Positions 1 to 64,000 of a stretch of DNA of 64,000 nucleotides are shown here, piece after piece. The DNA comes from Sediminispirochaeta bajacaliforniensis DSM 16054 (GTDB lineage Bacteria > Spirochaetota > Spirochaetia > DSM-16054 > Sediminispirochaetaceae). The translations under genes were made by a program, and so were the position numbers. The notes under the pieces were generated by a model. That model saw nothing but the letters and a program-made list of their open reading frames with translations, did no database searches and was not told the DNA's origin. Each line of letters opens with the position of its first letter. The stretch's first letter is position 1. The stretch lies in NCBI RefSeq assembly GCF_000378205.1, contig NZ_KB899406.1:186001-250000 (forward strand). The letters run 5' to 3'.

Positions 1-828
1 AGCACCACCTATGGGACAGGAGAGGTCATTAAGGCTGCTCTTGATGCCGGATGTCGTGAACTTTTCATCGGAATCGGAGGAAGTGCGACAAACGACTGTG
101 GGGTCGGCATGGCCCAGGCCCTTGGTTTTTCGTTTTTGGACAAAGCAGGGAAGGAACTTCCCTTCGGAGGGGGAGCTCTCTCCGACCTCGACCACATCGA
201 CGCCTCGAAGGCGGATCCCCGTATTGCCGATCTTCAGGTTACCGTTGCCTGCGATGTCAATAATCCTCTTTGTGGTCCCAAAGGGGCCTCGAGAACCTAT
301 GGTCCGCAAAAGGGAGCCACCGAAGCGATGGTGAAAGAGCTTGATGCAGCATTGGCACACTGTGCCGAGATCATCGAGCGGGACCTTGGCCCCTCTATTG
401 CGGAACTTCCCGGTAGCGGAGCGGCGGGAGGACTCGGCGGCGGCTTAGTCGGATTTCTTGGTGCGGAACTCCAAACAGGTATCGATGCGGTGCTCTCCAT
501 CTTGCGTTTCGATGAACTGGTTAAAGATGCCGATCTTGTCGTTACCGGTGAAGGAAAGCTCGACCGGCAGACCGTTTTCGGAAAGGTCCCCGCCGGTGTT
601 GCCTCATGGACCAAGAAGAGTGGGCCCATCCCGGTTGTCGCAGTGGTCGGAGACATCGGTGAAGGTTTCGAAGCGGTGTACGATGTCGGTATCGATGCCG
701 TCATGAGCACGGTAAATAAGGCGATGCCACTCACGGAGGCAATGGCTCGAAGCCGTGAATTACTCGTTGAGACCGGAGAGCGGGTTGCCCGGATCATGAA
801 GATCGGTAGCCAGCTCCCCGGCGAATGA
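1..828 (+). CDS. Glycerate kinase, 5' end missing
   Basis: Phosphorylates D-glycerate with ATP, feeding it into lower glycolysis. The frame is open from the first base of the window, so the N-terminus lies outside. The visible part opens with STTYGTGEVI and continues with IGIGGSATNDCGVGMAQALG, GGLGGGLVGFLGAELQTG and VTGEGKLDRQT, all typical of the GlxK/GarK glycerate kinase family (PF02595). About 275 residues remain of a usual 370-380. The first internal ATG at 109 lies inside the conserved region and is not the true start. The gene stops 18 bases before the stop of the convergent cheW-like gene. Neighbours give no pathway context. Confidence 0.93.
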   Translation, partial: STTYGTGEVIKAALDAGCRELFIGIGGSATNDCGVGMAQALGFSFLDKAGKELPFGGGALSDLDHIDASKADPRIADLQVTVACDVNNPLCGPKGASRTYGPQKGATEAMVKELDAALAHCAEIIERDLGPSIAELPGSGAAGGLGGGLVGFLGAELQTGIDAVLSILRFDELVKDADLVVTGEGKLDRQTVFGKVPAGVASWTKKSGPIPVVAVVGDIGEGFEAVYDVGIDAVMSTVNKAMPLTEAMARSRELLVETGERVARIMKIGSQLPGE

Positions 829-846
829 GAACGTAGGTATCTGTTT

Positions 847-1374
847 TTATACCGATGCGGTGCTTCCCGTTAAATGGCCGGATTCCCTATGGCTTTCATT
901 TTCATAACCGGCAATGACGGTGAGACTATCGCGGTCGAGTAAGCCTTCAAGATCAAGAATCATAATGAGATTATCATCTTCCTTTGCTATCTCCTTGACC
1001 ACCATTGTGTCCTGAAAGTTGCGGATGTTTTGTGTCGACTGGATCTGGGCATTCTCAATTTCGATGACCTCATGAACATCGTCTACAATAATCCCCATGG
1101 AAAGGGTTTCCTCAAGATTAATCTCAAGCACAATGATCGATGTACTTTGTCCGGGAGTTTTACTTTCGCCTAACCGGAGATTTTGTCTTAGGTCGATAAC
1201 CGGAATCACTTTCCCCCGGATATTGATAACTCCCGAAAGAATATCAGGCGCCCTGGGGACCCGTGTCACCTTTTGGTAGGCAAGGACCTCCCTCACCCAG
1301 TGAATATCGATTGCATACGACTCATCTGCCAGAGAGAAGGTAAGAAAGGTCCTGGTGATAGGTTCTTCACTCAT
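847..1374 (-). CDS. cheW: CheW-like chemotaxis coupling protein
   Basis: A single CheW domain fills almost all of the 175 residues. It runs from FLTFSLADESYAIDIHWVREVL through the conserved region VINIRGKVIPVIDLRQNLRL to IIVDDVHEVIEIE. CheW is a cytoplasmic adaptor that joins chemoreceptors to the kinase CheA. The gene lies 12 bases downstream of a chemoreceptor gene on the same strand, so receptor and adaptor are probably co-transcribed and may act as a dedicated pair. The C-terminal tail of about 25 residues after the domain is polar and unremarkable. Confidence 0.95.
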   Translation of the reverse strand: MSEEPITRTFLTFSLADESYAIDIHWVREVLAYQKVTRVPRAPDILSGVINIRGKVIPVIDLRQNLRLGESKTPGQSTSIIVLEINLEETLSMGIIVDDVHEVIEIENAQIQSTQNIRNFQDTMVVKEIAKEDDNLIMILDLEGLLDRDSLTVIAGYENESHRESGHLTGSTASV

Positions 1375-1386
1375 ATTCCACTCCTT

Positions 1387-3342
1387 TTAAAACTGCTCAA
1401 AGTCATCTGAATCGATCTTGGATGAAAGTGTGATGGCGGTCTCCATTTCCGGATTTTTTCGCGTTATGTGCCTGATTGCCTGTTTGGGAACCTGCCGGGG
1501 GGCTTCCACTGCTATCGGGTACTCCCGCTTTGTGTTTTCATGTTCGTCAATGACAAAGTAGTCTATTGTCCTCTGCAGCTCCTGAGCCTGGTTGTTCAGT
1601 TCGGTGGCAACCGATGCCATCTCTTCGGAAGCCGAGGCATTTTGCTGAATAACCTCATCAAGTTGACTGATTGCCACATTGATCTGTTCTGCACCCTTAC
1701 TTTGTTCCCTGCTGGCCGCGCTGATCTCCTGGACCAATTCGGCCGTCTTATGGATATTGGGTACCAGTTTTGTCAGCATTTGCTGTGCCTTGTCGGCGAC
1801 CGCGACCGAAGATGTCGAGAGGTTCCCTATTTCCCCGGCGGCACTCTTGCTCCTTGCCGCAAGTTTTCCTACCTCTGCGGCGACCACGGCAAATCCCTTT
1901 CCGTGCTCTCCTGCCCTTGCGGCTTCGATGGAAGCGTTTAGCGAAAGCATGTTTGTCTGCCGCGCTATCTCTTCGATAATGGTGATTTTTTCGGCAATCT
2001 GGTTGAGGGCGTTTACCGCCTCCATAACGGCATTCCCGCTCTCTTCCGCATCCGATGCGGCCTGGATCGCAATCTTTTCCGTCTGCATCGCATTATCGGC
2101 ATTCTGACTGATGTTTGCGCTCATCTCCTCCATAGAGGAGGAAACCTCCTCTACCGACGCGGCCTGCTCCGTAGCCCCTTGAGAAAGTTGCTCGGCTGTA
2201 CTGCTGAGCTGCTGACTTCCTGTTGATACTTGCGATGTGGATAGCTTGACCTGCGAGATGGTATGAATCAGATTCTCCTTCATCTTTGTTAAGGCCCCTA
2301 CAAGCCTGCCTATTTCGTCATTGTTTCGATTATGCAATTGTGCGTCGAGTTGGCCGCTTGCAATCTGATCTGCAAAGCCGACCCCCTGGTTGATCGGTTT
2401 GGTGAGGCTTCGGGAAAAGAAGAAGAAGGCGAAGAAGGCGATAAGCAAGGAGACTGCCGCAATGATGATGATCGCCCTTGTAACGGTGGCCACCGGAGCG
2501 AGAAATTCCTCGTTCGATAACGTCAGGGCTATGGACCAATTGGTAAGTTTGATGGGGGCGAAACCGGCGGTTTTTGTCTCGCCTTCGAAAGAATACTCAT
2601 CGATGCCGCTTTCGCCGTTCGCCATTTCTCCGGCGATTTGCTCCATGCCGGCAAGTTCCCTCACATTTGTCGAAAAAACGATGCTCTCCTCGGGATGGGC
2701 AATGATAACTCCTTCGGAGTCTGTTATAAAGGCGTATCCGGTCTCACCTATCTTGGCATCCCTTGTCATCTCTTTCAGCACCGACAGATCCACTAACGCA
2801 ACCAGAGCCCCCCTGAACTCTCCATCTGTGTGAAGCGGAACGCTAATGGGTATGACCGGAGCGTTTGTCATTACATTCTCTATGACCTGGCCAAAGGCGG
2901 CGGAACCCTCCTTTGCCTTCTTGAAGTAATCTCTTTCCCTCAGCTGGAGACCGATGGCGTCGTCATCGGAGGAGACCACTGCGGTTCCCTTTTCGTCCGT
3001 CACAAAGAGCGATTGATAATTTCCGCCAAGTTCATGGTCGTCTACGATTTCCCGAAGATACCGACGTAATACGACCATCGCTTCGTTGCTTTTTGTCGCG
3101 GCCCAGTCCGTTATCTGTGCACTGGTTCCGATACCGATAACAACCTTTTGTTCTGTTGTAAGGATGTTCTCGATGGCTTCGGATAATTCCGCAAGACGAT
3201 AGTTCATTTGCTCGTATTCCAGATTGAGCAACCCGTCCCTTGCTTTGCTTATGGATACGTAGCCCACCGCCCCGAGAGACAGTACGAGAATGACAAAGCT
3301 TATGGAGACAAGCTTTGTCCCTATCTTCATGTTTTTGAACAT
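1387..3342 (-). CDS. Methyl-accepting chemotaxis protein with dCache-type sensor
   Basis: A membrane chemoreceptor of 651 residues. TM1 is near residues 10-30 and is followed by a periplasmic dCache-like sensor (about 35-275, with [13 protein letters not shown] and [16 protein letters not shown]). TM2 (about 288-312) is very hydrophobic. A HAMP domain and the cytoplasmic signalling hairpin follow. The hairpin tip contains [20 protein letters not shown], the CheA/CheW-binding region. The C-terminus ends DSDDFEQF, without the NWETF-type pentapeptide that tethers CheR/CheB. The ligand cannot be told from sequence; dCache receptors often bind amino acids or organic acids. The gene lies between a PAS-LuxR regulator upstream and cheW downstream. 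Confidence 0.95.
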
Positions 3343-3462
3343 ATGCCCTCCCTGGCAAAAGAGATAAAGTATACCTTCGGATAGTTACAAAAATTGTAGA
3401 CTGGGAGTATATGGTTTGCAATTGAACGGTATACGCTAAGAGTACTTTGGTAAGGGTAATTT

Positions 3463-4602
3463 TTACGTAGCGTTTTCCGAGAAAATTTGTTCCAAAGTCT
3501 CCTTTAGGCTAACGGAAGAGTGGATGATACCAAGTTTTTTCCTGATTGACTGGCGGTAATTTTCGACGGTACGCGAAGACATATGCATAATGGAAGCAAT
3601 CTCTTTTGATGTGTAGCCGTCGCGAATCAGTCCTGCTATCTGGAGTTCCCTGCTCGTTAGACTCGTGAGCCTATCGTTAAGCAGGTGCGTGGGGCTTGCG
3701 AAGAACTCCTTTAGATAGGCTATTTTCTTGTTTCGGATTTCCTCCGGGTCGTGTTCAAGATTAAGAAGGACTGCGTTAACGACAAGCATGAGCGGAGAGA
3801 TGTTTTTCGGCGGTATTGCCTTCTGCCTGAACTCTTCACTGAGAATGATCCTGACTGCCGCCTGCAAATCGGAAATCTGCTGCTCCATGGCCTTGAGCTT
3901 TTTGTTTTTTCGATAGGATGCCGTTATATCCTTGCTGATTTCCCGCAATCCTCTCAATGTACCTTTCCGGTCGAAAAGAGAGACCACGGTGGTGGCCATG
4001 ATTTTTATCTCTCCGTCGGCACCGAACATCCGCTTGAGATAATGACTCTCTATTGTTTCCTCATTTTGATGTTTTTTTAGAATCGTTCTGACTTTTGGCC
4101 GGTCTTCAGGCACTATCGTATCATCTATTTTCTTTCCTATGAAATAATTAGGGCTCTTTCCCAACAGATAGTGAACGTGTTCGGATGTAAAGGTGTAGAC
4201 TCCTTTTTCATCTGTCTCCGCTATCCAGTGAGAAGAATTGGCAAAGGTGAATTCCGCCAGCTCTTTACTGAAGAGCGGTATGCCAACTTCCATAAAGGAT
4301 GCTGAAACGCTTTCCTTGTCCCTTGAAAAAAACTGGACCGCCACAGTAATCAACTCTTTGCGTCGTTTCCTCTTTTTGCGACGGAAACTGTGAGATAAAT
4401 TTGTGAAGGTACCGGTTCTCCTGATAGCTTCTATGATTGCCTCGTTGTCGCGGAGATCCGGAAGGAAATATGAGATTGGCAGGCCAACGATGATATCGGT
4501 ATCCTTCACTCCAAACAAGGTTCGGAACGAAGCATTGGCGTGAAGTAGCCTGATATCTTGATCGAAGGTTGCGACAGCAATCGGGCAAAGGTCACAGTTC
4601 AT
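3463..4602 (-). CDS. PAS-domain LuxR-family transcriptional regulator
   Basis: A 379-residue cytoplasmic regulator. The first PAS-like domain spans about 1-115 (PIAVATFDQDIRLLHANASF) and the second about 120-235 (WIAETDEKGVYTFTSEHVHYLLG, ending in a LREISKDIT-type PAC strand). A short coiled segment leads to a C-terminal LuxR helix-turn-helix with LTSRELQIAGLIRDGYTSKE and MSSRTVENYRQSIRKKL. No receiver domain is present, so it probably senses a ligand or redox state directly through PAS. It lies 120 bases upstream of the chemoreceptor gene and could control it. Target and signal are unknown. Confidence 0.88.
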   Translation of the reverse strand: MNCDLCPIAVATFDQDIRLLHANASFRTLFGVKDTDIIVGLPISYFLPDLRDNEAIIEAIRRTGTFTNLSHSFRRKKRKRRKELITVAVQFFSRDKESVSASFMEVGIPLFSKELAEFTFANSSHWIAETDEKGVYTFTSEHVHYLLGKSPNYFIGKKIDDTIVPEDRPKVRTILKKHQNEETIESHYLKRMFGADGEIKIMATTVVSLFDRKGTLRGLREISKDITASYRKNKKLKAMEQQISDLQAAVRIILSEEFRQKAIPPKNISPLMLVVNAVLLNLEHDPEEIRNKKIAYLKEFFASPTHLLNDRLTSLTSRELQIAGLIRDGYTSKEIASIMHMSSRTVENYRQSIRKKLGIIHSSVSLKETLEQIFSENAT

Positions 4603-4850
4603 TTCTCAGATCCATGCTGCGCAGCTTTACGTTGCGGGGAAGGAATATCGTGAGGGGATAACGAAATTACAAAAAAGAAAGATTGCACACCCCTATGTAT
4701 GATACTACTTTCAGTTATCATTGGCTACTAAATGATCTCTTTTTCCAGTTTTCTCCTTTTGTGCTTATCGTGTTTACCTCTTTCTGTAAAGGGCTCCTTC
4801 CCGACACGGTTTATGAGCATATAATAAAAACATAATGCATTTTTGTTGTT

Positions 4851-6692
4851 TTATCGCAGTTCCGTTTCAAAATGAGCAGCATGGAGACCGGCATAAAAGC
4901 CGTTTTGCTTTAGCAGCTCTTGATGATTTCCCCGTTCGACAATGGTTCCTTCCTTCAGCACCAGGATCATATCGGCCCCGCGAATGGTGGAAAGTCGGTG
5001 GGCAATGACAAACGAGGTCCGTCCCTTCATGAGCTCCGACATACCTTCCTGTATGAGGAGTTCGGTGCGGGAATCGACACTGCTGGTTGCTTCGTCAAGG
5101 ATAAGGATCGAAGGGTTTGCAAGGAGGGCACGGGCGATGGATAGCAGCTGCCGTTGCCCCTGGCTGAGGTTTCCACCCTCTTCGGAAAGCATGGTTTGGT
5201 AGGCTTCCGGCAGATGGCGAATGAAATGATGGGCCCTGGAGGAGCGGGCTGCTGCATATACCGCATCATCGTCGGCTTCCATATTACCGTAGCGGATATT
5301 ATCCATCACCGTTCCCCTGAAGAGAAATGTGTCCTGAAGAACGAGGCCGAGATTTCTGCGCAGAGCGGTAAGATCATATTCTCCAATATCTTTTCCATCG
5401 ATGAGAATCTCTCCGCTGCCTATGTCGTAAAACCGGGTGAGAAGGTTAATAATCGTTGTCTTTCCCGCTCCCGTGGGTCCCACCAGGGCTATATTACCAC
5501 CCGGTGCAGCGTGCAGGTTGATATCCTTTAGTATAGGTTTGCCCTGCACGTAGCAAAAGTTTACATGCCGGAATGTGACCTCACCACGTAAGGCGGATGG
5601 AGCCGCTCCATTGTCGGGGGAGAAGATTTCCGGACGCTGATCAAGAACCTCAAATACCCTTTCGGCTCCGGCGAGGGCCGAGAGGATAGAGTTGTAGAGC
5701 TGGGCGATCTGGCTTATGGGTCGGCCGAATTGCCGTGTATAATTGAGAAATGCTGCTATGGTTCCGACGCTCGCAATCCCCATGATACCGAAGACACCCC
5801 CTGCCGCGGCAACAACGGCGTATCTGATATTATTGGTAAGGTTCATCAATGGCCCCATGAGCCCCGCCAGGACCTGGGCCTTGGTACTCACCTGTTTCAG
5901 CTCGCGGTTCATCGAATCAAGGGTTTTCTCTTCCGCAGCCTCCCTCCTGAAGAGGCGTATGATCGTCGTTCCTGTGATGCTTTCTTCTATATGTCCGTTG
6001 ATGGTACCCAAAAGGCGTTGCTGCTGTTTGAAGCTTTCCCTTGTCCTTTTCCCAATTACTTTCGTCACGACAAAGATCAAAGGAACGGTCGTAAGGGTGA
6101 CGACAGCAAGGGGGGGATTGAGGATGAACATCATCACAAGCACGCCGAGAATGGCGATGACACTGGAAAGAAACTGCGTAACCACCTGTGACATGGCGTT
6201 GCTGATATTCTCGATATCATTGGTAAAGCGGCTCATGAGTTCGCCGTGGGTGTGGGCGTCGTAGTATTTCAGATCGAGCCGCTGGAGGTGCGAAAAGAGC
6301 TGCCGACGAAGCGTACCCAAGGTATCCTGGCTGATTCTGATCATCATATATTGTTGAAGCCATCCCGCTGCGGCAACGATGGCGATTAGGCCTCCCATGA
6401 TAAGGACGATTCGCAACAGCCCTGAAAGGTCACCGGGAAGGATGTAACGATCGATGGCAATGCTGATCAGCCAGGGGGTCAACATCTGCTGAAGGGATGC
6501 AACGAGGACCAGGAAAACGACAAAGAGCAGTCGTATTTTGTACGCTTTCATATAATTCCAGAAGCGCCGAAGGGTTTTACGACTGTTTTTCACCTCTGCT
6601 TTCTCTGTTTTGAACATACCTGCGGAACCATGACCGACTCCCCGGCTGGGTAAGGCGGTAACCCTTGCTGCCGTGTTTTTGGACTTAGACAT
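4851..6692 (-). CDS. ABC exporter half-transporter with canonical ATP site
   Basis: A fused permease-ATPase half transporter of 613 residues of the MdlB/BmrD/TM288 type. An N-terminal extension of about 40 residues precedes the transmembrane region (residues about 50-340), and the ATPase domain follows. The ATPase has Walker A GPTGAGKTT, signature LSQGQRQL, Walker B ILILDEATSSVD with the catalytic Glu, and H-loop VIAHRLST. The start at 6692 gives an eight-base overlap with the upstream gene (ATGTCTAA); an upstream in-frame start at 6845 would run inside that gene. It pairs with the upstream half transporter, whose ATP site is degenerate. Such heterodimers usually export drugs or lipophilic compounds. 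The MarR regulator ahead supports that. Confidence 0.93.
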   Translation of the reverse strand: MSKSKNTAARVTALPSRGVGHGSAGMFKTEKAEVKNSRKTLRRFWNYMKAYKIRLLFVVFLVLVASLQQMLTPWLISIAIDRYILPGDLSGLLRIVLIMGGLIAIVAAAGWLQQYMMIRISQDTLGTLRRQLFSHLQRLDLKYYDAHTHGELMSRFTNDIENISNAMSQVVTQFLSSVIAILGVLVMMFILNPPLAVVTLTTVPLIFVVTKVIGKRTRESFKQQQRLLGTINGHIEESITGTTIIRLFRREAAEEKTLDSMNRELKQVSTKAQVLAGLMGPLMNLTNNIRYAVVAAAGGVFGIMGIASVGTIAAFLNYTRQFGRPISQIAQLYNSILSALAGAERVFEVLDQRPEIFSPDNGAAPSALRGEVTFRHVNFCYVQGKPILKDINLHAAPGGNIALVGPTGAGKTTIINLLTRFYDIGSGEILIDGKDIGEYDLTALRRNLGLVLQDTFLFRGTVMDNIRYGNMEADDDAVYAAARSSRAHHFIRHLPEAYQTMLSEEGGNLSQGQRQLLSIARALLANPSILILDEATSSVDSRTELLIQEGMSELMKGRTSFVIAHRLSTIRGADMILVLKEGTIVERGNHQELLKQNGFYAGLHAAHFETELR

Positions 6693-8430
6693 GGAGCACC
6701 CCCTCTCCTTCCTGGGACCGTACAATATCGCGGTAAAGCCCGCAGCGTTGCAGTAACACTTCGTGAGGCGCCATATCGACGACTGCACCGTCGTCGAGGA
6801 CGATGATCGAGTCCGCTTCCCTGATCGATGCGATACGCTGGGCAATGATAATGGTGGTCATTCTCCTCCGTTTTTCGCAAAGTGCCTGCTGCAGACGGTA
6901 TGCGGTTTTTGCATCAAGGGCACTGGTACTATCGTCGAGAATCAGAACAGGAGGGGAGGGGAGCAGGGCCCGTGCGATGCAAAGGCGCTGTTTCTGTCCC
7001 CCTGAAAGATTGACTCCCCGCTGCTGCAGCACGGTGTCCAGTCCCTCTGCATTTTTATCGATAAAGTCTCGTATCTGTGCAACCTCTGCCGCTTCGAGGA
7101 TTTGGCTGTCGGTGGCCTCCGGCTTTCCGAAGGTGATGTTTTCACGGATCGTACCGGAAAAAAGCATTGCCTGCTGGGGGACCACGGTGACGAGCGTTCG
7201 GAGATCCTCCTGGTTGAGCTCTCGGATATCGATCCCGTCCAGGAGTATCCTTCCCGAAGCAACATCGTAGAGTCTTGTCAGCAAATGGACCAAGGTCGAC
7301 TTCCCCGAGCCGGTAGTCCCGATGATACCGGTGGTACGTCCGGCCTGTAGGGTGAAGCTGATACTATCGAGGATATTTCGTTCCTCTTCGTTCTTCCCGT
7401 AATTGAAGGAAACCTTATCGAATATGATTTCTCCTTGTGGAGCAGAAAGGTGTTTTGGCTCTGCCGGGTCCCGAAGATTGGGATTCGTGTCGAAAACTTC
7501 CATGATTCTCTTTGCCGAAGCCTCTCCTCGGGAAAAACGGATGAGGATCATACTGACCATCATGAGAGACATCAAAAGCTGCATAAGATAATTAAGGAAG
7601 GCCATAAGCTCTCCCGTGGTGAGGGGCCCCTGGGTATTGAGGGTCCCGCCGAAGTAGAGAGCCAGTGCAATGCCTCCGTTGAGCAAAAGGATCATGACGG
7701 GATGTATCCAGGCGATCATGGTAGCCGCTTTTTCCATCGTCTTTACCAATGTGCCGTTTGCCTTGGCGAAGCGCTCCGTCTCAAACTCTTCCCTGGCAAA
7801 GGCCTTTATGACCCGAACGCCGCTGAGCGCCTCCTGGGTGACCGTGTTGATTCCGTCTATCCGTTCTTGTACCTGGGTAAAAAGGGGAAAGGATCGACGC
7901 ATGATTATCGTGATCGACAGCAACAACAGGGGAATGAGGAGTACGAGGATGAGCGAAAGGCGCGGGCTGATGAGTATTGCCATGATGAGGCTTCCGATGA
8001 TCTGAAGCGGCGCCCTGACAAGAATCCTAAGCATCATAATCGAGATTTCCTGAATCTGGATGATATCGTTTGTCAGGCGGGTTACCAGGCTGCCGGTACT
8101 CAGCCGATCGATATCGGAGGTGGAAAGCCTCTGAATATGACTATAGAGCCTGCTTCTCAGATCGGTACCCATGCCCACTCCTGCAAGCGTGGAAAAAAAG
8201 GAGCATCCTGCCCCTCCCAGGACCCCTACCACGGCCGCAGCCGCCATCATCAAACCCGTCTTCAGGATGTAGTGGTAGTCGAAATTGGCAAGACCGATAT
8301 CGACGATTTTCTCCATCAACCTGGGCTGGATGAGGTCCATGGCCACTTCCAGGAGCATTAAAAGCGGCCCGAGAATGGCAAAGGGGAGGTAGGGCCGCAT
8401 GAATTTCAGAATACGTTTAAATGAGTTCAT
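6685..8430 (-). CDS. ABC exporter half-transporter with degenerate ATP site
   Basis: The 581-residue partner of the downstream half transporter, with six expected transmembrane helices (residues about 15-310) and a C-terminal ATPase. Walker A is GTTGSGKST and the signature is NLSGGQKQR. Walker B is VLILDDSTSALD, with Asp in place of the catalytic Glu, and the H-loop reads IAQRIAS, with Gln in place of His. These two changes mark a non-hydrolysing nucleotide site, as in BmrC and TM287 of known heterodimeric exporters. It overlaps the marR-like gene upstream by four bases (ATGA) and the second half transporter downstream by eight, so the three are one operon. Confidence 0.94.
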   Translation of the reverse strand: MNSFKRILKFMRPYLPFAILGPLLMLLEVAMDLIQPRLMEKIVDIGLANFDYHYILKTGLMMAAAAVVGVLGGAGCSFFSTLAGVGMGTDLRSRLYSHIQRLSTSDIDRLSTGSLVTRLTNDIIQIQEISIMMLRILVRAPLQIIGSLIMAILISPRLSLILVLLIPLLLLSITIIMRRSFPLFTQVQERIDGINTVTQEALSGVRVIKAFAREEFETERFAKANGTLVKTMEKAATMIAWIHPVMILLLNGGIALALYFGGTLNTQGPLTTGELMAFLNYLMQLLMSLMMVSMILIRFSRGEASAKRIMEVFDTNPNLRDPAEPKHLSAPQGEIIFDKVSFNYGKNEEERNILDSISFTLQAGRTTGIIGTTGSGKSTLVHLLTRLYDVASGRILLDGIDIRELNQEDLRTLVTVVPQQAMLFSGTIRENITFGKPEATDSQILEAAEVAQIRDFIDKNAEGLDTVLQQRGVNLSGGQKQRLCIARALLPSPPVLILDDSTSALDAKTAYRLQQALCEKRRRMTTIIIAQRIASIREADSIIVLDDGAVVDMAPHEVLLQRCGLYRDIVRSQEGEGVLHV

Positions 8431-8861
8431 GATTGTTTCTCGTCTTCTTGGATTGCAGCCTGAATTTTTTTCAGGATAGTGTGCAAGGTTTTCTCTTCCT
8501 CATTGCTAAGGGGGGCGCAGAGCAGATCATTCATCTTCTGATGCAGCTTGTCGATCTTATCTCCCAAAGCACGCCCCGAAGCCGAGAGAAAAATTCTGGT
8601 CACCCGGTTATCGTTCGGATCGCTGCGCCGAACAAGATAGCCTGCATGTTCCATCCGTTTGACCATCTTGGATATGGTCGCCGTTTCTGAATGGAGGAGG
8701 CCTGCTATTTCACTAAGGGACCGTCCGTCCTTTTCTCTCAAGAGATTAACCAAACGCGGCTGACCGTGATGCACACCGATCTCCTCCACAAGGCCGAAGG
8801 CTTGCTTATGTAGCTCTTTTGCTACGGAGAGGAAGGTGAAAAGTAATAGTTCCTTGTTCAT
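8427..8861 (-). CDS. MarR-family transcriptional regulator
   Basis: A 144-residue winged-helix protein. The recognition region is EKDGRSLSEIAGLLHSETA and TISKMVKRMEHAGYL, followed by a wing with RRSDPNDNRVTRIFLSASG, the standard MarR pattern. MarR repressors usually bind small aromatic or toxic compounds and then release DNA. It is the first gene of the operon with the two exporter halves. A perfect 12-bp palindrome directly behind its -10 box suggests autorepression and control of the exporter. Confidence 0.93.
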   Translation of the reverse strand: MNKELLLFTFLSVAKELHKQAFGLVEEIGVHHGQPRLVNLLREKDGRSLSEIAGLLHSETATISKMVKRMEHAGYLVRRSDPNDNRVTRIFLSASGRALGDKIDKLHQKMNDLLCAPLSNEEEKTLHTILKKIQAAIQEDEKQS

Positions 8862-8884
8862 ATCGATCGCATCCTTATGAATAC

Positions 8885-8926
8885 TTAGCCGGCTAATAAA
8901 ATACTGTATGCCGACTTTTTTGTCAA
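8885..8926 (-). promoter_or_regulatory. Promoter and operator of the marR-exporter operon
   Basis: On the minus strand a consensus -35 box TTGACA (8926-8921) is followed after 17 bases by TATTTT (8903-8898). Immediately downstream lies the perfect palindrome TTAGCCGGCTAA (8896-8885), where a repressor would block polymerase. The start codon of the MarR gene is 24 bases further on. The position strongly suggests MarR autoregulation. Confidence 0.72.
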
Positions 8927-9004
8927 TGACGCATCGCCATTGTGTGTTGTGAAGGATAATGGTAGTATAGAGTGATCATCTAAGCATGAAGGAGCTTCTC
9001 TATA

Positions 9005-9709
9005 TTGACAGCACAAGCAGAGTCCCCTGAATTCGAGATGGAAATCGGTACGAAGCTCGATCGCTTTACCGTGGAACTATCCTTTTCGTGTCGACCGGGC
9101 GAGGTCCTTGCGGTTGTCGGACCATCAGGGGCCGGTAAAACAACACTGTTACGGATAATTGCCGGTTTTATGCACCCAGGCGAAGGCTTTATTCGACTTG
9201 GCGATACCGTTTTTTTCGATAAGCAGGCGCACATACACCTTCCTCCGCAGGGGCGTCGGGTCGGACTTGTCACCCAAGAGTATACCCTCTTCCCTCACAT
9301 GACGATCCGGGAGAACCTTGCCTTTGCCCATAACGGCGGTCCCGATCCCGTGGACCTCCTTGAGGCGAGCGGAATCGCTCATCTTGCCGATCGTCGCCCC
9401 GATAAGATCTCGGGAGGAGAGCGGCAGCGTGCGGCCCTCTGCCGTATCCTGGCCATGTCCCCCAATATGCTGCTTTTGGACGAACCATTTTCCGCTCTCG
9501 ATATTGAAAATCGCATCATCCTTCAGGAGATGATTATCAAGGTCGGCAGAGAACGAAAGATACCGATTATTCATGTCACCCACGACCTTTCGAACGCCCT
9601 CCGCTATGCCGACAGGATCCTTGCCATCAACGAGGGGAGGGAGGATAGGGCCTGGCTCGATCGCCAGCTTGAGTACCTGGAACGCAACGCCGTTCTTGCA
9701 CGGCGATAA
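9005..9709 (+). CDS. ABC transporter ATPase, molybdate/tungstate (ModC/WtpC) type
   Basis: The 234-residue ATPase of an importer. It has Walker A VVGPSGAGKTTLLRIIAGF, signature KISGGERQRAALCRIL, Walker B MLLLDEPFSALD and H-loop HVTHDLSNAL. The closest family is ModC/WtpC/CysA, but it lacks the C-terminal TOBE (Mop) domain found in many ModC proteins. The start is TTG at 9005, 11 bases after an AAGGAG; an ATG at 9038 is an alternative that would shorten the protein by 11 residues. It leads an operon with a ModA-like binding protein and a ModB-like permease. Gene order (ATPase first) is unusual for mod operons. Confidence 0.88.
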   Translation: MTAQAESPEFEMEIGTKLDRFTVELSFSCRPGEVLAVVGPSGAGKTTLLRIIAGFMHPGEGFIRLGDTVFFDKQAHIHLPPQGRRVGLVTQEYTLFPHMTIRENLAFAHNGGPDPVDLLEASGIAHLADRRPDKISGGERQRAALCRILAMSPNMLLLDEPFSALDIENRIILQEMIIKVGRERKIPIIHVTHDLSNALRYADRILAINEGREDRAWLDRQLEYLERNAVLARR

Positions 9710-9722
9710 TAAGGAGAAAGAA

Positions 9723-10451
9723 ATGAAACGTGGAAAAACTATTGTGCTGATCGTCCTGGCGATTGTGATGGTGGTTGGCTCGGTGAATGCCGAAAGCATG
9801 ACGATTGCCGCTGGTGCTGGCTACCGGGCCCTTGTCGATGATCTGAGCCAACTGTTCACCAGCAAGACCGGCATCACCGTCGAACACATCTACGGCAACA
9901 TGGGGCAGGTCACCACCCAGGCGAAGAGAAGCGGCGTGGTCGATCTTGTAGTGGGAGATAAAAGCTTCTTCGATAAGGTAAAGCTTCCCTTCGACCGGGA
10001 GTATATTGTCGGCAACGGACGATTGGTGCTTGCAGCCGCAAAGGATGCCGGGCCTGCGGATCTTGGCAGGCTGACGGCCGCGGACGTCGATCGCATTGCC
10101 TTGCCGGACCCCAAAATGGCTATCTACGGCATTGCCGCAACCGAATACCTGGAACATAGCGGCCTTGCGGATAAGGTGGCGGATAAGCTGATACAGGTTG
10201 GTACCGTACCCCAGGTTTCCGCCTATCTGATCAGTGGGGAGGTCGACTTCGGTTTTATAAATCTGACCGATGTGCTTGCGATTAAAGAGAAGATTGCCGG
10301 TTACGTTGATGTTCCCGAGAGCTATTACAGCCCCATCTACATCGTCGCCAGAAGTATGCCGGACGCCCCTGCCGGTGATGCAACGGTTCGTTTCGGCGAA
10401 TTCCTCGATTCGCCGCAGGCCCGGGAGATCGTAAAACGACACGGACTGTAG
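9723..10451 (+). CDS. ModA-like periplasmic oxyanion-binding protein
   Basis: A secreted binding protein of 242 residues. The signal peptide is MKRGKTIVLIVLAIVMVVGS with a likely cut after VNA. The mature part (MTIAAGAGYRALVDDLSQLF, then EHIYGNMGQVTTQAK, then VVDLVVGD) has the ModA/SBP_bac_11 layout. The usual ModA serine ligand motif in the first loop (AASSL-type) is replaced by AAGAGY. That makes molybdate or tungstate only the most likely class of substrate, not a sure one. It starts at the ATG at 9723 behind TAAGGAGAAAGAA, 13 bases after the ATPase gene. Confidence 0.85.
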   Translation: MKRGKTIVLIVLAIVMVVGSVNAESMTIAAGAGYRALVDDLSQLFTSKTGITVEHIYGNMGQVTTQAKRSGVVDLVVGDKSFFDKVKLPFDREYIVGNGRLVLAAAKDAGPADLGRLTAADVDRIALPDPKMAIYGIAATEYLEHSGLADKVADKLIQVGTVPQVSAYLISGEVDFGFINLTDVLAIKEKIAGYVDVPESYYSPIYIVARSMPDAPAGDATVRFGEFLDSPQAREIVKRHGL

Positions 10452-10452
10452 C

Positions 10453-11145
10453 ATGTATACCCTTCGTTCCTTTTTAGACGCGGTTATGGTCCCGGGGGTG
10501 ATGTTGCCTGTCTCCTTAAGCCTTCGGGTTCTGCTTTGCATTGTTCCCGCTTTGGCGGTTATCGGCATCCCCCTCGGCTATTATCTCGGGCGAAAAAAGG
10601 GCGGAGGGGCCGCCATCCTCGATTTTTTGGTTTCCCTTCCCCTTGTATTTCCTCCCATAGCAACCGGCTTTATCCTGCTGGTGATCTTCGGTAGAAATGG
10701 TCCTTTTGGCGCTCTTCTAAAAAGTGTTTCCGGAATCAGCCTTGTCTTCAGTTTTTGGGGCGTTGCCTTCGCCGGATTTATTTCCGGGCTCCCTCTTATG
10801 GTCAAGACGGTTCAGGCTGCGGTTCGGAATGAGATCGAAGGATACATTGAAGCCGCCTATATGCTTGGAAAGTCAAAACACACCACCTTTTTTCGTGTTG
10901 TGCTTCCCCTTCTTCGTCGCGGAATCGTAACAGGGCTCTTCCTCGGTATTGCCCGGAGCCTTGGGGATGTCGGTATCACCCTGATGCTTGGGGGGAATAT
11001 CATCGGGCGCACAAATACCATCGCCCTCGAGGTGTATAATTCGGTTTTTGTTGGGGATTTTAACCGGGCCTTTGTTCTTGCGGGAATGCTTGGTATTATT
11101 TCATTGATCGTTACAAAAATAACCAGGATGCGCTCGTGGGAGTAG
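10453..11145 (+). CDS. ModB/WtpB-like ABC transporter permease
   Basis: An inner-membrane permease of 230 residues with about five to six transmembrane helices. It carries the EAA loop that docks the ATPase: IEAAYMLGKSKHTTFFRVVL followed by PLLRRGIVTGLFLGIARSLGD. It belongs to the ModB/CysT permease family. The gene begins one base after the stop of the binding protein. Together with the genes at 9005 and 9723 it forms a complete three-part importer, probably for molybdate, tungstate or another small anion or metal species. Confidence 0.9.
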   Translation: MYTLRSFLDAVMVPGVMLPVSLSLRVLLCIVPALAVIGIPLGYYLGRKKGGGAAILDFLVSLPLVFPPIATGFILLVIFGRNGPFGALLKSVSGISLVFSFWGVAFAGFISGLPLMVKTVQAAVRNEIEGYIEAAYMLGKSKHTTFFRVVLPLLRRGIVTGLFLGIARSLGDVGITLMLGGNIIGRTNTIALEVYNSVFVGDFNRAFVLAGMLGIISLIVTKITRMRSWE

Positions 11146-11163
11146 TCCTGGAGGAGGCCGACG

Positions 11164-11922
11164 GTGGGAACAATAACAGATAGGAATATTGAAACCTTTT
11201 ATCACAAATTGCAGGAACGTTTCAGCTCTCTGGTTGAATCCGAGGGGATCGCCAGGGATCCTGTACGGATCACGGCCCGGGGCTTGAGTCCGGATGAAGC
11301 GATCGGCAGAACCCGCAGGAAGGATTTCCCGATTCTTACGGGAAAAGAGATCCTTCTCCAGGCCCAATACCGGGACGCATACGGGCAGGCATTTACCGAT
11401 TCCCCTTCAGCCTTTGAAGGAACTCTTGAGGATGTTCTGGATCTTGATCTTACCGGGGATTCCCATGCCCGGGGGCTTTTTATCGCCTCTCTCAATGCGG
11501 TGATGCGCAGCCTTGGTCGGGCAGAGGGAACGGTCCACTGCAAAGACGACGGCCCCGAGCGCTGTGGTGATGAATTTGCTCAGAGGATCAAAGCCTTTCA
11601 CGCCGATGATCGGGTGGCCCTTATAGGCTTTCAGCCAGCTCTTCTCGAACACCTTGCACCCGTATGCCGACTGCGGGTCCTTGATCTTAATTCCGCCAAT
11701 ATCGGAAGCGTCCGTCACGGGGTAACGATCGAAGATGGTATCGGCGACTTTGAAAGGGTGGTTGAATGGGCTGATTTCATCCTGTGCACCGGAAGTACCC
11801 TTGCAAACGGTTCGATCGTACGATTTTTGGATCTTGCGAAACCTGTCGTCTTCTTTGGTACCACTATAGCAGGGACCGCCGAACTTTTCGGTCTGAAGCG
11901 CTGGTGTTTCTGCTCCATGTAG
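11164..11922 (+). CDS. DUF364-family protein (possible heavy-metal chelation)
   Basis: A 252-residue cytoplasmic protein starting at GTG 11164 behind GGAGGAGG. The N-terminal half resembles the enolase-like DUF4213 domain (TARGLSPDEAIGRTRRKDFP, then LIASLNAVMRSLG-type helix). The C-terminal half is Rossmann-like (VALIGFQPALLEHLAPVCRL, VLDLNSANIG, ADFILCTGSTLANGSI), as in PF04016/DUF364. The founding structure of this family was proposed to chelate heavy metal, but no reaction is proven. Co-transcription with a ModABC-like importer fits a role in metal or metal-cofactor handling. The product ends with a Cys pair (WCFCSM). Function is open. Confidence 0.75.
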   Translation: MGTITDRNIETFYHKLQERFSSLVESEGIARDPVRITARGLSPDEAIGRTRRKDFPILTGKEILLQAQYRDAYGQAFTDSPSAFEGTLEDVLDLDLTGDSHARGLFIASLNAVMRSLGRAEGTVHCKDDGPERCGDEFAQRIKAFHADDRVALIGFQPALLEHLAPVCRLRVLDLNSANIGSVRHGVTIEDGIGDFERVVEWADFILCTGSTLANGSIVRFLDLAKPVVFFGTTIAGTAELFGLKRWCFCSM

Positions 11923-11966
11923 ACACGTTTCTCATCTGCTTTAGTAGTCATATTGACAGATTCTGA

Positions 11967-12006
11967 CTTTTACCCATTATATATATGTATATATAATGGG
12001 TAAAAG
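11967..12006. promoter_or_regulatory. 40-bp near-perfect palindrome, probable operator
   Basis: Two 20-base arms, 11967-11986 and 11987-12006, match in 19 of 20 positions; each arm is CTTTTACCCATTATATATA plus one base. The palindrome starts eight bases after a TTGACA (11953-11958), spans the expected -10 region and ends in the ribosome-binding site of the gene at 12018. It has no GC-rich stem and no T-run, so an operator is more likely than a terminator. I do not recognise the motif as Fur, NikR, ModE or MntR. Confidence 0.7.
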
Positions 12007-12017
12007 GAGAACTCTCA

Positions 12018-13091
12018 GTGACTGGAAAAAGATTTTCATGCGCTCTTGTTCTGTCGGCAGCATCTCTTGTGATGCTGCTGTGTTTCGCTTGTTCCGGAAA
12101 AACAGACGATGCCTCTACGGCTGTGCAAATGGAACGTCGGACGATAATCGACCTTGCTGATCGTACGGTTTCCCTCCCAACGGAAATGAACACGGTTGTA
12201 TGTTTACATCCCATTCCCGACTATATGGTGTGGGCGCTCGATCCCGACAAAATGGCTTCCCGCTCTCGGGTTTTTACCATGAACCTTAAGGGAGGAAGAA
12301 TGCCGTTCCCCGATGCTGAAATCAAAAGGCTGATGGAGAAACCGGAGGTGCCGGTCTTTTTTGATGCCGTTGATCCCGAGCAATTATTGTCTCTCCGGCC
12401 CGATGTTATCGTTTCCATGACCAAGGATCCCAAGTTGGAGGATCTCCAGAAACAGGTGAATATTCCCGTCGTCGCCATATCGAAGGATACGCTACAGGAT
12501 TACGAGGCTTCTTTCAGGTTCATGGGTGATCTTTTGGGAAATACAGAGCGCGGAAATACGCTTGCGGATTACTGGCACAACATCATTGCAAAGATTACCG
12601 AAGAGGTAGCCCTTGTTCCGAACGAACAACGTTTGAGGGTCTACTATGCCAGCCACGACGGGCCTCTTTCGACAGTAGGCAGGGCAACGGTCATGTCCTC
12701 CATTATCACCCTTGCCGGTGGCATCGACTATGCAACGACGGATGATGGCAGCAGCATGAAAGCAACCGATGAGCACGTTGCCATTTCCCTCGAACAGGTA
12801 CTGCTTTGGAACCCGCAGGTAATTATTACCAAGACAGCGGATACACGTGAGGCTATTCTTTCCAGTCCGCAATGGGCCCAGGTCTCCGCGGTAAAAAGCA
12901 AACGGGTCTATGCCTCTCCTGCATATGCGGCACTTGACGGGATCATGTCCTTGATGAGCCTGGGATGGGTGGCCGAGACCCTCTATCCTGATACCGTTGG
13001 TTTTGATGTGGTGAACGAGTGTAAAAACTTTTATTCCCTTTTCTATCGAAACGACTCGCTGACCAGCGAGGAAATCCTTCAGGAGCAGTAG
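12018..13091 (+). CDS. FecB/BtuF-like ABC substrate-binding lipoprotein
   Basis: A 357-residue secreted binding protein starting at GTG 12018 behind AAAAGGAGA. The N-terminus has a lipoprotein signal with a probable lipobox CFAC (residues about 22-25). The mature protein follows the TroA/FecB-like fold: RTIIDLADRTVSLPTEMNTVVCLHP, later LLSLRPDVIVSM and LLWNPQVIITKTADTREAIL. This family binds iron chelates, cobalamin, haem or metal ions. No FecCD-type permease or its ATPase lies next to it, so it may use a transporter elsewhere or act as a sensor or scavenger. It lies three bases before the radical SAM gene, so the two are certainly co-transcribed. Confidence 0.88.
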   Translation: MTGKRFSCALVLSAASLVMLLCFACSGKTDDASTAVQMERRTIIDLADRTVSLPTEMNTVVCLHPIPDYMVWALDPDKMASRSRVFTMNLKGGRMPFPDAEIKRLMEKPEVPVFFDAVDPEQLLSLRPDVIVSMTKDPKLEDLQKQVNIPVVAISKDTLQDYEASFRFMGDLLGNTERGNTLADYWHNIIAKITEEVALVPNEQRLRVYYASHDGPLSTVGRATVMSSIITLAGGIDYATTDDGSSMKATDEHVAISLEQVLLWNPQVIITKTADTREAILSSPQWAQVSAVKSKRVYASPAYAALDGIMSLMSLGWVAETLYPDTVGFDVVNECKNFYSLFYRNDSLTSEEILQEQ

Positions 13092-13094
13092 ATT

Positions 13095-14180
13095 ATGGAA
13101 GACAGACGTTTTTCCGGTGTGTTGGAAAAGGCCGCGGAACAGGCTATCGATAGAGACGAAGCTCTTCTTTTGTTCTGTGAAAGCGAAGAATTTTCTGCCG
13201 CCCAGGAACTCTTTAAGACAGCCAGCCTGGTACGAAATAAGCTCCTTGGTACAACCTTTCGGTGGACGGGAGGTATTGCCAGTGTGCTTACCTGTAATCT
13301 TCAGCCGCTGTGCCTGTACTGTCCTTACTGGACGCAACCGAAAGAGCCTCTATCGATGGAAGAGATCTTGCGGGCTGCCCGCTATCTCAAGGAACATGGC
13401 GTTCGTGACTATCATCTGAGTGCAGGAACCACTTTAGGCAGCGACGGAAGAGAGATGGTTGAAATCGTAGAGACAATCCGTCGCGAGGCAGATGCGGATT
13501 CCACCATTACCGTCAATTGCGGGGCCGCATTGTCCATGGAGTCTATTATTGAGCTGAAAAACCTGGGGGTAACACGGATTGGTGCTTCCTTCGAAACGAT
13601 CAATCGAAAACTTTTTGATGAGGTAAAGCCGGGTGACAGCTTCGAGGAAAAGGAAAAGCTTTGCCGGATGGTTTGTGAAGCCGGTCTCGAACTGGGGAGC
13701 GGATTGTTGGCCGGAGTCGGATGTACGGATTGCAAAGACGATTGTGCCATTGTCAACGGGGGAAAGGTGACGAAAAGTCGCTATGAAGATTATGTCGATT
13801 TTATGTTTTTTATTCGACAGTACCCGAACCTGAAGAGTGTCTATGTTAGTCGGTTTTTCCCCTTTACTGGTATCCCCATGACGGAGCATCCGCGCTGTTC
13901 GGCTATGGAAGGTGCACGGATCATAGCCGTGATGCGCCTGGTCTTGCGGGATATCCGTATCGGCCCTGCTGCCGGATGGAGTTATGACGATATCCCCCTT
14001 TGGGTTGCTGCAGGGGGAGGCAATGAGATCGGAGGCATCCATATCACAAGAGAGCCCCCATATAAGGGAAGCTGGTATATGCATCAAGCCTTGGATTACC
14101 GAGACCACCTGGAATATCGCAATACGGTTTCCATCGCTACACGATTTCTAAAGGAAATGGGGATAGAGGTACGATATTGA
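13095..14180 (+). CDS. HmdB-like radical SAM enzyme (CX5CX2C)
   Basis: A 361-residue radical S-adenosylmethionine enzyme of the biotin synthase/HydE/PylB group. The cluster-binding cysteines are C67, C73 and C76 (CNLQPLCLYC), giving CX5CX2C instead of the usual CX3CX2C. The CX5CX2C spacing is known from HmdB, a maturase for the iron-guanylylpyridinol cofactor of methanogen Hmd. A second cysteine group, C210, C213 and C217 (GCTDCKDDC), sits in an insertion after the GSGLLAGVG strand and could hold a further Fe-S cluster. No hmd or hcg gene is seen here. Partners are a FecB-like lipoprotein, a DUF364 protein and a ModABC-like importer, so a metal-containing cofactor is a fair guess, but the reaction is unknown. 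Confidence 0.85.
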   Translation: MEDRRFSGVLEKAAEQAIDRDEALLLFCESEEFSAAQELFKTASLVRNKLLGTTFRWTGGIASVLTCNLQPLCLYCPYWTQPKEPLSMEEILRAARYLKEHGVRDYHLSAGTTLGSDGREMVEIVETIRREADADSTITVNCGAALSMESIIELKNLGVTRIGASFETINRKLFDEVKPGDSFEEKEKLCRMVCEAGLELGSGLLAGVGCTDCKDDCAIVNGGKVTKSRYEDYVDFMFFIRQYPNLKSVYVSRFFPFTGIPMTEHPRCSAMEGARIIAVMRLVLRDIRIGPAAGWSYDDIPLWVAAGGGNEIGGIHITREPPYKGSWYMHQALDYRDHLEYRNTVSIATRFLKEMGIEVRY

Positions 14181-14223
14181 GTTCTGCAGTCAAAAAGAAT
14201 CGGGGGGAAATCAAACAAAATTC

Positions 14224-15465
14224 CTATATCGACCGGGAAAGGGCGATCAGAATGGAATCACGGCGAATCATTCCACAGAATTTCCCATCTGCATCGACCA
14301 CCGGAATCCTCTTGAGGCCCTGCTCCGTCATGAGCCTGATTGCTTCGTCGACAGAGGTATCCTCGGTCACCCGTACGACTTCGCGTTTCATCACTTGGGA
14401 GAGCTGTAACGATTCGGCACGGCGTGCGGCAAAGCGCCGAAGCGGAAGGATGGTCGATGTCTTTTTGTCGATAACCCTCATGAGGATCGAATCGGTGACA
14501 AGGCCGACAAGATGGTTGTCGGCATCGATTACGGCGGCGCGCTGTGCCGCCTTTTGCGCCAATATGTCTATGGCTTCTCTTAGCGGCATATGGGACGGAA
14601 GGGCAAGTCTGTCGCGTAGGACGACATCACGTACCAGTTGAAGCTGATTGCCGCCGGTCGATGGACCTGAGGTCTCGCTGGCGGTTTGTACCTTGGATGA
14701 GAGAAGTCGCAGCAGATCGATTCTTGCCAGAATCCCGCAGAGTTTTCCATTCCCGTCGACGACCGGCAAACGCTTCAGGGCTTTGCGGACCATAAGATGC
14801 AGGGCTTCGGAAACCTTTTGATCTGCATTGATGGTTTGCGGATGCGGTGTCATGATCTCGGATAGATTTCGATTGTTGCTTTTTTCCATCCATGTACTGC
14901 GCTCCTCTTTCGGCAGGGTGGAAAGCAGACCAAGGCGGATCGGCATTCCCCCGTGCTTCATAAGATCCCCCTGGGTCACCATGCCTACCACGTTACCCAG
15001 TTTGTCGGTAACCGGGAGTGCTTTCAGATGCTCATCAACAAGGCGCTGGATTGTCTCCCGAACCGACCAGTCGGGATGTGCGGTGACCGGCTGTTCGGTC
15101 ATGACATCCCGGACAAGGAGATGAGGAGGAATGAGGCTCGAAGGGGTCCTGAACAAGGCTATCTCGGCGGGGGATGTGCTGATGATGCCGTCACCCACCA
15201 TCGAGGTGAGCTTTTCAATAACCGGCTGAGATTCAGCTATCGGCAGAAGTATCTCAACCATGATGGGCATATCGTTTGAGAGCGCCACCAGCTTGTTGGT
15301 TACAATCTCACCGTTTTCATAGCATCCTTCGCTACCCCGAAACACCATGCAGCGTGCCGATATTTTCAGTGAGCGGATATACGAAACAATTGCGGAGGAA
15401 AGTTCCTTTCCTTTATAGCGGGCCCTCTCTCTTGTGTAGACTTTGATCGACCGATACTGAATCAT
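14224..15465 (-). CDS. DUF190 plus four CBS domains protein
   Basis: A 413-residue cytoplasmic protein. An N-terminal DUF190 domain (about 1-105, MIQYRSIKVYTRERARYKGK; VEILLPIAESQPVIEKL) is followed by four CBS repeats: VRDVMTEQPVTAHPDWSVRE; LSEIMTPHPQTINADQKVSE; VRDVVLRDRLALPSHM; LSQVMKREVVRVTEDTSVDE. CBS pairs usually bind adenine nucleotides. DUF190 proteins are often found beside crcB, as here, and are thought to modulate fluoride or ion export; this is context, not proof. The start at 15465 has a strong GGGGGGGAGAAG site; the frame stays open upstream but would overlap crcB. It lies 11 bases after crcB in one operon. Confidence 0.88.
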   Translation of the reverse strand: MIQYRSIKVYTRERARYKGKELSSAIVSYIRSLKISARCMVFRGSEGCYENGEIVTNKLVALSNDMPIMVEILLPIAESQPVIEKLTSMVGDGIISTSPAEIALFRTPSSLIPPHLLVRDVMTEQPVTAHPDWSVRETIQRLVDEHLKALPVTDKLGNVVGMVTQGDLMKHGGMPIRLGLLSTLPKEERSTWMEKSNNRNLSEIMTPHPQTINADQKVSEALHLMVRKALKRLPVVDGNGKLCGILARIDLLRLLSSKVQTASETSGPSTGGNQLQLVRDVVLRDRLALPSHMPLREAIDILAQKAAQRAAVIDADNHLVGLVTDSILMRVIDKKTSTILPLRRFAARRAESLQLSQVMKREVVRVTEDTSVDEAIRLMTEQGLKRIPVVDADGKFCGMIRRDSILIALSRSI

Positions 15466-15476
15466 CTTCTCCCCCC

Positions 15477-15836
15477 CTATATGCGGCTTGCCGTAACAAG
15501 ACCTGCCAAGGTAAGCACCAGACCTACCACCACATTTACAGCAAGATTCGCCATTCCTCGTCCGAAAGATCCGGCAAGAAACATACGTACGGATTCGAGA
15601 GAGAAAGAGGAAAAGGTTGTGAAGCCTCCGAGAAAGCCGGTTACAAGAACGACCTTCAACACTCTGGGAAGCATCGTACGGTCGGCCAGCCCCACGATAA
15701 AACCGATAAAAAAGCAGCCGACCAGGTTTACCGTCATGGTACCCCATGCAAAGGTGTCTCCAAACAGCCGACCGGCGGTCAGGGAGATGAGATATCGGCT
15801 GGCGGCACCAAGGCCTCCTCCCATCAGTACCCACAC
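15477..15836 (-). CDS. crcB: Fluoride exporter CrcB/FluC
   Basis: A 119-residue membrane protein with four transmembrane helices, the usual size of the Fluc fluoride channel, which works as a dual-topology dimer. Family motifs are GGGLGAASRYLIS, GTMTVNLVGCFFIGFIVG and TGFLGGFTTFSSFSLES. The start is taken as GTG 15836, although an ATG at 15824 is also possible. A fluoride-riboswitch-like leader lies directly upstream and a DUF190-CBS gene downstream. Confidence 0.95.
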   Translation of the reverse strand: MWVLMGGGLGAASRYLISLTAGRLFGDTFAWGTMTVNLVGCFFIGFIVGLADRTMLPRVLKVVLVTGFLGGFTTFSSFSLESVRMFLAGSFGRGMANLAVNVVVGLVLTLAGLVTASRI

Positions 15837-15865
15837 TACATCACTCGTAACAGCCCCTCCTCGGC

Positions 15866-15936
15866 AAAACCTAGGGAGTCAACAACCGGGGCAATTCGGG
15901 ATTCGTATAACCCGCAAGCAAACTCCATTGCCTTGG
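15866..15936 (-). promoter_or_regulatory. Probable fluoride riboswitch (crcB motif)
   Basis: Read on the minus strand, the leader has GGCAATGGAGTTTGCTT (from 15932) and, about 40 bases later, GGTTGTTGACTCCC. These match the crcB motif pattern GATGG-GTT-(stem)-GCTGATGACTCCT. The GGAGT of the first loop can pair with the ACTCC at the 3' side, which is the pseudoknot of this RNA class. The flanking stem is imperfect. The start of the fluoride exporter gene lies about 30 bases downstream, fitting fluoride-dependent control. Confidence 0.7.
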
Positions 15937-16058
15937 TAAAAAAGTATATAAAAGAAAGAGGGGAGGGTCAAAGCGTCATATCGGGCGGGCCTTATTACCA
16001 GCACTATTTTAATGTGAAATTCGACATCATTAGTGCCTTTTCCTACAATAAGTAGTGT

Positions 16059-19000
16059 ATGCATAGAAAAACAAAGTATGGTCAGAAGTTTGACACGCGA
16101 GAAAATCTCTCCAGAGAATATTCTCATTATCTCGATCGTCTGCTTTTGCAATCTTTACCGGCCATCACCGCAGGTGGGGCTGTTGTTTATTTAATTTTTA
16201 CTTTTTCCTACTTCTTTGCGCGGCCGGGCATGGGAGGACGATTTGCATCGGCCTCGAGCTTGTTGGTCTCAATTGGTATGGTTTCGCTTTGGGCTCTTAT
16301 TCATTACAGGAGAATAGCGGAATCCCGTTCTCATTGTATTTCCGCCATCATACTTTTGCTTGTCATTGCTAATTCTGTTTTGCATATTCAAGTTCTCGGT
16401 GATATCAATGAAAGTGTCATTCTGATGCTCATTGTTGTCGCAGATTCTCTGCTCTTTCTAAAGCGTGCGTGGTTCTATACCGCTTTGGGCGGGACGGGAT
16501 TAGCCTGGGGCATTGTTACTTTTCGTTGGTTTGATACCTCTCCCGGCTTTCACTCTTTTTTGGGGATGTTTGCCGCTATGGTACTGTCCATCCTTTTTTT
16601 CAATATCCGGCTGAAATATCTTATCTATAGTTACCGGAATTATCGTAAAGAAAAGGAACGAGCGGATTTTGGTTTGGAGAAATTACTTGAAGCGGAGGAG
16701 GCTTCGAATATTCTAAAACGCCTTACCGAGGTTGCGGTCGAAGGGATTGTTTTCCACGATGGCAAGGTTATTGTCGACTGTAATGATCAGTTTGTGGAAT
16801 TACTGGGCCATTCCAGCAAACAGGAACTCATTGGGACAGATGTGTACAACATTGTCGATGAGAAATCGCGCTCTCTCATGCGGGAAATGGTAGCGAAGGG
16901 ATACTCTGATCCCTATGAGGTAGCGGGACAAAAGAGCGATGGTACGATATTTCCTTTGGTAATTCGGGCAAAGACCATTATCGATTCCGAGGAAAAAATG
17001 CTTAGGGTTGCTATCCTCCATGACCTGACTGAACAGAGACGACTTCGTGATCGGCTTGAAAAGAATGAGGCTCAATATAGGCTTCTTGCTGAGAACTCAA
17101 CGGACATTATTTCTCGCTACTCTCCCAAGGATGGTCTCATCTACGTATCGCCTGCCTGTTTATCTATTTTGGGCTACTCACCGGAGGAATTGGTAGGAAC
17201 TCATGAGTTTAAGCGCCTTATTGTCGGGCCGAATGAGGAACGTTTCGGCATTAAATGGCTTGATAACTACGGCGGAGATATGGTTTCTATCCGAAAAGTA
17301 TCGAAAAAAGGCGGAAAGGAAAGCATCTGGCTTGAGAGTTCCATGCGGGAGGTTTTTAACAAGGAAACATCTTCCAAGGAAGTTGTTATTGTTTCCCGGA
17401 ATGTGACGGCCCGTATGCAGGCAGAAGCGTTACGAAAGCGTCTTGCTTCCATCGTTCAATTTTCCTCCGAAGGTATCGTCTTGCTTTCCCTTGATGGATA
17501 CATTGAAACCTGGAACAAGCGTGCGGAACAGATACTCGGCTATAAGAAGAAGGCGGTACTCCACAAACCCGTGTCGGAGGTCGTCGAGCTTGCGGAATAT
17601 AGCGATATCGACGGGTTGGTACGGCGCATAACACTTGGCGCGTCCGATATGGAAAGTCGTAAAGAGATTGAAACAGGAGAGGGCCCTTCGATAACCCTCT
17701 CTGTCCGTTTTTCTTTGGTCTATGATCACTTTGGAAATATAAATGGGCTTGTTTTGCTGGTAAGAGATATCACCCATCAAGTAGAAGCCGAGCGTTACCT
17801 TACCGTCCAATATGGCGTTACCTCTCTTATCGCTCAGGGTATGGGAAGCCGCGAAGAGATTCTTTTCGGTATTATGGAGAAGCTCTGTACCAGTCTTGGC
17901 TGGCTTGGAGCGGAATTATGGCTTCCCGATGAAGAGAAGATGCTACTTTCCCGCGGAGGGGTCTGGAGCTCTGACAACCAGGGAATAGAAGATTTCTTTG
18001 AAACAAGTAGTGGTACGGTTTTTCGGTACGGTGAAGGGCTTCCTGGTATCGTCTATAGCAAGCATTATCCTGTCTGGATGGCCGATCTCATTGAAACCTC
18101 GAAATTTGTCAGGTCTGATCTCGCCAAGCGGAATGGTTTGAAGAGTTCTGTAGGACTTTGCGTGTACGAGGGCGAGACCGTCTTTGCGATTATCCTGTTG
18201 TTTACCTCAAAACGCTTGGCGAAAAATCAGGACCTTATCGAAATCCTTCATGCCATAGGCGGACAGGTCGGACAGCTGTTGCGAAAAAAAGAGACGGAAC
18301 AGGAATTGCGAAATAGTGAGTCGCGCTTTCGCGCAATAAGCGAGGCATCTCCTCTCGGTCTTTTTGTAACCGACAATGGGGGAAATTGTATCTATACCAA
18401 TAGTCGGTACCAGGATATTACTCATCTCAGTTTTGAGAATGCTTTGGGAAAGGGTTGGGCCCGGGTAATTCATCCCGATGATATCGATACTGTTACAAAA
18501 GAATGGTACAAGTCTGTCGAAGAATCCCGTATATATCAGGGAGTTCATCGAGTCGTTGTCGACGGCGACGATGTCTGGGTCAGTGTTCATGGAGCGGCAT
18601 TCAGGGATCATGATAAGGTCATAGGCCATGTCGGCACAATGGAAGATATTACCAGACAACGACAGCAGGATGCTGAATTGGAAAGGTATTCTCTTCATCT
18701 CAGTGATTTGGTCGAAGAGCGAACAAAGGAGCTTCGTTTGCTCCAGAAACAGCTCCTTGACCGTCAGCGCGATCAACAGGAACTACAGCTGGCGGCCGAT
18801 GTACAAAGAAACTTGTTGCCGCAAAAGCTTCCGACGTTTCCCGGTTTTTCTTTTTCCGCACAGGCCTATCCCGCCAGATATGTAAGCGGGGATTTCTATG
18901 ATTTTGTGACCTGTGATGACAAAATTCTTTATGTTCACTTGGCCGATATTGCCGGAAAAGGTATCCCTGCTGCTCTCCTGACCTCGTCGGCCCGGGCTTT

Positions 19001-19931
19001 CCTGCGTTCCGGGAGTGAGGGGGGGCTGGAACCTGATGCCATGATTTCATCGGTAAACGACCATCTTTTTGAAGATCTTCTCGCTTCGGAAAAGTTTATC
19101 ACCATGCAAGTAGCCAAAATAAATTCGGATACGGGACGCATCCAATATGCCAGTGCCGGACATACCGATGCATTGCACTTTGTGTCAGCTGCTTCCCGTG
19201 TCGAAAGAATTGGGGCTACCTCGCTTCCCGTAGGTATTGTGAGGCAGCTTGATTCGGAGATGGAAGAGATTGCGCCGCGTCCGGGAGATCTGTTTTTGTT
19301 TTACAGCGATGGTGTAACCGAAGCTGAGAATGAGAACGGAGAATTGTTTGGTGTCGAACGCTTGGAACAGATCTTTTTGAAGTGCGGAAAAGAACGAAAA
19401 GGGAATGATGAGATCCTTCAGACGATTCTTACAGCCGTTGATAGCTTTTCCGGAACCGAGTATCGAAGCGATGATGTCACCCTTATTGTCTTTTCGGCGG
19501 ATTCGCGCTTTCCGTCGCGGCAGGAACCGAATGTTCTTGATGCCATTGATAGCCTTGCTTCGTGGGTGAACGTTCAACTTATGGGATATGGTGAAGAGAT
19601 TAGTTCTCAAGTGGAGCTTTGTGCCTCAGAACTCATTACCAATTCCATACGCCACGCCTATGGTGGTGTTGAATCCGAAGGATTGGGAAAGGACTATGTT
19701 CGAATCAGCCTGGAACTTGAGGCCGATTCGATTGTCTTTCATCTCTTCGACAGGGGCAAGTCCTTTCGTTTTGATGCCGTCGAAGAACCCAACCTGGAAC
19801 AGGCCAATGAGGGCGGCTATGGGCTTTGGCTTATCCGTCAGGTGATGGATGAGGTCCTCTACCATCCTGGCCAGCAGGGAGAAGAAAATCATTGGATACT
19901 GAAAAAGCGTATGGAAAGGAGTCTGATATGA
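16059..19931 (+). CDS. Membrane PAS/GAF sensor with PP2C phosphatase and RsbW-like kinase domains
   Basis: A 1290-residue signalling protein. About six transmembrane helices (residues 28-190) are followed by PAS domains near 212-320, 338-455, 458-585 and 755-875, with a GAF domain at about 590-750. After a coiled coil comes a SpoIIE/RsbU-type PP2C phosphatase (about 920-1145; SGDFYDFVTCDDKILYVHLAD and GDLFLFYSDGVTEAENENGE). Last is a HATPase of the RsbW anti-sigma kinase type (about 1150-1285; N-box CASELITNSIRHAY, G-box EGGYGLWLIRQVMD). Having opposing phosphatase and kinase domains in one chain suggests it sets the phosphorylation state of a STAS protein, most likely the one encoded at 21959. 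The stop overlaps the next start (ATGA). Confidence 0.93.
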   Translation: MHRKTKYGQKFDTRENLSREYSHYLDRLLLQSLPAITAGGAVVYLIFTFSYFFARPGMGGRFASASSLLVSIGMVSLWALIHYRRIAESRSHCISAIILLLVIANSVLHIQVLGDINESVILMLIVVADSLLFLKRAWFYTALGGTGLAWGIVTFRWFDTSPGFHSFLGMFAAMVLSILFFNIRLKYLIYSYRNYRKEKERADFGLEKLLEAEEASNILKRLTEVAVEGIVFHDGKVIVDCNDQFVELLGHSSKQELIGTDVYNIVDEKSRSLMREMVAKGYSDPYEVAGQKSDGTIFPLVIRAKTIIDSEEKMLRVAILHDLTEQRRLRDRLEKNEAQYRLLAENSTDIISRYSPKDGLIYVSPACLSILGYSPEELVGTHEFKRLIVGPNEERFGIKWLDNYGGDMVSIRKVSKKGGKESIWLESSMREVFNKETSSKEVVIVSRNVTARMQAEALRKRLASIVQFSSEGIVLLSLDGYIETWNKRAEQILGYKKKAVLHKPVSEVVELAEYSDIDGLVRRITLGASDMESRKEIETGEGPSITLSVRFSLVYDHFGNINGLVLLVRDITHQVEAERYLTVQYGVTSLIAQGMGSREEILFGIMEKLCTSLGWLGAELWLPDEEKMLLSRGGVWSSDNQGIEDFFETSSGTVFRYGEGLPGIVYSKHYPVWMADLIETSKFVRSDLAKRNGLKSSVGLCVYEGETVFAIILLFTSKRLAKNQDLIEILHAIGGQVGQLLRKKETEQELRNSESRFRAISEASPLGLFVTDNGGNCIYTNSRYQDITHLSFENALGKGWARVIHPDDIDTVTKEWYKSVEESRIYQGVHRVVVDGDDVWVSVHGAAFRDHDKVIGHVGTMEDITRQRQQDAELERYSLHLSDLVEERTKELRLLQKQLLDRQRDQQELQLAADVQRNLLPQKLPTFPGFSFSAQAYPARYVSGDFYDFVTCDDKILYVHLADIAGKGIPAALLTSSARAFLRSGSEGGLEPDAMISSVNDHLFEDLLASEKFITMQVAKINSDTGRIQYASAGHTDALHFVSAASRVERIGATSLPVGIVRQLDSEMEEIAPRPGDLFLFYSDGVTEAENENGELFGVERLEQIFLKCGKERKGNDEILQTILTAVDSFSGTEYRSDDVTLIVFSADSRFPSRQEPNVLDAIDSLASWVNVQLMGYGEEISSQVELCASELITNSIRHAYGGVESEGLGKDYVRISLELEADSIVFHLFDRGKSFRFDAVEEPNLEQANEGGYGLWLIRQVMDEVLYHPGQQGEENHWILKKRMERSLI

Positions 19932-21955
19932 AATCGGATGGCGCGCGCTTTTGGGGCTGTTTTGCTCCTTCGGACGATCCCCGAAGAATAAAGACACGGG
20001 TACTGGGATTCCGTGTACTTGCAGCAGCTACTATTGTCCTTGCTTTTAACTACATCATTTGGCGTTATACGAAGAGCCTCAATCTTAACGCCCTTTGGTT
20101 TGCTATTCCCATGGTAGTTGCCGAAACCTATGGAATCATAGAGAGCTTTCTTTTCATTTTTATGATCTGGAAGCCTGCAAGCCGCCGGACCCCAACTGCT
20201 CTTGCGACAGGCTCGGTCGATGTTTTTATCGTGACCTATGATGAGCCTGTGGAATTGCTTCGGATGACGGCAGAGGCCGCCATGAATATCCGCTGGCGTG
20301 ATAAGTCGGTCTTCATCCTGGATGACGGAAACCGACCGGCCATGGCAAGGCTTGCCGACGAGCTTGGCTGCTCCTATATTACTCGTGGTAGTGAGTGGGA
20401 AAGCAAGCCACGTCACGCAAAGGCCGGGAACATCAATAATGCCCTGCTGCAAACCTCCGGGGAATATATCCTGATTCTTGATGCCGATCAGATTCCTGCT
20501 CCTCTCATCGTGGAGCACACCATCGGTTATTTTTCGGATCCGGAAATCGCATTTGTCCAGACACCTCAGTATTTTTACAATATCCCTCCGGGGGATCCTT
20601 TCGGTAGTGATGCTCCGCTTTTTTACGGCCCGATCCAGCAGGGCAAGGATGGAAGAAATGCCGCCTTTTTTTGCGGTTCGAATGCACTACTCAGGAGGGA
20701 AGCCCTGCTCCAGCTTGGTCTGACCGGCTTTGTTCAGGAAATGGAAGAACAGATGGAAGAGGGCATAGCACGGCTTCGAAAAAGTGTGCGAAAGATTAAT
20801 ACCTCCACGAAAAGTCAGAAAGAAGCCAGAGCTATTCTCAAAGAGGGCTTGAAAAGGGCTGAGCAATTAATTAAAACGGGCTCTCCCCTTGAGCACGCCA
20901 GCGATCAGGTGCGGAAGGCCCTTCGGGATGCCGAGAAGGTGATGACTGCCTCCGATGTAGGGGAGATAGCCCTGATGTTACGTGAGATGGCGGAGCAGGG
21001 GGACCAGGCGGCCATGGAGGCCTATACTCAACTTATCGCGAGTCAGGAGGATCTATTCACAAGTACGGAGGAAGAGCAGCCGGGAGCAAGGATGGGATTC
21101 TCCGTTAGTGACTTGGAGAGCATCAATCTAACCCGTTCCGAAGAGGCCATACCCATCCAGTCGCTGGTAACCATCAGTGTGACTGAAGATATGGCAACGG
21201 CAATGCGGCTTCATTCCCTCGGTTGGAAAAGCATCTTCCACTCGGAAATTCTTGCCTACGGCTTAGCTCCGGAGGATCTCGAGAGTTCTCTCAAACAACG
21301 GCTTCGCTGGGCCCAGGGGACAATCCAGGTCTTTTTCAAGGAAAACCCGTTTCGTATCAAAGGGCTCAGCTTTACTCAGCGTTTAATGTACTTTGCCACC
21401 ATGTATTCATATTTCAGTGGCTTCTTTACTATTATCCTGCTTCTTGCTCCTGCTGTGTACCTCTTTACCGCTATTCCCCCTGTTACCTCCTGGTCCTGGG
21501 AATTTCTTGCCCACTTACTGCCGTTTTTTATTCTGAATAAGCTGCTCTTTCGTTATCTGTCCTGGGGAATCCCTGTGCATCGAGGAGAGCAGTACAATCT
21601 CGGCCTCTTCCCTATTTTCATTAAAGCGACGTTGACAGCCCTTTTTAAAAAGAATTTGTCTTTTATCGTCACTCCGAAAAATCGACAGCGCCGACATGGC
21701 GGACTCAATCTTGTCATCCCTCAATTGGGGGTCATACTTGTCACGGCCATGGCCATGGTTTACGGCACGTTTTCTTATGTGAATGGTTCGGCGCTTACTA
21801 TCGGAGGTTTACTGATTAATTGTGGATGGGGACTCTACAACATCTATATGCTTTCTGCCATTGTCTATGCCGCCGTATATAAAGCGCCGGAGGGATGGGA
21901 AGCTCATCCTCCTGCTTCGCTTTTTCCAGGCGACTATAATAAACATAAGGAGTAA
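19928..21955 (+). CDS. Cellulose-synthase-like family 2 glycosyltransferase with inserted coiled region
   Basis: A 675-residue processive GT2 enzyme with N-terminal helices (about 28-80) and several C-terminal transmembrane helices (from about 485). Catalytic motifs are present: DDGN (132-135), DAD (185-187), TED (419-421) and QRLRW (457-461). Between the acceptor region FFCGSNALLRREAL and TED there is an extra stretch of about 145 charged residues (267-412) rich in Glu, Lys and Arg, predicted helical or coiled. In ordinary BcsA-like enzymes this distance is about 20-30 residues. The start at 19928 has an ideal AAAGGAG and overlaps the preceding stop; an upstream ATG at 19892 is less likely. 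It probably makes a surface or secreted polysaccharide under control of the neighbouring partner switch. No PilZ domain is apparent. Confidence 0.9.
   Translation: MKSDGARFWGCFAPSDDPRRIKTRVLGFRVLAAATIVLAFNYIIWRYTKSLNLNALWFAIPMVVAETYGIIESFLFIFMIWKPASRRTPTALATGSVDVFIVTYDEPVELLRMTAEAAMNIRWRDKSVFILDDGNRPAMARLADELGCSYITRGSEWESKPRHAKAGNINNALLQTSGEYILILDADQIPAPLIVEHTIGYFSDPEIAFVQTPQYFYNIPPGDPFGSDAPLFYGPIQQGKDGRNAAFFCGSNALLRREALLQLGLTGFVQEMEEQMEEGIARLRKSVRKINTSTKSQKEARAILKEGLKRAEQLIKTGSPLEHASDQVRKALRDAEKVMTASDVGEIALMLREMAEQGDQAAMEAYTQLIASQEDLFTSTEEEQPGARMGFSVSDLESINLTRSEEAIPIQSLVTISVTEDMATAMRLHSLGWKSIFHSEILAYGLAPEDLESSLKQRLRWAQGTIQVFFKENPFRIKGLSFTQRLMYFATMYSYFSGFFTIILLLAPAVYLFTAIPPVTSWSWEFLAHLLPFFILNKLLFRYLSWGIPVHRGEQYNLGLFPIFIKATLTALFKKNLSFIVTPKNRQRRHGGLNLVIPQLGVILVTAMAMVYGTFSYVNGSALTIGGLLINCGWGLYNIYMLSAIVYAAVYKAPEGWEAHPPASLFPGDYNKHKE
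20726..21163 (+). other. Inserted helical segment within the glycosyltransferase
   Basis: This part of the glycosyltransferase gene encodes residues about 267-412. They include EMEEQMEEGIARLRKSVRKI, ARAILKEGLKRAEQLIK, QVRKALRDAEKVMTA and GEIALMLREMAEQGDQAAME. The segment is amphipathic and separates the catalytic core from its TED motif. It may be a docking site for the STAS protein or another regulator. This is an inference from position and composition. Confidence 0.6.
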
Positions 21956-21958
21956 TAT

Positions 21959-22300
21959 ATGGATTTTTCAGTTAATGTTGAATACCTGGATGAGACACAT
22001 GCCCTCATTGTTTTGCAGGGACGGCTTAATGCCGTTCATGCGGCGGATGTCAAGAAACAAATTAAGGATTCCGTTGTCGAAAAGAGAAACCTGATTATTC
22101 TTGATCTGAATGGTGTTGAGTTCATGGATAGTTCTGGTTTGGCGGCTTTGGTTACCGGACTCAAAACGACCCGTGATGCGGCCGGCTATCTCCGCCTTTT
22201 GGGCGCAAATAAACAGGTTTTGTCGGTTCTGAAGCTGACACGTCTGGATCGGGTTTTTGAGCTCTATGATGATCTTGATGCAGCCAGAGGGGCATCGTAG
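21959..22300 (+). CDS. STAS-domain anti-sigma-factor antagonist-like protein
   Basis: A 113-residue single STAS domain of the SpoIIAA/RsbV type. The phosphorylation loop reads ILDLNGVEFMDSSGLAALVTG, with the usual target serine in MDSSGL. Such proteins cycle between phosphorylated and free forms and bind a partner only when free. The gene lies three bases after the glycosyltransferase gene behind AAGGAG, and in the same operon as a protein carrying both RsbW-like kinase and PP2C phosphatase domains. No sigma factor is near, so the partner may be the glycosyltransferase. Confidence 0.93.
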   Translation: MDFSVNVEYLDETHALIVLQGRLNAVHAADVKKQIKDSVVEKRNLIILDLNGVEFMDSSGLAALVTGLKTTRDAAGYLRLLGANKQVLSVLKLTRLDRVFELYDDLDAARGAS

Positions 22301-22303
22301 CCG

Positions 22304-24406
22304 TCACTCTGTTGGGTCGGATACAAGGACCACGACGGAGCGTGCCTTTACCATATAGCTGCCTTGGTCGCTGAGAAGTAGACTTGTTCCCATTTCGAGG
22401 ATGTCGACGTCCTCGGCGGTGTCGATTTTTCGACGCCAGATCTTGCAGGATGGGGGAGGGGCCAGGGTAAAGCGGGTGTCCTCACCTGTAGCGTTGAACA
22501 TGAGGTAAAAATCGTTGTCGTCCTTGTCTGCCTGTATTTCGGCCTTGCTCCCGTCAATGAGAATCGCCAGACGATTTTCTTTTCTGTTCCACTCCACCGC
22601 CTTACACCATTCATTGTACCAGGAAATATCCATGAGTCCATTACTGCTGATATCCTTACCGGAGAAAAAGTCGAAGCGTTTAAATGCGGGGTGTCGTCGG
22701 CGGAATTTGATCAGCTCCTTACAAAATCTGAATACATCCCCATGGCGTTGCAGAAGTTCCCAGTCGAACCAGGAAATTTCATTATCCTGGCAGTAGGCAT
22801 TGTTGTTGCCCTGTTGGGTGCGTCGAAACTCATCTCCTCCCAGCAGCATTGGTGTTCCCGTTGCAAGAAGCAGGGTCGCAAGGAAGTTCTTCACCGTACG
22901 GTTTCGTTCTGCTTCGATCTCCGGGTCGTCGCTTGGTCCCTCTATGCCGTGGTTGTAGGAAAGGTTTGCATTGTTACCGTCCCGATTTTCTTCTCCGTTC
23001 ATCTCGTTATGCTTTGTATTGTAGCTGACCAGATCATTCAGGGTGAAACCGTCGTGGGAAGTGATGAAGTTGATGCTATGGAAAGGTTTTCTCCCTGTTT
23101 TTCTGTACAGATCCGAACTCCCAGAGAAACGCATGGCCAGAGCGGAGATCATGCCGGGCTCGTCGAGCCAGAAGCGGCGGACATCATCCCGAAAACGATC
23201 GTTCCACTCCGCCCATCGCCCGCCGGGAAAACTTCCGACCTGGTAGGTCCCTGCGGCATCCCATGCCTCTGCAATGATCTTGGTGTCCCTGAGCACCGGG
23301 TCCTCTGCTATCCGTTCAATGATGGGAGGGTTTTCGAGGAGTTTGCCGCTGCCGTCCCTGCCGAGGATCGACCCCAAATCGAAACGGAAGCCGTCCACAT
23401 GCATCTCCATGACCCAGTAGTGGAGGCAGTCGAGAATCAACGATCGGACAATCGGGTGGTTGCAATTCATGGTATTCCCGCAGCCCGAGTAGTTCATATA
23501 GCCCTTGCGGTCCGGGGTAAGAATATAGTAGATGCTGTTGTCCAGTCCCCGAAAGGAGAAGGTCGGCCCCTCTTTATTGCCTTCTGCGGTATGATTGAAA
23601 ACAATGTCGAGGATCACTTCTATCCCCGCCTTGTGCAGCTCCCGCACCATCTCCTTGAACTCATGAACCTGATCTCCCTCGCAGCCGGAAGATGAGTAAC
23701 CGCAGGTCGGCGCGAAGAAACCTACGGTGCTGTAGCCCCAGTAGTTTGTGAGCAACGCTTCGTTGACGGGATTGTACCGGGAAAACTCCCGCGGGTTGAA
23801 CTCATGGACCGGAAGGAATTCTATGCTGGTGATTCCCAGTTCTTTGAAATAGGGAATCTTTTCGATAACGGCCTTGTAGCTGCCGGGAGCGGCGGATGAT
23901 GCAGAACGATGACGGGTCAATCCTCCAACATGTGCCTCATAGATGATGCAGTCACGCAATGGATAGTTGAGAGGTTTGTCTCCCTGCCAATCAAAATAGT
24001 CGTTCACCACCACGCATTTGGGCGTCAACTCCCGCCGCCACTCAACCCACGGCCTTTCTTGTGCAATTGCCTTTGCATAAGGATCTATGATAAGGGCCTC
24101 CGGATCAAAGCGATGGCCCCTTTCGGGTTCAAAAGGGCCGTCGATTTGATAAAGGTAGAACTGACCTGTTCTTAGTCCGTGTATATGGATATGCCAGATA
24201 TCCCCGGTCTTGTTTTGTTTCGGATCAAGCTGATATGTTTCCGAAGGGTTTGTGTCATCAGCCTCGTCGAAGAGCAGAAGACGTACCGCCGTAGCATTAC
24301 GTGAGAAAATGCTGAACTGTGCCCCCCGCCCCGTAATGTAGGCCCCGAGGGGCAGGGGATGCCCCGGTTCGATGGTCCGCTGTTTCTTATCAGTTGATAA
24401 CTCCAT
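22304..24406 (-). CDS. glgX: Glycogen debranching enzyme (GlgX/TreX type)
   Basis: A GH13 isoamylase-type enzyme of 700 residues that cuts alpha-1,6 branch points of glycogen or limit dextrin. An N-terminal CBM48-like domain (GHPLPLGAYITGRGAQFSIF) precedes the catalytic barrel. Conserved regions are ILDIVFNHTAEGN, DGFRFDLGSILGRDGSG (nucleophile Asp), IIAEAWDAAG (acid Glu) and NFITSHDGFTLNDLVSYN. The start is placed at ATG 24406, where the family alignment begins; a GTG at 24451 would add 15 residues. Neither has a clear Shine-Dalgarno site. It is convergent with the STAS operon and stands alone. Confidence 0.92.
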   Translation of the reverse strand: MELSTDKKQRTIEPGHPLPLGAYITGRGAQFSIFSRNATAVRLLLFDEADDTNPSETYQLDPKQNKTGDIWHIHIHGLRTGQFYLYQIDGPFEPERGHRFDPEALIIDPYAKAIAQERPWVEWRRELTPKCVVVNDYFDWQGDKPLNYPLRDCIIYEAHVGGLTRHRSASSAAPGSYKAVIEKIPYFKELGITSIEFLPVHEFNPREFSRYNPVNEALLTNYWGYSTVGFFAPTCGYSSSGCEGDQVHEFKEMVRELHKAGIEVILDIVFNHTAEGNKEGPTFSFRGLDNSIYYILTPDRKGYMNYSGCGNTMNCNHPIVRSLILDCLHYWVMEMHVDGFRFDLGSILGRDGSGKLLENPPIIERIAEDPVLRDTKIIAEAWDAAGTYQVGSFPGGRWAEWNDRFRDDVRRFWLDEPGMISALAMRFSGSSDLYRKTGRKPFHSINFITSHDGFTLNDLVSYNTKHNEMNGEENRDGNNANLSYNHGIEGPSDDPEIEAERNRTVKNFLATLLLATGTPMLLGGDEFRRTQQGNNNAYCQDNEISWFDWELLQRHGDVFRFCKELIKFRRRHPAFKRFDFFSGKDISSNGLMDISWYNEWCKAVEWNRKENRLAILIDGSKAEIQADKDDNDFYLMFNATGEDTRFTLAPPPSCKIWRRKIDTAEDVDILEMGTSLLLSDQGSYMVKARSVVVLVSDPTE

Positions 24407-24644
24407 TGGGGCTAATATACTACTTTTTGTCGGGAATATATAACGGCGCACTAAAAAAAGTTTAAATCATTGGAACCTGAGGAATTTCGAACCAAACCGA
24501 TAATCCATGCGGTATTACATTGGATCTTTACCTGATTTTTGCTTCACAAGAAACCTCCGTTTGGTTAATTACGGAAGGCATGCTACCTGCAAAAAGTAAA
24601 CAAATTGTAAAGGCTTTCTAGTAAATCTGTGGAAAAAGGCTTTT

Positions 24645-25754
24645 TCACCCCAGCCTCTTATGAAAGCGCAAGGCGGCCCCGATGAGGAGGGTAAGCCCTA
24701 TACTCCCCATTGCAGCGGCCTCGCGCCAGAGGTAACGGAAGGGGGTCGCCTTAAGGTAGATTTCCCGAAGGACGTTTATGAAATAGCGCAGGGGATTAAC
24801 CAAGGTGAGATACTGGACGAATATCGGCATGTTTTGAATCGGAACAAAAAAACCGGAAAGCAGAAGCATAAAAATGATGATGAAATAGGCGACGAACATC
24901 GCCTGCTGTTGGGTCTGCGTTATGGTCGAAACAAAGATTCCAAGCCCCATGGTCGAGAGGAAAAAGAGGCCGACCATTGCATAGAGGAGGGGCAGGCTGC
25001 CGCGTAATGGGATTGCGAAGATGATTCGGGCGGCAAGCACACCGATGGTAAACTGCAGGAAGCCCAGGACGGTAAAGGGAATGATCTTACCGATAATCAG
25101 CTGCCACCCTTCCAGCGGGGTCACCATGAGCTGCTCCAGTGTTCCGATCTCTTTTTCCCGAACGATATTGAGGGCGGTAAGCATGGTTGTCATCATGACC
25201 AGAAGGATGCCGATGAGACCGGGAACGAAGTTGAGGGTGCTGTCGAGATCGGGATTATAGAGCATGCGCGGGATCAGATTGATGGACGCGGTACTTTGTC
25301 CTGCTGTATGGAGTACCCAATCATGTTGGACCTTTGCAAGTACCGAATTGATATACCCGAGGCTGATTCCTGCCGAGTTGCCGTCCACCCCGTCGATAAG
25401 GACCTGAATGCCGGGCCTGATCCCCCTGGAGAGATCACGCTCGAAGTGCCGGGGAATTACGAGCACAAGCTTGAGGCGTCCATCGTCCATCTCTGCTGTT
25501 GCCTCCTGCCGTGACTGGACCTCACCGAGATAATCGAAAAGATTCACTGCCTTAAACGCTTCGATCACCTCTCTGCTGTGCGGAGAGCAATCAAGATCCA
25601 AAACCGCTGAAGGAATATGTTTTACCTCATTGGTGATGGCCGATCCCATAATCAGTAGCTGCATGAAGGGTGCGATAAAAATAATGCCGATATAGGCCTT
25701 GGTTCGGCGGATCTGCCTGAACTCTTTCCGTACGACCGCGATGATTCGTCTCAT
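24645..25754 (-). CDS. ABC-2 type permease (YbhR-like)
   Basis: A 369-residue exporter permease with one N-terminal helix (IGIIFIAPFMQLLIMGSAI), a large outside domain (residues about 45-180) and five C-terminal helices. The conserved ABC-2 region is IVREKEIGTLEQLMVTPLEG. It is the last gene of a TetR-tolC-hlyD-ATPase-ATPase-permease-permease operon, the layout of E. coli ybhGFSR. It follows the other permease by three bases, and the two probably form a heterodimeric channel. Confidence 0.92.
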   Translation of the reverse strand: MRRIIAVVRKEFRQIRRTKAYIGIIFIAPFMQLLIMGSAITNEVKHIPSAVLDLDCSPHSREVIEAFKAVNLFDYLGEVQSRQEATAEMDDGRLKLVLVIPRHFERDLSRGIRPGIQVLIDGVDGNSAGISLGYINSVLAKVQHDWVLHTAGQSTASINLIPRMLYNPDLDSTLNFVPGLIGILLVMMTTMLTALNIVREKEIGTLEQLMVTPLEGWQLIIGKIIPFTVLGFLQFTIGVLAARIIFAIPLRGSLPLLYAMVGLFFLSTMGLGIFVSTITQTQQQAMFVAYFIIIFMLLLSGFFVPIQNMPIFVQYLTLVNPLRYFINVLREIYLKATPFRYLWREAAAMGSIGLTLLIGAALRFHKRLG

Positions 25755-25757
25755 GAT

Positions 25758-26861
25758 CTACTCCAAGCGAATTCGAAATGCTCTGATACTTACCGTGATG
25801 AGAAAGATATCTATGCCAAGCAGCACGGCCGCCTGCCGATAGATTTGTGCGATGCCGTTTCCCTTCAGAACGATTCCCCGAATGATCTCGATAAAATAGG
25901 TTGCCGGTACGATCCTGCTGAAGTATTGAAATGCCCGGGGCATGCTGCTGATGGGAAAGATAAATCCGCTCATCAGCATGGAAGGAAGGATGGTCAGGGT
26001 GATGGCCGCAAGCATCGCCACCGATTGACTTTGGGAGATCGTCGATACCAGTATGCCGAGACTGAGTCCAGTTACGACATAGATCACCATCATACAGGCG
26101 ACAAGAAGGAAGGACCCCTGAATCGGAACATCGAAAAGGAGGCTGCCGAGAACCAGGATAACTACCCCGTCGACAAAGCCGAGGAGGGTATAGGGGAGGA
26201 CCTTACCGATGATGATCTGGGACGGCTTTACCGGGCTGACCAAAAGCTGCTCCATGGTTCCGCTCTCCTTTTCCCGTACAATGGCGATGCTTGTCAGAAG
26301 GGCGCTTATCAGGATAAGGATGAGGGCGATAAGTCCGGGAATGAAGAATGGTGCCGACCGCATATCCGGGTTGTAGAAGATCCTCGGCTCTACGGAAAAG
26401 AGTCCGGCCTCTGTTCCGTTACGCCTTATCATCTCCTCTGAGGTCACCTTTCCCATATAATTCTGGATGAAGCTCGCCGCATTGGGATCGCTTGCATCGA
26501 TCACGAGTTGAAGGTCTGCCTGTCGACCTGAAATTATGCTTTCGGCGTAATCGCCGGGGATAAAAAGAACACACAGGGCCATCCTGCTTTGAAACAGGGT
26601 ATTGATGTCGTGAATGCCGCTGTCCACCTTGCTTATCCGGAAGAAATCGGTTGAAGAAACGTGGCGGATCAGCTCCCGGCTCTGCGGCGTGCCGGAATTG
26701 TCGATGACCATGATAGTGATACGTTGCATGTCGAGGGTGATGGCGTAGCCGTACAGCAGCAACATGAGGACAGGCATGGTAAGAACCATAAAAAGACTTT
26801 GCTTGTCCCTGAGGATGTGGACAATCTCCTTCCCGACGATCGCCGGAATCGAACTCTTCAT
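25758..26861 (-). CDS. ABC-2 type permease (YbhS-like)
   Basis: A 367-residue paralogue of the following permease with the same topology. A first helix (FMVLTMPVLMLLLYGYAITL) is followed by an outside domain and C-terminal helices, and the motif IVREKESGTMEQLLVSPVKP is present. Its start overlaps the stop of the upstream ATPase gene by four bases, so translation is probably coupled. Likely exports a hydrophobic or toxic compound with its partner permease; the substrate is unknown. Confidence 0.92.
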   Translation of the reverse strand: MKSSIPAIVGKEIVHILRDKQSLFMVLTMPVLMLLLYGYAITLDMQRITIMVIDNSGTPQSRELIRHVSSTDFFRISKVDSGIHDINTLFQSRMALCVLFIPGDYAESIISGRQADLQLVIDASDPNAASFIQNYMGKVTSEEMIRRNGTEAGLFSVEPRIFYNPDMRSAPFFIPGLIALILILISALLTSIAIVREKESGTMEQLLVSPVKPSQIIIGKVLPYTLLGFVDGVVILVLGSLLFDVPIQGSFLLVACMMVIYVVTGLSLGILVSTISQSQSVAMLAAITLTILPSMLMSGFIFPISSMPRAFQYFSRIVPATYFIEIIRGIVLKGNGIAQIYRQAAVLLGIDIFLITVSIRAFRIRLE

Positions 26862-27613
26862 ATCTTTTCCTCCCGTACGGCTTCGAGAAATACTTCCTGC
26901 ATGGAGCGTACTCCGTAGCGTTTCTTCAACTCCTGCGGGCCCGACAATTCGATAATCTCACCCTGTTTCATGATCGCCAGGCGATTACAATACTCCGCCT
27001 CATCCATATAGTGTGTGGTGACGAATACTGTCTTACCCGTTTCCGCAAGCTGATAGATGAGCAGCCAAAAACTACGCCGTGCCACGGGATCGACACCGCT
27101 TGTCGGCTCGTCGAGGAAAATGATGTCCGGATCATGAAGCAGGCTGGCGCACAATGCCATGCGTTGCTTCCATCCCATGGGAAGGGAGGCTGCCAGTTGG
27201 TCCGCATGTTCGTTAAGGCCGATAATCGCGAAAAGTTCTCTGCTCCGTTCGATCACTTCATTGCGGCCGAGGCCGTAGATTCCACCGTAGAATTCGATAT
27301 TCTCCATGACCGTGAGGTCTTCGTATAGGCTGAATTTTTGGCTCATGTAGCCGATACGTTCCTTTATCTTCTCGTATTCACTGCTGATATCGAAACCGGC
27401 TACCCTTCCGCTTCCGCCGGTGGGCGAGAGTAAGCCGCAAAGCATACGAATGGTCGTTGTCTTGCCTGCGCCGTTCGCACCGAGAAATCCGAAGATTTCT
27501 CCCTTCGCAACCTGGAAGGAAATTCCATTTACCGCAATAAAATCGCCGAAGCGACGTGTCAGCCCGTCGACATCGACGGCGGATCTTTCCTCCATGTTTT
27601 TTCCCTCTATCAT
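26858..27613 (-). CDS. ABC transporter ATPase of the export operon
   Basis: A 251-residue ATPase of the drug/multicopper type. It has Walker A GANGAGKTTTIRMLCGLL, Walker B DIIFLDEPTSGVDPVAR and H-loop VTTHYMDEAEYCNRLAIM. The signature region reads ASLPMGWKQRMALCASLL, a degenerate LSGGQ (SLPMGWKQ). In E. coli YbhF the two ATPase domains are one chain; here they are separate genes. The start may be 27613 or the ATG at 27595. It overlaps both neighbours by four bases. Confidence 0.92.
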   Translation of the reverse strand: MIEGKNMEERSAVDVDGLTRRFGDFIAVNGISFQVAKGEIFGFLGANGAGKTTTIRMLCGLLSPTGGSGRVAGFDISSEYEKIKERIGYMSQKFSLYEDLTVMENIEFYGGIYGLGRNEVIERSRELFAIIGLNEHADQLAASLPMGWKQRMALCASLLHDPDIIFLDEPTSGVDPVARRSFWLLIYQLAETGKTVFVTTHYMDEAEYCNRLAIMKQGEIIELSGPQELKKRYGVRSMQEVFLEAVREEKI

Positions 27614-28560
27614 GTATACCTTCCTTTCGTTTCCATAAGGAGGAGAAACAGGTCCTCAATCCCCGGTTCTATCCGAACGATATTGTCGAGTGTATACGGA
27701 GTGCTTTGGATGAGCGTTTCGATATGCTTCGAATCTTCTGCCTTCTTCAAGGTAAAGTGAACACCGTCGCCGAATAGATTACACTGGTCGCAGAGACCGC
27801 TTTCGTCGAGAAACCGGTAGATTTGATGTGCTTTAGCTCCTTCTGCACGGTAGAGGGGAACCTCGTAATAGGATTTGAGCCTATTCGGTTCATCGACAGC
27901 CAGAAGCTTTCCGCCGAACATCAGGCCCACCATGTCGCAAAGATAGGCCTCGTCCATGTATGCGGTACTGACAAGGATAGTCGTACCCTCATCGCGTAGC
28001 GAGGTAAGGATCGCCCAGAAATCGTTTCGCGAAACAGGGTCGACGCCGAAGGTCGGCTCATCAAGAATGATAATCTCCGGAGCATGAACCAGCATGCAGG
28101 AGAGGGCGAGCTTTTGTTTCATTCCGCCGGAGAGGGCGCCGGCCCTGCGTTTCGTGAAACTCCCGAGGCCGGAAAATTCGTACAGTCTTTGAATACGTTT
28201 TTCAAGATCGCTCCGTTCGACTCCGAAAAGCCGGCCGAAGAAGCGCAGATTTTCCTCCACGCTCAGATCCTGATAAAGGCTGAAACGCTGCGGCATGTAA
28301 CCGACATGAGATCGGACGAAGTCGGCACTTTTATTCACCCTCCTTCCCTGAAAGTAGAGTTCGCCTTCGTCCAGGGTGAGTAAAGAGACGAATGCACGTA
28401 TGAGGGTGGTCTTTCCCCCTCCGTCCGGGCCGATCAGACCGAAGATTGTGCTTTTTTTTACGGAAAAGGAGACCCTGCTGAGTGCCTTGATCGCTCCGTA
28501 CCCTTTTGAAACGGCCCGGGCTTCGAGGGCGGCCGTTGCTTCTTTTTCAGAGGTATACAT
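27610..28560 (-). CDS. ABC transporter ATPase of the export operon, with C-terminal extension
   Basis: The 316-residue partner of the second ATPase in the operon. Walker A is GPDGGGKTTLIRAFVSLL, the signature ALSGGMKQKLALSCMLV is intact, and Walker B is EIIILDEPTFGVDPVSR. The H-loop position is Ala (VSTAYMDEAYLCD, in place of the usual His), suggesting that hydrolysis at one of the two sites is weak. About 90 extra C-terminal residues follow the core, as in the N-terminal half of YbhF. It overlaps the HlyD-type gene by 14 bases. Confidence 0.92.
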   Translation of the reverse strand: MYTSEKEATAALEARAVSKGYGAIKALSRVSFSVKKSTIFGLIGPDGGGKTTLIRAFVSLLTLDEGELYFQGRRVNKSADFVRSHVGYMPQRFSLYQDLSVEENLRFFGRLFGVERSDLEKRIQRLYEFSGLGSFTKRRAGALSGGMKQKLALSCMLVHAPEIIILDEPTFGVDPVSRNDFWAILTSLRDEGTTILVSTAYMDEAYLCDMVGLMFGGKLLAVDEPNRLKSYYEVPLYRAEGAKAHQIYRFLDESGLCDQCNLFGDGVHFTLKKAEDSKHIETLIQSTPYTLDNIVRIEPGIEDLFLLLMETKGRYT

Positions 28561-29434
28561 CTACCGGCATTCCTATCTTTAGCAGACCACCAGGATTCGG
28601 AACACTAATCTTTACCTCGTAGACCAGGGTTTCGCGGGTTTCCTTGGTAAGAATCGTCTTTGGGGTGAATTCCGACTCGTCGGCTATCTGTTCGACCTTG
28701 CCCGTCAACCTTTCTTCGCTTCCCGTCACCATGATCGAAACCTCGCTTCCGATGCGAAGCGCCGGCAGCTGGGCAAGGGGGACATAGATCTTGACGGTAA
28801 GCGAGGAGAGATCGGCAAGTTCGAAAAGGGGAGTTCCTGTGGCGGCCAGCTCTCCTGCTTCATGAAAACGATTCAGGACCACTCCGTCTATGGGGGCGCT
28901 TATCGACGAGTCGCGGATGGCTATGTCGGTGAGTTTCATGCCGGCAAGAAGTTCTTTCTTCTGTGCCTGCAGCAGGTCGTAGTTTGCCTCAAGTCCCCTT
29001 ATTTTCGACCTGCCGACCCCTACCTGGGTGGCCAGCTCGTCCCTTCTCTGCTGAGTTGCTCCTCCCTGCGGCAGAAGCTTTTCGGTTTTGGCAAGGGTCT
29101 CCTCGCTGAGTGATAGTTCCTTCTTGGCTTGATCGATCTGGGAGAGGGCGGCCTGTATTCGGGCCTCGATACCGTCGAGCTGGGCAGCCTGCTGCTGGCG
29201 CTGCAGCTCCAACCTTTCGGTGTCGATCTCGGCAAGGAGATCCCCCTTTTCGACGCTGGTGCCTTCGTCGACGAGGACCGATGTAATGATACCCGCACTC
29301 TGGGAGGAGAGTACAATCGTGTCGCTGTCGGTCTGTCCGCTAAAACTCTGTTCTTCATTTCCGTTCCCACAGCCGGCTATAAGCATCAGGGGCAAGAGGA
29401 CGGCAAGTATTCGCTTTGAAGCCTGTATGATCAT
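28547..29434 (-). CDS. HlyD-family membrane fusion lipoprotein
   Basis: A 295-residue periplasmic adaptor that links an inner-membrane exporter to an outer-membrane channel. The start at ATG 29434 overlaps the tolC stop (ATGA) and has a GGAG nine bases ahead; an ATG at 29449 is less likely. The signal peptide has the lipobox LIAGC. A biotinyl-lipoyl half-motif (SAGIITSVLVDEGTSVEKGD, LAEID) precedes a coiled-coil hairpin (about 60-150), then SSISAPIDGVVLNRFHEAGE-type lipoyl return and beta-barrel domains. It matches YbhG/MacA-like adaptors. Confidence 0.93.
   Translation of the reverse strand: MIIQASKRILAVLLPLMLIAGCGNGNEEQSFSGQTDSDTIVLSSQSAGIITSVLVDEGTSVEKGDLLAEIDTERLELQRQQQAAQLDGIEARIQAALSQIDQAKKELSLSEETLAKTEKLLPQGGATQQRRDELATQVGVGRSKIRGLEANYDLLQAQKKELLAGMKLTDIAIRDSSISAPIDGVVLNRFHEAGELAATGTPLFELADLSSLTVKIYVPLAQLPALRIGSEVSIMVTGSEERLTGKVEQIADESEFTPKTILTKETRETLVYEVKISVPNPGGLLKIGMPVDVYL
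28586..28608 (+). repeat. 23-bp repeat, copy inside the HlyD gene
   Basis: These 23 bases, containing CACCAGGATTCGGAACAC, are identical to 49443-49465. Here they overlap codons for VPNPGGL near the 3' end of the HlyD-type gene, which is read on the other strand. A third, imperfect copy (18 of 20) lies at 31515-31534. Confidence 0.75.
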
Positions 29435-30732
29435 TGTGAAACGCTCCATTGTTCGATTGGTTTTCCGCTTAACATCTCGATACGATTCAGTTCCAGCAGA
29501 ATTGCAAGGATCTGACTGCGGTAGCGAAGTTCAGCCTGGGTGAGAGCAAGGTTTGCATCGTTGAAGTCCGTTACCGAGGCCATTCCTTCCTTGTATTGTA
29601 CTTGGATGATCTCCATCTTTTTCGACGTAACGTCAAAGGCTTGTTTCAGTATGGCGAGCTCACTGTCCATACTGATGTAGCGGCGGACTTCCTCTTTGTA
29701 CATCTGCTCCAACTGTTGCCTGACTGCCCGGCTATTTGCATCAGCCTGGGTTACTGCCGCTCTTGCACCGGCCGATGCAAGCCTGTTGCCTCCCCAGTTG
29801 CACGACCAGTTTAGCGAAAGTCCTATTGTGCCGTAGAACATCCACTCGTCTTCGACGGAGTTCGTTCCTGGTTTTCCATAGTGGAGTAGGGAATCCACCG
29901 AAAATGTGGGTAGCTGCGCTGACGCTGTGAGCCGTTGCTGGTTTCTCGCCATCTCCTGGCGGATGCGAAACGCCTGCATCTGATACAGCTGTTCGATGTG
30001 CAGTTCTGGAACCACCAGAGAAGGGAGCTGTGCGAGAGGCTGTCGGACGGTGAATGTCTTGCTGCCTGTCAGCGTTTCAAGGGTCAGGCGGGCATTGTCG
30101 ATGTTTGCAGCGGTTTCCATAAGCTGGCGGTCGTAGTCTAAAAGCGCCAATTTGAGGGATAGCAGATCGACTTCGTTTGCCATACCTTGCTCCCTCAGAT
30201 GTTCCACCTGCTCAAACTGAATTCTTGCCCGCTCTCTTCCAGAGGCAAGGGAGCTGTGCTGTAACTGGGTAGCCTGAACATTTCGGTAGGCGCTTATCGT
30301 TTTGAAGGCAACATCGAGTTCCGTCGATTGCAGGGCATTGTCGGCAAGCAGGCTTTGCAACCTCTGCTGTTCGATGTTCGATTCTACGGCAAAACCGGAA
30401 AAAAGAAGCCAGTGAAGGCCTGCCGATAGTTCCATATTGTGTTTCCGGGAAAGGTTCATCGTCGTACTGCCTGTAGGCAGAGTAAGATCGAGTTCATTGT
30501 CCGGGGCCCTGTATTGATAGCTGCTGCCGAGGCTCAGCTGTGGGAGACGGTCGTAAGCAGCTGCCTGTGCTCCGTATTCGGCTGCTACCGTGCCTGCCCG
30601 AGCGGCCGCAATATCGTTATCATGCGCAAGGGCAAGATCAATCGCTTCTTGTGGTGTCTGGGCAAAACTTGTAATAGCGGTACAAAAAAAGATGCCGATA
30701 AGTACTATTGAAACAGGCGGTCTGTATCGCAT
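29431..30732 (-). CDS. TolC-family outer-membrane efflux protein
   Basis: A 433-residue outer-membrane channel of a tripartite exporter. The signal peptide is about MRYRPPVSIVLIGIFFCTAI ending in SFAQ. Two OEP repeats follow (TPQEAIDLALAHDNDIAAAR and later LDVAFKTISAYRN; QADANSRAVRQQLEQMYKEE; AQLRY-type RALTQAELRYRSQIL). The start at 30732 gives a clean signal peptide; the frame stays open upstream to 30906 but would overlap the TetR gene. A poor ribosome-binding site suggests translation depends on coupling from the TetR gene 22 bases upstream. Confidence 0.92.
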   Translation of the reverse strand: MRYRPPVSIVLIGIFFCTAITSFAQTPQEAIDLALAHDNDIAAARAGTVAAEYGAQAAAYDRLPQLSLGSSYQYRAPDNELDLTLPTGSTTMNLSRKHNMELSAGLHWLLFSGFAVESNIEQQRLQSLLADNALQSTELDVAFKTISAYRNVQATQLQHSSLASGRERARIQFEQVEHLREQGMANEVDLLSLKLALLDYDRQLMETAANIDNARLTLETLTGSKTFTVRQPLAQLPSLVVPELHIEQLYQMQAFRIRQEMARNQQRLTASAQLPTFSVDSLLHYGKPGTNSVEDEWMFYGTIGLSLNWSCNWGGNRLASAGARAAVTQADANSRAVRQQLEQMYKEEVRRYISMDSELAILKQAFDVTSKKMEIIQVQYKEGMASVTDFNDANLALTQAELRYRSQILAILLELNRIEMLSGKPIEQWSVSQ

Positions 30733-30754
30733 GAAGACCGGTTTTAGACCCGCC

Positions 30755-31399
30755 TTACGCCTTGATACCGTAGTAGAGAACATTGAAAATTTCCTCCTTG
30801 CGTTCTTCGATGAAGGCCGCCCGATCGAACACCCCGGCGCTATCTTGTTTTTTAATGATCTCCATGGCGATGGGCTCGGCAACAAAGAAGTAGATACAGC
30901 CTCCAATCAGGGTGAGAAGGAATTGAATGGGATCGATCCGGCGTATTGTTCCGGCCTCAAGTGCCTGGCTAACGCGCGACATCAATAATTCGGGTAGGAC
31001 CATCTCTTCTCGGTCGACAACATCCCTCAGTACCTCGCGCACTGTTGCGCCGCCACGGGAAAGTTCTTGCATGATGAATATAGGCAACTGTGGATTATCA
31101 TTCGCCGTGTCGATAATTGCCGCAATCGCCTTCCTCAGAAAGCTCTCAAAGTCATCAGCCTCATCGTAGTTGATGCTGGCCTGCCGAAAGAAAAAGGTGA
31201 GGACTTGCTGAAGAATCCGTCTGTAGAGATTTTCCTTTGAACGGAAATAATAGTGGAGAAGGGTTTTATTGATTCCCGCCCGATCTGCAATTTCCTGCAT
31301 TCTTGCTCCGCTCCATCCTTTTTCGATGAAAACCTTCATGGCCGCCTCAAGGATGAGCTCCTCTTTCGACGGCTCGTTATCGGAAGATAATGTGAACAT
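30755..31399 (-). CDS. TetR-family transcriptional repressor
   Basis: A 214-residue regulator. The N-terminal helix-turn-helix reads MQEIADRAGINKTLLHYYFR, following EELILEAAMKVFIEKGWSGA. The C-terminal ligand domain resembles CecR/YbhH-type regulators. The start at ATG 31399 has GGAGG five bases ahead; a GTG at 31420 would lie within the operator. It heads the export operon and is preceded by a long inverted repeat, so it probably represses itself and the exporter. In E. coli, ybhGFSR is likewise controlled by a TetR protein (CecR). Confidence 0.93.
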   Translation of the reverse strand: MFTLSSDNEPSKEELILEAAMKVFIEKGWSGARMQEIADRAGINKTLLHYYFRSKENLYRRILQQVLTFFFRQASINYDEADDFESFLRKAIAAIIDTANDNPQLPIFIMQELSRGGATVREVLRDVVDREEMVLPELLMSRVSQALEAGTIRRIDPIQFLLTLIGGCIYFFVAEPIAMEIIKKQDSAGVFDRAAFIEERKEEIFNVLYYGIKA

Positions 31400-31412
31400 G
31401 TGTACCTCCGTG

Positions 31413-31454
31413 TTTACCACATGATTAAACTTTATGGTTTAACCATGTGGTAAA
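31413..31454. promoter_or_regulatory. Inverted-repeat operator of the TetR gene
   Basis: Arms TTTACCACATGATTAAAC and, on the other side, the complement of TTTACCACATGGTTAAAC match in 17 of 18 positions around a short TTTAT centre. The site lies just upstream of the TetR ribosome-binding site. Its size and position are typical of a TetR-family operator. Confidence 0.72.
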
Positions 31455-31514
31455 ATATGTGATGAAAGAAAAAAGGTCAAGAGGGATGTTTCTGGTTATG
31501 TGAAGGAATCGTAT

Positions 31515-31534
31515 CACCAATATTCGGAACACTA
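31515..31534 (+). repeat. Imperfect third copy of the ATTCGGAACACTA repeat
   Basis: CACCAATATTCGGAACACTA matches the repeats at 28588 and 49445 in 18 of 20 bases. Like the 49445 copy it lies shortly upstream of a promoter -35 box (here 12 bases before TTGCGC). Confidence 0.5.
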
Positions 31535-31546
31535 CTCAAGATTTCC

Positions 31547-31598
31547 TTGCGCTTTCCCATATCCATGATACAATACTTGTAATGAGAACGTTCTCATT
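31547..31598 (+). promoter_or_regulatory. Promoter and LacI-type operator of the tct operon
   Basis: A -35 box TTGCGC (31547-31552) and a -10 box TACAAT (31569-31574) are 16 bases apart. Right behind lies the perfect 18-bp palindrome AATGAGAACGTTCTCATT (31581-31598) with a central CG, as expected for a LacI-family operator. The LacI gene at 31631 is the first gene of the transcript, so autoregulation is likely. Confidence 0.75.
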
Positions 31599-31630
31599 GT
31601 GAAACCTCATATTCATCAGGAGAAGTCGAC

Positions 31631-32626
31631 ATGGGGGCGACAATATTGGATGTTGCTAAGCTTTGCGGTTATTCAAAAACTACCATTTCCCGTGCTTTCG
31701 CTTCACCCGAGAAGGTTTCAGAAAAGACCCGAACCATCATTTATAAAGCGGCAAAGGAGATCAACTACACTCCTGATGCCATTGCCAGAGCCATGGTCAG
31801 GAAAAAAACCGACAATATCGGTTTTATTGTTGCCGACCAGCAATATCCTGTTGTCTTAAACCCGTTTTATTCCCCGGTATTCGAAGGCGTCTTGCGGACC
31901 TGCAAGGAGAAGGGGTATTCGGTATTCATAGCATCGGAAAGTGATATCCATATTTCTACAGGGCAAGTATATATGAAAAAGCAGATGGACGGAGTGATTA
32001 TCTGCGGCCAAACCGATAAGGCGACGATCGAAAGTTTCAAGAGCCAAAATATACCGGTTGTCCTTTTGAACAATATCATTGACATGGATGATCTTGTCTG
32101 TGTGGCGGTTGATAACTACAATGGTACGGTTCAGGCTGTTGAGCATTTGATCCAGCGGGGACACGTGGATATTGCAATCATATCAGGTAATTTTTCTCCT
32201 AACGTCTACAACGCCAGATACCGTGCCTTCGTCGATACCATGAAGAAGCACGGCCTCGAGATTGACGAGCGGTTTGTAAAGCGTGTGGAACCGAGTCTCG
32301 AGGCTTCAATGGAATGTACTACGCAGCTGCTTGCCCAGAAAAGAGAGCCGACTGCCATCTTTGCAACAAATGATGTAATTGCGATTGGAGCGATGAAAGT
32401 TGCATTGCGCGCCGGTTACAAGCTTCCGGAGGATCTGGCAATAGTCGGTTTCGACGATAGCGACTACAGCGAAATAGTCGAACCGGAGCTTTCAACCGTA
32501 AGGATCAACAAGCTTGAAATAGGAAAGGTTGCTTCCGAGCGGCTCATTGAGATTATTGAGGGCAAAGCGGCGGAGAAAGAGGTCATACTTTCGGAAACAA
32601 CCTTGCTTGTCAGGGCTACATCATAG
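31631..32626 (+). CDS. LacI-family transcriptional regulator of the tct operon
   Basis: A 331-residue repressor. The DNA-binding head is TILDVAKLCGYSKTTISRAF followed by the hinge TPDAIARAMVRKKTDNIGFI. The rest is a periplasmic-binding-protein fold (VVLLNNIIDMDDLVCVAVDN, IAIISGNF, VIGFDDSDY-type strand). It is the first gene in a run with a metallo-beta-lactamase-fold protein and TctCBA, so its effector may be the transported organic acid or a product of it. Confidence 0.93.
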   Translation: MGATILDVAKLCGYSKTTISRAFASPEKVSEKTRTIIYKAAKEINYTPDAIARAMVRKKTDNIGFIVADQQYPVVLNPFYSPVFEGVLRTCKEKGYSVFIASESDIHISTGQVYMKKQMDGVIICGQTDKATIESFKSQNIPVVLLNNIIDMDDLVCVAVDNYNGTVQAVEHLIQRGHVDIAIISGNFSPNVYNARYRAFVDTMKKHGLEIDERFVKRVEPSLEASMECTTQLLAQKREPTAIFATNDVIAIGAMKVALRAGYKLPEDLAIVGFDDSDYSEIVEPELSTVRINKLEIGKVASERLIEIIEGKAAEKEVILSETTLLVRATS

Positions 32627-32634
32627 GGAAGGAT

Positions 32635-33606
32635 ATGGAGATAACGTTTGTAAATGTTGGGTATGGAGATGCCATACTGCTTAGGAACAATGGGCATGCC
32701 GCTTTAATTGATGGTGGAAGTTCTTTGGAGGAAGAGTATGCGACAGGGGCGAATCGAATTCGTCTATTTGATTACCTGAAAAAGAATAATATAGGGAAGT
32801 TGGATTTCGTTATTCTTACCCATATTCATGAGGATCATGTCTGTGGAGTGACGGATATTCTTAAAGCCGTTGAGGTTGATATGGTCTATGTCCCGTACCT
32901 GCCCTCGATTGCAGGGAAGGAAACCATCTCCCTTGTTTCTGAGAAAAGGAGGAACATCGTACTGTATACAAGGGCTCTGAATGCCTTCAAGGAGATACTT
33001 GCCTCATCGGTAGAAAAGCGAGTGATCGCCAGCGGCGATTTTATAGAATTTCAGGGGGCCGTGCTTAGGGTCCTTGAACCGTCACGGGCTTCCCTGGCGG
33101 CCTATTCTGCGAAAGTTGAGCAGGTGTTTCGAGAGAACTCCGATGCTGTCCTTGATAAGCTCATCGAGCTTGACGAACGTTCCAACGCCTATAGCTTGGT
33201 CATCGGGATAGCGTACAAAGATAAAGGTGTTTTGCTTGCCGCGGATAACTGTCCTTCGAATTGGAGGAAGGAAACATTGCTTTTTGCTAAAAATGGGAAC
33301 GTTCTCAAATTGCCTCATCATGGCCAGGAGGACAGTATTGATGAGACCCTTATAGAATATCTGACCGGTGGTCTGATCGTTACCTGTTCTTCCTCGGATA
33401 AACGAAACAATAGTGCCAACCGGAGTGTCTACGACAGATTATCGGATTCCGGAAAGAAATTCCGGTTTTTGTTCACCGATGAGGTTTCATATACTCCGTA
33501 TTTCGCCGTTGATGCTGGTTTCCAGGCAATCCTGCTTGGGCTCGATGACAGAGAAATATCAGTCAGATTTGACTGGTCAAAAACAGAACAAGGAGATGAC
33601 GTATGA
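32635..33606 (+). CDS. Metallo-beta-lactamase-fold hydrolase (ComEC C-terminal type)
   Basis: A 323-residue protein without signal peptide. It opens with MEITFVNVGYGDAILLRN and IDGGSS, carries the metal-binding motif ILTHIHEDHVCG, then LLAADNC and LPHHGQED. This is the MBL fold subgroup found in the C-terminal domain of ComEC/Rec2 and in stand-alone hydrolases. The reaction is unknown. The position between a LacI regulator and a TctCBA transporter suggests it acts on the imported compound, perhaps as a lactonase or esterase. It overlaps tctC by four bases (ATGA), so coupling is tight. Confidence 0.82.
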   Translation: MEITFVNVGYGDAILLRNNGHAALIDGGSSLEEEYATGANRIRLFDYLKKNNIGKLDFVILTHIHEDHVCGVTDILKAVEVDMVYVPYLPSIAGKETISLVSEKRRNIVLYTRALNAFKEILASSVEKRVIASGDFIEFQGAVLRVLEPSRASLAAYSAKVEQVFRENSDAVLDKLIELDERSNAYSLVIGIAYKDKGVLLAADNCPSNWRKETLLFAKNGNVLKLPHHGQEDSIDETLIEYLTGGLIVTCSSSDKRNNSANRSVYDRLSDSGKKFRFLFTDEVSYTPYFAVDAGFQAILLGLDDREISVRFDWSKTEQGDDV

Positions 33607-34574
33607 AAAGAGTATTGGCTTTGATGTGTGTCTTGTTTTTCGCTTTTGGCAGCCTTTTTGCAGAAGGCCAGGCAGAAAAAGAAAAAGCCTTCCCCAGTAA
33701 GCAGGTGACTATCATCATGCCCTGGAGTCTTGGCGGGGGGCCGGACACCATTGCGAGGAAGGTTGCATCCTATGGAGAGGAATATCTTGGTGTCCCTGTG
33801 ATTGTGGAAAATAAGACGGGTGGTGCCGGTACTATTGCGATGAACGAGCTTATGCTTGCCAAGGACGACGGATACACAATGGTAGTCTCAAACGGTCCTC
33901 TTTTTTCCCTAACCCCGGCCTTTCAGGATGTTACCTATACCATTGACGACATTACCCCGCTTATCGGCATGCGGATAGTCGAATTTGTTGTTCTTAGCAA
34001 TCCTTCCTACAGTAAGATCCACAATTTGAATGAACTCATAGCAGCCGCCAAGAACGGGAAGAGGATCAAGTATGCGACCACCGGGGGACCGGGTAATGAT
34101 AGCTATACGATGATAGCTGTGCTATTTAAAAAGCTCGGCATCGATGCGCAAGCAGTACCCTATAATGGTGGCCAGGATGCGATCAATGCACTTATCGGCG
34201 GCCACGTTGATATCGCAATCGGCAGCCCCCCGGTATATAGAGACTATGTGAAAAGCGGAGAGTTGGCTTGTCTTGGCACTTTTATCCCTGAAGGCATTGA
34301 TGTCGAAGGGATCGGCCATATTCCCTCATTTAAATCCCAGGGAGTTGATGCGGAATTTATCGGAATGGATTATTTTGCGGTAAGAAATAGCGTCGATCCT
34401 GCCAAACAAGCAGTACTTACCCAATTTATCCGAGACGTCTATGCTGATCCGACTTTCCAAAAATTCATGAAAGATCTCGGAATGGAAGCGTGGGAAGCAA
34501 CTGAGGATCAGATCCTCGAGAATATAAGGCTTCAGACAGGGGCTATGAAGGAATACATCGATCTCATCAAATAA
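33603..34574 (+). CDS. tctC: Tripartite tricarboxylate transporter binding protein TctC
   Basis: A 323-residue secreted binding protein of the TctC/BugD family. The signal peptide is MKRVLALMCVLFFAFGSLFA. Family motifs are KQVTIIMPWSLGGGPDTIAR, VPVIVENKTGGAGTIAMNEL, and YNGGQDAINALIGGHVDIAI. It delivers a carboxylated compound to TctAB; the ligand cannot be named. The ribosome-binding site AAGGAGATGACGT overlaps the end of the preceding gene. Confidence 0.94.
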   Translation: MKRVLALMCVLFFAFGSLFAEGQAEKEKAFPSKQVTIIMPWSLGGGPDTIARKVASYGEEYLGVPVIVENKTGGAGTIAMNELMLAKDDGYTMVVSNGPLFSLTPAFQDVTYTIDDITPLIGMRIVEFVVLSNPSYSKIHNLNELIAAAKNGKRIKYATTGGPGNDSYTMIAVLFKKLGIDAQAVPYNGGQDAINALIGGHVDIAIGSPPVYRDYVKSGELACLGTFIPEGIDVEGIGHIPSFKSQGVDAEFIGMDYFAVRNSVDPAKQAVLTQFIRDVYADPTFQKFMKDLGMEAWEATEDQILENIRLQTGAMKEYIDLIK

Positions 34575-34581
34575 GCAGATT

Positions 34582-34612
34582 ATGTTGCCGGCGGGCCTTC
34601 CTCCGGCAACAT
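34582..34612 (+). other. Intercistronic stem-loop after tctC
   Basis: A perfect 10-bp stem (ATGTTGCCGG at 34582-34591 with CCGGCAACAT at 34603-34612) encloses an 11-base loop. No T-run follows. It lies between the binding-protein gene and tctB, where such hairpins often protect the upstream mRNA and raise binding-protein levels over membrane subunits. Confidence 0.65.
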
Positions 34613-34633
34613 GCTGAATGGAAATATTTTCTT

Positions 34634-35098
34634 ATGAAGATAAAATTTAATGCAGAGATGATAGCCGGAGGGCTTTTTACCGTAGTTTCCGGACTCTTTT
34701 GGTTCTTGATTCCTTCCCAGGTCAAGACGATGGAGACTACGGCTATTAATGCCCAGACCTTTCCCAGGATAGCAATTGGCGGGTTATTCATTTTTTCGTT
34801 CATCCTGCTTATTCAGGGCTTATTTTTTATTCCGAAGCGAGAGATAGAGCTGGATAAGGAGTATAGGAATACCAGGGAATACCGAGATGTGGTAAGAAGT
34901 TCCGTCTATATTCTCATCATCATCGGCTTCGTTTTTTTGTTTAAATTCTTCGGTTTCATACCGTCCACTATTTGTATGGTGTTTGCGGTGCTTCGTTACT
35001 ATGGGGCACGTACATGGTTTTACTATGCAATTCCGCTTTCGGTCGTCGGCATAGTCTATTTCCTGTTTTCCACCATGTTACATATCTCATTGCCTTGA
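34634..35098 (+). CDS. tctB: Tripartite tricarboxylate transporter small membrane subunit TctB
   Basis: A 154-residue membrane protein with four predicted helices: IAGGLFTVVSGLFWFLIPSQ, IAIGGLFIFSFILLIQGLFF, SVYILIIIGFVFLFKFFGFI and YYAIPLSVVGIVYFLFSTML. The family is TctB (PF07331). Placement between tctC and tctA confirms the call. Confidence 0.92.
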   Translation: MKIKFNAEMIAGGLFTVVSGLFWFLIPSQVKTMETTAINAQTFPRIAIGGLFIFSFILLIQGLFFIPKREIELDKEYRNTREYRDVVRSSVYILIIIGFVFLFKFFGFIPSTICMVFAVLRYYGARTWFYYAIPLSVVGIVYFLFSTMLHISLP

Positions 35099-35111
35099 AG
35101 GAGGAGCCAAA

Positions 35112-36617
35112 GTGGAAATTTTCTTGGATGGATTGCATACATTGGCAAGCTGGCAGGTCCTCCTTGCCATTCCCGTCGGCCTTGTGATAGGAATTATTGT
35201 CGGCGCTATTCCGGGGCTTACTTCCGATCTTGGAATCATACTTTGTATTCCGTTGACCTACGGTATGGAACCTTCCGTTGCGATTATTATCCTCCTGGCG
35301 ATATATGTCGGCGGTACCTACGGTGGATCAATCACTGCCATCCTGATAAACACGCCCGGAACCTCGGCAAATGCCGCTACCCTGTTCGACGGCTATCCGA
35401 TGACGCAAAGGGGGGAGGGCTACAAGGCTCTTTCCATGGCTTTGCATGCGTCTGTTATCGGCGGCTTGGTGAGTGCCTTCGTTCTTCTCTTCGCTGCTCC
35501 TCAAATTGCAAAGATAACCCTTCTCTTCGGACCTGCGGAGTATCTTGCCTTGTCCGTATTCGGTCTCTCCGTTATCGCCGGTGTATCCAACAAGAATATC
35601 TTCAAAGGGCTTATGGGTGCTTGTATTGGAATTTTTGTCTCGACGATCGGCATGGACAATATCAGCGGGGCCGTGAGGTTCACCTTTGGAAATATCAATA
35701 TCAGACGGGGAATCGATCTCATTATTGCTTTGATAGGTTTATTTGCAATTTCTGAGATTCTCATGAAGTCTAAGTACAATCCGAAGACAGACCGTAAGGT
35801 TGTTGATGCCGATTCAATTACCAAATGTGTGGTAACCAGGGAAGAGTATAAGAGATGCAGAAGGCCAATTACTATTGGGACCCTCATTGGGGTTATCATT
35901 GGTGCGACTCCGGGGACCGGAGGTGGGCTTGCCGGATTTATCTCTTACAATCAAACAAAGCAGAGTTCTTCTCATCCTGAAACCTTTGGAAAGGGGGAAA
36001 TCGAAGGGGTTGCTGCTTCTGAATCGGCAAACAACGGTGCATGTGGTGCTACCATGATTCCAATGCTTACCCTTGGGGTACCCGGCGATGGCGCGACTGC
36101 GATACTCATGGGAGCCTTCATGATTCATGGCATGGTTCCCGGGCCGATGTTGTTCAAGGAACAGGGGAATATCCTGTATGCAATCATGATTGGCCTGATA
36201 ATCGTTAACATTTCCTTATTGATCGTCGGTCGCGTACTTACAAGATACTATGCGCATATTACCAGAATTCCCTTTGAGATCCTTGCATGTATCGTTCTTG
36301 TTTTTTGTACTGCAGGCGCCTACTCAACCAATAATAGTATCTACGATGTCTATTACATTTATATCTTCGGGATACTGGCCTATTTTCTGAGGCGTCTTGA
36401 TTTTCAACTTGTGCCTATTCTTCTTGGAATAGTTCTCGGTCCTCTTGCCGAAATGAATTTCAGGAGAGCCTTGATTCTGTCTGACGGCAGCCTGTCTATC
36501 TTTGTAACCAGACCCATCAGTCTGGCGTTTTTGCTGATTGCCTTTGGGTCGACGATTATTTTCTCAATACGAAATCGGAAAATTAATTCGAGAATTGAAT
36601 CTAAGGCCGGGGTATGA
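35112..36617 (+). CDS. tctA: Tripartite tricarboxylate transporter large membrane subunit TctA
   Basis: A 501-residue membrane protein with about 12 helices, starting at GTG 35112 behind GAAGGAGGAG. Family hallmarks are the two glycine-proline loops VGAIPGLTSDLGIILCIPL and IGATPGTGGGLAGFISYNQT, and TYGGSITAILINTPGTSANA. It forms the ion-coupled translocation unit with TctB. It is the last gene of the operon. Confidence 0.95.
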   Translation: MEIFLDGLHTLASWQVLLAIPVGLVIGIIVGAIPGLTSDLGIILCIPLTYGMEPSVAIIILLAIYVGGTYGGSITAILINTPGTSANAATLFDGYPMTQRGEGYKALSMALHASVIGGLVSAFVLLFAAPQIAKITLLFGPAEYLALSVFGLSVIAGVSNKNIFKGLMGACIGIFVSTIGMDNISGAVRFTFGNINIRRGIDLIIALIGLFAISEILMKSKYNPKTDRKVVDADSITKCVVTREEYKRCRRPITIGTLIGVIIGATPGTGGGLAGFISYNQTKQSSSHPETFGKGEIEGVAASESANNGACGATMIPMLTLGVPGDGATAILMGAFMIHGMVPGPMLFKEQGNILYAIMIGLIIVNISLLIVGRVLTRYYAHITRIPFEILACIVLVFCTAGAYSTNNSIYDVYYIYIFGILAYFLRRLDFQLVPILLGIVLGPLAEMNFRRALILSDGSLSIFVTRPISLAFLLIAFGSTIIFSIRNRKINSRIESKAGV

Positions 36618-36708
36618 GCTGATGGGATCTGGTGAAGATAAAGCGAATCGTGAGGAGACTACTATTCACTAATCTCTATGTTAAGAGCATAATGATGCCG
36701 AGGTAGCT

Positions 36709-37944
36709 ATGGGCATCAAAAAGCGATTCAAAACAATTCTTGCCTTTCTGGGACCGGGGTTTCTTGTGACTGTAGGCTTTATTGATCCCGGCAACTGGGC
36801 CACCAATATAGAGGGTGGTTCCCGCTTCGGCTATAGCCTTTTATGGGTGATTTCTTTAAGCACCCTAATGCTTATTGTTGTACAGAATATGGCTGCGAAG
36901 TTGGGCATTGCAACGGGAAAGTCTCTGGCTGTCAATATTCGTGATGGCTTTCCCCGACCCGTATCTTTTTTTCTGGGGATTTCGATCGTTGCCGCCTGTG
37001 TCGCAACCGATGTTGCCGAGCTTTTGGGCGGTGCGATCGGCTTCAATCTGCTTTTGGGACTGCCTCTCTGGCTGGGGGCTCTTGTGACGGTCTTCCTCGA
37101 GGTTTTTCTGATCGTCGGGCAGCGGTATCACAAGCTGGAGCGGGTCATTATTGCCTTCCTCGGCATTATCGCCTTGTGCTATGTCGCGGAGCTGGTCATC
37201 GTAAAGCCTGTTTGGCGTGAGGTCTTTCCGTCCCTCGTGATTCCCCGTCTTGATTCCTCCAGCATCTATATCGCCATGGCAATATTGGGCGCGGTGGTGA
37301 TGCCCCATAATATCTTCCTCCATTCGAATGTTATCCATTCCAGGGAGTGGGGAATAAGCGATGAGAAAAAGCTTTCTCTTTTGAAATATGAACATATCGA
37401 TACCCTCTCCGCACTTTTGCTTGGTCTGGTCGTGAACGCAGCAATGATCATAGTCGCCGCAAGGGTGTTTCACGGCAACGGTGTTGTAGTAACCAGCATC
37501 GAGGATGCTTCGAAAACCTTGGTGCCCTTGGCGGGAAGCTTCGCCGCTTTTCTTTTCGCCGTTGCCCTTGTTTTTTCCGGTGTCGGTTCTTCGGTAACCT
37601 CTTCCATGGCCGAGGTCAATGTCATCACGGGCTTCCTCGGAAAACCCGAAGACCCGAAAACCCTGCTGTATCGTATTTCGACTTTTATAACGGCCATTCC
37701 CTCCTTTGTCATCATTGTGGCGGCAATCGATACCTACAAGATTTTGATATTCAGCCAGGTGATTTTAAGCATCCAGCTTCCCTTTACCCTGGTGCCCTTG
37801 CTGTTGTTGTGTCGAAAGAAATCTCTTATGGGGGTGTTCAGGACAAAATTGCCGGAATTCCTGCTGGCTTCGGCTATCTCTCTCCTCGTCATTGGCCTGA
37901 ATATCTATCTTCTCTATTCGACCCTTACGGGAGGTGCCGCCTGA
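36709..37944 (+). CDS. Nramp-family divalent metal transporter
   Basis: A 411-residue membrane protein with 11 helices that imports Mn2+ or other divalent metals with protons. Both metal-binding motifs are present: DPGNWATNIEGGS in TM1 and AVVMPHNIFLHSNV in TM6. A DPGN/MPH pair defines the Nramp metal site. The ribosome-binding site is GAGGTAGCT. It shares one base with the universal stress gene that follows (TGATG). No metal-responsive leader could be identified upstream. Confidence 0.94.
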   Translation: MGIKKRFKTILAFLGPGFLVTVGFIDPGNWATNIEGGSRFGYSLLWVISLSTLMLIVVQNMAAKLGIATGKSLAVNIRDGFPRPVSFFLGISIVAACVATDVAELLGGAIGFNLLLGLPLWLGALVTVFLEVFLIVGQRYHKLERVIIAFLGIIALCYVAELVIVKPVWREVFPSLVIPRLDSSSIYIAMAILGAVVMPHNIFLHSNVIHSREWGISDEKKLSLLKYEHIDTLSALLLGLVVNAAMIIVAARVFHGNGVVVTSIEDASKTLVPLAGSFAAFLFAVALVFSGVGSSVTSSMAEVNVITGFLGKPEDPKTLLYRISTFITAIPSFVIIVAAIDTYKILIFSQVILSIQLPFTLVPLLLLCRKKSLMGVFRTKLPEFLLASAISLLVIGLNIYLLYSTLTGGAA

Positions 37945-38351
37945 TGTGTCCTTTTTCCCATATTTTGTTACTCTTGGATTGCTCCCTTGTCGATCATGCC
38001 ATTATTCCGAAGATCATCGACATGAGCCGTTGCGGAAACGGCAGGGTGACCCTTGCCCATGTCGTTCACTCTCATACCATTGATCAGGACCGCGCTCTAA
38101 AGGCCAAGGCCGATCGTTTTCTTGATCCGGTACTCAAGCAATTCCGCGATGCCGGAATCAATGCCGAAAAACTCCTTTTGAGTGGGGAACCCGAAAAAGA
38201 ATTGGTGAAGGAAATAGGGGAAGGTGACTACGATCTTGTGGCCATGGCAACCCACGGCCACAAAACCTTCTCCGATATCTTGTTCGGTAGCGTCTCTGAT
38301 TATCTGAAACATGAGACGGACGTTCCTCTGCTCATGGTTCGGGGGAAGTAG
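37944..38351 (+). CDS. Universal stress protein (UspA family)
   Basis: A 135-residue protein with the Usp fold: SHILLLLDCSLVDHAIIPKI at the start and VAMATHGHKTFSDILFGSVS followed by VPLLMVRGK at the end. The ATP-binding pattern G-x2-G-x9-G(S/T) is only partly kept (GHKTFSDILFGSVS). Translation starts within the stop of the Nramp gene, so the two are coupled; pairing of Nramp with a Usp domain is seen in other bacteria. Confidence 0.88.
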   Translation: MCPFSHILLLLDCSLVDHAIIPKIIDMSRCGNGRVTLAHVVHSHTIDQDRALKAKADRFLDPVLKQFRDAGINAEKLLLSGEPEKELVKEIGEGDYDLVAMATHGHKTFSDILFGSVSDYLKHETDVPLLMVRGK

Positions 38352-38535
38352 GAAACTTGGCGCCGGTCCGATACATCTGCTCTATATGTTATCGTGGTAG
38401 TGAATTTATTCCCTCTTGCGATAGGTAGATCCATATTCATAAAAATAAAAGTTACCTAAAACCTTAGCATGGCCGATCCCAATAGATTATGCTTTGATGC
38501 ATTACCAATATATCTAATGCGGAGGAATGCTCTTA

Positions 38536-40644
38536 ATGAAACAGAGCCTTGCACCAGTAATACAGATTGATGAAAGTAAATGTGTAAACTGCCATGCCTG
38601 TATAGCTTCTTGTCCGGTTAAATACTGCATAGACGGAAGCGGCTCTACCGTAACGATTCATCATGATCTCTGTATAGGGTGCGGGAAATGCATAGAAGCC
38701 TGCACGCACAATGCGCGATCAGTGGTTGACGACACAGAGGCCTTTTTCGATGCCTTATCACGCAAAGAGCCCATGATCGCCATCGTTGCCCCTTCCGTCG
38801 CTTCAAGTTTCCCCGATTCTTACCTCAGGCTGAACGGGTATTTAAAGTCCTTAGGTATTGAGGCCTTTTTTGATGTAAGCTTTGGGGCCGAGCTTACCGT
38901 TGCTTCCTATATCAATCATATCAAAACGGATAATCCCGATCTTGTCATAGCCCAGCCCTGTCCTGCCATTGTTACCTACATTGAAATATATCATCCGGAG
39001 CTCATTCCTTATCTTGCGCCGGCACACAGTCCTATGCTCCATACCATTGCCATGATTCAGGAATATCGAAAAGAGTTTGCAGACCATAACGTTGCCGTTC
39101 TTTCTCCCTGCATTGCAAAAAAACGGGAATTTGCAGAAACAAAGATGGGAGACTACAATGTCACCTTCCTTATGCTGAAAGCATATATGAAGGCTAAAGG
39201 GATTGCCCTTTCTTCTTATCCGGAGGTCGACTTTACCGGCCCGGATGCCGAGCGTGCTGTCATGTTTTCGACGCCCGGAGGGCTGATGCAGACGGTGGAG
39301 CGTTCTTCGCCCGAACTCCTTTCGGGGATCAGGAAGATTGAAGGTGTTCCCGGGATTTATGAGTATCTTGCCGAGCTTAAGGCTGTTCGTGGTAAGGGGA
39401 TGCAGCCGCGCCTTGTGGACTGCCTCAATTGTGATCTTGGATGTAACGGCGGAACAGGGACGGGGCTTTCCGAGGCACATGCCGACGAGATCGAGTATCC
39501 TATAAAAAAACGAAGGTCCGAGGCCATTCGACAATACGGTAAGGGTTCTCTGAAACCGAAGGTCCGAGCGAAAAAAGTTGATAAGATCATCTCACAGTAC
39601 TGGAACGAGGGACTGTACAGGCGAAAGTACCGTGATCTTTCGAATAATTTCTCTTTAAAAACGCCCAATACCGAGGAACTTGAAGAAATCTACAAAAGCA
39701 TGCTGAAAGAGAATGAAGAGGATTTTCTGAATTGCGCCTCCTGCGGCTACGGAACCTGTGAGGCCATGGCATTTGCCATCTTTAATGGCCTTAACAAACC
39801 CGAAAATTGCCACCACTACCGGCAGGCAATTGTCACAAAGCAGCAGAATATGATGATAGATCTTGCAAGGAACCTCCATGAAAAAATAGAGAAGGCAGAA
39901 CACCTTATTCTCAATGTCAAGGAGATCACAGCGGATGTCGAAGGAAAAAGCGAGGAGCAGTTTAAAGCAATAGAAGAATCGGCAAGTGCTGTGGAACAGA
40001 TGATCCAGTCCGTACATGAAACTTCAGCCTTGTCCGGTAGCAAACGGGAATCCATCTCGTCCTTGAAAGAGTTTGCCCAGTCCAGTGATGAGGAAATGAA
40101 GGAGACCATTGAGGCTATCGAGAGTTTAAGTGCATCTGTCGAAGGTATTGGAGACTTTGTCGATATCATTGATCAGGTAGCATCGAATACAAACCTCCTT
40201 TCAATGAATGCCGCGATCGAGGCTGCTCATGCGGGAGAATCCGGAAAAGGCTTTGCCGTAGTTGCCGAAGAGATGCGAAGATTAGCCGATATGAGCGGGG
40301 AAAACGCTTTGGTTATTCAACAGACACTTGATAAGATGCTGGAACGGATCAATACGACGGCATCCGTATCGCAGAAGGCAACCCAATCCATGAAGCAGGT
40401 TATTGAAGGATCTGAGGACATGGCAGAAAGCATGCTGACAATCATCCATACGATGGACGAAATGTCAGCGGCAGGAAGTCAGATCGTTACCTCTCTGGAG
40501 AGCCTAAAAACCCTTTCTTCCGAGGTTCAAACGGTATACCATGATGTTATGACCTCAGTCTCGGGCGTGAGTGAAACGGTGTCCGCCATCGGAACGCTGT
40601 CCCGCGAAACTATGGCGGTCATTCATGAGACGGAAATGGAGTAG
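38536..40644 (+). CDS. Sensory [FeFe]-hydrogenase fused to a chemoreceptor signalling domain
   Basis: A 702-residue cytoplasmic protein with no membrane segment. Residues 11-65 hold two 4Fe-4S ferredoxin motifs ([22 protein letters not shown]). Residues about 80-330 are the H-cluster domain. The four cluster cysteines appear kept: C142 (AQPCPA), C192 (LSPCIAKK), C299 and C303 (NCDLGCNGG). The proton-transfer cysteine before C142 is Pro141. Residues 398-426 carry another Fe-S motif ([11 protein letters not shown]425). From about 440 to the end is a receptor signalling hairpin with [20 protein letters not shown]. Loss of the proton-transfer cysteine points to a sensor, not a bulk catalyst. It probably reports H2 or redox state to CheA. 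Start at ATG 38536, nine bases after GGAGGA. Confidence 0.92.
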
Positions 40645-40681
40645 ATGCGCCGACAGCCTTCGCAGTGACGTTATTGGCTCA

Positions 40682-40855
40682 CTACCGCTTTGGGTATCGC
40701 CTGCGATAGAAGCAAAAGATAGCTTCCTCTTCTGCCTCTACAAGGGCGTTTGCTCGGCATATCTGCTCGTAAAGCACCCTTTTGTCTGTTTCCTTGCCCT
40801 GCTTCGGCTCCCTGGTATCGATCTCTGCCGACGTGGCACTATTGGTTCTCGTCAT
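40682..40855 (-). CDS. Possible small ORF, unknown
   Basis: The 307-base gap between the hydrogenase-chemoreceptor gene and the Crp/Fnr gene holds one open frame of 57 codons on the minus strand. Its product is charged (TREPKQGKETDKRVLYEQIC, ALVEAEEEAIFCFYRRR) and looks protein-like in composition. There is no clear ribosome-binding site and I know no homologue. It could be a degraded gene end. Nothing else is seen in this gap apart from the start of the Crp/Fnr leader. Confidence 0.25.
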   Translation of the reverse strand: MTRTNSATSAEIDTREPKQGKETDKRVLYEQICRANALVEAEEEAIFCFYRRRYPKR

Positions 40856-40951
40856 GCATATACACTATTCAGAGCCGCATGAGGTTTCCAGGACATATGT
40901 CCTCTGCGGGCGAAAAATGCGTGTTACTATATGAATGAATTCGGAGGCTCT

Positions 40952-41632
40952 ATGGAAGAGGAGAAAAACAGGGCAGTTGCTGAAGAAATTGAATCGTATA
41001 TTGCCGGTTATAGGATGGATCAGTTCCTTAACCTTCCGATTTTGGAACGGCTTCGCCTTTTTCATTTTCCTGCCTATACCAATATCTATCTTGAGCAGAC
41101 CGAGGCCCGCTTTTTTTATTTTCTGGTCAAGGGCCAGCTTCAGTGTGTCCATTATCATATGAATGGCAAACTTGCCGTCATTGCCTTGACCAATCCTCTT
41201 GCCGCCATAGGTGATCTGGAACTGTTCAGCGGCATGCCGATACACAGCAACGTCATATCGACCCGCCAGGTGTCAATGCTGGGGCTTCCCATGCGGACCG
41301 TGGAAGCCTACGGCTCGCAGGACCCCCGATTCCTCCGCTTTATTATCGATGAACTAAAAAAGAAGCTTTATAGCAACAGCTCTCTGCTTTCTGGGCATGT
41401 GCTTTCCGCATCCGGCAGACTCGCACTTTTCCTTCTCTCCGAGGCATCGACTCGAAGACAGGAGACCATCGAGCTTCCGGAAAAAGAGAGTCTTGCATCG
41501 CTTCTGGGAACCACGCTCCGCCATTTGAATCGAATCATGCATGAACTGCAGGCCTCAGGAGCGGTCGACGGCAAATATCCGTCACTTCGACTCCTTGATC
41601 GGACAATTCTTGAGGATATTATCGAGCGATAG
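40952..41632 (+). CDS. Crp/Fnr-family transcriptional regulator
   Basis: A 226-residue regulator with an N-terminal cyclic-nucleotide-type beta barrel (residues about 20-130; FYFLVKGQLQCVHYHMNGKL, IGDLELFSGMPIHSNV) and a C-terminal winged helix (ESLASLLGTTLRHLNRIMHE, LQASGAVDG). It resembles YeiL-type proteins. No Fnr-like cysteine set is present at the N-terminus, so it is not an obvious Fe-S oxygen sensor. The start at ATG 40952 has GGAGG four to five bases ahead. It follows the hydrogenase sensor gene in the same direction and might act on hydrogen-metabolism genes, but that is only context. Confidence 0.88.
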   Translation: MEEEKNRAVAEEIESYIAGYRMDQFLNLPILERLRLFHFPAYTNIYLEQTEARFFYFLVKGQLQCVHYHMNGKLAVIALTNPLAAIGDLELFSGMPIHSNVISTRQVSMLGLPMRTVEAYGSQDPRFLRFIIDELKKKLYSNSSLLSGHVLSASGRLALFLLSEASTRRQETIELPEKESLASLLGTTLRHLNRIMHELQASGAVDGKYPSLRLLDRTILEDIIER

Positions 41633-41666
41633 GAAAAAAAGTCCTTTCTCTGTACCCAGTCTTAAA

Positions 41667-41699
41667 GGGCCATCCCGGAATCCAGTCCCGGCATGGCCC
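41667..41699. terminator. Stem-loop between convergent genes, possible terminator
   Basis: GGGCCATCCCGG and the complementary arm CCCGGCATGGCCC form a stem with one mismatch around an eight-base loop. It lies between the convergent ends of the Crp/Fnr gene and araA. A long T-run is missing on both sides, so it is a likely but not certain bidirectional terminator. Confidence 0.5.
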
Positions 41700-41752
41700 G
41701 CCCACATTATTGAATCATAACGTTATCGACTTTAAAGCGTTTTGTTCCGGCC

Positions 41753-43267
41753 TTAGAATCCTCCGAAACCGCCTTTCATTGCGTAGTACACCTCGTTCCA
41801 GCGTAATTCGTTTTTGAACTGGCGTATGGTGGTTTCATCATCGATGACTATAAATTCGACATCCGCCATCTCTGCGAAATCCTCGAAGTATTCGGTCGTC
41901 AGTGCCTGGGTAAAGACCGAGTGGTGGGCCCCTCCTCCGAGAATCCATGCGGCCGCAGCGGTTTTAAGATCCGGTTTGGGTTTCCATAGTGCACGGGCAA
42001 CCGGTAACTTCGGGAGATCGTGGGGTTGTTTTACCACATCGGTTTCGTTGATGATCATTCGAAAGCGACCTCCCATGTCGATGAGGGTTGCATTCAGCGC
42101 TGAACCTGCGGGAGGGGAGAATACCAGCCGCACCGGGTCGGACTTTCCCCCGATTGAGAGCGGATGGATCTCCGCTTTCGGTTTTCCCTCCGAGATGCTG
42201 GGACAAACCTCCAGCATATGGGCTCCCAAGATCATCATCTTGCCCTTTTCGAGATGATAGGTGTAGTCTTCCATAAATGAGGTACCGCCGGAAAGGCCCG
42301 AAGACATCACCTTCGCCGCCCGAAGGAGGGCAGAGGTTTTCCAGTCTCCCTCCGCTCCGAAGCCGTATCCGTCTGCCATGAGATGCTGAACGGCAAGCCC
42401 CGGCAGCTGAGGCAGGCCGTAGAGATCCTCAAAGGTGGTTGTGAAGGCGGTGAATCCCCCTTCTTCCAGGAACGATCGCATCCCCAATTCGATTTTTGCC
42501 TCGTCGCGGAGGGCCTGCCTGCGGGCTCCTGTTTTCCTAAGCTCCTCGGCGAGGTTGTAGCTTACCTCGTATTCTTCCACAAGGGTGTCGATCTGCTGTT
42601 CGGTGACTGCGTTCACTCGTTCGACAAGCTCTCCCATACCGTAGCCGTCGACTGCATAACCAAAGCGAATTTGTGCCTCGACCTTGTCTCCTTCGGTCAC
42701 GGCTACCTCCCTCATGTTATCACCGAAGCGGGCAAGCTTTCCGGTGTGCCAATCGGCCCAGGCACAGACTGCCCGGGACCATATACCAAGCCGTTTACAT
42801 ACATCCTCATCCTGCCAGTGTCCTACAATCACTGTCCGGTTCTTTCGAAGTCTGGTGCCGATAAAGCCGAACTCCCGGCCTCCGTGTGCCGATTGATGAA
42901 GATTCATGAAGTCCATATCGATATCGGCCCAGGGAATGTCGCGCCCAAGCTGGGTATGGAGATGGGCAAAGGGTTTTTGCAGGGCCGAAAGTCCTGCAAT
43001 CCATTTCTTCGCCGGTGAAAAGGTATGCATCCAGAATATCAGGCCCACACAGGCGGCGCTGTTGTTTGCCTCCAGGCAGACCCTTTTGATCTCCTCTGAG
43101 GTGGTTACCACCGGGCCTGTTTTCACCTTGATCGGGATTTCCCGTGAGCTGTCCAGCCCCTCGGCGATTTTTGCCGCATCTAATGCAACCTGCCGCAGGG
43201 TCTCTTCCCCGTAGAGATGCTGGCTGCCGGTGACAAACCAAACTTCATACGTTCCTATGTCGATCAT
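41753..43267 (-). CDS. araA: L-arabinose isomerase
   Basis: Converts L-arabinose to L-ribulose in the cytoplasm. The 504 residues match the family's usual length. The start [20 protein letters not shown], the segment [19 protein letters not shown] and [18 protein letters not shown] are characteristic of AraA. It is the last gene of the lacI-araB-araD-araA operon, 22 bases after araD, and has its own ribosome-binding site (AAGGGGGAACTACA). Confidence 0.96.
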
Positions 43268-43289
43268 TGTAGTTCCCCCTTATGGTTCT

Positions 43290-43985
43290 TCATAATTGTC
43301 CGTAATATGCGTTCTTGCCATGTTTTCTGTAGTAATGCTTATCCCGTATCGTCTGTTTGAGCTCTTCTGCAGCGGGATTGATTTGCAGTGTAAGCGTTGC
43401 CATTTTTGCAAGTTCTTCGAGGACTGCACTGTTATAGACCGCCTTCATTGCGTCTTTGCCCCAGCTGAACGGTCCGTGGCAGGCAACCAGGACCATTTCG
43501 ACCTCTTTATAATTGATACTTTCGAAGGTCGAAAGGATTTGCTTGCCTGTCTCTGTTTCATAGTCCCGGGTAATGGCTTCGTCATTCATCACCTCGGTTA
43601 CGGGAACCTCTACAGTGAGGTGGTCGGCATGAGTGGTCCCAAAAATGGGAATGGCCCGCTTCGCCTGGGCCCAGGCCACGGCATAGGCAGAGTGGGTGTG
43701 GCAAATTCCGCCAATGCCCTCGAAATGCCTGTAGAGGATGGTATGGGTCTTCGTGTCCGATGACGGCCTGAGCTCTCCTTCGACAATGTTATTCTCGAGG
43801 TCGACCACGACCATCTTTTCCGGCGATAGTTCATCGTATGGTACCCCGCTCGGTTTGATGGCGTAAACGCCAAGGTCGGGATCAAAGGAGCTTGCATTTC
43901 CAAAGGTGTAGATGGCGAGCTTTTGCTTGCTGATTTCCATATTTGCGAGGTATGCTTCCTCTTTTATGGTGCTAAAATGTCCCAT
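43290..43985 (-). CDS. araD: L-ribulose-5-phosphate 4-epimerase
   Basis: Converts L-ribulose 5-phosphate to D-xylulose 5-phosphate. The 231-residue class II aldolase-type protein has the zinc site HTHSAYAVAWAQAKRAIPIF followed by GTTHADH, and ACHGPFSWGKDA. It stands between araB and araA, 12 bases after araB. Confidence 0.96.
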   Translation of the reverse strand: MGHFSTIKEEAYLANMEISKQKLAIYTFGNASSFDPDLGVYAIKPSGVPYDELSPEKMVVVDLENNIVEGELRPSSDTKTHTILYRHFEGIGGICHTHSAYAVAWAQAKRAIPIFGTTHADHLTVEVPVTEVMNDEAITRDYETETGKQILSTFESINYKEVEMVLVACHGPFSWGKDAMKAVYNSAVLEELAKMATLTLQINPAAEELKQTIRDKHYYRKHGKNAYYGQL

Positions 43986-43997
43986 GAATCTTTGTCC

Positions 43998-45677
43998 TTA
44001 TTTCTGGTTTGTCTCTTCTTCGACGAAATTTCCGATCGCCAGATAATCTTGATAGAGCTTGTCGTAGATGGGTACATAGTTTGGATTGGGGCTGTATTCG
44101 GCTTCAAAACCGCTTCCGAGTGCCTTTTGGGCCTCTTCGATGCTGGCATAGAGCCCCGAGGCGACGGCTGCAAACATTGCCGCTCCGAGGGCAACGGTTT
44201 GTTCGCTTCGTGCAACCCGTATGGTTCGGTTCATCACATCCGCGACGATCTGCATAACCAGTGGTGATTTTTTTGCAACTCCTCCGATGGCAATAACATC
44301 GCGGATTTTTGCCCCTTCCTCTTCGAACCGTTCTGCAATGCGACGAGCGCCGAAGGCCGTGGCCTCGACAAATGCCCGGTAGAGAGCCGGAGCATCCGTC
44401 CCAAGGGTGAGACCGGTGACCGCACCTTTGAGCCGCTGGTCCGCAAAGGGTGTCCTCCGCCCGTTAAGCCAGTCGACGGCAACGAGTCCCGATTGCCCAG
44501 GTTCTATCTCCGCCGCAGCCCTCTCAATTTCGGGGATGATCAGTGCGGAAACCGACTCGGCAAGCTCTTTGGCATGTGCCTTGTCTATCTTGCCTGTTTT
44601 TGCAAGCAGACCCAGGGGCCAGGCAATGAGACTTTTGAACCAGGCGTAGACATCCCCAAATGCGGACTGTCCCGCCTCCATCCCCAGCATGCCGGGCATG
44701 ATCGAACCGTCTACCTGGCCGCAGATACCCTTTACCAGGACATCTTTCATCTCTTGTTTCGGGGCGATCAGCATATCGCAGGTGCTGGTTCCCATCACTT
44801 TTACCAGGGAGCCTGGGGCAATCTCCCCTCCCACACCTCCCATATGGGCATCGAATGCGCCGACCGCCACCGTCGTTCCTTCCTCAAGCCCCAGCCGCTT
44901 CGCCCATTCCGCTGAAAGTCCCCCTGCCGCAACATCGGAGGTGTAGGTTTTTTCGAAAAGCCGTTCCCGCAGGCCCTTCAGCAAGGGATCGAGCCTGACC
45001 AAAAACTCCTCCGACGGGAGTCCTCCGAACTCTTCATGCCACATCGCTTTATGACCGGCGGCACAGCGGCTCCGTTTCATGGTGAGCGGATCGGTTCTTC
45101 CCGTAAGAAGAGCGGGAATCCAATCGCAGTGTTCGACCCAGGAGAAGGCCGCACGTCGTACCGCCTCGTCCCGGCGAAGCACATGGAGAATTTTTGCCCA
45201 GAACCATTCGGAAGAGTAGACTCCGCCCTCGAACTTGGTGTAATCGATTCCTCCCCAGCTACGCGCGATCTCGTTGATTTCCGCAGCCTCTGCTACGGCC
45301 GTATGATCCTTCCAGAGGATAAACATACCGTTGGGATTTTCTGCAAACTCATCGCTAAGGGCCAAAGGAATCCCCTCTCTATTTACCGCCACCGGTGTGC
45401 TTCCCGTGGTATCAACCGCAATTCCCCGAATTTTCTTTTCCGTACCTGCCGGGGCTTTTTCCAGGGCTTCCTTCAGCGATGCCTCCAGGCCCTCGATGTA
45501 ATCCCGGGGGTGCTGTCGGAATTGGTTGTTTTTGGGATCGCAGTATGTACCCTCTTTCCAGCGTTTGTAATAGCTTACCGCGCTGGAAATTTCCTCTCCG
45601 TTCTCACCATCGACAATAATGGCGCGTACCGAGTCTGTCCCGTAATCAAATCCGAGAACATAGCTTTTTTCGGCCAC
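43998..45677 (-). CDS. araB: L-ribulokinase
   Basis: Phosphorylates L-ribulose with ATP. A 559-residue FGGY-family kinase with N-terminal VLGFDYGTDSVRAIIVDGEN, substrate region VEHCDWIPALLTG and C-terminal ATP site AIGGVAKKSPLVMQIVADVM. The gene starts at GTG 45677 behind AAGGAGGAAATT. It follows the LacI gene by 32 bases. Confidence 0.96.
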   Translation of the reverse strand: MAEKSYVLGFDYGTDSVRAIIVDGENGEEISSAVSYYKRWKEGTYCDPKNNQFRQHPRDYIEGLEASLKEALEKAPAGTEKKIRGIAVDTTGSTPVAVNREGIPLALSDEFAENPNGMFILWKDHTAVAEAAEINEIARSWGGIDYTKFEGGVYSSEWFWAKILHVLRRDEAVRRAAFSWVEHCDWIPALLTGRTDPLTMKRSRCAAGHKAMWHEEFGGLPSEEFLVRLDPLLKGLRERLFEKTYTSDVAAGGLSAEWAKRLGLEEGTTVAVGAFDAHMGGVGGEIAPGSLVKVMGTSTCDMLIAPKQEMKDVLVKGICGQVDGSIMPGMLGMEAGQSAFGDVYAWFKSLIAWPLGLLAKTGKIDKAHAKELAESVSALIIPEIERAAAEIEPGQSGLVAVDWLNGRRTPFADQRLKGAVTGLTLGTDAPALYRAFVEATAFGARRIAERFEEEGAKIRDVIAIGGVAKKSPLVMQIVADVMNRTIRVARSEQTVALGAAMFAAVASGLYASIEEAQKALGSGFEAEYSPNPNYVPIYDKLYQDYLAIGNFVEEETNQK

Positions 45678-45709
45678 AATTTCCTCCTTATGTTACTTTG
45701 TGATAAGGC

Positions 45710-46735
45710 CTATCGATAGAAATCAACGTTTTCTTTGGTAAGAATATCCAGCGGCATGACAATCCGGCTGGAAGGTTCACGTTTTAGCACAAGCTTTCTG
45801 TAAAGGGTGTAGACCGCTTCGAAGCCCTGTCTTTCAGGCCTCTGGCTGATGATGAAATCGATGTAGCCCCTTTTCAGGCACTCCTTGTTTGGGGGAATCA
45901 GATCATAACCAATCACCTTTATCGGAGAACCTTGCGGAAAACGTTGCTCAAGGTATTCGGCCACACGATGACAGGAAGCGTTTGTGACAAAGATTCCCTC
46001 CACCTCCGGTCTCTGGCTAAGGAGAGTATCCATGAACTTTGTACAGACATTCCGATCTTCGATGTGTTCTTCGATCACCAAAGGCGGTTTTTCATCATCG
46101 GCATATTGGCTCAGGAAACCGTTGATTCGTCCAGTGATATGGACATCAGGGATAACCGATTGAATAATAACGCACGTATCAGGATTCGGAGAGAGCAGTT
46201 TCATCAGTTTGCCTGCAAGAATACCGCTGCAGTAGGAGTCCTGTCCGATAAAGGCAAGTGCCGTGGTTTCCGGCAGATTGGAGTCGAAGAGTACGTAGGG
46301 AATGTTCCCTTTCAGTGCGTCGATGAGACGGCGGGCAGGGCTTGGGAGAACAGGGGCGATGATAAGACCGTCGGGACGATCTGCGATAATTCGTTCTGCC
46401 TCCTGCCTGAACGAGTCTTCGCTGTATCTGTCGAACTCATACCGAACTACATGTATCGAGAATTGTTCGAGCTCGGTCTCGGCCCTGAGGAGGCCCTTCG
46501 CTGGAAGCTCCCAGAATCCCCCATCCTGATCATGACGAGGAGTAAGCGCGGCGAGGGTATAGTGTCTGGAGCTGGAAAGGGTGCTGGCATACATATTGGG
46601 TTTGTAGCCGGACTCCTTAACAATGGCCCTGATCCTCCTTGCTGTTTCTACCGATACGCGGCCCCGGTTGTGAAGCACTCGATCGACTGTTCCGATCGAA
46701 ACACCTGCCTGCTTTGCAATATCTTTGATGGTCAT
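45710..46735 (-). CDS. LacI-family regulator of arabinose genes
   Basis: A 341-residue regulator whose head reads TIKDIAKQAGVSIGTVDRVL then HNRGRVSVETARRIRAIVKE. The effector domain is of the sugar-binding Peripla_BP_4 type. It is the first gene of the araBDA operon and is preceded by a consensus promoter with a palindromic operator. A closely matching site stands in front of the binding-protein/YesMN/transporter operon at 49536, so it may control both. The effector is probably L-arabinose or a derivative. It is not the GntR-type AraR of Bacillus. Confidence 0.93.
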   Translation of the reverse strand: MTIKDIAKQAGVSIGTVDRVLHNRGRVSVETARRIRAIVKESGYKPNMYASTLSSSRHYTLAALTPRHDQDGGFWELPAKGLLRAETELEQFSIHVVRYEFDRYSEDSFRQEAERIIADRPDGLIIAPVLPSPARRLIDALKGNIPYVLFDSNLPETTALAFIGQDSYCSGILAGKLMKLLSPNPDTCVIIQSVIPDVHITGRINGFLSQYADDEKPPLVIEEHIEDRNVCTKFMDTLLSQRPEVEGIFVTNASCHRVAEYLEQRFPQGSPIKVIGYDLIPPNKECLKRGYIDFIISQRPERQGFEAVYTLYRKLVLKREPSSRIVMPLDILTKENVDFYR

Positions 46736-46762
46736 TCACGGATGTCCTTTGCAAGTATTGTC

Positions 46763-46816
46763 GCGTTAACGTTAACGCAATAGGTGATTATAATACTCCC
46801 GGAAGATTACTGTCAA
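46763..46816 (-). promoter_or_regulatory. Promoter and operator of the lacI-araBDA operon
   Basis: On the minus strand a perfect -35 box TTGACA (46816-46811) and perfect -10 box TATAAT (46792-46787) are 18 bases apart. Eight bases after the -10 lies the perfect palindrome GCGTTAACGTTAACGC (46778-46763) with a central CG. A repressor there would cover the transcription start. Such a strong promoter implies tight repression when arabinose is absent. Confidence 0.85.
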
Positions 46817-48178
46817 CTAAAAAAACATAGCCGTTATCTCCTCGGCACAGGACTCGAACAATCCTGTCTCCCAGGCAAAATCCAAAACGGTGTAACGCGA
46901 GCGGATCATCTGTGCAATCTCGAGCGTACGAAGAAACCGTGACCGGTCGACCCCCAGCTCCCTCGGGCTTGTAAAGCAACCGGCCCGGGCAAGCATCCCC
47001 TTGAGCTCTTCAAAAGGAACAAGTTGTGTCTCTATCTTGTCGGCAAGATTCCTATACCACTTCCTCTCGTAATTGTAGCGTTCGTTGACGGTCTCTTGGG
47101 TCGGAAGCTTTGAGAGGGCGACTTCCTCGATTGCGCGGTAGGCCGACACCGGAAGGTGGGCACACAGTTGTGCAACCTCCTGCGCTCTGGCCTCAGGGCC
47201 GGGGATCTTAGGTAGAGCATCGAGGCTGATGCCGTTTCTCATATGGTCTAAAACCAGGAAGGTAAAGGCGCTGATGGTAAGCAGTCCGATACCAACCTTG
47301 ATACCATGAGGAACGGTTATCCCATCGATTTCCAGATGTTCCATTTCCCAGACATGTGAGATCAGGTGCTCCGCTCCGGAAACGGGCCGACTGGATGAGG
47401 TGATCTGCATTGCAAAACCCGTTCGAACCAGACCTGCAAAGATTTCATCGGCAAGGTCGTCGGGAGCTGCCGACAGACGTTTGATCAGCCCTTCCTGGGT
47501 ATAGGCCCATGCCGTCCCATCTATAGGGTCAAGGCCGAATGCATCGGCAAGGACCCAGTCGCTTCCCGCCGTAATCTTGCTCGCAAGATCTCCGTAGCCT
47601 GCGGCTCGAAGTTGCGCTGGGGCAGCCGACAATACCTCCGAAGCCGTAAACACCACCCGAGGTGCAGGGCAGGGAATGGTTTGCTTAAAGTTCTCTTTTA
47701 GGATCGAAGCGCCGAAGGAGGAATAACCGTCCACAGAAGGAGCGGTAGGAACCGAAAGGTAGGGGACGCCTAAGGCACCTGCAGAACATTTAACCAGATC
47801 GTTGATCGTTCCTGATCCGAGGGATACAAGAAGACTCTGGCATAACGCTCTTTCGCCTTTTTTCCCGTCTCTCCTCGGGGTGGTCAGAAGCCCTTGTACC
47901 TGGGTAATAATCTCCTGAATACGTCGATAGTCGGCGACCAGGGGGGCCTTTCCCCTGAGCACAAGCAGTTTGATCAAGGTGAGTCCTTCCCGTCGAAGGG
48001 CTTCTTTGAAGCTGGGAGCCACAGCATCAGCTATGACCTCATCGGTGACCACGATCATTGATATCGTTCCAAACCAGCTTTGTACTACCTCTCCCAATCC
48101 TTGCCAGCCGGCGGACAGGGCCCAAAATTTCGTATCCGGTAATTGTGTCAAGCATTCCGATGTTTCAAAATTTTTCAT
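46817..48178 (-). CDS. araM: sn-Glycerol-1-phosphate dehydrogenase-like protein AraM
   Basis: A 453-residue NAD(P)-dependent dehydrogenase of the AraM/EgsA family. Motifs are VSLGSGTINDLVKCSAGALG, VPTAPSVDGYSSFGASIL, SGAEHLISHVWEMEH and GITVPHGIKVGIG, with the metal-binding Asp and His residues. In Bacillus the enzyme makes sn-glycerol 1-phosphate and lies in the ara operon. Here it lies just upstream of lacI-araBDA in the same direction, but a strong promoter between them suggests separate units. The family role in arabinose use is not settled. Confidence 0.9.
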   Translation of the reverse strand: MKNFETSECLTQLPDTKFWALSAGWQGLGEVVQSWFGTISMIVVTDEVIADAVAPSFKEALRREGLTLIKLLVLRGKAPLVADYRRIQEIITQVQGLLTTPRRDGKKGERALCQSLLVSLGSGTINDLVKCSAGALGVPYLSVPTAPSVDGYSSFGASILKENFKQTIPCPAPRVVFTASEVLSAAPAQLRAAGYGDLASKITAGSDWVLADAFGLDPIDGTAWAYTQEGLIKRLSAAPDDLADEIFAGLVRTGFAMQITSSSRPVSGAEHLISHVWEMEHLEIDGITVPHGIKVGIGLLTISAFTFLVLDHMRNGISLDALPKIPGPEARAQEVAQLCAHLPVSAYRAIEEVALSKLPTQETVNERYNYERKWYRNLADKIETQLVPFEELKGMLARAGCFTSPRELGVDRSRFLRTLEIAQMIRSRYTVLDFAWETGLFESCAEEITAMFF

Positions 48179-48193
48179 GCTTCCTACTATATA

Positions 48194-48346
48194 CCCCGGC
48201 CATGGGCCTTTACCATAGTGGGGGCTTTTGCCGGCGGTGGCATCGCGTTAGTAGATCCTGCCGATATTTCAAAGAATACGCTACAGATGATGGATGAAGC
48301 AATTGAGAATATAAAAAAAGAAAAGTCTCCGTACCTATTGATGTAA
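48194..48346 (+). pseudogene. C-terminal remnant of an unidentified gene
   Basis: A short open stretch codes for FTIVGAFAGGGIALVDPADI followed by SKNTLQMMDEAIENIKKEKS and a stop at 48346. It looks like the conserved end of a larger protein: a glycine-rich strand and then an amphipathic helix. No start or ribosome-binding site fits it, and upstream sequence belongs to the araM leader. I do not recognise the parent family. Base composition drops towards AT from about 48290, marking the start of the toxin-antitoxin island. Confidence 0.4.
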
Positions 48347-48396
48347 ATTCTATTGATGAAGTCAGATTACTTCAAGAGAAGTAAATCGAAAAATAC

Positions 48397-48432
48397 TTGA
48401 CAACTTGACAACTTGACAAAATGAAGTATATT
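48397..48432 (+). promoter_or_regulatory. Triple TTGACA repeat and promoter of the toxin-antitoxin pair
   Basis: The eight-base unit TTGACAAC occurs in direct tandem at 48397 and 48405, with a third TTGACAAA at 48413. The middle copy is 16 bases from TATATT (48427-48432), a good promoter spacing. Repeated half-sites of this kind could also be bound by the antitoxin. Confidence 0.5.
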
Positions 48433-48438
48433 GAAGTT

Positions 48439-48675
48439 ATGAAAACCTTACCAGTTGGCGATTTTAAAACGCACTTCTCAGAAGTAATAGATGATGTTCG
48501 TTCTGGAGAAGAGATTATAATTACCTATGGAAAAAAGAAGGAAAATGTAGCAGTTCTTATTCCCTATAAAGAGTATAAAAAGCGAAACTCCCTAAAATTA
48601 GGATTACTACGAGATAAGCGGTATGAAATTAAACCAGATTTTGGGATGACAGAAGAAGAGTTAATAAATTTATGA
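48439..48675 (+). CDS. Phd/YefM-type antitoxin
   Basis: A small antitoxin of 78 residues (84 if started at ATG 48421). It begins MKTLPVGDFKTHFSEVIDDV, the Phd/YefM DNA-binding fold, followed by SGEEIIITYGKKKENVAVLI. The C-terminal tail (GMTEEELINL) would wrap the toxin. Its stop overlaps the toxin start by four bases (ATGA), as in most such pairs. The gene is far more AT-rich than its surroundings, a sign of transfer. Confidence 0.88.
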   Translation: MKTLPVGDFKTHFSEVIDDVRSGEEIIITYGKKKENVAVLIPYKEYKKRNSLKLGLLRDKRYEIKPDFGMTEEELINL

Positions 48676-49079
48676 GGTATTTGATAGATACACACTATCT
48701 TTTATGGTCATTGTTTGAACCAGAGAAGATAACGAAACGAATCTTGAATATATTTTTGAATGAAGAGGATGAAAAATATGTATCTGGAATAAACTTCTGG
48801 GAGATAGCATTAAAATATTCATTAGGTAAGTTAGAATTAGATGGGCTAAATCCTGAACAAATAAGTGAAGTATCAATGGAGACAGGATATCATGTAGCAG
48901 AATTAGATTACAAAGTATTTGCGTCATACTATAAGCTACCGAAAAAAGAAAATCATAAAGATCCATTTGATAGACTGCTAATATGGCAGGCAATACAAAA
49001 TAATTATACATTACTAACAAGAGATGGAAAGATAGAACAGTATGTATCTGATGGATTAAAGGTGATTGTTGGAACATAA
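48672..49079 (+). CDS. PIN-domain toxin (VapC-like ribonuclease)
   Basis: A 135-residue PIN-domain protein. The acidic residues of the nuclease site are visible: D in LIDTHYLLWSL, E in INFWEIALKY, D in HKDPFDRLLIWQA and D in LLTRDGKIEQY. This subgroup (DTH-LLW, DPFDR) usually pairs with Phd-like antitoxins, as here. It would cleave RNA when not bound by the antitoxin. Codon use is AT-rich, unlike the flanking ara genes. Confidence 0.9.
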   Translation: MRYLIDTHYLLWSLFEPEKITKRILNIFLNEEDEKYVSGINFWEIALKYSLGKLELDGLNPEQISEVSMETGYHVAELDYKVFASYYKLPKKENHKDPFDRLLIWQAIQNNYTLLTRDGKIEQYVSDGLKVIVGT

Positions 49080-49472
49080 CCCATATAACGGCTCCTGATG
49101 TCAAGAGGGCACAAGAGTCCCGCCGTTGCGTATTCAGGAATTCTGAAGTATAGAAACTTCGCAACGGATATTATGGAGCATGAATTCAACGAACCACAAG
49201 GAACAGTCCGACTTTTATTCTCCGATGGAAGAGCGGAAAAAAGTCCGCTCTCAAACACATATAGAGAGTCGCCTATAAGCGCTCTATAACGTTATGCAGC
49301 CCAACCTGTCGTCCGACTCAAAAGGATTTCATCTTGTTGATGGATCAGTTACACCGGCGGATCAACTTGGGGCGGACAGAAAAACTCCCATACCCTCGTG
49401 AGCCATCTATGTCAAAAAGGGGCGCAGCGCTCAGATCGTACAACCACCAGGATTCGGAACACTAAGATTTTC
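49080..49472. other. Gene-poor stretch after the toxin-antitoxin pair
   Basis: No convincing gene is seen. At 49090-49136 an imperfect inverted pair (ATAACGGCTCC and GAGTCCCGCCGTTGCG) resembles the ends of an integron attC site, and ATAACGTTATGCAGCCCAAC lies near 49287-49306. A 63-codon frame between them (49098-49289) has no homologue I know. The right part (about 49305-49440) regains normal GC. It may be a decayed cassette or other inserted piece. Confidence 0.35.
49443..49465 (+). repeat. 23-bp repeat, intergenic copy
   Basis: Identical over 23 bases to 28586-28608 in the HlyD gene. It lies seven bases upstream of the -35 box of the binding-protein operon. Confidence 0.75.
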
Positions 49473-49517
49473 TTGAGTTCTCACAATCTCAGGTGTACAA
49501 TGGGTTAACGTACACGC
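49473..49517 (+). promoter_or_regulatory. Promoter and LacI-type operator of the sensor/transporter operon
   Basis: TTGAGT (49473-49478) and TACAAT (49496-49501) are 17 bases apart. Directly behind lies GGGTTAACGTACACGC (49502-49517), which matches the ara operator GCGTTAACGTTAACGC in 13 of 16 positions and sits at the same place relative to the -10 box. A second symmetry, GTGTAC-N11-GTACAC (49493-49515), overlaps it. Confidence 0.7.
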
Positions 49518-49535
49518 ATCCGAAAGGGTTTCTCA

Positions 49536-50549
49536 ATGTCAAAAAAAGGAATGTATAGTATCGCTTTTGCTATGCTCTTCACTGTATGCGCCGTCATTGT
49601 AACCCAGTGTGTTCGTTCCGAGACGCATCAGGGAGCAACCTCTGGTCAGGGAGGGATTATTCTCGGCTTTTCGCAAATTGGTGCGGAAAGTGCATGGAGA
49701 AAATGTAATACCAGGTCTATTCAACAGGCGTCGGAGGAAAGCGGGGTTCAGCTGCTTTTTGCGAATGCCGAACAGAAACAGGAAAATCAAATAAAGGCGA
49801 TGCGTTCCTTTATCGCCTATCAGGTGGATGTGATCGGTTTCGTTCCCATTGTGGCCGACGGGTGGGACAATATTTTGCGGGAAGCTATGGATGCAGGAAT
49901 TCCCGTCCTTGTCACCGATCGAAAGATCCACACCGAGGATGATCGTTTGTATGCAGGCTTTATCGGGACCGACAGCGAGCAGGAGGGGCGGGAGGCCGCT
50001 TTTTTTCTTTTAAAGAAATTTTCCCGATTGGGTAATCAGGATGAAACCGGCGACAAACCCGTACGAATCATTGAAATTTCGGGTACCGAAGGCTCCTCCG
50101 TTGCCCTTGGTCGGGCCGCCGGTTTCAGGGAGGCCCTTGCGGACTACCCCGAATTTACCATTATTCACTCCCAATCCGGTGATTTTCTCAGGTCCAAGGG
50201 CTATGAGATCATGAGGAACCTTCTTGAGGTCTACAGTGATTTCGAGGTGGTTTTTTCTCACAACGACGGGATGACCCTGGGTATTCTTGATGCCATGCGT
50301 GAGGCTGGAATTCGTCCCGGAAATGATGTGGTGATTGTTACCATAGACGCCGAACAGGCGGCCATCGATGCCCTGAGGCGTGGTGAGGTAAATTGTGTAA
50401 TCGAGTGTAATCCGAAGACGGGCCCCGCCATCATGTCTCTTGCAAAGAGGCTGGCCCGGGGAGAAAAGATTCCTCGTTTATTGCATGTCGATGAAACCGT
50501 CTTTTCGGAGTATGACGACCTCTCTTCGGTTGCTCCCCGGGGGTATTGA
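49536..50549 (+). CDS. Periplasmic sugar-binding protein, likely sensor partner of the downstream kinase
   Basis: A 337-residue YtfQ-like binding protein (Peripla_BP_4). It has an N-terminal hydrophobic segment (SIAFAMLFTVCAVIVTQC) that may be a lipoprotein signal or an anchor. Family features are ILGFSQIGAESAWRKCNTRS, EQKQENQIKAMRSFI, VLVTDRKI and IVTIDAEQAAIDALRRGEVN. It is a paralogue of the transport binding protein at 53715. Being placed directly before a YesM-type kinase suggests it presents sugar to the kinase, like XylFII with LytS in clostridia. The promoter carries a LacI operator. Confidence 0.88.
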   Translation: MSKKGMYSIAFAMLFTVCAVIVTQCVRSETHQGATSGQGGIILGFSQIGAESAWRKCNTRSIQQASEESGVQLLFANAEQKQENQIKAMRSFIAYQVDVIGFVPIVADGWDNILREAMDAGIPVLVTDRKIHTEDDRLYAGFIGTDSEQEGREAAFFLLKKFSRLGNQDETGDKPVRIIEISGTEGSSVALGRAAGFREALADYPEFTIIHSQSGDFLRSKGYEIMRNLLEVYSDFEVVFSHNDGMTLGILDAMREAGIRPGNDVVIVTIDAEQAAIDALRRGEVNCVIECNPKTGPAIMSLAKRLARGEKIPRLLHVDETVFSEYDDLSSVAPRGY

Positions 50550-50550
50550 A

Positions 50551-51990
50551 TTGGACCGATGGAAGAGCAGAAGTATTCAGCAGACCCTTCGCCATTCTTA
50601 CATCATCATTATCTGTTTGACGCTTGTAGCCCCCATGATCAGCCTTGCCTTTTCATGGTATCAAACCCTTCGCTACGATAGGATGATAACCAACGTAAGC
50701 AGGACGAATCGACTCAATCAGATCGTCAAGAGTGATATTTCCAATGAGCTGTGGGACATCGTCGCAGGGAATAAGAGCTTCGATGAGGGGCAGCAGTACG
50801 GCATCATTCGAAACATCAACATGCAGCTTGATTCGATTATGCGGGATACTGAGGTACGTGAGAATCGCCAGCTGCTGGAGGTGGCCGGACGGGCGATGAA
50901 CACCCTGACCGATTATGTAGACAGGCTCGGTAATCAGATGCGTAAGCGTTTTCCGGTGACGGAGAATGAGGCGATTCTCGACGAGATCAGGGGCGTTGCC
51001 GAACTTGTTTCGGATATTCTGCAGGATTTTATTGTGCTCGAGATCGAATCGGCTTCCCGAACCAACGAAAGCATCAAGCAGACGGCCACTCTTTTGTCGC
51101 TTCTTCAGATCGTCGTCGTTGCTGTTGTCGTTCTCTTTGCCGTCTTTGCCCAGAGGTCGGTCTCCACCAGTATCAACAGACCGATCAGAGAGCTGGAAGC
51201 CTTATCCAACCAGATCGCCGCCGGTAATTTATCCGCGAGGGCCGAGTCTCCCCATGTGGAGGAGCTTGATAACCTCACTGAAAACCTCAATATCATGGCG
51301 GTGAAGATCAAAGAGCTGATCAATGCCAATATTCAGGAACAAAAGAATCTTCAAAAATCGGAGATGAAGGCCCTGCAGGCACAGATAACCCCTCATTTCC
51401 TCTACAATACCCTCGATTCGATCATCTGGCTGGCCGAGGGACGGGAATATGAGCAGGTCATTTCGGTTACCCGCAGTTTTTCGAACTTTTTCAGGCGCTC
51501 TTTGAACCGTGGAAAGGAGTGGGTCACGGTTCGGGATGAGTTTGAGCATGTGGAGAACTACCTCACCATCCAGAAGATCCGCTATCGTGATATTCTCGAT
51601 TTTACAATCGAATACGACGGAGCGATGGCCGATAAAAGTATGCTCAAACTGCTGCTTCAGCCTTTGGTGGAAAATGCTTTATACCACGGCATCAAAAACA
51701 AACGGGGTCGGGGAATGATCACGGTCCGGGGATGGCGGGAGGATGGAAAGCTTTGTTTCCGGGTCGAGGATAACGGGATCGGGCTCAAGGCTGAACGGCT
51801 GGAAGAGATCAGAAGGCAGATTGATGTCGAGCTGGATAGTTCGATGCTCAGCGATGTATACGGCCTGTACAATGTGAATAAACGGCTTGCCCTCTACTAC
51901 GATAGTCTGACGAAACTGGACATTTCCAGCGTTTATCGTGAGGGAACCGCCGTTTCGTTTCGATTACCGGAGATGAAAAACCATGTATAG
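50551..51990 (+). CDS. YesM-type sensor histidine kinase
   Basis: A kinase of about 479 residues. TM1 (HSYIIIICLTLVAPMISLAF) and TM2 (LLSLLQIVVVAVVVLFAVFA) enclose an outside domain, then a HAMP domain (INRPIRELEALSNQIAAGNL). The His_kinase domain (PF06580) has the phospho-acceptor in LQAQITPHFLYNTLDSIIWL, and the ATPase region has LLLQPLVENALYHGI. The start is unsure: TTG 50551, just after the upstream stop, is preferred; ATG 50512 would overlap the binding-protein gene. It overlaps the regulator gene by eight bases. Confidence 0.9.
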   Translation: MDRWKSRSIQQTLRHSYIIIICLTLVAPMISLAFSWYQTLRYDRMITNVSRTNRLNQIVKSDISNELWDIVAGNKSFDEGQQYGIIRNINMQLDSIMRDTEVRENRQLLEVAGRAMNTLTDYVDRLGNQMRKRFPVTENEAILDEIRGVAELVSDILQDFIVLEIESASRTNESIKQTATLLSLLQIVVVAVVVLFAVFAQRSVSTSINRPIRELEALSNQIAAGNLSARAESPHVEELDNLTENLNIMAVKIKELINANIQEQKNLQKSEMKALQAQITPHFLYNTLDSIIWLAEGREYEQVISVTRSFSNFFRRSLNRGKEWVTVRDEFEHVENYLTIQKIRYRDILDFTIEYDGAMADKSMLKLLLQPLVENALYHGIKNKRGRGMITVRGWREDGKLCFRVEDNGIGLKAERLEEIRRQIDVELDSSMLSDVYGLYNVNKRLALYYDSLTKLDISSVYREGTAVSFRLPEMKNHV

Positions 51991-53590
51991 TGTATTTCTT
52001 GTCGAAGACGAAATTGTCACCCGGGAAGGTATCCGCAACAGTATACCATGGGACAGAACCCCCTATACCCTTGCCGGGGAAGCGCCCGACGGGGAGATGG
52101 CCCTTTCCATTTTACGGGATATAAAGCCCGACATTCTCATCACCGACATCAAGATGCCCTTTATGGACGGCCTTGCCCTTTCCAGGATTGTGAAGAAGGA
52201 CCAGCCCTGGATGAAGATCATCATTCTTTCCGGTCATGATGAATTTCAGTATGCAAAAGAGGCCATCTCCATCGGTGTGGAGGAATATCTGCTTAAGCCC
52301 GTCTCTGCGACCGACATGCTCAGATCCTTGAAAAAGGTAACCGATCAGATTGAGGCGGAACAGAAGCGGATGACAAATATTGAGACGCTTCGAATGAAGA
52401 TCGAATCAACCGAAGAGGTGGTCAGGGAGAAATGGCTCTGCAATCTTGTCACCGGTCAGATCAATGGTTCCGATACCGTGGAGAAGGCTCGTTCTCTCGG
52501 AATAGATCTGATCGCAAATGGGTACCTCGTTCTTATCGTGGAAATCTTCACCAGCCCCGACAACTATGCAGCGTGTACCATTGTAAAATCCCTGATCGCC
52601 GAACTTGTAAAAGGTCGGAACGATCTACTTCTTTTCTCGCAGAGCCTGGTCAAACAAACCATGATCATCAAGGACATATCCAGGGACTCCCTTGATGATC
52701 GCGTCTATCCCCTTGCCCAGGCAATACAATTTGAGGCGCAAAGGAGAAACGGCGATTGCAGAATCTCCATCGGTATCGGCACCGTAGCCGAACACATCGG
52801 TGAGATTTCCCGTTCCTACAGCGATGCCGAAAAAGCCGTACGCTATATGTCCCTGACTGGCAAAAAGAACATTCTCTCTTTCGGCGACATACCGTGGTGT
52901 AAACCATCGGAATGCTTGTGGCTTGATGCCGATCCCGTGGCCGAACGTCTCCGCTTTGCCTGCATAGAGGAGATAGACGATATTCTCGCTCCCTACATGG
53001 AACTTCTCGATGAACGGGCGGCGGCGACGAACCTCAGCTACTGCCTCCTTGTCTGCGGCGATATCATCGAGGCCATATCCATGCTCGTCGAGGAGTTTAA
53101 GGGCGATCCCCACGACATCATCCCTTCCGATCTTCGCCGGGAACACATTATCGCCTCTTCCCGCTCCCGTGCTTCCTTTGCCGCCGAACTCCGGTCGATC
53201 ATAGAACACTGGATCGCCTTTCGGGATTCCCGCCTGAACTCCAGACACCATGCTCTCATTGCAAAAGCAAAGCAGTACATCGATGAAAACTATATGAGTC
53301 AGGATATCTCCCTCAATTGCGTTGCGGCCCAGGTGAACGTGAGCCCGAATCACTTCAGCACCATCTTCTCCCAGGAGGCGGGTATCACCTTTATCGAGTA
53401 TCTGACCTCGGTAAGAATCAATGCCGCAAAGCGGCTCCTTTCCGGAAGCGGAATGAAATGTGCCGATATTGCCTATGAAGTGGGGTATGGTGATCCCCAT
53501 TATTTCAGTTTCATCTTTAAAAAGACGATGGGAATCGCTCCGAGCGAATTTCGCCTTTCTCCTTCGGAAAGAAGCGTACCTGCCCAGTAA
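51983..53590 (+). CDS. YesN-type response regulator with AraC helix-turn-helix
   Basis: A 535-residue regulator. The receiver domain (1-120) has the acidic pocket VFLVEDEIVTREG, phospho-acceptor Asp in ILITDIKMPFMDGLALS and Lys in YLLKPVSA. A long middle region (about 130-430) leads to a C-terminal AraC-type domain (AKQYIDENYMSQDISLNCVA, VNVSPNHFSTIFSQEAG and DIAYEVGYGDPHYFSFIFKK). It most likely activates the transporter genes that follow. Confidence 0.93.
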   Translation: MYSVFLVEDEIVTREGIRNSIPWDRTPYTLAGEAPDGEMALSILRDIKPDILITDIKMPFMDGLALSRIVKKDQPWMKIIILSGHDEFQYAKEAISIGVEEYLLKPVSATDMLRSLKKVTDQIEAEQKRMTNIETLRMKIESTEEVVREKWLCNLVTGQINGSDTVEKARSLGIDLIANGYLVLIVEIFTSPDNYAACTIVKSLIAELVKGRNDLLLFSQSLVKQTMIIKDISRDSLDDRVYPLAQAIQFEAQRRNGDCRISIGIGTVAEHIGEISRSYSDAEKAVRYMSLTGKKNILSFGDIPWCKPSECLWLDADPVAERLRFACIEEIDDILAPYMELLDERAAATNLSYCLLVCGDIIEAISMLVEEFKGDPHDIIPSDLRREHIIASSRSRASFAAELRSIIEHWIAFRDSRLNSRHHALIAKAKQYIDENYMSQDISLNCVAAQVNVSPNHFSTIFSQEAGITFIEYLTSVRINAAKRLLSGSGMKCADIAYEVGYGDPHYFSFIFKKTMGIAPSEFRLSPSERSVPAQ

Positions 53591-53652
53591 AAAAACAAAC
53601 CTCGTTTCAAGGATCGGGAAAAAAGTCCACCAAGCTTCATAAGATAACTCAT

Positions 53653-53685
53653 GTACGGCTGCCGAAAGTGGCCGTACCATTTTTT
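53653..53685 (+). terminator. Rho-independent terminator or attenuator before the transport binding-protein gene
   Basis: GTACGGC (53653-53659) and GCCGTAC (53671-53677) form a 7-bp stem around an 11-base loop. CATTTTTTC follows. It separates the two-component genes from the transporter genes and would lower readthrough. The transporter genes would then need a promoter of their own between 53591 and 53714, which I cannot place with confidence. Confidence 0.6.
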
Positions 53686-53714
53686 CATCACAACTATTTC
53701 AAGGAGGAGATTGT

Positions 53715-54701
53715 ATGAAAAGGCTGCTGGTTTTTTCTTTGGCCCTAATGACAATCGTTGGTGGGTTTTTATTTGCAAATGGCGAATCCGAGGCTCCTCA
53801 GGCGGATGACGGGCTTATCGTGGTGGGTTATGCACAGGTCGGCGCCGAATCAGATTGGCGGACGGCTAATACCGAATCCTTCAAAAGCACGTTTACCGAA
53901 GCGAACGGCTATAAACTGATCTTTGATGATGCCCAGCAGAAGCAGGAGAATCAGATCAAGGCGATAAGAAACTTCATCCAACAAGATGTCGACTACATCG
54001 TTGTCGCTCCTGTTGTGGAAACCGGATGGGAAACGGTCCTCGGCGAGGCAAAGGCCGCCGGAATCCCCGTGATCCTCTCGGACCGCCAGATGAAGCTCTC
54101 TGACGACTCCCTCTACACCGCCTGGGTCGGTGGGAACTTCCTTAAGGAAGGGCAGGACGGAGTAAAGTGGCTCAACGATTATCTGAAAAAGAACGGACGC
54201 GATCAGGAGGATTTGAACGTCGTGCTCCTTCAGGGAACCATCGGTTCTTCGGCTCAGGTAGGACGGACCCAGGGCATTACCGAAGGTTTGGATGCCAATC
54301 CCCATCTTCATCTCCTGGCAAAACAGACCGGTGAATTTACCCAGGCGAAGGGGCAGGAGGTTATGGAGTCCTTTCTGAAGGCCTATCCCGATATCGATAT
54401 CGTCTTTGCCGAGAACGATAACATGGCCTTCGGCGCCATCGATGCCATCAAGGCTGTCGGAAAGGTCCCGGGCAAGGATATCATTATCGTTTCCTTCGAT
54501 GCCGTTCACGAGGCCTTCAATAAGATGATTGCCGGAGAGCTCAACTGTGCCGTGGAATGTAATCCCTTACACGGTCCGAGGGTAGCGGAGATCATCCAGA
54601 AGCTCGAGAAGGGGCAGAAGGTCGACAAGATACAGTACGTGGTGGAAAAGGTGTTCGATCAGGAGAATGCCGCCGAGGTTCTACCCACTCGAAAATACTG
54701 A
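53715..54701 (+). CDS. ABC sugar transporter binding protein (YtfQ-like)
   Basis: A 328-residue secreted protein. The signal peptide is MKRLLVFSLALMTIVGGFLF, cut near ANG. It shares with YtfQ the pattern VVGYAQVGAESDWRTANTES, QQKQENQIKAIRNFIQQDVD, VILSDRQMK and GELNCAVECNPLHGPRVAEI. YtfQ of E. coli binds galactofuranose; arabinofuranose is a close mimic, and the ara genes nearby make L-arabinose the likely sugar. The ribosome-binding site AAGGAGGAGATTGT is strong, fitting high expression. Confidence 0.92.
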   Translation: MKRLLVFSLALMTIVGGFLFANGESEAPQADDGLIVVGYAQVGAESDWRTANTESFKSTFTEANGYKLIFDDAQQKQENQIKAIRNFIQQDVDYIVVAPVVETGWETVLGEAKAAGIPVILSDRQMKLSDDSLYTAWVGGNFLKEGQDGVKWLNDYLKKNGRDQEDLNVVLLQGTIGSSAQVGRTQGITEGLDANPHLHLLAKQTGEFTQAKGQEVMESFLKAYPDIDIVFAENDNMAFGAIDAIKAVGKVPGKDIIIVSFDAVHEAFNKMIAGELNCAVECNPLHGPRVAEIIQKLEKGQKVDKIQYVVEKVFDQENAAEVLPTRKY

Positions 54702-54714
54702 TGTAAGCAATCGG

Positions 54715-54748
54715 AAAGAGGCACGGGATATCCTATCCCTGCCTCTTT
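54715..54748 (+). other. Intercistronic stem-loop after the binding-protein gene
   Basis: AAAGAGGC-AC-GGGATA pairs with TATCCC-T-GCCTCTTT around a three-base loop, giving about 14 pairs with a small internal bulge. Only three T residues close the stem, so it is more likely an mRNA-stabilising element or partial terminator than a full stop. It matches the role of the stem-loop after tctC. Confidence 0.7.
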
Positions 54749-54776
54749 GCAACCGCGAGCGAATCCGGGGAAAGCG

Positions 54777-56306
54777 ATGGAAGAAAAAAATATTCTGGAG
54801 ATGCGGCATATCAGTAAAGCCTTTCCGGGAGTCAAGGCCTTGAATGATGTGGATTTCTTCCTGAGAAGCGGAGAAATCCACGCACTCATGGGGGAGAATG
54901 GCGCCGGTAAGAGTACCCTCATTAAGGTGCTGACCGGCGTCTATTTTATGGACGACGGCGAAATTCGTGTTTCCGGCTTTGATCGGCCGGTCGTGAACCA
55001 CTCTCCCGAAGAGGCCCAGAGAAACGGTATCAGTACAGTCTATCAGGAGATAAACCTCTGTCCCAACATTACCGTTGCGGAGAATCTCTTTGTGGGGCGC
55101 CAGCCCCTTACCACCTTTGGGGCCGTGAACTGGAACGAGATGAACAAACGTGCCAGCCGTGCACTGGAAATCGTCGGGGTGGATATCGATGCCACAAAGC
55201 CCCTTGCCGATTATTCCGTGGCGATACAGCAGATGGTGGCAATTGCCAGGGCCGTCGATTTCCAGTGCAAGGTGCTCATTCTCGATGAACCGACGAGCTC
55301 TCTCGATGATAATGAGGTGAAAAAACTCTTTACCGTTATGCGAAATCTAAAGGACCACGGGGTCGGTGTCGTCTTTGTGACCCATTTCCTTGATCAGGTA
55401 TATGAGGTATGCGATAGGATTACGGTCCTGAGAAACGGAGAGCAGGTGGGTCAGTATCCGGTCGCCGAGCTTCCGAGGGTACAGCTTGTGGCCAAAATGC
55501 TTGGCCGTGATTTTGACGATCTTGCCGAAATCAGAAGCGTGAAGACCGAAACAGGAGGGTCAGCCAGCGATGAAACTACCATGGTTCATGCCGTGGGGCT
55601 CTCCCGTTCCGGCATGATTAAGCCATTCGATATCGACATAAAAAAGGGAGAGGTCATCGGCCTTGCGGGTCTCCTCGGCTCCGGGCGTTCCGAATTGGCC
55701 CGTCTGCTTTACTGCGCCGAAAGACCCGAAAAGGGGGAGCTCTTCGTCAAGGGGCGTAGCCTGCGGGCCCACGCTCCCATCGACTCTATGCGGGCCGGGA
55801 TGGCCTTCCTTCCCGAAGACCGAAAGGAAGAGGGGGTGATCGGCGACCTTTCCGTCAGGGAAAATCTCATCATCGCTCTGCAGGCGAAAACCGGCATCTT
55901 TCGACTTCTCCCTCTTGCCAAACAGAACGAACTTGCCGATCGATACATCCGGCTTCTCAATATCAAGACACCCTCTCCCGATACCTTGGTGAAACAGCTT
56001 TCCGGCGGGAATCAGCAGAAGGTGATCCTCGGTCGTTGGCTTATAACCAATCCGGAGTTCCTGATCCTCGATGAGCCGACAAGGGGCATCGATGTGGGAA
56101 CAAAAACCGAGATCCAGAAACTCATTATTAAGCTTGCAGAAGAAGGTGTCACGGTGCTCTTCATCAGTTCGGAGATCGAGGAGATGCTGCGTACCGTAAA
56201 CCGCCTCTATATACTCTGCGACAGACAAAAAACCGGGGAGCTTGCCAACGACGATCTTTCTCAGAACGAAGTGATGGCTGCCATAGCCGGAGGAACGTGT
56301 TCATGA
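54777..56306 (+). CDS. ABC sugar transporter ATPase with two ATP-binding domains (YtfR-like)
   Basis: A 509-residue tandem ATPase of the RbsA/YtfR family. The first domain has Walker A GENGAGKSTLIKVLTGVYF and Walker B VLILDEPTSSLDDNEVK. The second has an altered Walker A position (GLAGLLGSGRSELARLLYCA), signature QLSGGNQQKVILGRWL and Walker B EFLILDEPTRGIDVGTKTEI. The ATG at 54777 begins the family alignment; a TTG at 54747 lies inside the stem-loop and is unlikely. Confidence 0.94.
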   Translation: MEEKNILEMRHISKAFPGVKALNDVDFFLRSGEIHALMGENGAGKSTLIKVLTGVYFMDDGEIRVSGFDRPVVNHSPEEAQRNGISTVYQEINLCPNITVAENLFVGRQPLTTFGAVNWNEMNKRASRALEIVGVDIDATKPLADYSVAIQQMVAIARAVDFQCKVLILDEPTSSLDDNEVKKLFTVMRNLKDHGVGVVFVTHFLDQVYEVCDRITVLRNGEQVGQYPVAELPRVQLVAKMLGRDFDDLAEIRSVKTETGGSASDETTMVHAVGLSRSGMIKPFDIDIKKGEVIGLAGLLGSGRSELARLLYCAERPEKGELFVKGRSLRAHAPIDSMRAGMAFLPEDRKEEGVIGDLSVRENLIIALQAKTGIFRLLPLAKQNELADRYIRLLNIKTPSPDTLVKQLSGGNQQKVILGRWLITNPEFLILDEPTRGIDVGTKTEIQKLIIKLAEEGVTVLFISSEIEEMLRTVNRLYILCDRQKTGELANDDLSQNEVMAAIAGGTCS

Positions 56307-57388
56307 GACAGCAACAAATAGGCATAAAGGCCTTTATACGAACGATAAGCCACAAACAGCTGTTCTTACCCATTTTTGCACTCTGCCTTGTACTGCTCTT
56401 TAATATTATTAAGACCCCGGCGTTTTTCAATATCTCCATTCAAAACGGTGTTTTGTACGGCTATATCGTCGATATCATTAATCGTGCCAGTGAGCTGATC
56501 ATTCTTTCCGTGGGAATGACCCTGGTTATCGCCTCGGGGGGGATAGATATCTCCGTCGGAGCGGTAAGCGCCCTTGCCGCAGCGGTTTGTGTGCGCCTTC
56601 TCGGCTCAAGCTACGATTTCTATGCCACCCCCCTGGTTTTGAGCATTCTTGCAGCTTGTGTCGCAGGACTCGCCTGCGGCGCCTTCAACGGTTTTCTGGT
56701 TGCGAAGATGAAGATTCAGGCAATGGTCGCCACCCTCATCCTTTTTACCGCCGGTAGGGGTATTGCCCAGCTCATCAGCGCCAGGGAGATCAACGGACGG
56801 ATGGTTCCCGGCCAGATCCTCTATGTGCGCATGGATTCCTTCAAGAACATAGGGGGCTTTCTTCCCCGTGTCGTGGTGCCGACGCCCGTCTTCATTGCCA
56901 TCGGAGTTGTGCTGCTTGCCTATCTTCTTTTGACGCGCACGGCGCTGGGACTCTACATAAAGTCCGTGGGTATTAACAGCGGGGCGGGCCGCCTCGTCGG
57001 TATCAATTCGGTCTTTATTACCTTTCTTTGCTATCTGATCTGCGGCTTGACGGCCTCTGTTGCCGGAGTCATATCGGCAAGCCGTATCTACTCCTGCGAT
57101 GCGAATAATATCGGGCTTTACATGGAACTCGACGCCATCCTTGCCGTCGCCATGGGAGGCAACAGCCTCGCCGGAGGAAAATTCAGTTTGGCAGGTTCGG
57201 TTATAGGGGCCATCACCATTCAGGCCCTTACCACGAGTCTGTATGCCATGGGTGTCACCGCCGACCAGCTGCCTGTCTACAAGGCTATTGTTGTGGTACT
57301 TATTGTGGCCATCCAGTCGAGTGAGTTTAAACGATGGTTGTCGATCTATAAACAAAAAATCCAGATGAGAAAGGCAGTTGCACAATGA
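56303..57388 (+). CDS. ABC sugar transporter permease (YtfT-like)
   Basis: A 361-residue BPD_transp_2 permease with about nine to ten helices. It has the family stretches LIILSVGMTLVIASGGIDIS and LDAILAVAMGGNSLAGGKFS. The start at ATG 56303 overlaps the ATPase stop (ATGA) with GGAGG nine bases ahead; GTG 56297 is too close to that site. It pairs with the next permease. Confidence 0.94.
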   Translation: MRQQQIGIKAFIRTISHKQLFLPIFALCLVLLFNIIKTPAFFNISIQNGVLYGYIVDIINRASELIILSVGMTLVIASGGIDISVGAVSALAAAVCVRLLGSSYDFYATPLVLSILAACVAGLACGAFNGFLVAKMKIQAMVATLILFTAGRGIAQLISAREINGRMVPGQILYVRMDSFKNIGGFLPRVVVPTPVFIAIGVVLLAYLLLTRTALGLYIKSVGINSGAGRLVGINSVFITFLCYLICGLTASVAGVISASRIYSCDANNIGLYMELDAILAVAMGGNSLAGGKFSLAGSVIGAITIQALTTSLYAMGVTADQLPVYKAIVVVLIVAIQSSEFKRWLSIYKQKIQMRKAVAQ

Positions 57389-58419
57389 ATATCCTCGGCA
57401 TAGCGAAACGGAAAATAAGCGGAACCAGTTTCCTCCTGGTCATCACCATCGTTATGTTCATCATCATGTACTTCGCCGGTGTGCTCATCTATCATGAACA
57501 GGGCTTCGGCAAGATGCAGACCCTGATGAACATGCTCATCGATAATGCCGGGCTCATCATAGCGGCGGCCGGTATGACCATTGTCATTATCACCGGCGGG
57601 ATCGATATCTCCATCGGTTCGGTAATCGGCCTTGTCTGCATGATGCTTGCGGACATGATGCAAAACCATGGCATGAACGCATGGCTTTCGATTGGCTTGG
57701 TTCTTCTCTTCGGCGTTTTCTTCGGCATTGTACAGGGCTGGCTTATTGCCTATCTCAAGCTCCAGCCCTTTATCGTGACCCTGGCGGGGATGTTCTTTTG
57801 TCGGGGGTTGACCGCCATGATCAGCGTGAACCAGATCGCCATCACCGATAACCAAACCTTTCTCGACATGGCGACGAAGAATATCTATCTTTTTTTCGGG
57901 GCTACGGTAAACAAACGGGGGATAAAACTTTATCCGTTTATCCATCCGAGCGTAATAATCGCTCTGGTGGCCCTTATAGCCGTCTGGTATATTCTGCGCT
58001 ACACCAAGTTCGGTAGAGGGGTATTCGCCATCGGCGGCAGCGAGCAATCGGCCCTGCTCATGGGCCTGAATGTGCGCAGGATAAAGATGCGGGCCTATGT
58101 GCTAAACGGTTTTCTTGCGGCCCTGGCGGGGTTCGTCTTCTGCCTCAATACAACGAGCGGTTTTGTGGAACAGGCCAGGGGTTTTGAGATGGAGGCCATC
58201 GCCTCCACGGTGATCGGCGGAACCCTCCTTACCGGGGGGGTGGGAACGGCGATCGGCAGCTTTTTCGGGGTGATGATCAAGGCCACCATCGAGACCTATA
58301 TCCGCAGCAACGGGACACTTTCCTCATGGTGGAACAAGATCGTCCTCTCGGCATTACTCTGCTTCTTTATCGTGCTGCAGAGCATCTTCGCAAGCCTGAA
58401 GAGCAGACGAAGAATATGA
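57385..58419 (+). CDS. ABC sugar transporter permease (YjfF-like)
   Basis: A 344-residue permease of the same family as the preceding one, with IIAAAGMTIVIITGGIDISI and a conserved EAIASTVIGGTLLTGGVGTA segment. A YtfT/YjfF pair of unlike permeases is the layout of the E. coli galactofuranose transporter. It overlaps the upstream gene by four bases and ends the operon; the next gene is convergent. Confidence 0.94.
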   Translation: MNILGIAKRKISGTSFLLVITIVMFIIMYFAGVLIYHEQGFGKMQTLMNMLIDNAGLIIAAAGMTIVIITGGIDISIGSVIGLVCMMLADMMQNHGMNAWLSIGLVLLFGVFFGIVQGWLIAYLKLQPFIVTLAGMFFCRGLTAMISVNQIAITDNQTFLDMATKNIYLFFGATVNKRGIKLYPFIHPSVIIALVALIAVWYILRYTKFGRGVFAIGGSEQSALLMGLNVRRIKMRAYVLNGFLAALAGFVFCLNTTSGFVEQARGFEMEAIASTVIGGTLLTGGVGTAIGSFFGVMIKATIETYIRSNGTLSSWWNKIVLSALLCFFIVLQSIFASLKSRRRI

Positions 58420-58480
58420 ACAAAGGATATGAGCACCGGCGGGCTTGATGAGGCTTTGTGCCCGGTTGCCGCCGCCGGAC

Positions 58481-59725
58481 TCAATCCCTTTGATCTCTGT
58501 TCCGGTTCCTCCAGTAGTCGTAGGCAAAATCAAAAGGCCTCAGGGCACGTTCGAAGATGCCGAGGGAGTAGGCGATGGTGAGTCCGTAGTTGGTGATGGG
58601 CACACCTGCGGCCTTGCAGGTCATGATGCGTGAGAGCACCTCTCTGCGGTTCGTCATACAGGCCCCGCAGTGGATCACCAGGCTGTAGGTACAAAGGTCC
58701 GGTGGAAAGTCATGGCCCTGGATATGGTCGAAGGTAAGCTTTGCTCCGGTGTACTGGGTAAGCCAGCGGGGGATTTTTACCCGACCGATGTCTTCGGCAA
58801 TGGGATGATGGGTGCAGGCTTCGGCTATGAGGATCTTGTCTCCCGATTTCAAATCATCGATGGCGAGAGTCCCCCTGACCATTTCCAGAAGGTCGCCTTG
58901 TTTGCGGGCGAAGAGCACGGAAAAGGAGGTCATGAGGATATCGTCCGGTGTATCTGCGGCAACCTTCAAAAAGGCCTGGGAATCGGTGATCACGATCTTC
59001 GGTGGCTTTTTAAGCATCTCCAGGGCTGCGGTAAGTTCCCGCTCCTTGACCACCATACAGCAGGCGTCGCTGTCGAGAATATTGCGGATCGTCTGTACCT
59101 GGGGTAGGATAAGTCGTCCCTTGGGTGCTTCTTTGTCGATGGGGATGACTAAAATTGCCGTTTCTCCGTCCCTGACAATATCTCCGATGATCTCCTGCTC
59201 ATTCACGAAATCTGCGGGTACGCTTTTGAGCAGGCCCTGTTTTAATTCCAGAATTCCACTTTCTTCCTTGGCACTAACAAAAACGTAGGGGAGCTTCTTT
59301 TCCTCCAGCTTGGCGGGGAGCCCGGAGAACTCCCTTCCATAGAGGTCTGTTTTGTTGATGACGACGATAACCGGGGTTTCCCGCTTCCTGAATTCCCCAA
59401 GCAGCAGATCCTCGAAATGATCCCACTTTTCCCCTTCGATGACGATCATGGCGATATCCAGCCGGTCCATTACCCTGCGGCTTTTTTCGATCCGCAAGGC
59501 GCCGAGGGCCCCTTCGTCGTCGATACCTGCCGTGTCGATAAAAAGAACGGGCCCCAGGGGTAACAACTCCATCGGCTTTTCGACGGGATCGGTGGTGGTC
59601 CCTGCCTGGTCGGAAACAATGGATACCTGCTGTTTCGTGAGGGCGTTGAGAATGCTCGATTTGCCGGCATTGCGCTTTCCGAAGATGCCGATATGGAGGC
59701 GCAAGCCCTTCGGTGTCTTTGTCAT
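58481..59725 (-). CDS. hydF: [FeFe]-hydrogenase maturation GTPase HydF
   Basis: The scaffold on which the 2Fe part of the H-cluster is built and then handed to apo-hydrogenase. The 414 residues hold a GTPase domain (GKRNAGKSSILNALTKQQ, DTAGIDDEG, VINKTDLYG), a dimerisation domain and a C-terminal Fe-S domain with EACTHHPIAEDIG and HCGACMTNRREV, the HydF cysteine/histidine set. It is the last gene of the hydG-orf-aspartase-hydF operon, three bases after the aspartase gene. Confidence 0.95.
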   Translation of the reverse strand: MTKTPKGLRLHIGIFGKRNAGKSSILNALTKQQVSIVSDQAGTTTDPVEKPMELLPLGPVLFIDTAGIDDEGALGALRIEKSRRVMDRLDIAMIVIEGEKWDHFEDLLLGEFRKRETPVIVVINKTDLYGREFSGLPAKLEEKKLPYVFVSAKEESGILELKQGLLKSVPADFVNEQEIIGDIVRDGETAILVIPIDKEAPKGRLILPQVQTIRNILDSDACCMVVKERELTAALEMLKKPPKIVITDSQAFLKVAADTPDDILMTSFSVLFARKQGDLLEMVRGTLAIDDLKSGDKILIAEACTHHPIAEDIGRVKIPRWLTQYTGAKLTFDHIQGHDFPPDLCTYSLVIHCGACMTNRREVLSRIMTCKAAGVPITNYGLTIAYSLGIFERALRPFDFAYDYWRNRNRDQRD

Positions 59726-59728
59726 ACC

Positions 59729-61138
59729 TTACTCCTGGGGTGTGCCGAGGCGGGTGACCGCCTCTGATGATATTGCCTGTGTAAACTGCGCATCGCTCAA
59801 AAGCCCAAGCCCAACCGCGGCTTCCCTGAGGGTCGAACCCTTCTCTTTTGCAAAAAGAAGGAGCTCTTCGGCTTTTTCATAGCCGATAGAGGGGATGAGA
59901 GCGGTGGCTATGGCGCTGGCCCCTTCAAGGTGGCGTCCTATTTCATCGCTGCGGGCCTTAATCCCTTTGACGCAAAACTCCGCCAGGACCTTGCTCGCCG
60001 AGCTCAGCTCGCCGATGCCGGAAAGCAGGCAGTGGGCGATAAGGGGGAGAAAAGGGTTGAGTTCAAGATTTCCCGATGAGGCGGCCAGGGTGATGGCCTG
60101 ATCGTATCCCATATACATAAAGGCGCTTTGCACCACAGCCTCGGGAATGACCGGGTTGATTTTTCCGGGCATGATCGAGGAGCCCCCCTGGCGGGGGGGC
60201 AGCGTTATTTCGCAGAACCCCGCCTGGGGCCCGGAAGAGATAAGCCTCAGATCATTTGAGATTTTGACCAGGGTCGATGCGTAGGCCTTCAACAGGCCCG
60301 AGACCTCGACGAAAACGTCTGCATTCTGGGTTCCGTCGATCAGATTTTCCGCCCGGGCAAAGCCGATACCGGTGAGCCCCCTGAGCTTTTCGGTTACCTG
60401 CATGATATAGCTTCTGGGGGCTCCCAGTCCGGTACCGATTGCCGTTCCTCCGAGATTTACCACTCTCAGCCGTTCTTTCGTTTTGTATAAACGCCAGCGG
60501 TCCCTGGAGAGGACGTCGGCATAGGCCGACATCTCCCTCCCCAGGGTGGTAAGAACGGCATCCTGAAGCTGGGTCCTCCCAATCTTCACGATAGAGGCGA
60601 ACTCCCGTTCCTTTGCCTGGAAGGCCTCCTGGAGGGCGACAATCTCCTTTTCCAGTACTTCGATAAGACGGATTGCCGCAAGCCGCAGGGCTGTAGGGTA
60701 GGTGTCGTTGGTAGATTGATGGAGATTGACATCGTCGAGTGGTGAAATGACCTGATAGGAACCCTTCGGAAGGTCGAGAATTTCCAGGGCCCTGTTTGCG
60801 ATCACCTCGTTGACATTCATGTTGGTAGATGTTCCCGCTCCTCCCTGAAGAGCGTCGACAATGATACTCTCGTCGAATTTCCCCGCTGCCACCTCACCAC
60901 AGGCCTGTTCAATGGCCTCTCCTTTTCGGCTCTCCCAGGTCGCAAGGGCACGGTTTACCTGGCAGGCGGCCAGTTTCACCATGCCGTAGGCGTGTATCAG
61001 TTCCGGAGAAACCGACTGTTTTGAAATAGGAAAATTGACGGCGGCCCTTCGGCTGTGGATTCCCCAGTAGGCATCCCGAGGAATATCCATTTCACCGAGC
61101 AGGTCCCGCTCCCGTCTGGTTTCTCCGTCCATCGTCAT
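59729..61138 (-). CDS. aspA: Aspartate ammonia-lyase in the hydrogenase maturation operon
   Basis: A 469-residue member of the aspartase/fumarase superfamily, converting L-aspartate to fumarate and ammonia. Motifs are RRERDLLGEMDIPRDAYWGI, HSRRAAVNFPISKQSVSPEL, GAGTSTNMNVNEVIANRALE and the signature GGSSIMPGKINPVIPE. SPLDDVNLHQSTNDTYPTAL favours aspartase over fumarase. The ATG at 61138 overlaps the preceding stop (ATGA). Aspartase genes in hyd maturation operons are known in other anaerobes. One idea is that it supplies ammonia for the bridging amine of the H-cluster; this is inference. Confidence 0.88.
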   Translation of the reverse strand: MTMDGETRRERDLLGEMDIPRDAYWGIHSRRAAVNFPISKQSVSPELIHAYGMVKLAACQVNRALATWESRKGEAIEQACGEVAAGKFDESIIVDALQGGAGTSTNMNVNEVIANRALEILDLPKGSYQVISPLDDVNLHQSTNDTYPTALRLAAIRLIEVLEKEIVALQEAFQAKEREFASIVKIGRTQLQDAVLTTLGREMSAYADVLSRDRWRLYKTKERLRVVNLGGTAIGTGLGAPRSYIMQVTEKLRGLTGIGFARAENLIDGTQNADVFVEVSGLLKAYASTLVKISNDLRLISSGPQAGFCEITLPPRQGGSSIMPGKINPVIPEAVVQSAFMYMGYDQAITLAASSGNLELNPFLPLIAHCLLSGIGELSSASKVLAEFCVKGIKARSDEIGRHLEGASAIATALIPSIGYEKAEELLLFAKEKGSTLREAAVGLGLLSDAQFTQAISSEAVTRLGTPQE

Positions 61139-61440
61139 TGCTGTACTGCCACCCTTTCTTTTAAAGATTCCGCAAGAGCCAAACAGAGCTCCTTCCACTG
61201 CTCAGGGGAAAGACGCAACTCATCGGCAAGGAGACCCCAGCCGGAGCCAAGATCCCTGCGGTTCCGGCCGGTCAGCACCTCTGAAGTCCCGACGGTGTAG
61301 GCCCACCGCTTTCCGAAAATCGAGCAGATCCATACATGTTGACCAAACTCACGCTCCAGCCATACCGTTACCTGCCGCAGGGCCGAGAGCCTGTCCTGAT
61401 TTTCATCGAAAAGGGTCCCGATCCGATCAGATATAGACAT
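61135..61440 (-). CDS. Unknown small protein of the hydrogenase maturation operon
   Basis: A 101-residue soluble protein that I do not recognise. It starts ISDRIGTLFDENQDRLSALR and contains WLEREFGQHVWICSIFGKRW, then a helical C-terminus (SPEQWKELCLALAESLKERV). It has two cysteines that do not form a metal motif. The start overlaps the hydG end by 14 bases and its stop overlaps the aspartase start by four, so it is certainly translated with them. It is not the ACT-like TM1266 protein found in other hyd operons. Confidence 0.72.
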   Translation of the reverse strand: MSISDRIGTLFDENQDRLSALRQVTVWLEREFGQHVWICSIFGKRWAYTVGTSEVLTGRNRRDLGSGWGLLADELRLSPEQWKELCLALAESLKERVAVQQ

Positions 61441-62959
61441 CCCGTTCTCCCGCCTCGGTGCGCCTTACCATCTCCTCGAAGGTCGCAAGAAGCGTCCCCT
61501 TCTTGAAAAACGGCTCGTTCCGAATCTCTTCCATTTCCTTTGCGATCACCTTTTCCCCGACCTTCTTTGTCGCAGGGGAGGCAAAATCATCCAGATATTC
61601 ACGGAAGGTGAGTACCGCATTGAGCTTGCAGAACTTTCCCTCTTTGCAGCTTTTCAGCAGCCCCATGATCTTGTCGCCTGTTCGTCCGCATCGATATCCT
61701 GCGGTACAGAAGGAAGATATCATCCCCATTTCGGCGAATTCCCTCATCACCGCGTCGAGGCGGCGGGTTTCCCCCAGGGTAAACTGCTGGATATCCTGAT
61801 CCTGTTCGTAGGGGTAGTCCTCCCGCTCCTGCAGGGCCTTGAGGGTCTCTGTATAGCCGCCTATACCGATTCGGGTGGAGGCATCCGTCTGGGTGCATCC
61901 AACCTTGATCACCTCTTTCTTTATGCCGGGGGCTTCTCTCGCCGTTACAATCAGCCCCGTGTAGGGGACTGCAAGACGCAGGACGGTAACAAGCTTCTTG
62001 AAACTGGAATCGTCGACAAGATAAGAGGAGTTTGCACTGAAATCTGATCCGCTGGCGGGAGTCATTCTCGGAAAGGAGATGGTGTGGGGTCCGATCCCGA
62101 AATGATTTTCGAGGTCGATGGTGTGCTGTAAGAGTCCCATCACCTCGAAGCGCCAATCGTAGAGACCGAAGAGGGCCCCCATGGCAACATCGTCGATCCC
62201 CGCATCCATGGCCCTGTGCAGTGCATAGAGGCGCCAGCGATAGTTTCCCTTGAGGGTTCCGGCCGGGTGGAGGGATGCATAGGTTGGTTTATGATAGGTC
62301 TCCTGGAAGACCTGGTAGGTTCCTATTCCCACTTCCCACAGCTTGTGGAGATCCGCTATGGACATGGGAGCGGCATTTACGTTGATCCTTCGAATCTGTC
62401 CGAAGCCCTTACCCCTGCGGGCAGGCTTTTTGACCTCGTAGGCGGCCCTGATGGTATCGCACATATAGTTGACATCGGAGAGGGGGTGCTCGCCGTAGAC
62501 AATCATCATCCGCTTATGCCCTTCGGTCACCATTACCTCTGTCTCTTGCTTTACCTCTTCCATGGTCAGGCGCCGTCGCTTTTCGTGGCTGTTTTCCGCA
62601 CGAAAGCCGCAGTAAAGGCAGCTATTTACACAATAGTTCGAACAATAGAGGGGGGCGAAGAACACGATACGATTATCGTAGACCTTTTGCTTGACCTTCA
62701 GGCCGGTTTCGTACATCTCTTCCCAGAGATCATCATCTCTTACATTCAGAAGTACAGCGGTTTCTTCCGGTCCAAGTCGTTCAATCGCAAGCGATTTTGC
62801 GAGGATATCCCGAATCCTCGTCTTATCTGACTTCCTGTTGTTCTGCAGTAAGCTCTTGATCTCTTCTTCATCGATGAAATCCCTTCCGTTTTTGAGGTAT
62901 CTATCGATCTCATCCTGCTTGATAACCTGTGCCGTCCATTCTTTTACGCTCAGCGGCAT
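61427..62959 (-). CDS. hydG: [FeFe]-hydrogenase maturase HydG, variant C-terminal cluster motif
   Basis: A 510-residue radical SAM tyrosine lyase that makes CO and cyanide for the H-cluster. The SAM cluster motif is C110, C114, C117 (CVNSCLYCGF). The protein aligns with HydG over its whole length, including GRGFGQIRRINVNAAPM-like and CTQTDASTRIG stretches. The C-terminal auxiliary-cluster motif, normally CX2CX22C, reads CTAGYRCGRTG: C418 and C444 are kept, the middle Cys is Gly421, and extra Cys occur at 424 and 438. The start has a strong AAGGAGGGAG. It is the first gene of the operon; HydE is not encoded in the window. Confidence 0.93.
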   Translation of the reverse strand: MPLSVKEWTAQVIKQDEIDRYLKNGRDFIDEEEIKSLLQNNRKSDKTRIRDILAKSLAIERLGPEETAVLLNVRDDDLWEEMYETGLKVKQKVYDNRIVFFAPLYCSNYCVNSCLYCGFRAENSHEKRRRLTMEEVKQETEVMVTEGHKRMMIVYGEHPLSDVNYMCDTIRAAYEVKKPARRGKGFGQIRRINVNAAPMSIADLHKLWEVGIGTYQVFQETYHKPTYASLHPAGTLKGNYRWRLYALHRAMDAGIDDVAMGALFGLYDWRFEVMGLLQHTIDLENHFGIGPHTISFPRMTPASGSDFSANSSYLVDDSSFKKLVTVLRLAVPYTGLIVTAREAPGIKKEVIKVGCTQTDASTRIGIGGYTETLKALQEREDYPYEQDQDIQQFTLGETRRLDAVMREFAEMGMISSFCTAGYRCGRTGDKIMGLLKSCKEGKFCKLNAVLTFREYLDDFASPATKKVGEKVIAKEMEEIRNEPFFKKGTLLATFEEMVRRTEAGERDVYI

Positions 62960-63269
62960 ACGCTCCCTCCTTGTTTCGCTTTTTTTCAGGGGAGCTTATG
63001 AGACAGCTACTACAATAATGTTTGGAAACAGATAATAATCGGCTGCTTTGGATCTTCATTCTCGTCCCCTGACGTCAGAACTTTTTTGCTCCTCCGCTTT
63101 AGGTCTAATTTTCACATTAGTATAATTATTCTGATTATAATAATCAATAGCGTCACATAAATAGTATGTACATGATGTTTCATGTGAACGATTTGTAAAC
63201 TATATATGCATCATGATTTATCTTCCATCCTCAAAAGCCATGTTACAATAACACTGGTGGTTTCCGGCG
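62960..63269. other. Divergent intergenic region between hydG and an AraF-like gene
   Basis: The 310 bases hold no gene. Both outward promoters must lie here. The middle (63105-63200) is AT-rich and contains the palindrome GATTATAATAATC (63133-63145). I cannot assign boxes to either promoter with confidence. No LacI operator of the ara type (GTTAACGT) is present. Confidence 0.5.
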
Positions 63270-64000
63270 ATGTTCACAGAAGGACGACTGTCAAAAAAGT
63301 TTCTCGTGTGGCTGGTTATTTTTGCAGCTGTTGCTCTCCTTATCTTTTATCTTTTCTTCGAGATCGCTCAGGATCCGAAGGAAAAACCTGACTGCCATCT
63401 TGCCTTCCTTGTGAAACGGACGGACATGCTCTGGTATCGTTGGGAAGTGGACGGATTCATTTCCGTCTGCAGGGAACTTGGTGCGGACCCGCTTATCCTC
63501 GACAATCAAATGGACCACAACAGAACTCTGTCGAATTTGAGTGCCGCGGTCAACAGAGAGGTGGATGGAATTGCCTTAAGCACTCCGGACTGCCGGCTCG
63601 GCCGCCTTTTGGTGGACCAGGCCTTTTCGGCAGATATCCCCCTGATCTCCGTCGACGAAAAGCTGACGGATATGAGTGGACGGCAGTTGGCACCTCATAT
63701 TGGCCCCGACAATCTTTCCCTGGGAACCCAGGGCGGGTACTGGATGAAACGGCAGCTGGAAGCCCGGGGATGGCTGCATGATTATCGCAGGAATGTTGGT
63801 TTTCTGCTTTTAGGCTCACAACGAGATGCCGGAATCGAACAGCGACTTCGGGCTGCCTGCCTCTTGACCGATCCCCTCTTTTTACCTTCAGGCTATTACA
63901 AGCGATGGTCGGAAGAGTTCGATAAGAGTGATCTTACCGGCGCGATATTGAAGATGCATGCCATGCTGGCCCTGCACCCCGAGATTACGAACTGGGTGGT
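63270..64000 (+). CDS. Membrane-anchored AraF-like sugar-binding protein, 3' end missing
   Basis: The frame is open from ATG 63270 to the window end (243 codons). An N-terminal helix (FLVWLVIFAAVALLIFYLFF) has no signal cleavage site and should stay as an anchor. The outer domain follows the L-arabinose-binding protein AraF: HLAFLVKRTDMLWYRWEVDG, DGIALSTPDCRLGRLLVDQA, IPLISVDEKL, LGTQGGYWMKRQLEARGW and a final LALHPEITNWVV. Anchoring suggests a sensor rather than a transport protein. It could be the first part of a kinase, or partner to one further right. The ribosome-binding site is weak. Confidence 0.8.
   Translation, partial: MFTEGRLSKKFLVWLVIFAAVALLIFYLFFEIAQDPKEKPDCHLAFLVKRTDMLWYRWEVDGFISVCRELGADPLILDNQMDHNRTLSNLSAAVNREVDGIALSTPDCRLGRLLVDQAFSADIPLISVDEKLTDMSGRQLAPHIGPDNLSLGTQGGYWMKRQLEARGWLHDYRRNVGFLLLGSQRDAGIEQRLRAACLLTDPLFLPSGYYKRWSEEFDKSDLTGAILKMHAMLALHPEITNWV

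Follow-up and report, generated by a model that had tools for sequence, protein, structure and literature searches.

What does a hydrogenase domain do in a protein that ends as a chemoreceptor? The question is raised by a gene in the window, the whole stretch of 64,000 nucleotides of Sediminispirochaeta bajacaliforniensis DSM 16054 analysed here, and the answer that we favour, built up from sequence, is that its product is probably a soluble cytoplasmic chemoreceptor for H2 or redox state, of the kind listed as [FeFe]-hydrogenase group C2. The gene and its parts are the following.

38536..40644, forward strand: H-domain chemoreceptor gene, 702 aa (ORF call, Pfam, orthologue)
38521..38526, forward strand: Shine-Dalgarno-like GGAGGA (sequence read; favours ATG 38536)
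38560..38718, forward strand: two [4Fe-4S] ferredoxin motifs, residues 12-64 (Pfam Fer4 families)
38770..39453, forward strand: [FeFe]-hydrogenase H-domain, residues 82-309 (PF02906 (Fe_hyd_lg_C), Foldseek, conservation)
39733..39810, forward strand: C-terminal Fe-S motif Cx2Cx4Cx16C, residues 403-428 (PF04060; exact motif)
39811..40638, forward strand: MCP signalling hairpin, helices 429-568 and 570-704 (PF00015, AlphaFold2, tip comparison)

An alternative ATG at 38527 opens the longest form of the reading frame (38527-40644, 705 aa, intact), and residue numbers are given here for this 705-aa form, in which the cysteines C142, C192, C299 and C303 of an earlier note on this DNA become C145, C195, C302 and C306. 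Since the GGAGGA sits 9 nt before the ATG at 38536, this ATG, which the earlier note had also chosen, is probably the true start. That note had described ferredoxin motifs, an H-domain with four cluster cysteines, a further Fe-S motif and a chemoreceptor hairpin in one chain, and Pfam recognises all of them above cut-off: the H-domain with 110.6 bits (cut-off 22.1), the FeS family PF04060 at residues 401-429 with 26.8 (cut-off 23) and MCPsignal (PF00015) at residues 514-669 with 99.9 bits (cut-off 34.6). The 18 cysteines of the protein comprise eight ferredoxin ligands (C19, C22, C25, C29, C49, C52, C55 and C59), the four of the H-cluster (C145, C195, C302 and C306), the four of Cx2Cx4Cx16C, and C34 and C299. 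No membrane helix is present in the receptor, as had been claimed, the highest hydropathy mean over 19 residues being 1.09, and by Pfam it has no PAS domain, MCPsignal being found instead; a look by eye for the methylation-site consensus gave a single partial match. Structure prediction, which had been proposed as a check, returned an [FeFe]-hydrogenase fold followed by the hairpin: in the AlphaFold2 model (63-row alignment, mean pLDDT 87.7) a hydrogenase-like body precedes helices of 140 and 135 residues, which form the receptor hairpin, and the top Foldseek matches are the [FeFe]-hydrogenases CbA5H, DdHydAB, HydABC and CpI (E 3e-17). The genes beside the receptor encode an Nramp transporter, a universal stress protein and a Crp/Fnr-type regulator; these neighbours do not recur among the relatives and were rejected as operon partners. 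At the receptor locus, the search for promoter and terminator signals was not informative and there was no Rfam match.

The H-domain departs from the group A signature, having QPCP, SPC and LNC in place of TSCCP, Met353 and Met497. Pro144 occupies the position of the group A proton-transfer Cys, Ser193 that of Met353 in CpI, and the equivalent of Met497 is Leu300 or its neighbour when the CxxGC motifs are aligned (two positions before the third ligand). The Pro before C145 and the Ser that replaces Met before C195 had been pointed out in the earlier note and are read in the sequence; its statement that sensory [FeFe]-hydrogenases lose these residues agrees with the pattern in characterised sensory enzymes (PMC8163306). 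Two traits of the sensory groups C and D, the C-terminal Cx2Cx4Cx16C and the loss of the group A proton-transfer Cys, are found together in the receptor, and K198 in SPCIAKK is the lysine of the [2Fe] site, the counterpart of K358 in CpI. Among the best 80 of 522 confirmed loci, all 16 cluster-ligand cysteines, including the eight of the ferredoxin motifs, are kept in 80/80 relatives, and the same holds, besides C145, C195, C302 and C306, for K198, S168-P169 and P89. Pro replaces the proton-transfer Cys in nearly all members, and K198 is lost in the receptor of one genome (G191) of a class-wide sample. A degenerate H-domain like that of Nar1/NARF is not supported, as all ligands and K198 are kept. 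The extra cysteine C299, part of the signature DCLNCxxGC, is likewise found in 80/80 of these relatives (best 80 of 522), and its equivalent is absent from the comparison groups A, B, C and D in the source genome and related genomes.

The closest characterised proteins share parts of this design. The motif Cx2Cx4Cx16C is common to TmHydS and TamHydS, which belong to groups C and D (PMC8163306). TmHydS (group C, M2f, Thermotoga maritima) resembles the receptor in its 2x[4Fe-4S], in an H-domain without the proton-transfer Cys and in the C-terminal Cx2Cx4Cx16C cluster, but it ends in a PAS domain, carries Gly and Ser at the Met positions and has no chemoreceptor hairpin. TamHydS (group D, M2e, Thermoanaerobacter mathranii) has Ser and Leu at Met353/Met497 and the C-terminal Fe-S motif, as the receptor does, whereas it lacks an output domain (PMC8163306). 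With cytoplasmic MCPs (Tsr-type hairpin, Tm MCP 2ch7) the receptor has the tip sequence and the hairpin in common; unlike MCP chemoreceptors it takes its input through an H-domain and has no periplasmic ligand-binding domain, HAMP or membrane helix.

HydDB lists an [FeFe] group C2, 'Chemotactic (putative)', whose members may detect H2 by way of methyl-accepting chemotaxis proteins (PMC5037454). This group, in which an H-domain is paired with an MCP, was assigned from sequence clustering without function. The window protein has both in one chain and is placed there by its architecture and the description of the group; as judged by these sequence features, the receptor belongs to an already listed, putative group and its kind is not new. 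A survey of acetogens discarded its own C2 predictions after validation checks (PMC9431212), which hints that a plain MCP can pass for a C2 member; the window protein is no such case. The closest relatives among the best 80 of 522 loci include many labelled Treponema and many with termite-gut-style bin names, and these Treponema relatives presumably come from termites. Hydrogen sensor/transducer proteins of termite-gut treponemes were reportedly described by Ballor et al. in 2012, with methylation or chemotaxis proposed as outputs; they belong to the same phylum, whereas the window protein comes from another spirochaete family.

An orthologue with 97% identity occurs in the same genus, and the same architecture of ~700 aa is found in about a dozen of 60 relatives at 47-97% identity. 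A chance or artefactual fusion is ruled out by these relatives and by the 80 distant loci. The best 80 of the 522 confirmed loci are mostly from Spirochaetota, many of them Treponema MAGs, and also from Clostridium, Bacteroidota, Chlorobiota, Geobacteraceae, Acidobacteriota, Verrucomicrobiota, Planctomycetota and Rifleibacteriota; of 248 genomes sampled across the class Spirochaetia, 49 carry the receptor, two of the 49 by partial matches. Judged by this distribution, the architecture is old and widespread. In the tree of H-domains the sensor module forms a single clade (SH-aLRT 98), separate from groups A, B and D and from HydS-like proteins. Its output is mostly the MCP hairpin, replaced in some members by a CheA-like kinase, a histidine kinase or a SpoIIE phosphatase: the C-terminal parts of L047 are PAS-like, Hpt-like and a CheA-like HATPase, L185 resembles it (HATPase above cut-off, Hpt by eye), L088 carries PAS and a histidine kinase, and L081 and L083 carry PAS and a SpoIIE phosphatase. 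Such an exchange of outputs across the clade fits a role of the H-domain as signal input. In a sister clade, H-like domains with altered ligand motifs (L223, L224 and L225, from G191, G252 and G099) are fused to GGDEF-EAL c-di-GMP domains, a fusion confirmed by Pfam in L223 and by eye in L224; in the related L220-L222 the H-like domain is joined instead to parts of PAS, GAF-like or hybrid histidine kinase type.

Where would the signal go? The earlier note had proposed that it is sent directly to CheA, and the gene neighbourhoods and the co-occurrence of chemotaxis genes point the same way. CheW is present in 49/49 receptor genomes and in 132/199 of the others (p 4e-8, a statistic that ignores kinship). 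One relative has the gene row receptor-CheW-CheB-CheR (L059) and another receptor-CheB-CheR (L087). In 14 relatives, all from one set of spirochaetes and mostly labelled Treponema (L060, L066, L074, L086, L089-L092, L101, L105, L110, L114, L117 and L118), a gene for a single-domain response regulator of about 125-220 aa adjoins the receptor gene on the same strand, and the two that were tested match Response_reg. The source genome has about 10 CheW-domain matches, of which three lie in ORFs of 719-859 aa that are CheA-like by size alone, and nearly 30 MCPs, with which the tip of the window receptor has up to 39/60 residues in common. One CheW gene lies in the window:

847..1374, reverse strand: CheW adaptor, possible partner (PF01584, 117.5 bits)

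This gene adjoins that of a dCache-HAMP-MCP receptor (window 847-3342, reverse strand). The direct link of the H-domain to a CheA-facing receptor hairpin is well supported, because the architecture is conserved, CheW, CheB and CheR occur in operons with the receptor, CheW accompanies it in 49/49 genomes and sister proteins have CheA-like outputs. It is this direct coupling, within the earlier proposal that H2 or redox state is read and passed on to CheA, that the same evidence upholds.

The genomic evidence that ties the receptor to the H-cluster is mixed. The earlier note had placed HydG and HydF in the same window as the receptor, and profile matches locate both there:

58481..59725, reverse strand: HydF maturation GTPase (TIGR03918, 562 bits)
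61427..62959, reverse strand: HydG radical SAM maturase (TIGR03955, 442 bits)

HydE of the source genome lies outside the window, on another contig. Between hydF and hydG in the window sits an aspartate ammonia-lyase-type gene (59729-61198), a placement that has also been reported for Pelobacter carbinolicus (PMC3543383). In one relative (G221) the receptor gene is flanked by hydE on one side (9 bp, convergent) and by hydG-hydF on the other (53 bp, divergent), and HydF is found in 28/49 receptor genomes as compared with 50/199 others (p 3e-5, again ignoring kinship). On the other hand, a profile search with the HydF-specific Pfam domain PF18133 finds no HydF in the remaining 21/49 receptor genomes; HydG is above cut-off in 0/21 of them, and HydE is above cut-off in G050, with a weak HydE-like match only in G046. 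By the three profile searches, HydE, HydF and HydG are all missing in 19/49 receptor genomes, and several of these 19 are 99% complete, in 2-60 contigs. On the receptor tree, HydF or HydEFG is gained or lost at least 7-10 times, while the residues of the [2Fe] site are unaltered: in 20 receptors examined from HydF-less genomes, C145, C195, C302, C306, K198 and S168-P169 are kept wherever the position is present.

Some of the HydEFG-less genomes keep group A H-domains that look catalytic (TSCCP, MPC) and others keep those of group B. Group A H-domains, most with canonical TSCCP/MPC, occur in G046, G075, G085, G143, G157, G203, G230, G236, G240 and G244 (L206-L216, L219), and profile searches of the same ten genomes found no HydF, with HydG and HydE not above cut-off. 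Treponema-like genomes (G156, L200; G218, L201; G188, L202; G246, L203; G106, L204; G152, L205; G180, L217) carry a group-B-like H-domain protein of ~490-550 aa together with the chemoreceptor; HydE, HydF and HydG were not recognised in them. Beside the hydrogenases of HydEFG-less genomes no new maturase was obvious, tblastn with maturases gave no match in those stretches, and a search of the literature on hydrogenase-bearing genomes without HydEFG found nothing relevant. The maturase-less members either have another maturation route, or an H-domain without the [2Fe] subcluster, or divergent maturases that were missed. That some members in the 19 genomes act as chemoreceptors while lacking the [2Fe] subcluster, or else use a cofactor from an unrecognised route, is a tentative proposal to which we give a limited chance; if it is true, the H-domain serves as a redox or H2 sensor independent of the known maturation pathway. 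These relatives offer a natural contrast for asking whether a sensing H-domain needs the [2Fe] subcluster.

For the window protein itself the following mechanism is the most likely. A low-turnover H-cluster, for whose maturation the source genome would supply HydE, HydF and HydG, and the ferredoxin clusters at the N-terminus may accept electrons from H2 or come into equilibrium with the ferredoxin/H2 redox poise; a redox-linked conformational change would then pass via the C-terminal [4Fe-4S] domain, joined directly to the hairpin, and the hairpin would act through CheW on the kinase activity of CheA, so that the cell is steered by H2 or redox state. What the sequences show is the intact gene with its input and output fused, the kept ligands, the association with chemotaxis genes and the maturases of the source genome; from these we infer the loading of the clusters, the H2/ferredoxin poise as signal, the route of transmission and both the direction and the size of the CheA response. 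In TamHydS, H2 alters the secondary structure and the C-terminal cluster is not reduced by H2 (PMC13104023); therefore, by analogy, transmission is more likely to be conformational than to proceed by electron transfer to that cluster.

Reading the domain as a true H-cluster sensor is supported by the cysteines, K198, S168-P169 and P89 kept in 80/80 relatives, by the sensory-type substitutions and by the hydrogenase fold, as well as by HydEFG in the genome, the G221 neighbourhood and the enrichment of HydF, while CheW in 49/49 genomes, the CheB/CheR operons, the response regulator neighbours and the swapped outputs support a sensory role. H2 as the ligand of a full H-cluster, which the earlier note had proposed, is plausible where the maturases are encoded, as in the source genome, but it sits less easily with the 21/49 receptor genomes without HydF and the 19 without all three maturases, in which the site is unchanged. 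Those 19 genomes, some of them 99% complete, in which the receptor is retained with every Fe-S ligand, are what speaks for an Fe-S redox chemoreceptor without the [2Fe] subcluster, where ferredoxin or redox state would be sensed by [4Fe-4S]H and three accessory clusters, with the H-domain serving as a scaffold. We consider this rather unlikely for the window protein: K198 and S168-P169, whose counterparts in CpI border the [2Fe] site, are unaltered in 20/20 receptors examined from HydF-less genomes, and the source genome has HydEFG. Moreover, several HydEFG-less genomes keep canonical catalytic group A H-domains with TSCCP, so that a lack of the known maturases need not mean a lack of cofactor. 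For the window protein, encoded in a genome with HydEFG, the H-cluster reading is the better one.

Both O2 and CO are known to react with H-clusters and with exposed Fe-S clusters. This reactivity, and the anaerobic H2 metabolism that the organism encodes, would suit a sensor of a poisoning gas (O2, CO or NO) that triggers a repellent response in an anaerobe; neither the neighbours nor the sequence gives a pointer to any of these gases, and such a role seems improbable. A catalytic hydrogenase docked at chemoreceptor arrays, with the MCP part used for localisation or electron delivery, could call on the completeness of the ferredoxin clusters and the H-domain. However, nearly all members have Pro in place of the proton-transfer Cys, the characterised enzymes that lack this Cys show low turnover, and the swaps to kinase and phosphatase outputs fit signalling, which makes a docked enzyme very hard to credit.

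The literature searched did not contain the DCLNCxxGC cysteine, the CheA-like output, the hydE-receptor-hydG-hydF neighbourhood or the maturase-free members, which is no proof of novelty, and no test of H2 taxis via an H-cluster receptor, long proposed, was found in it. A one-chain receptor with a CheA readout would make H-cluster sensing directly measurable.

Besides the receptor, the source genome has three group A H-domains, one HydS-like and one group-D-like. The HydS-like protein (L004, G000:C12:131281-132510) has a C-terminal part that by eye is PAS-like; a gene for a SpoIIE-like phosphatase follows directly and a divergent CBS/phosphatase-like gene precedes it, an arrangement that fits HydDB group C3. 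The group-D-like protein (L006) is short and lies far from the receptor clade in the tree. On a contig of 14.6 kb, fragments of a broken H-domain stand in different frames (L007, G000:C39:1080-1274) and are probably what is left of a hydrogenase gene, a pseudogene. Elsewhere in the window (16059-21955, forward strand), the gene of a multi-PAS protein of 1290 aa, which also has phosphatase and RsbW-like parts, overlaps a cellulose-synthase-like gene at the start of the latter, and coupled regulation of the two is possible.
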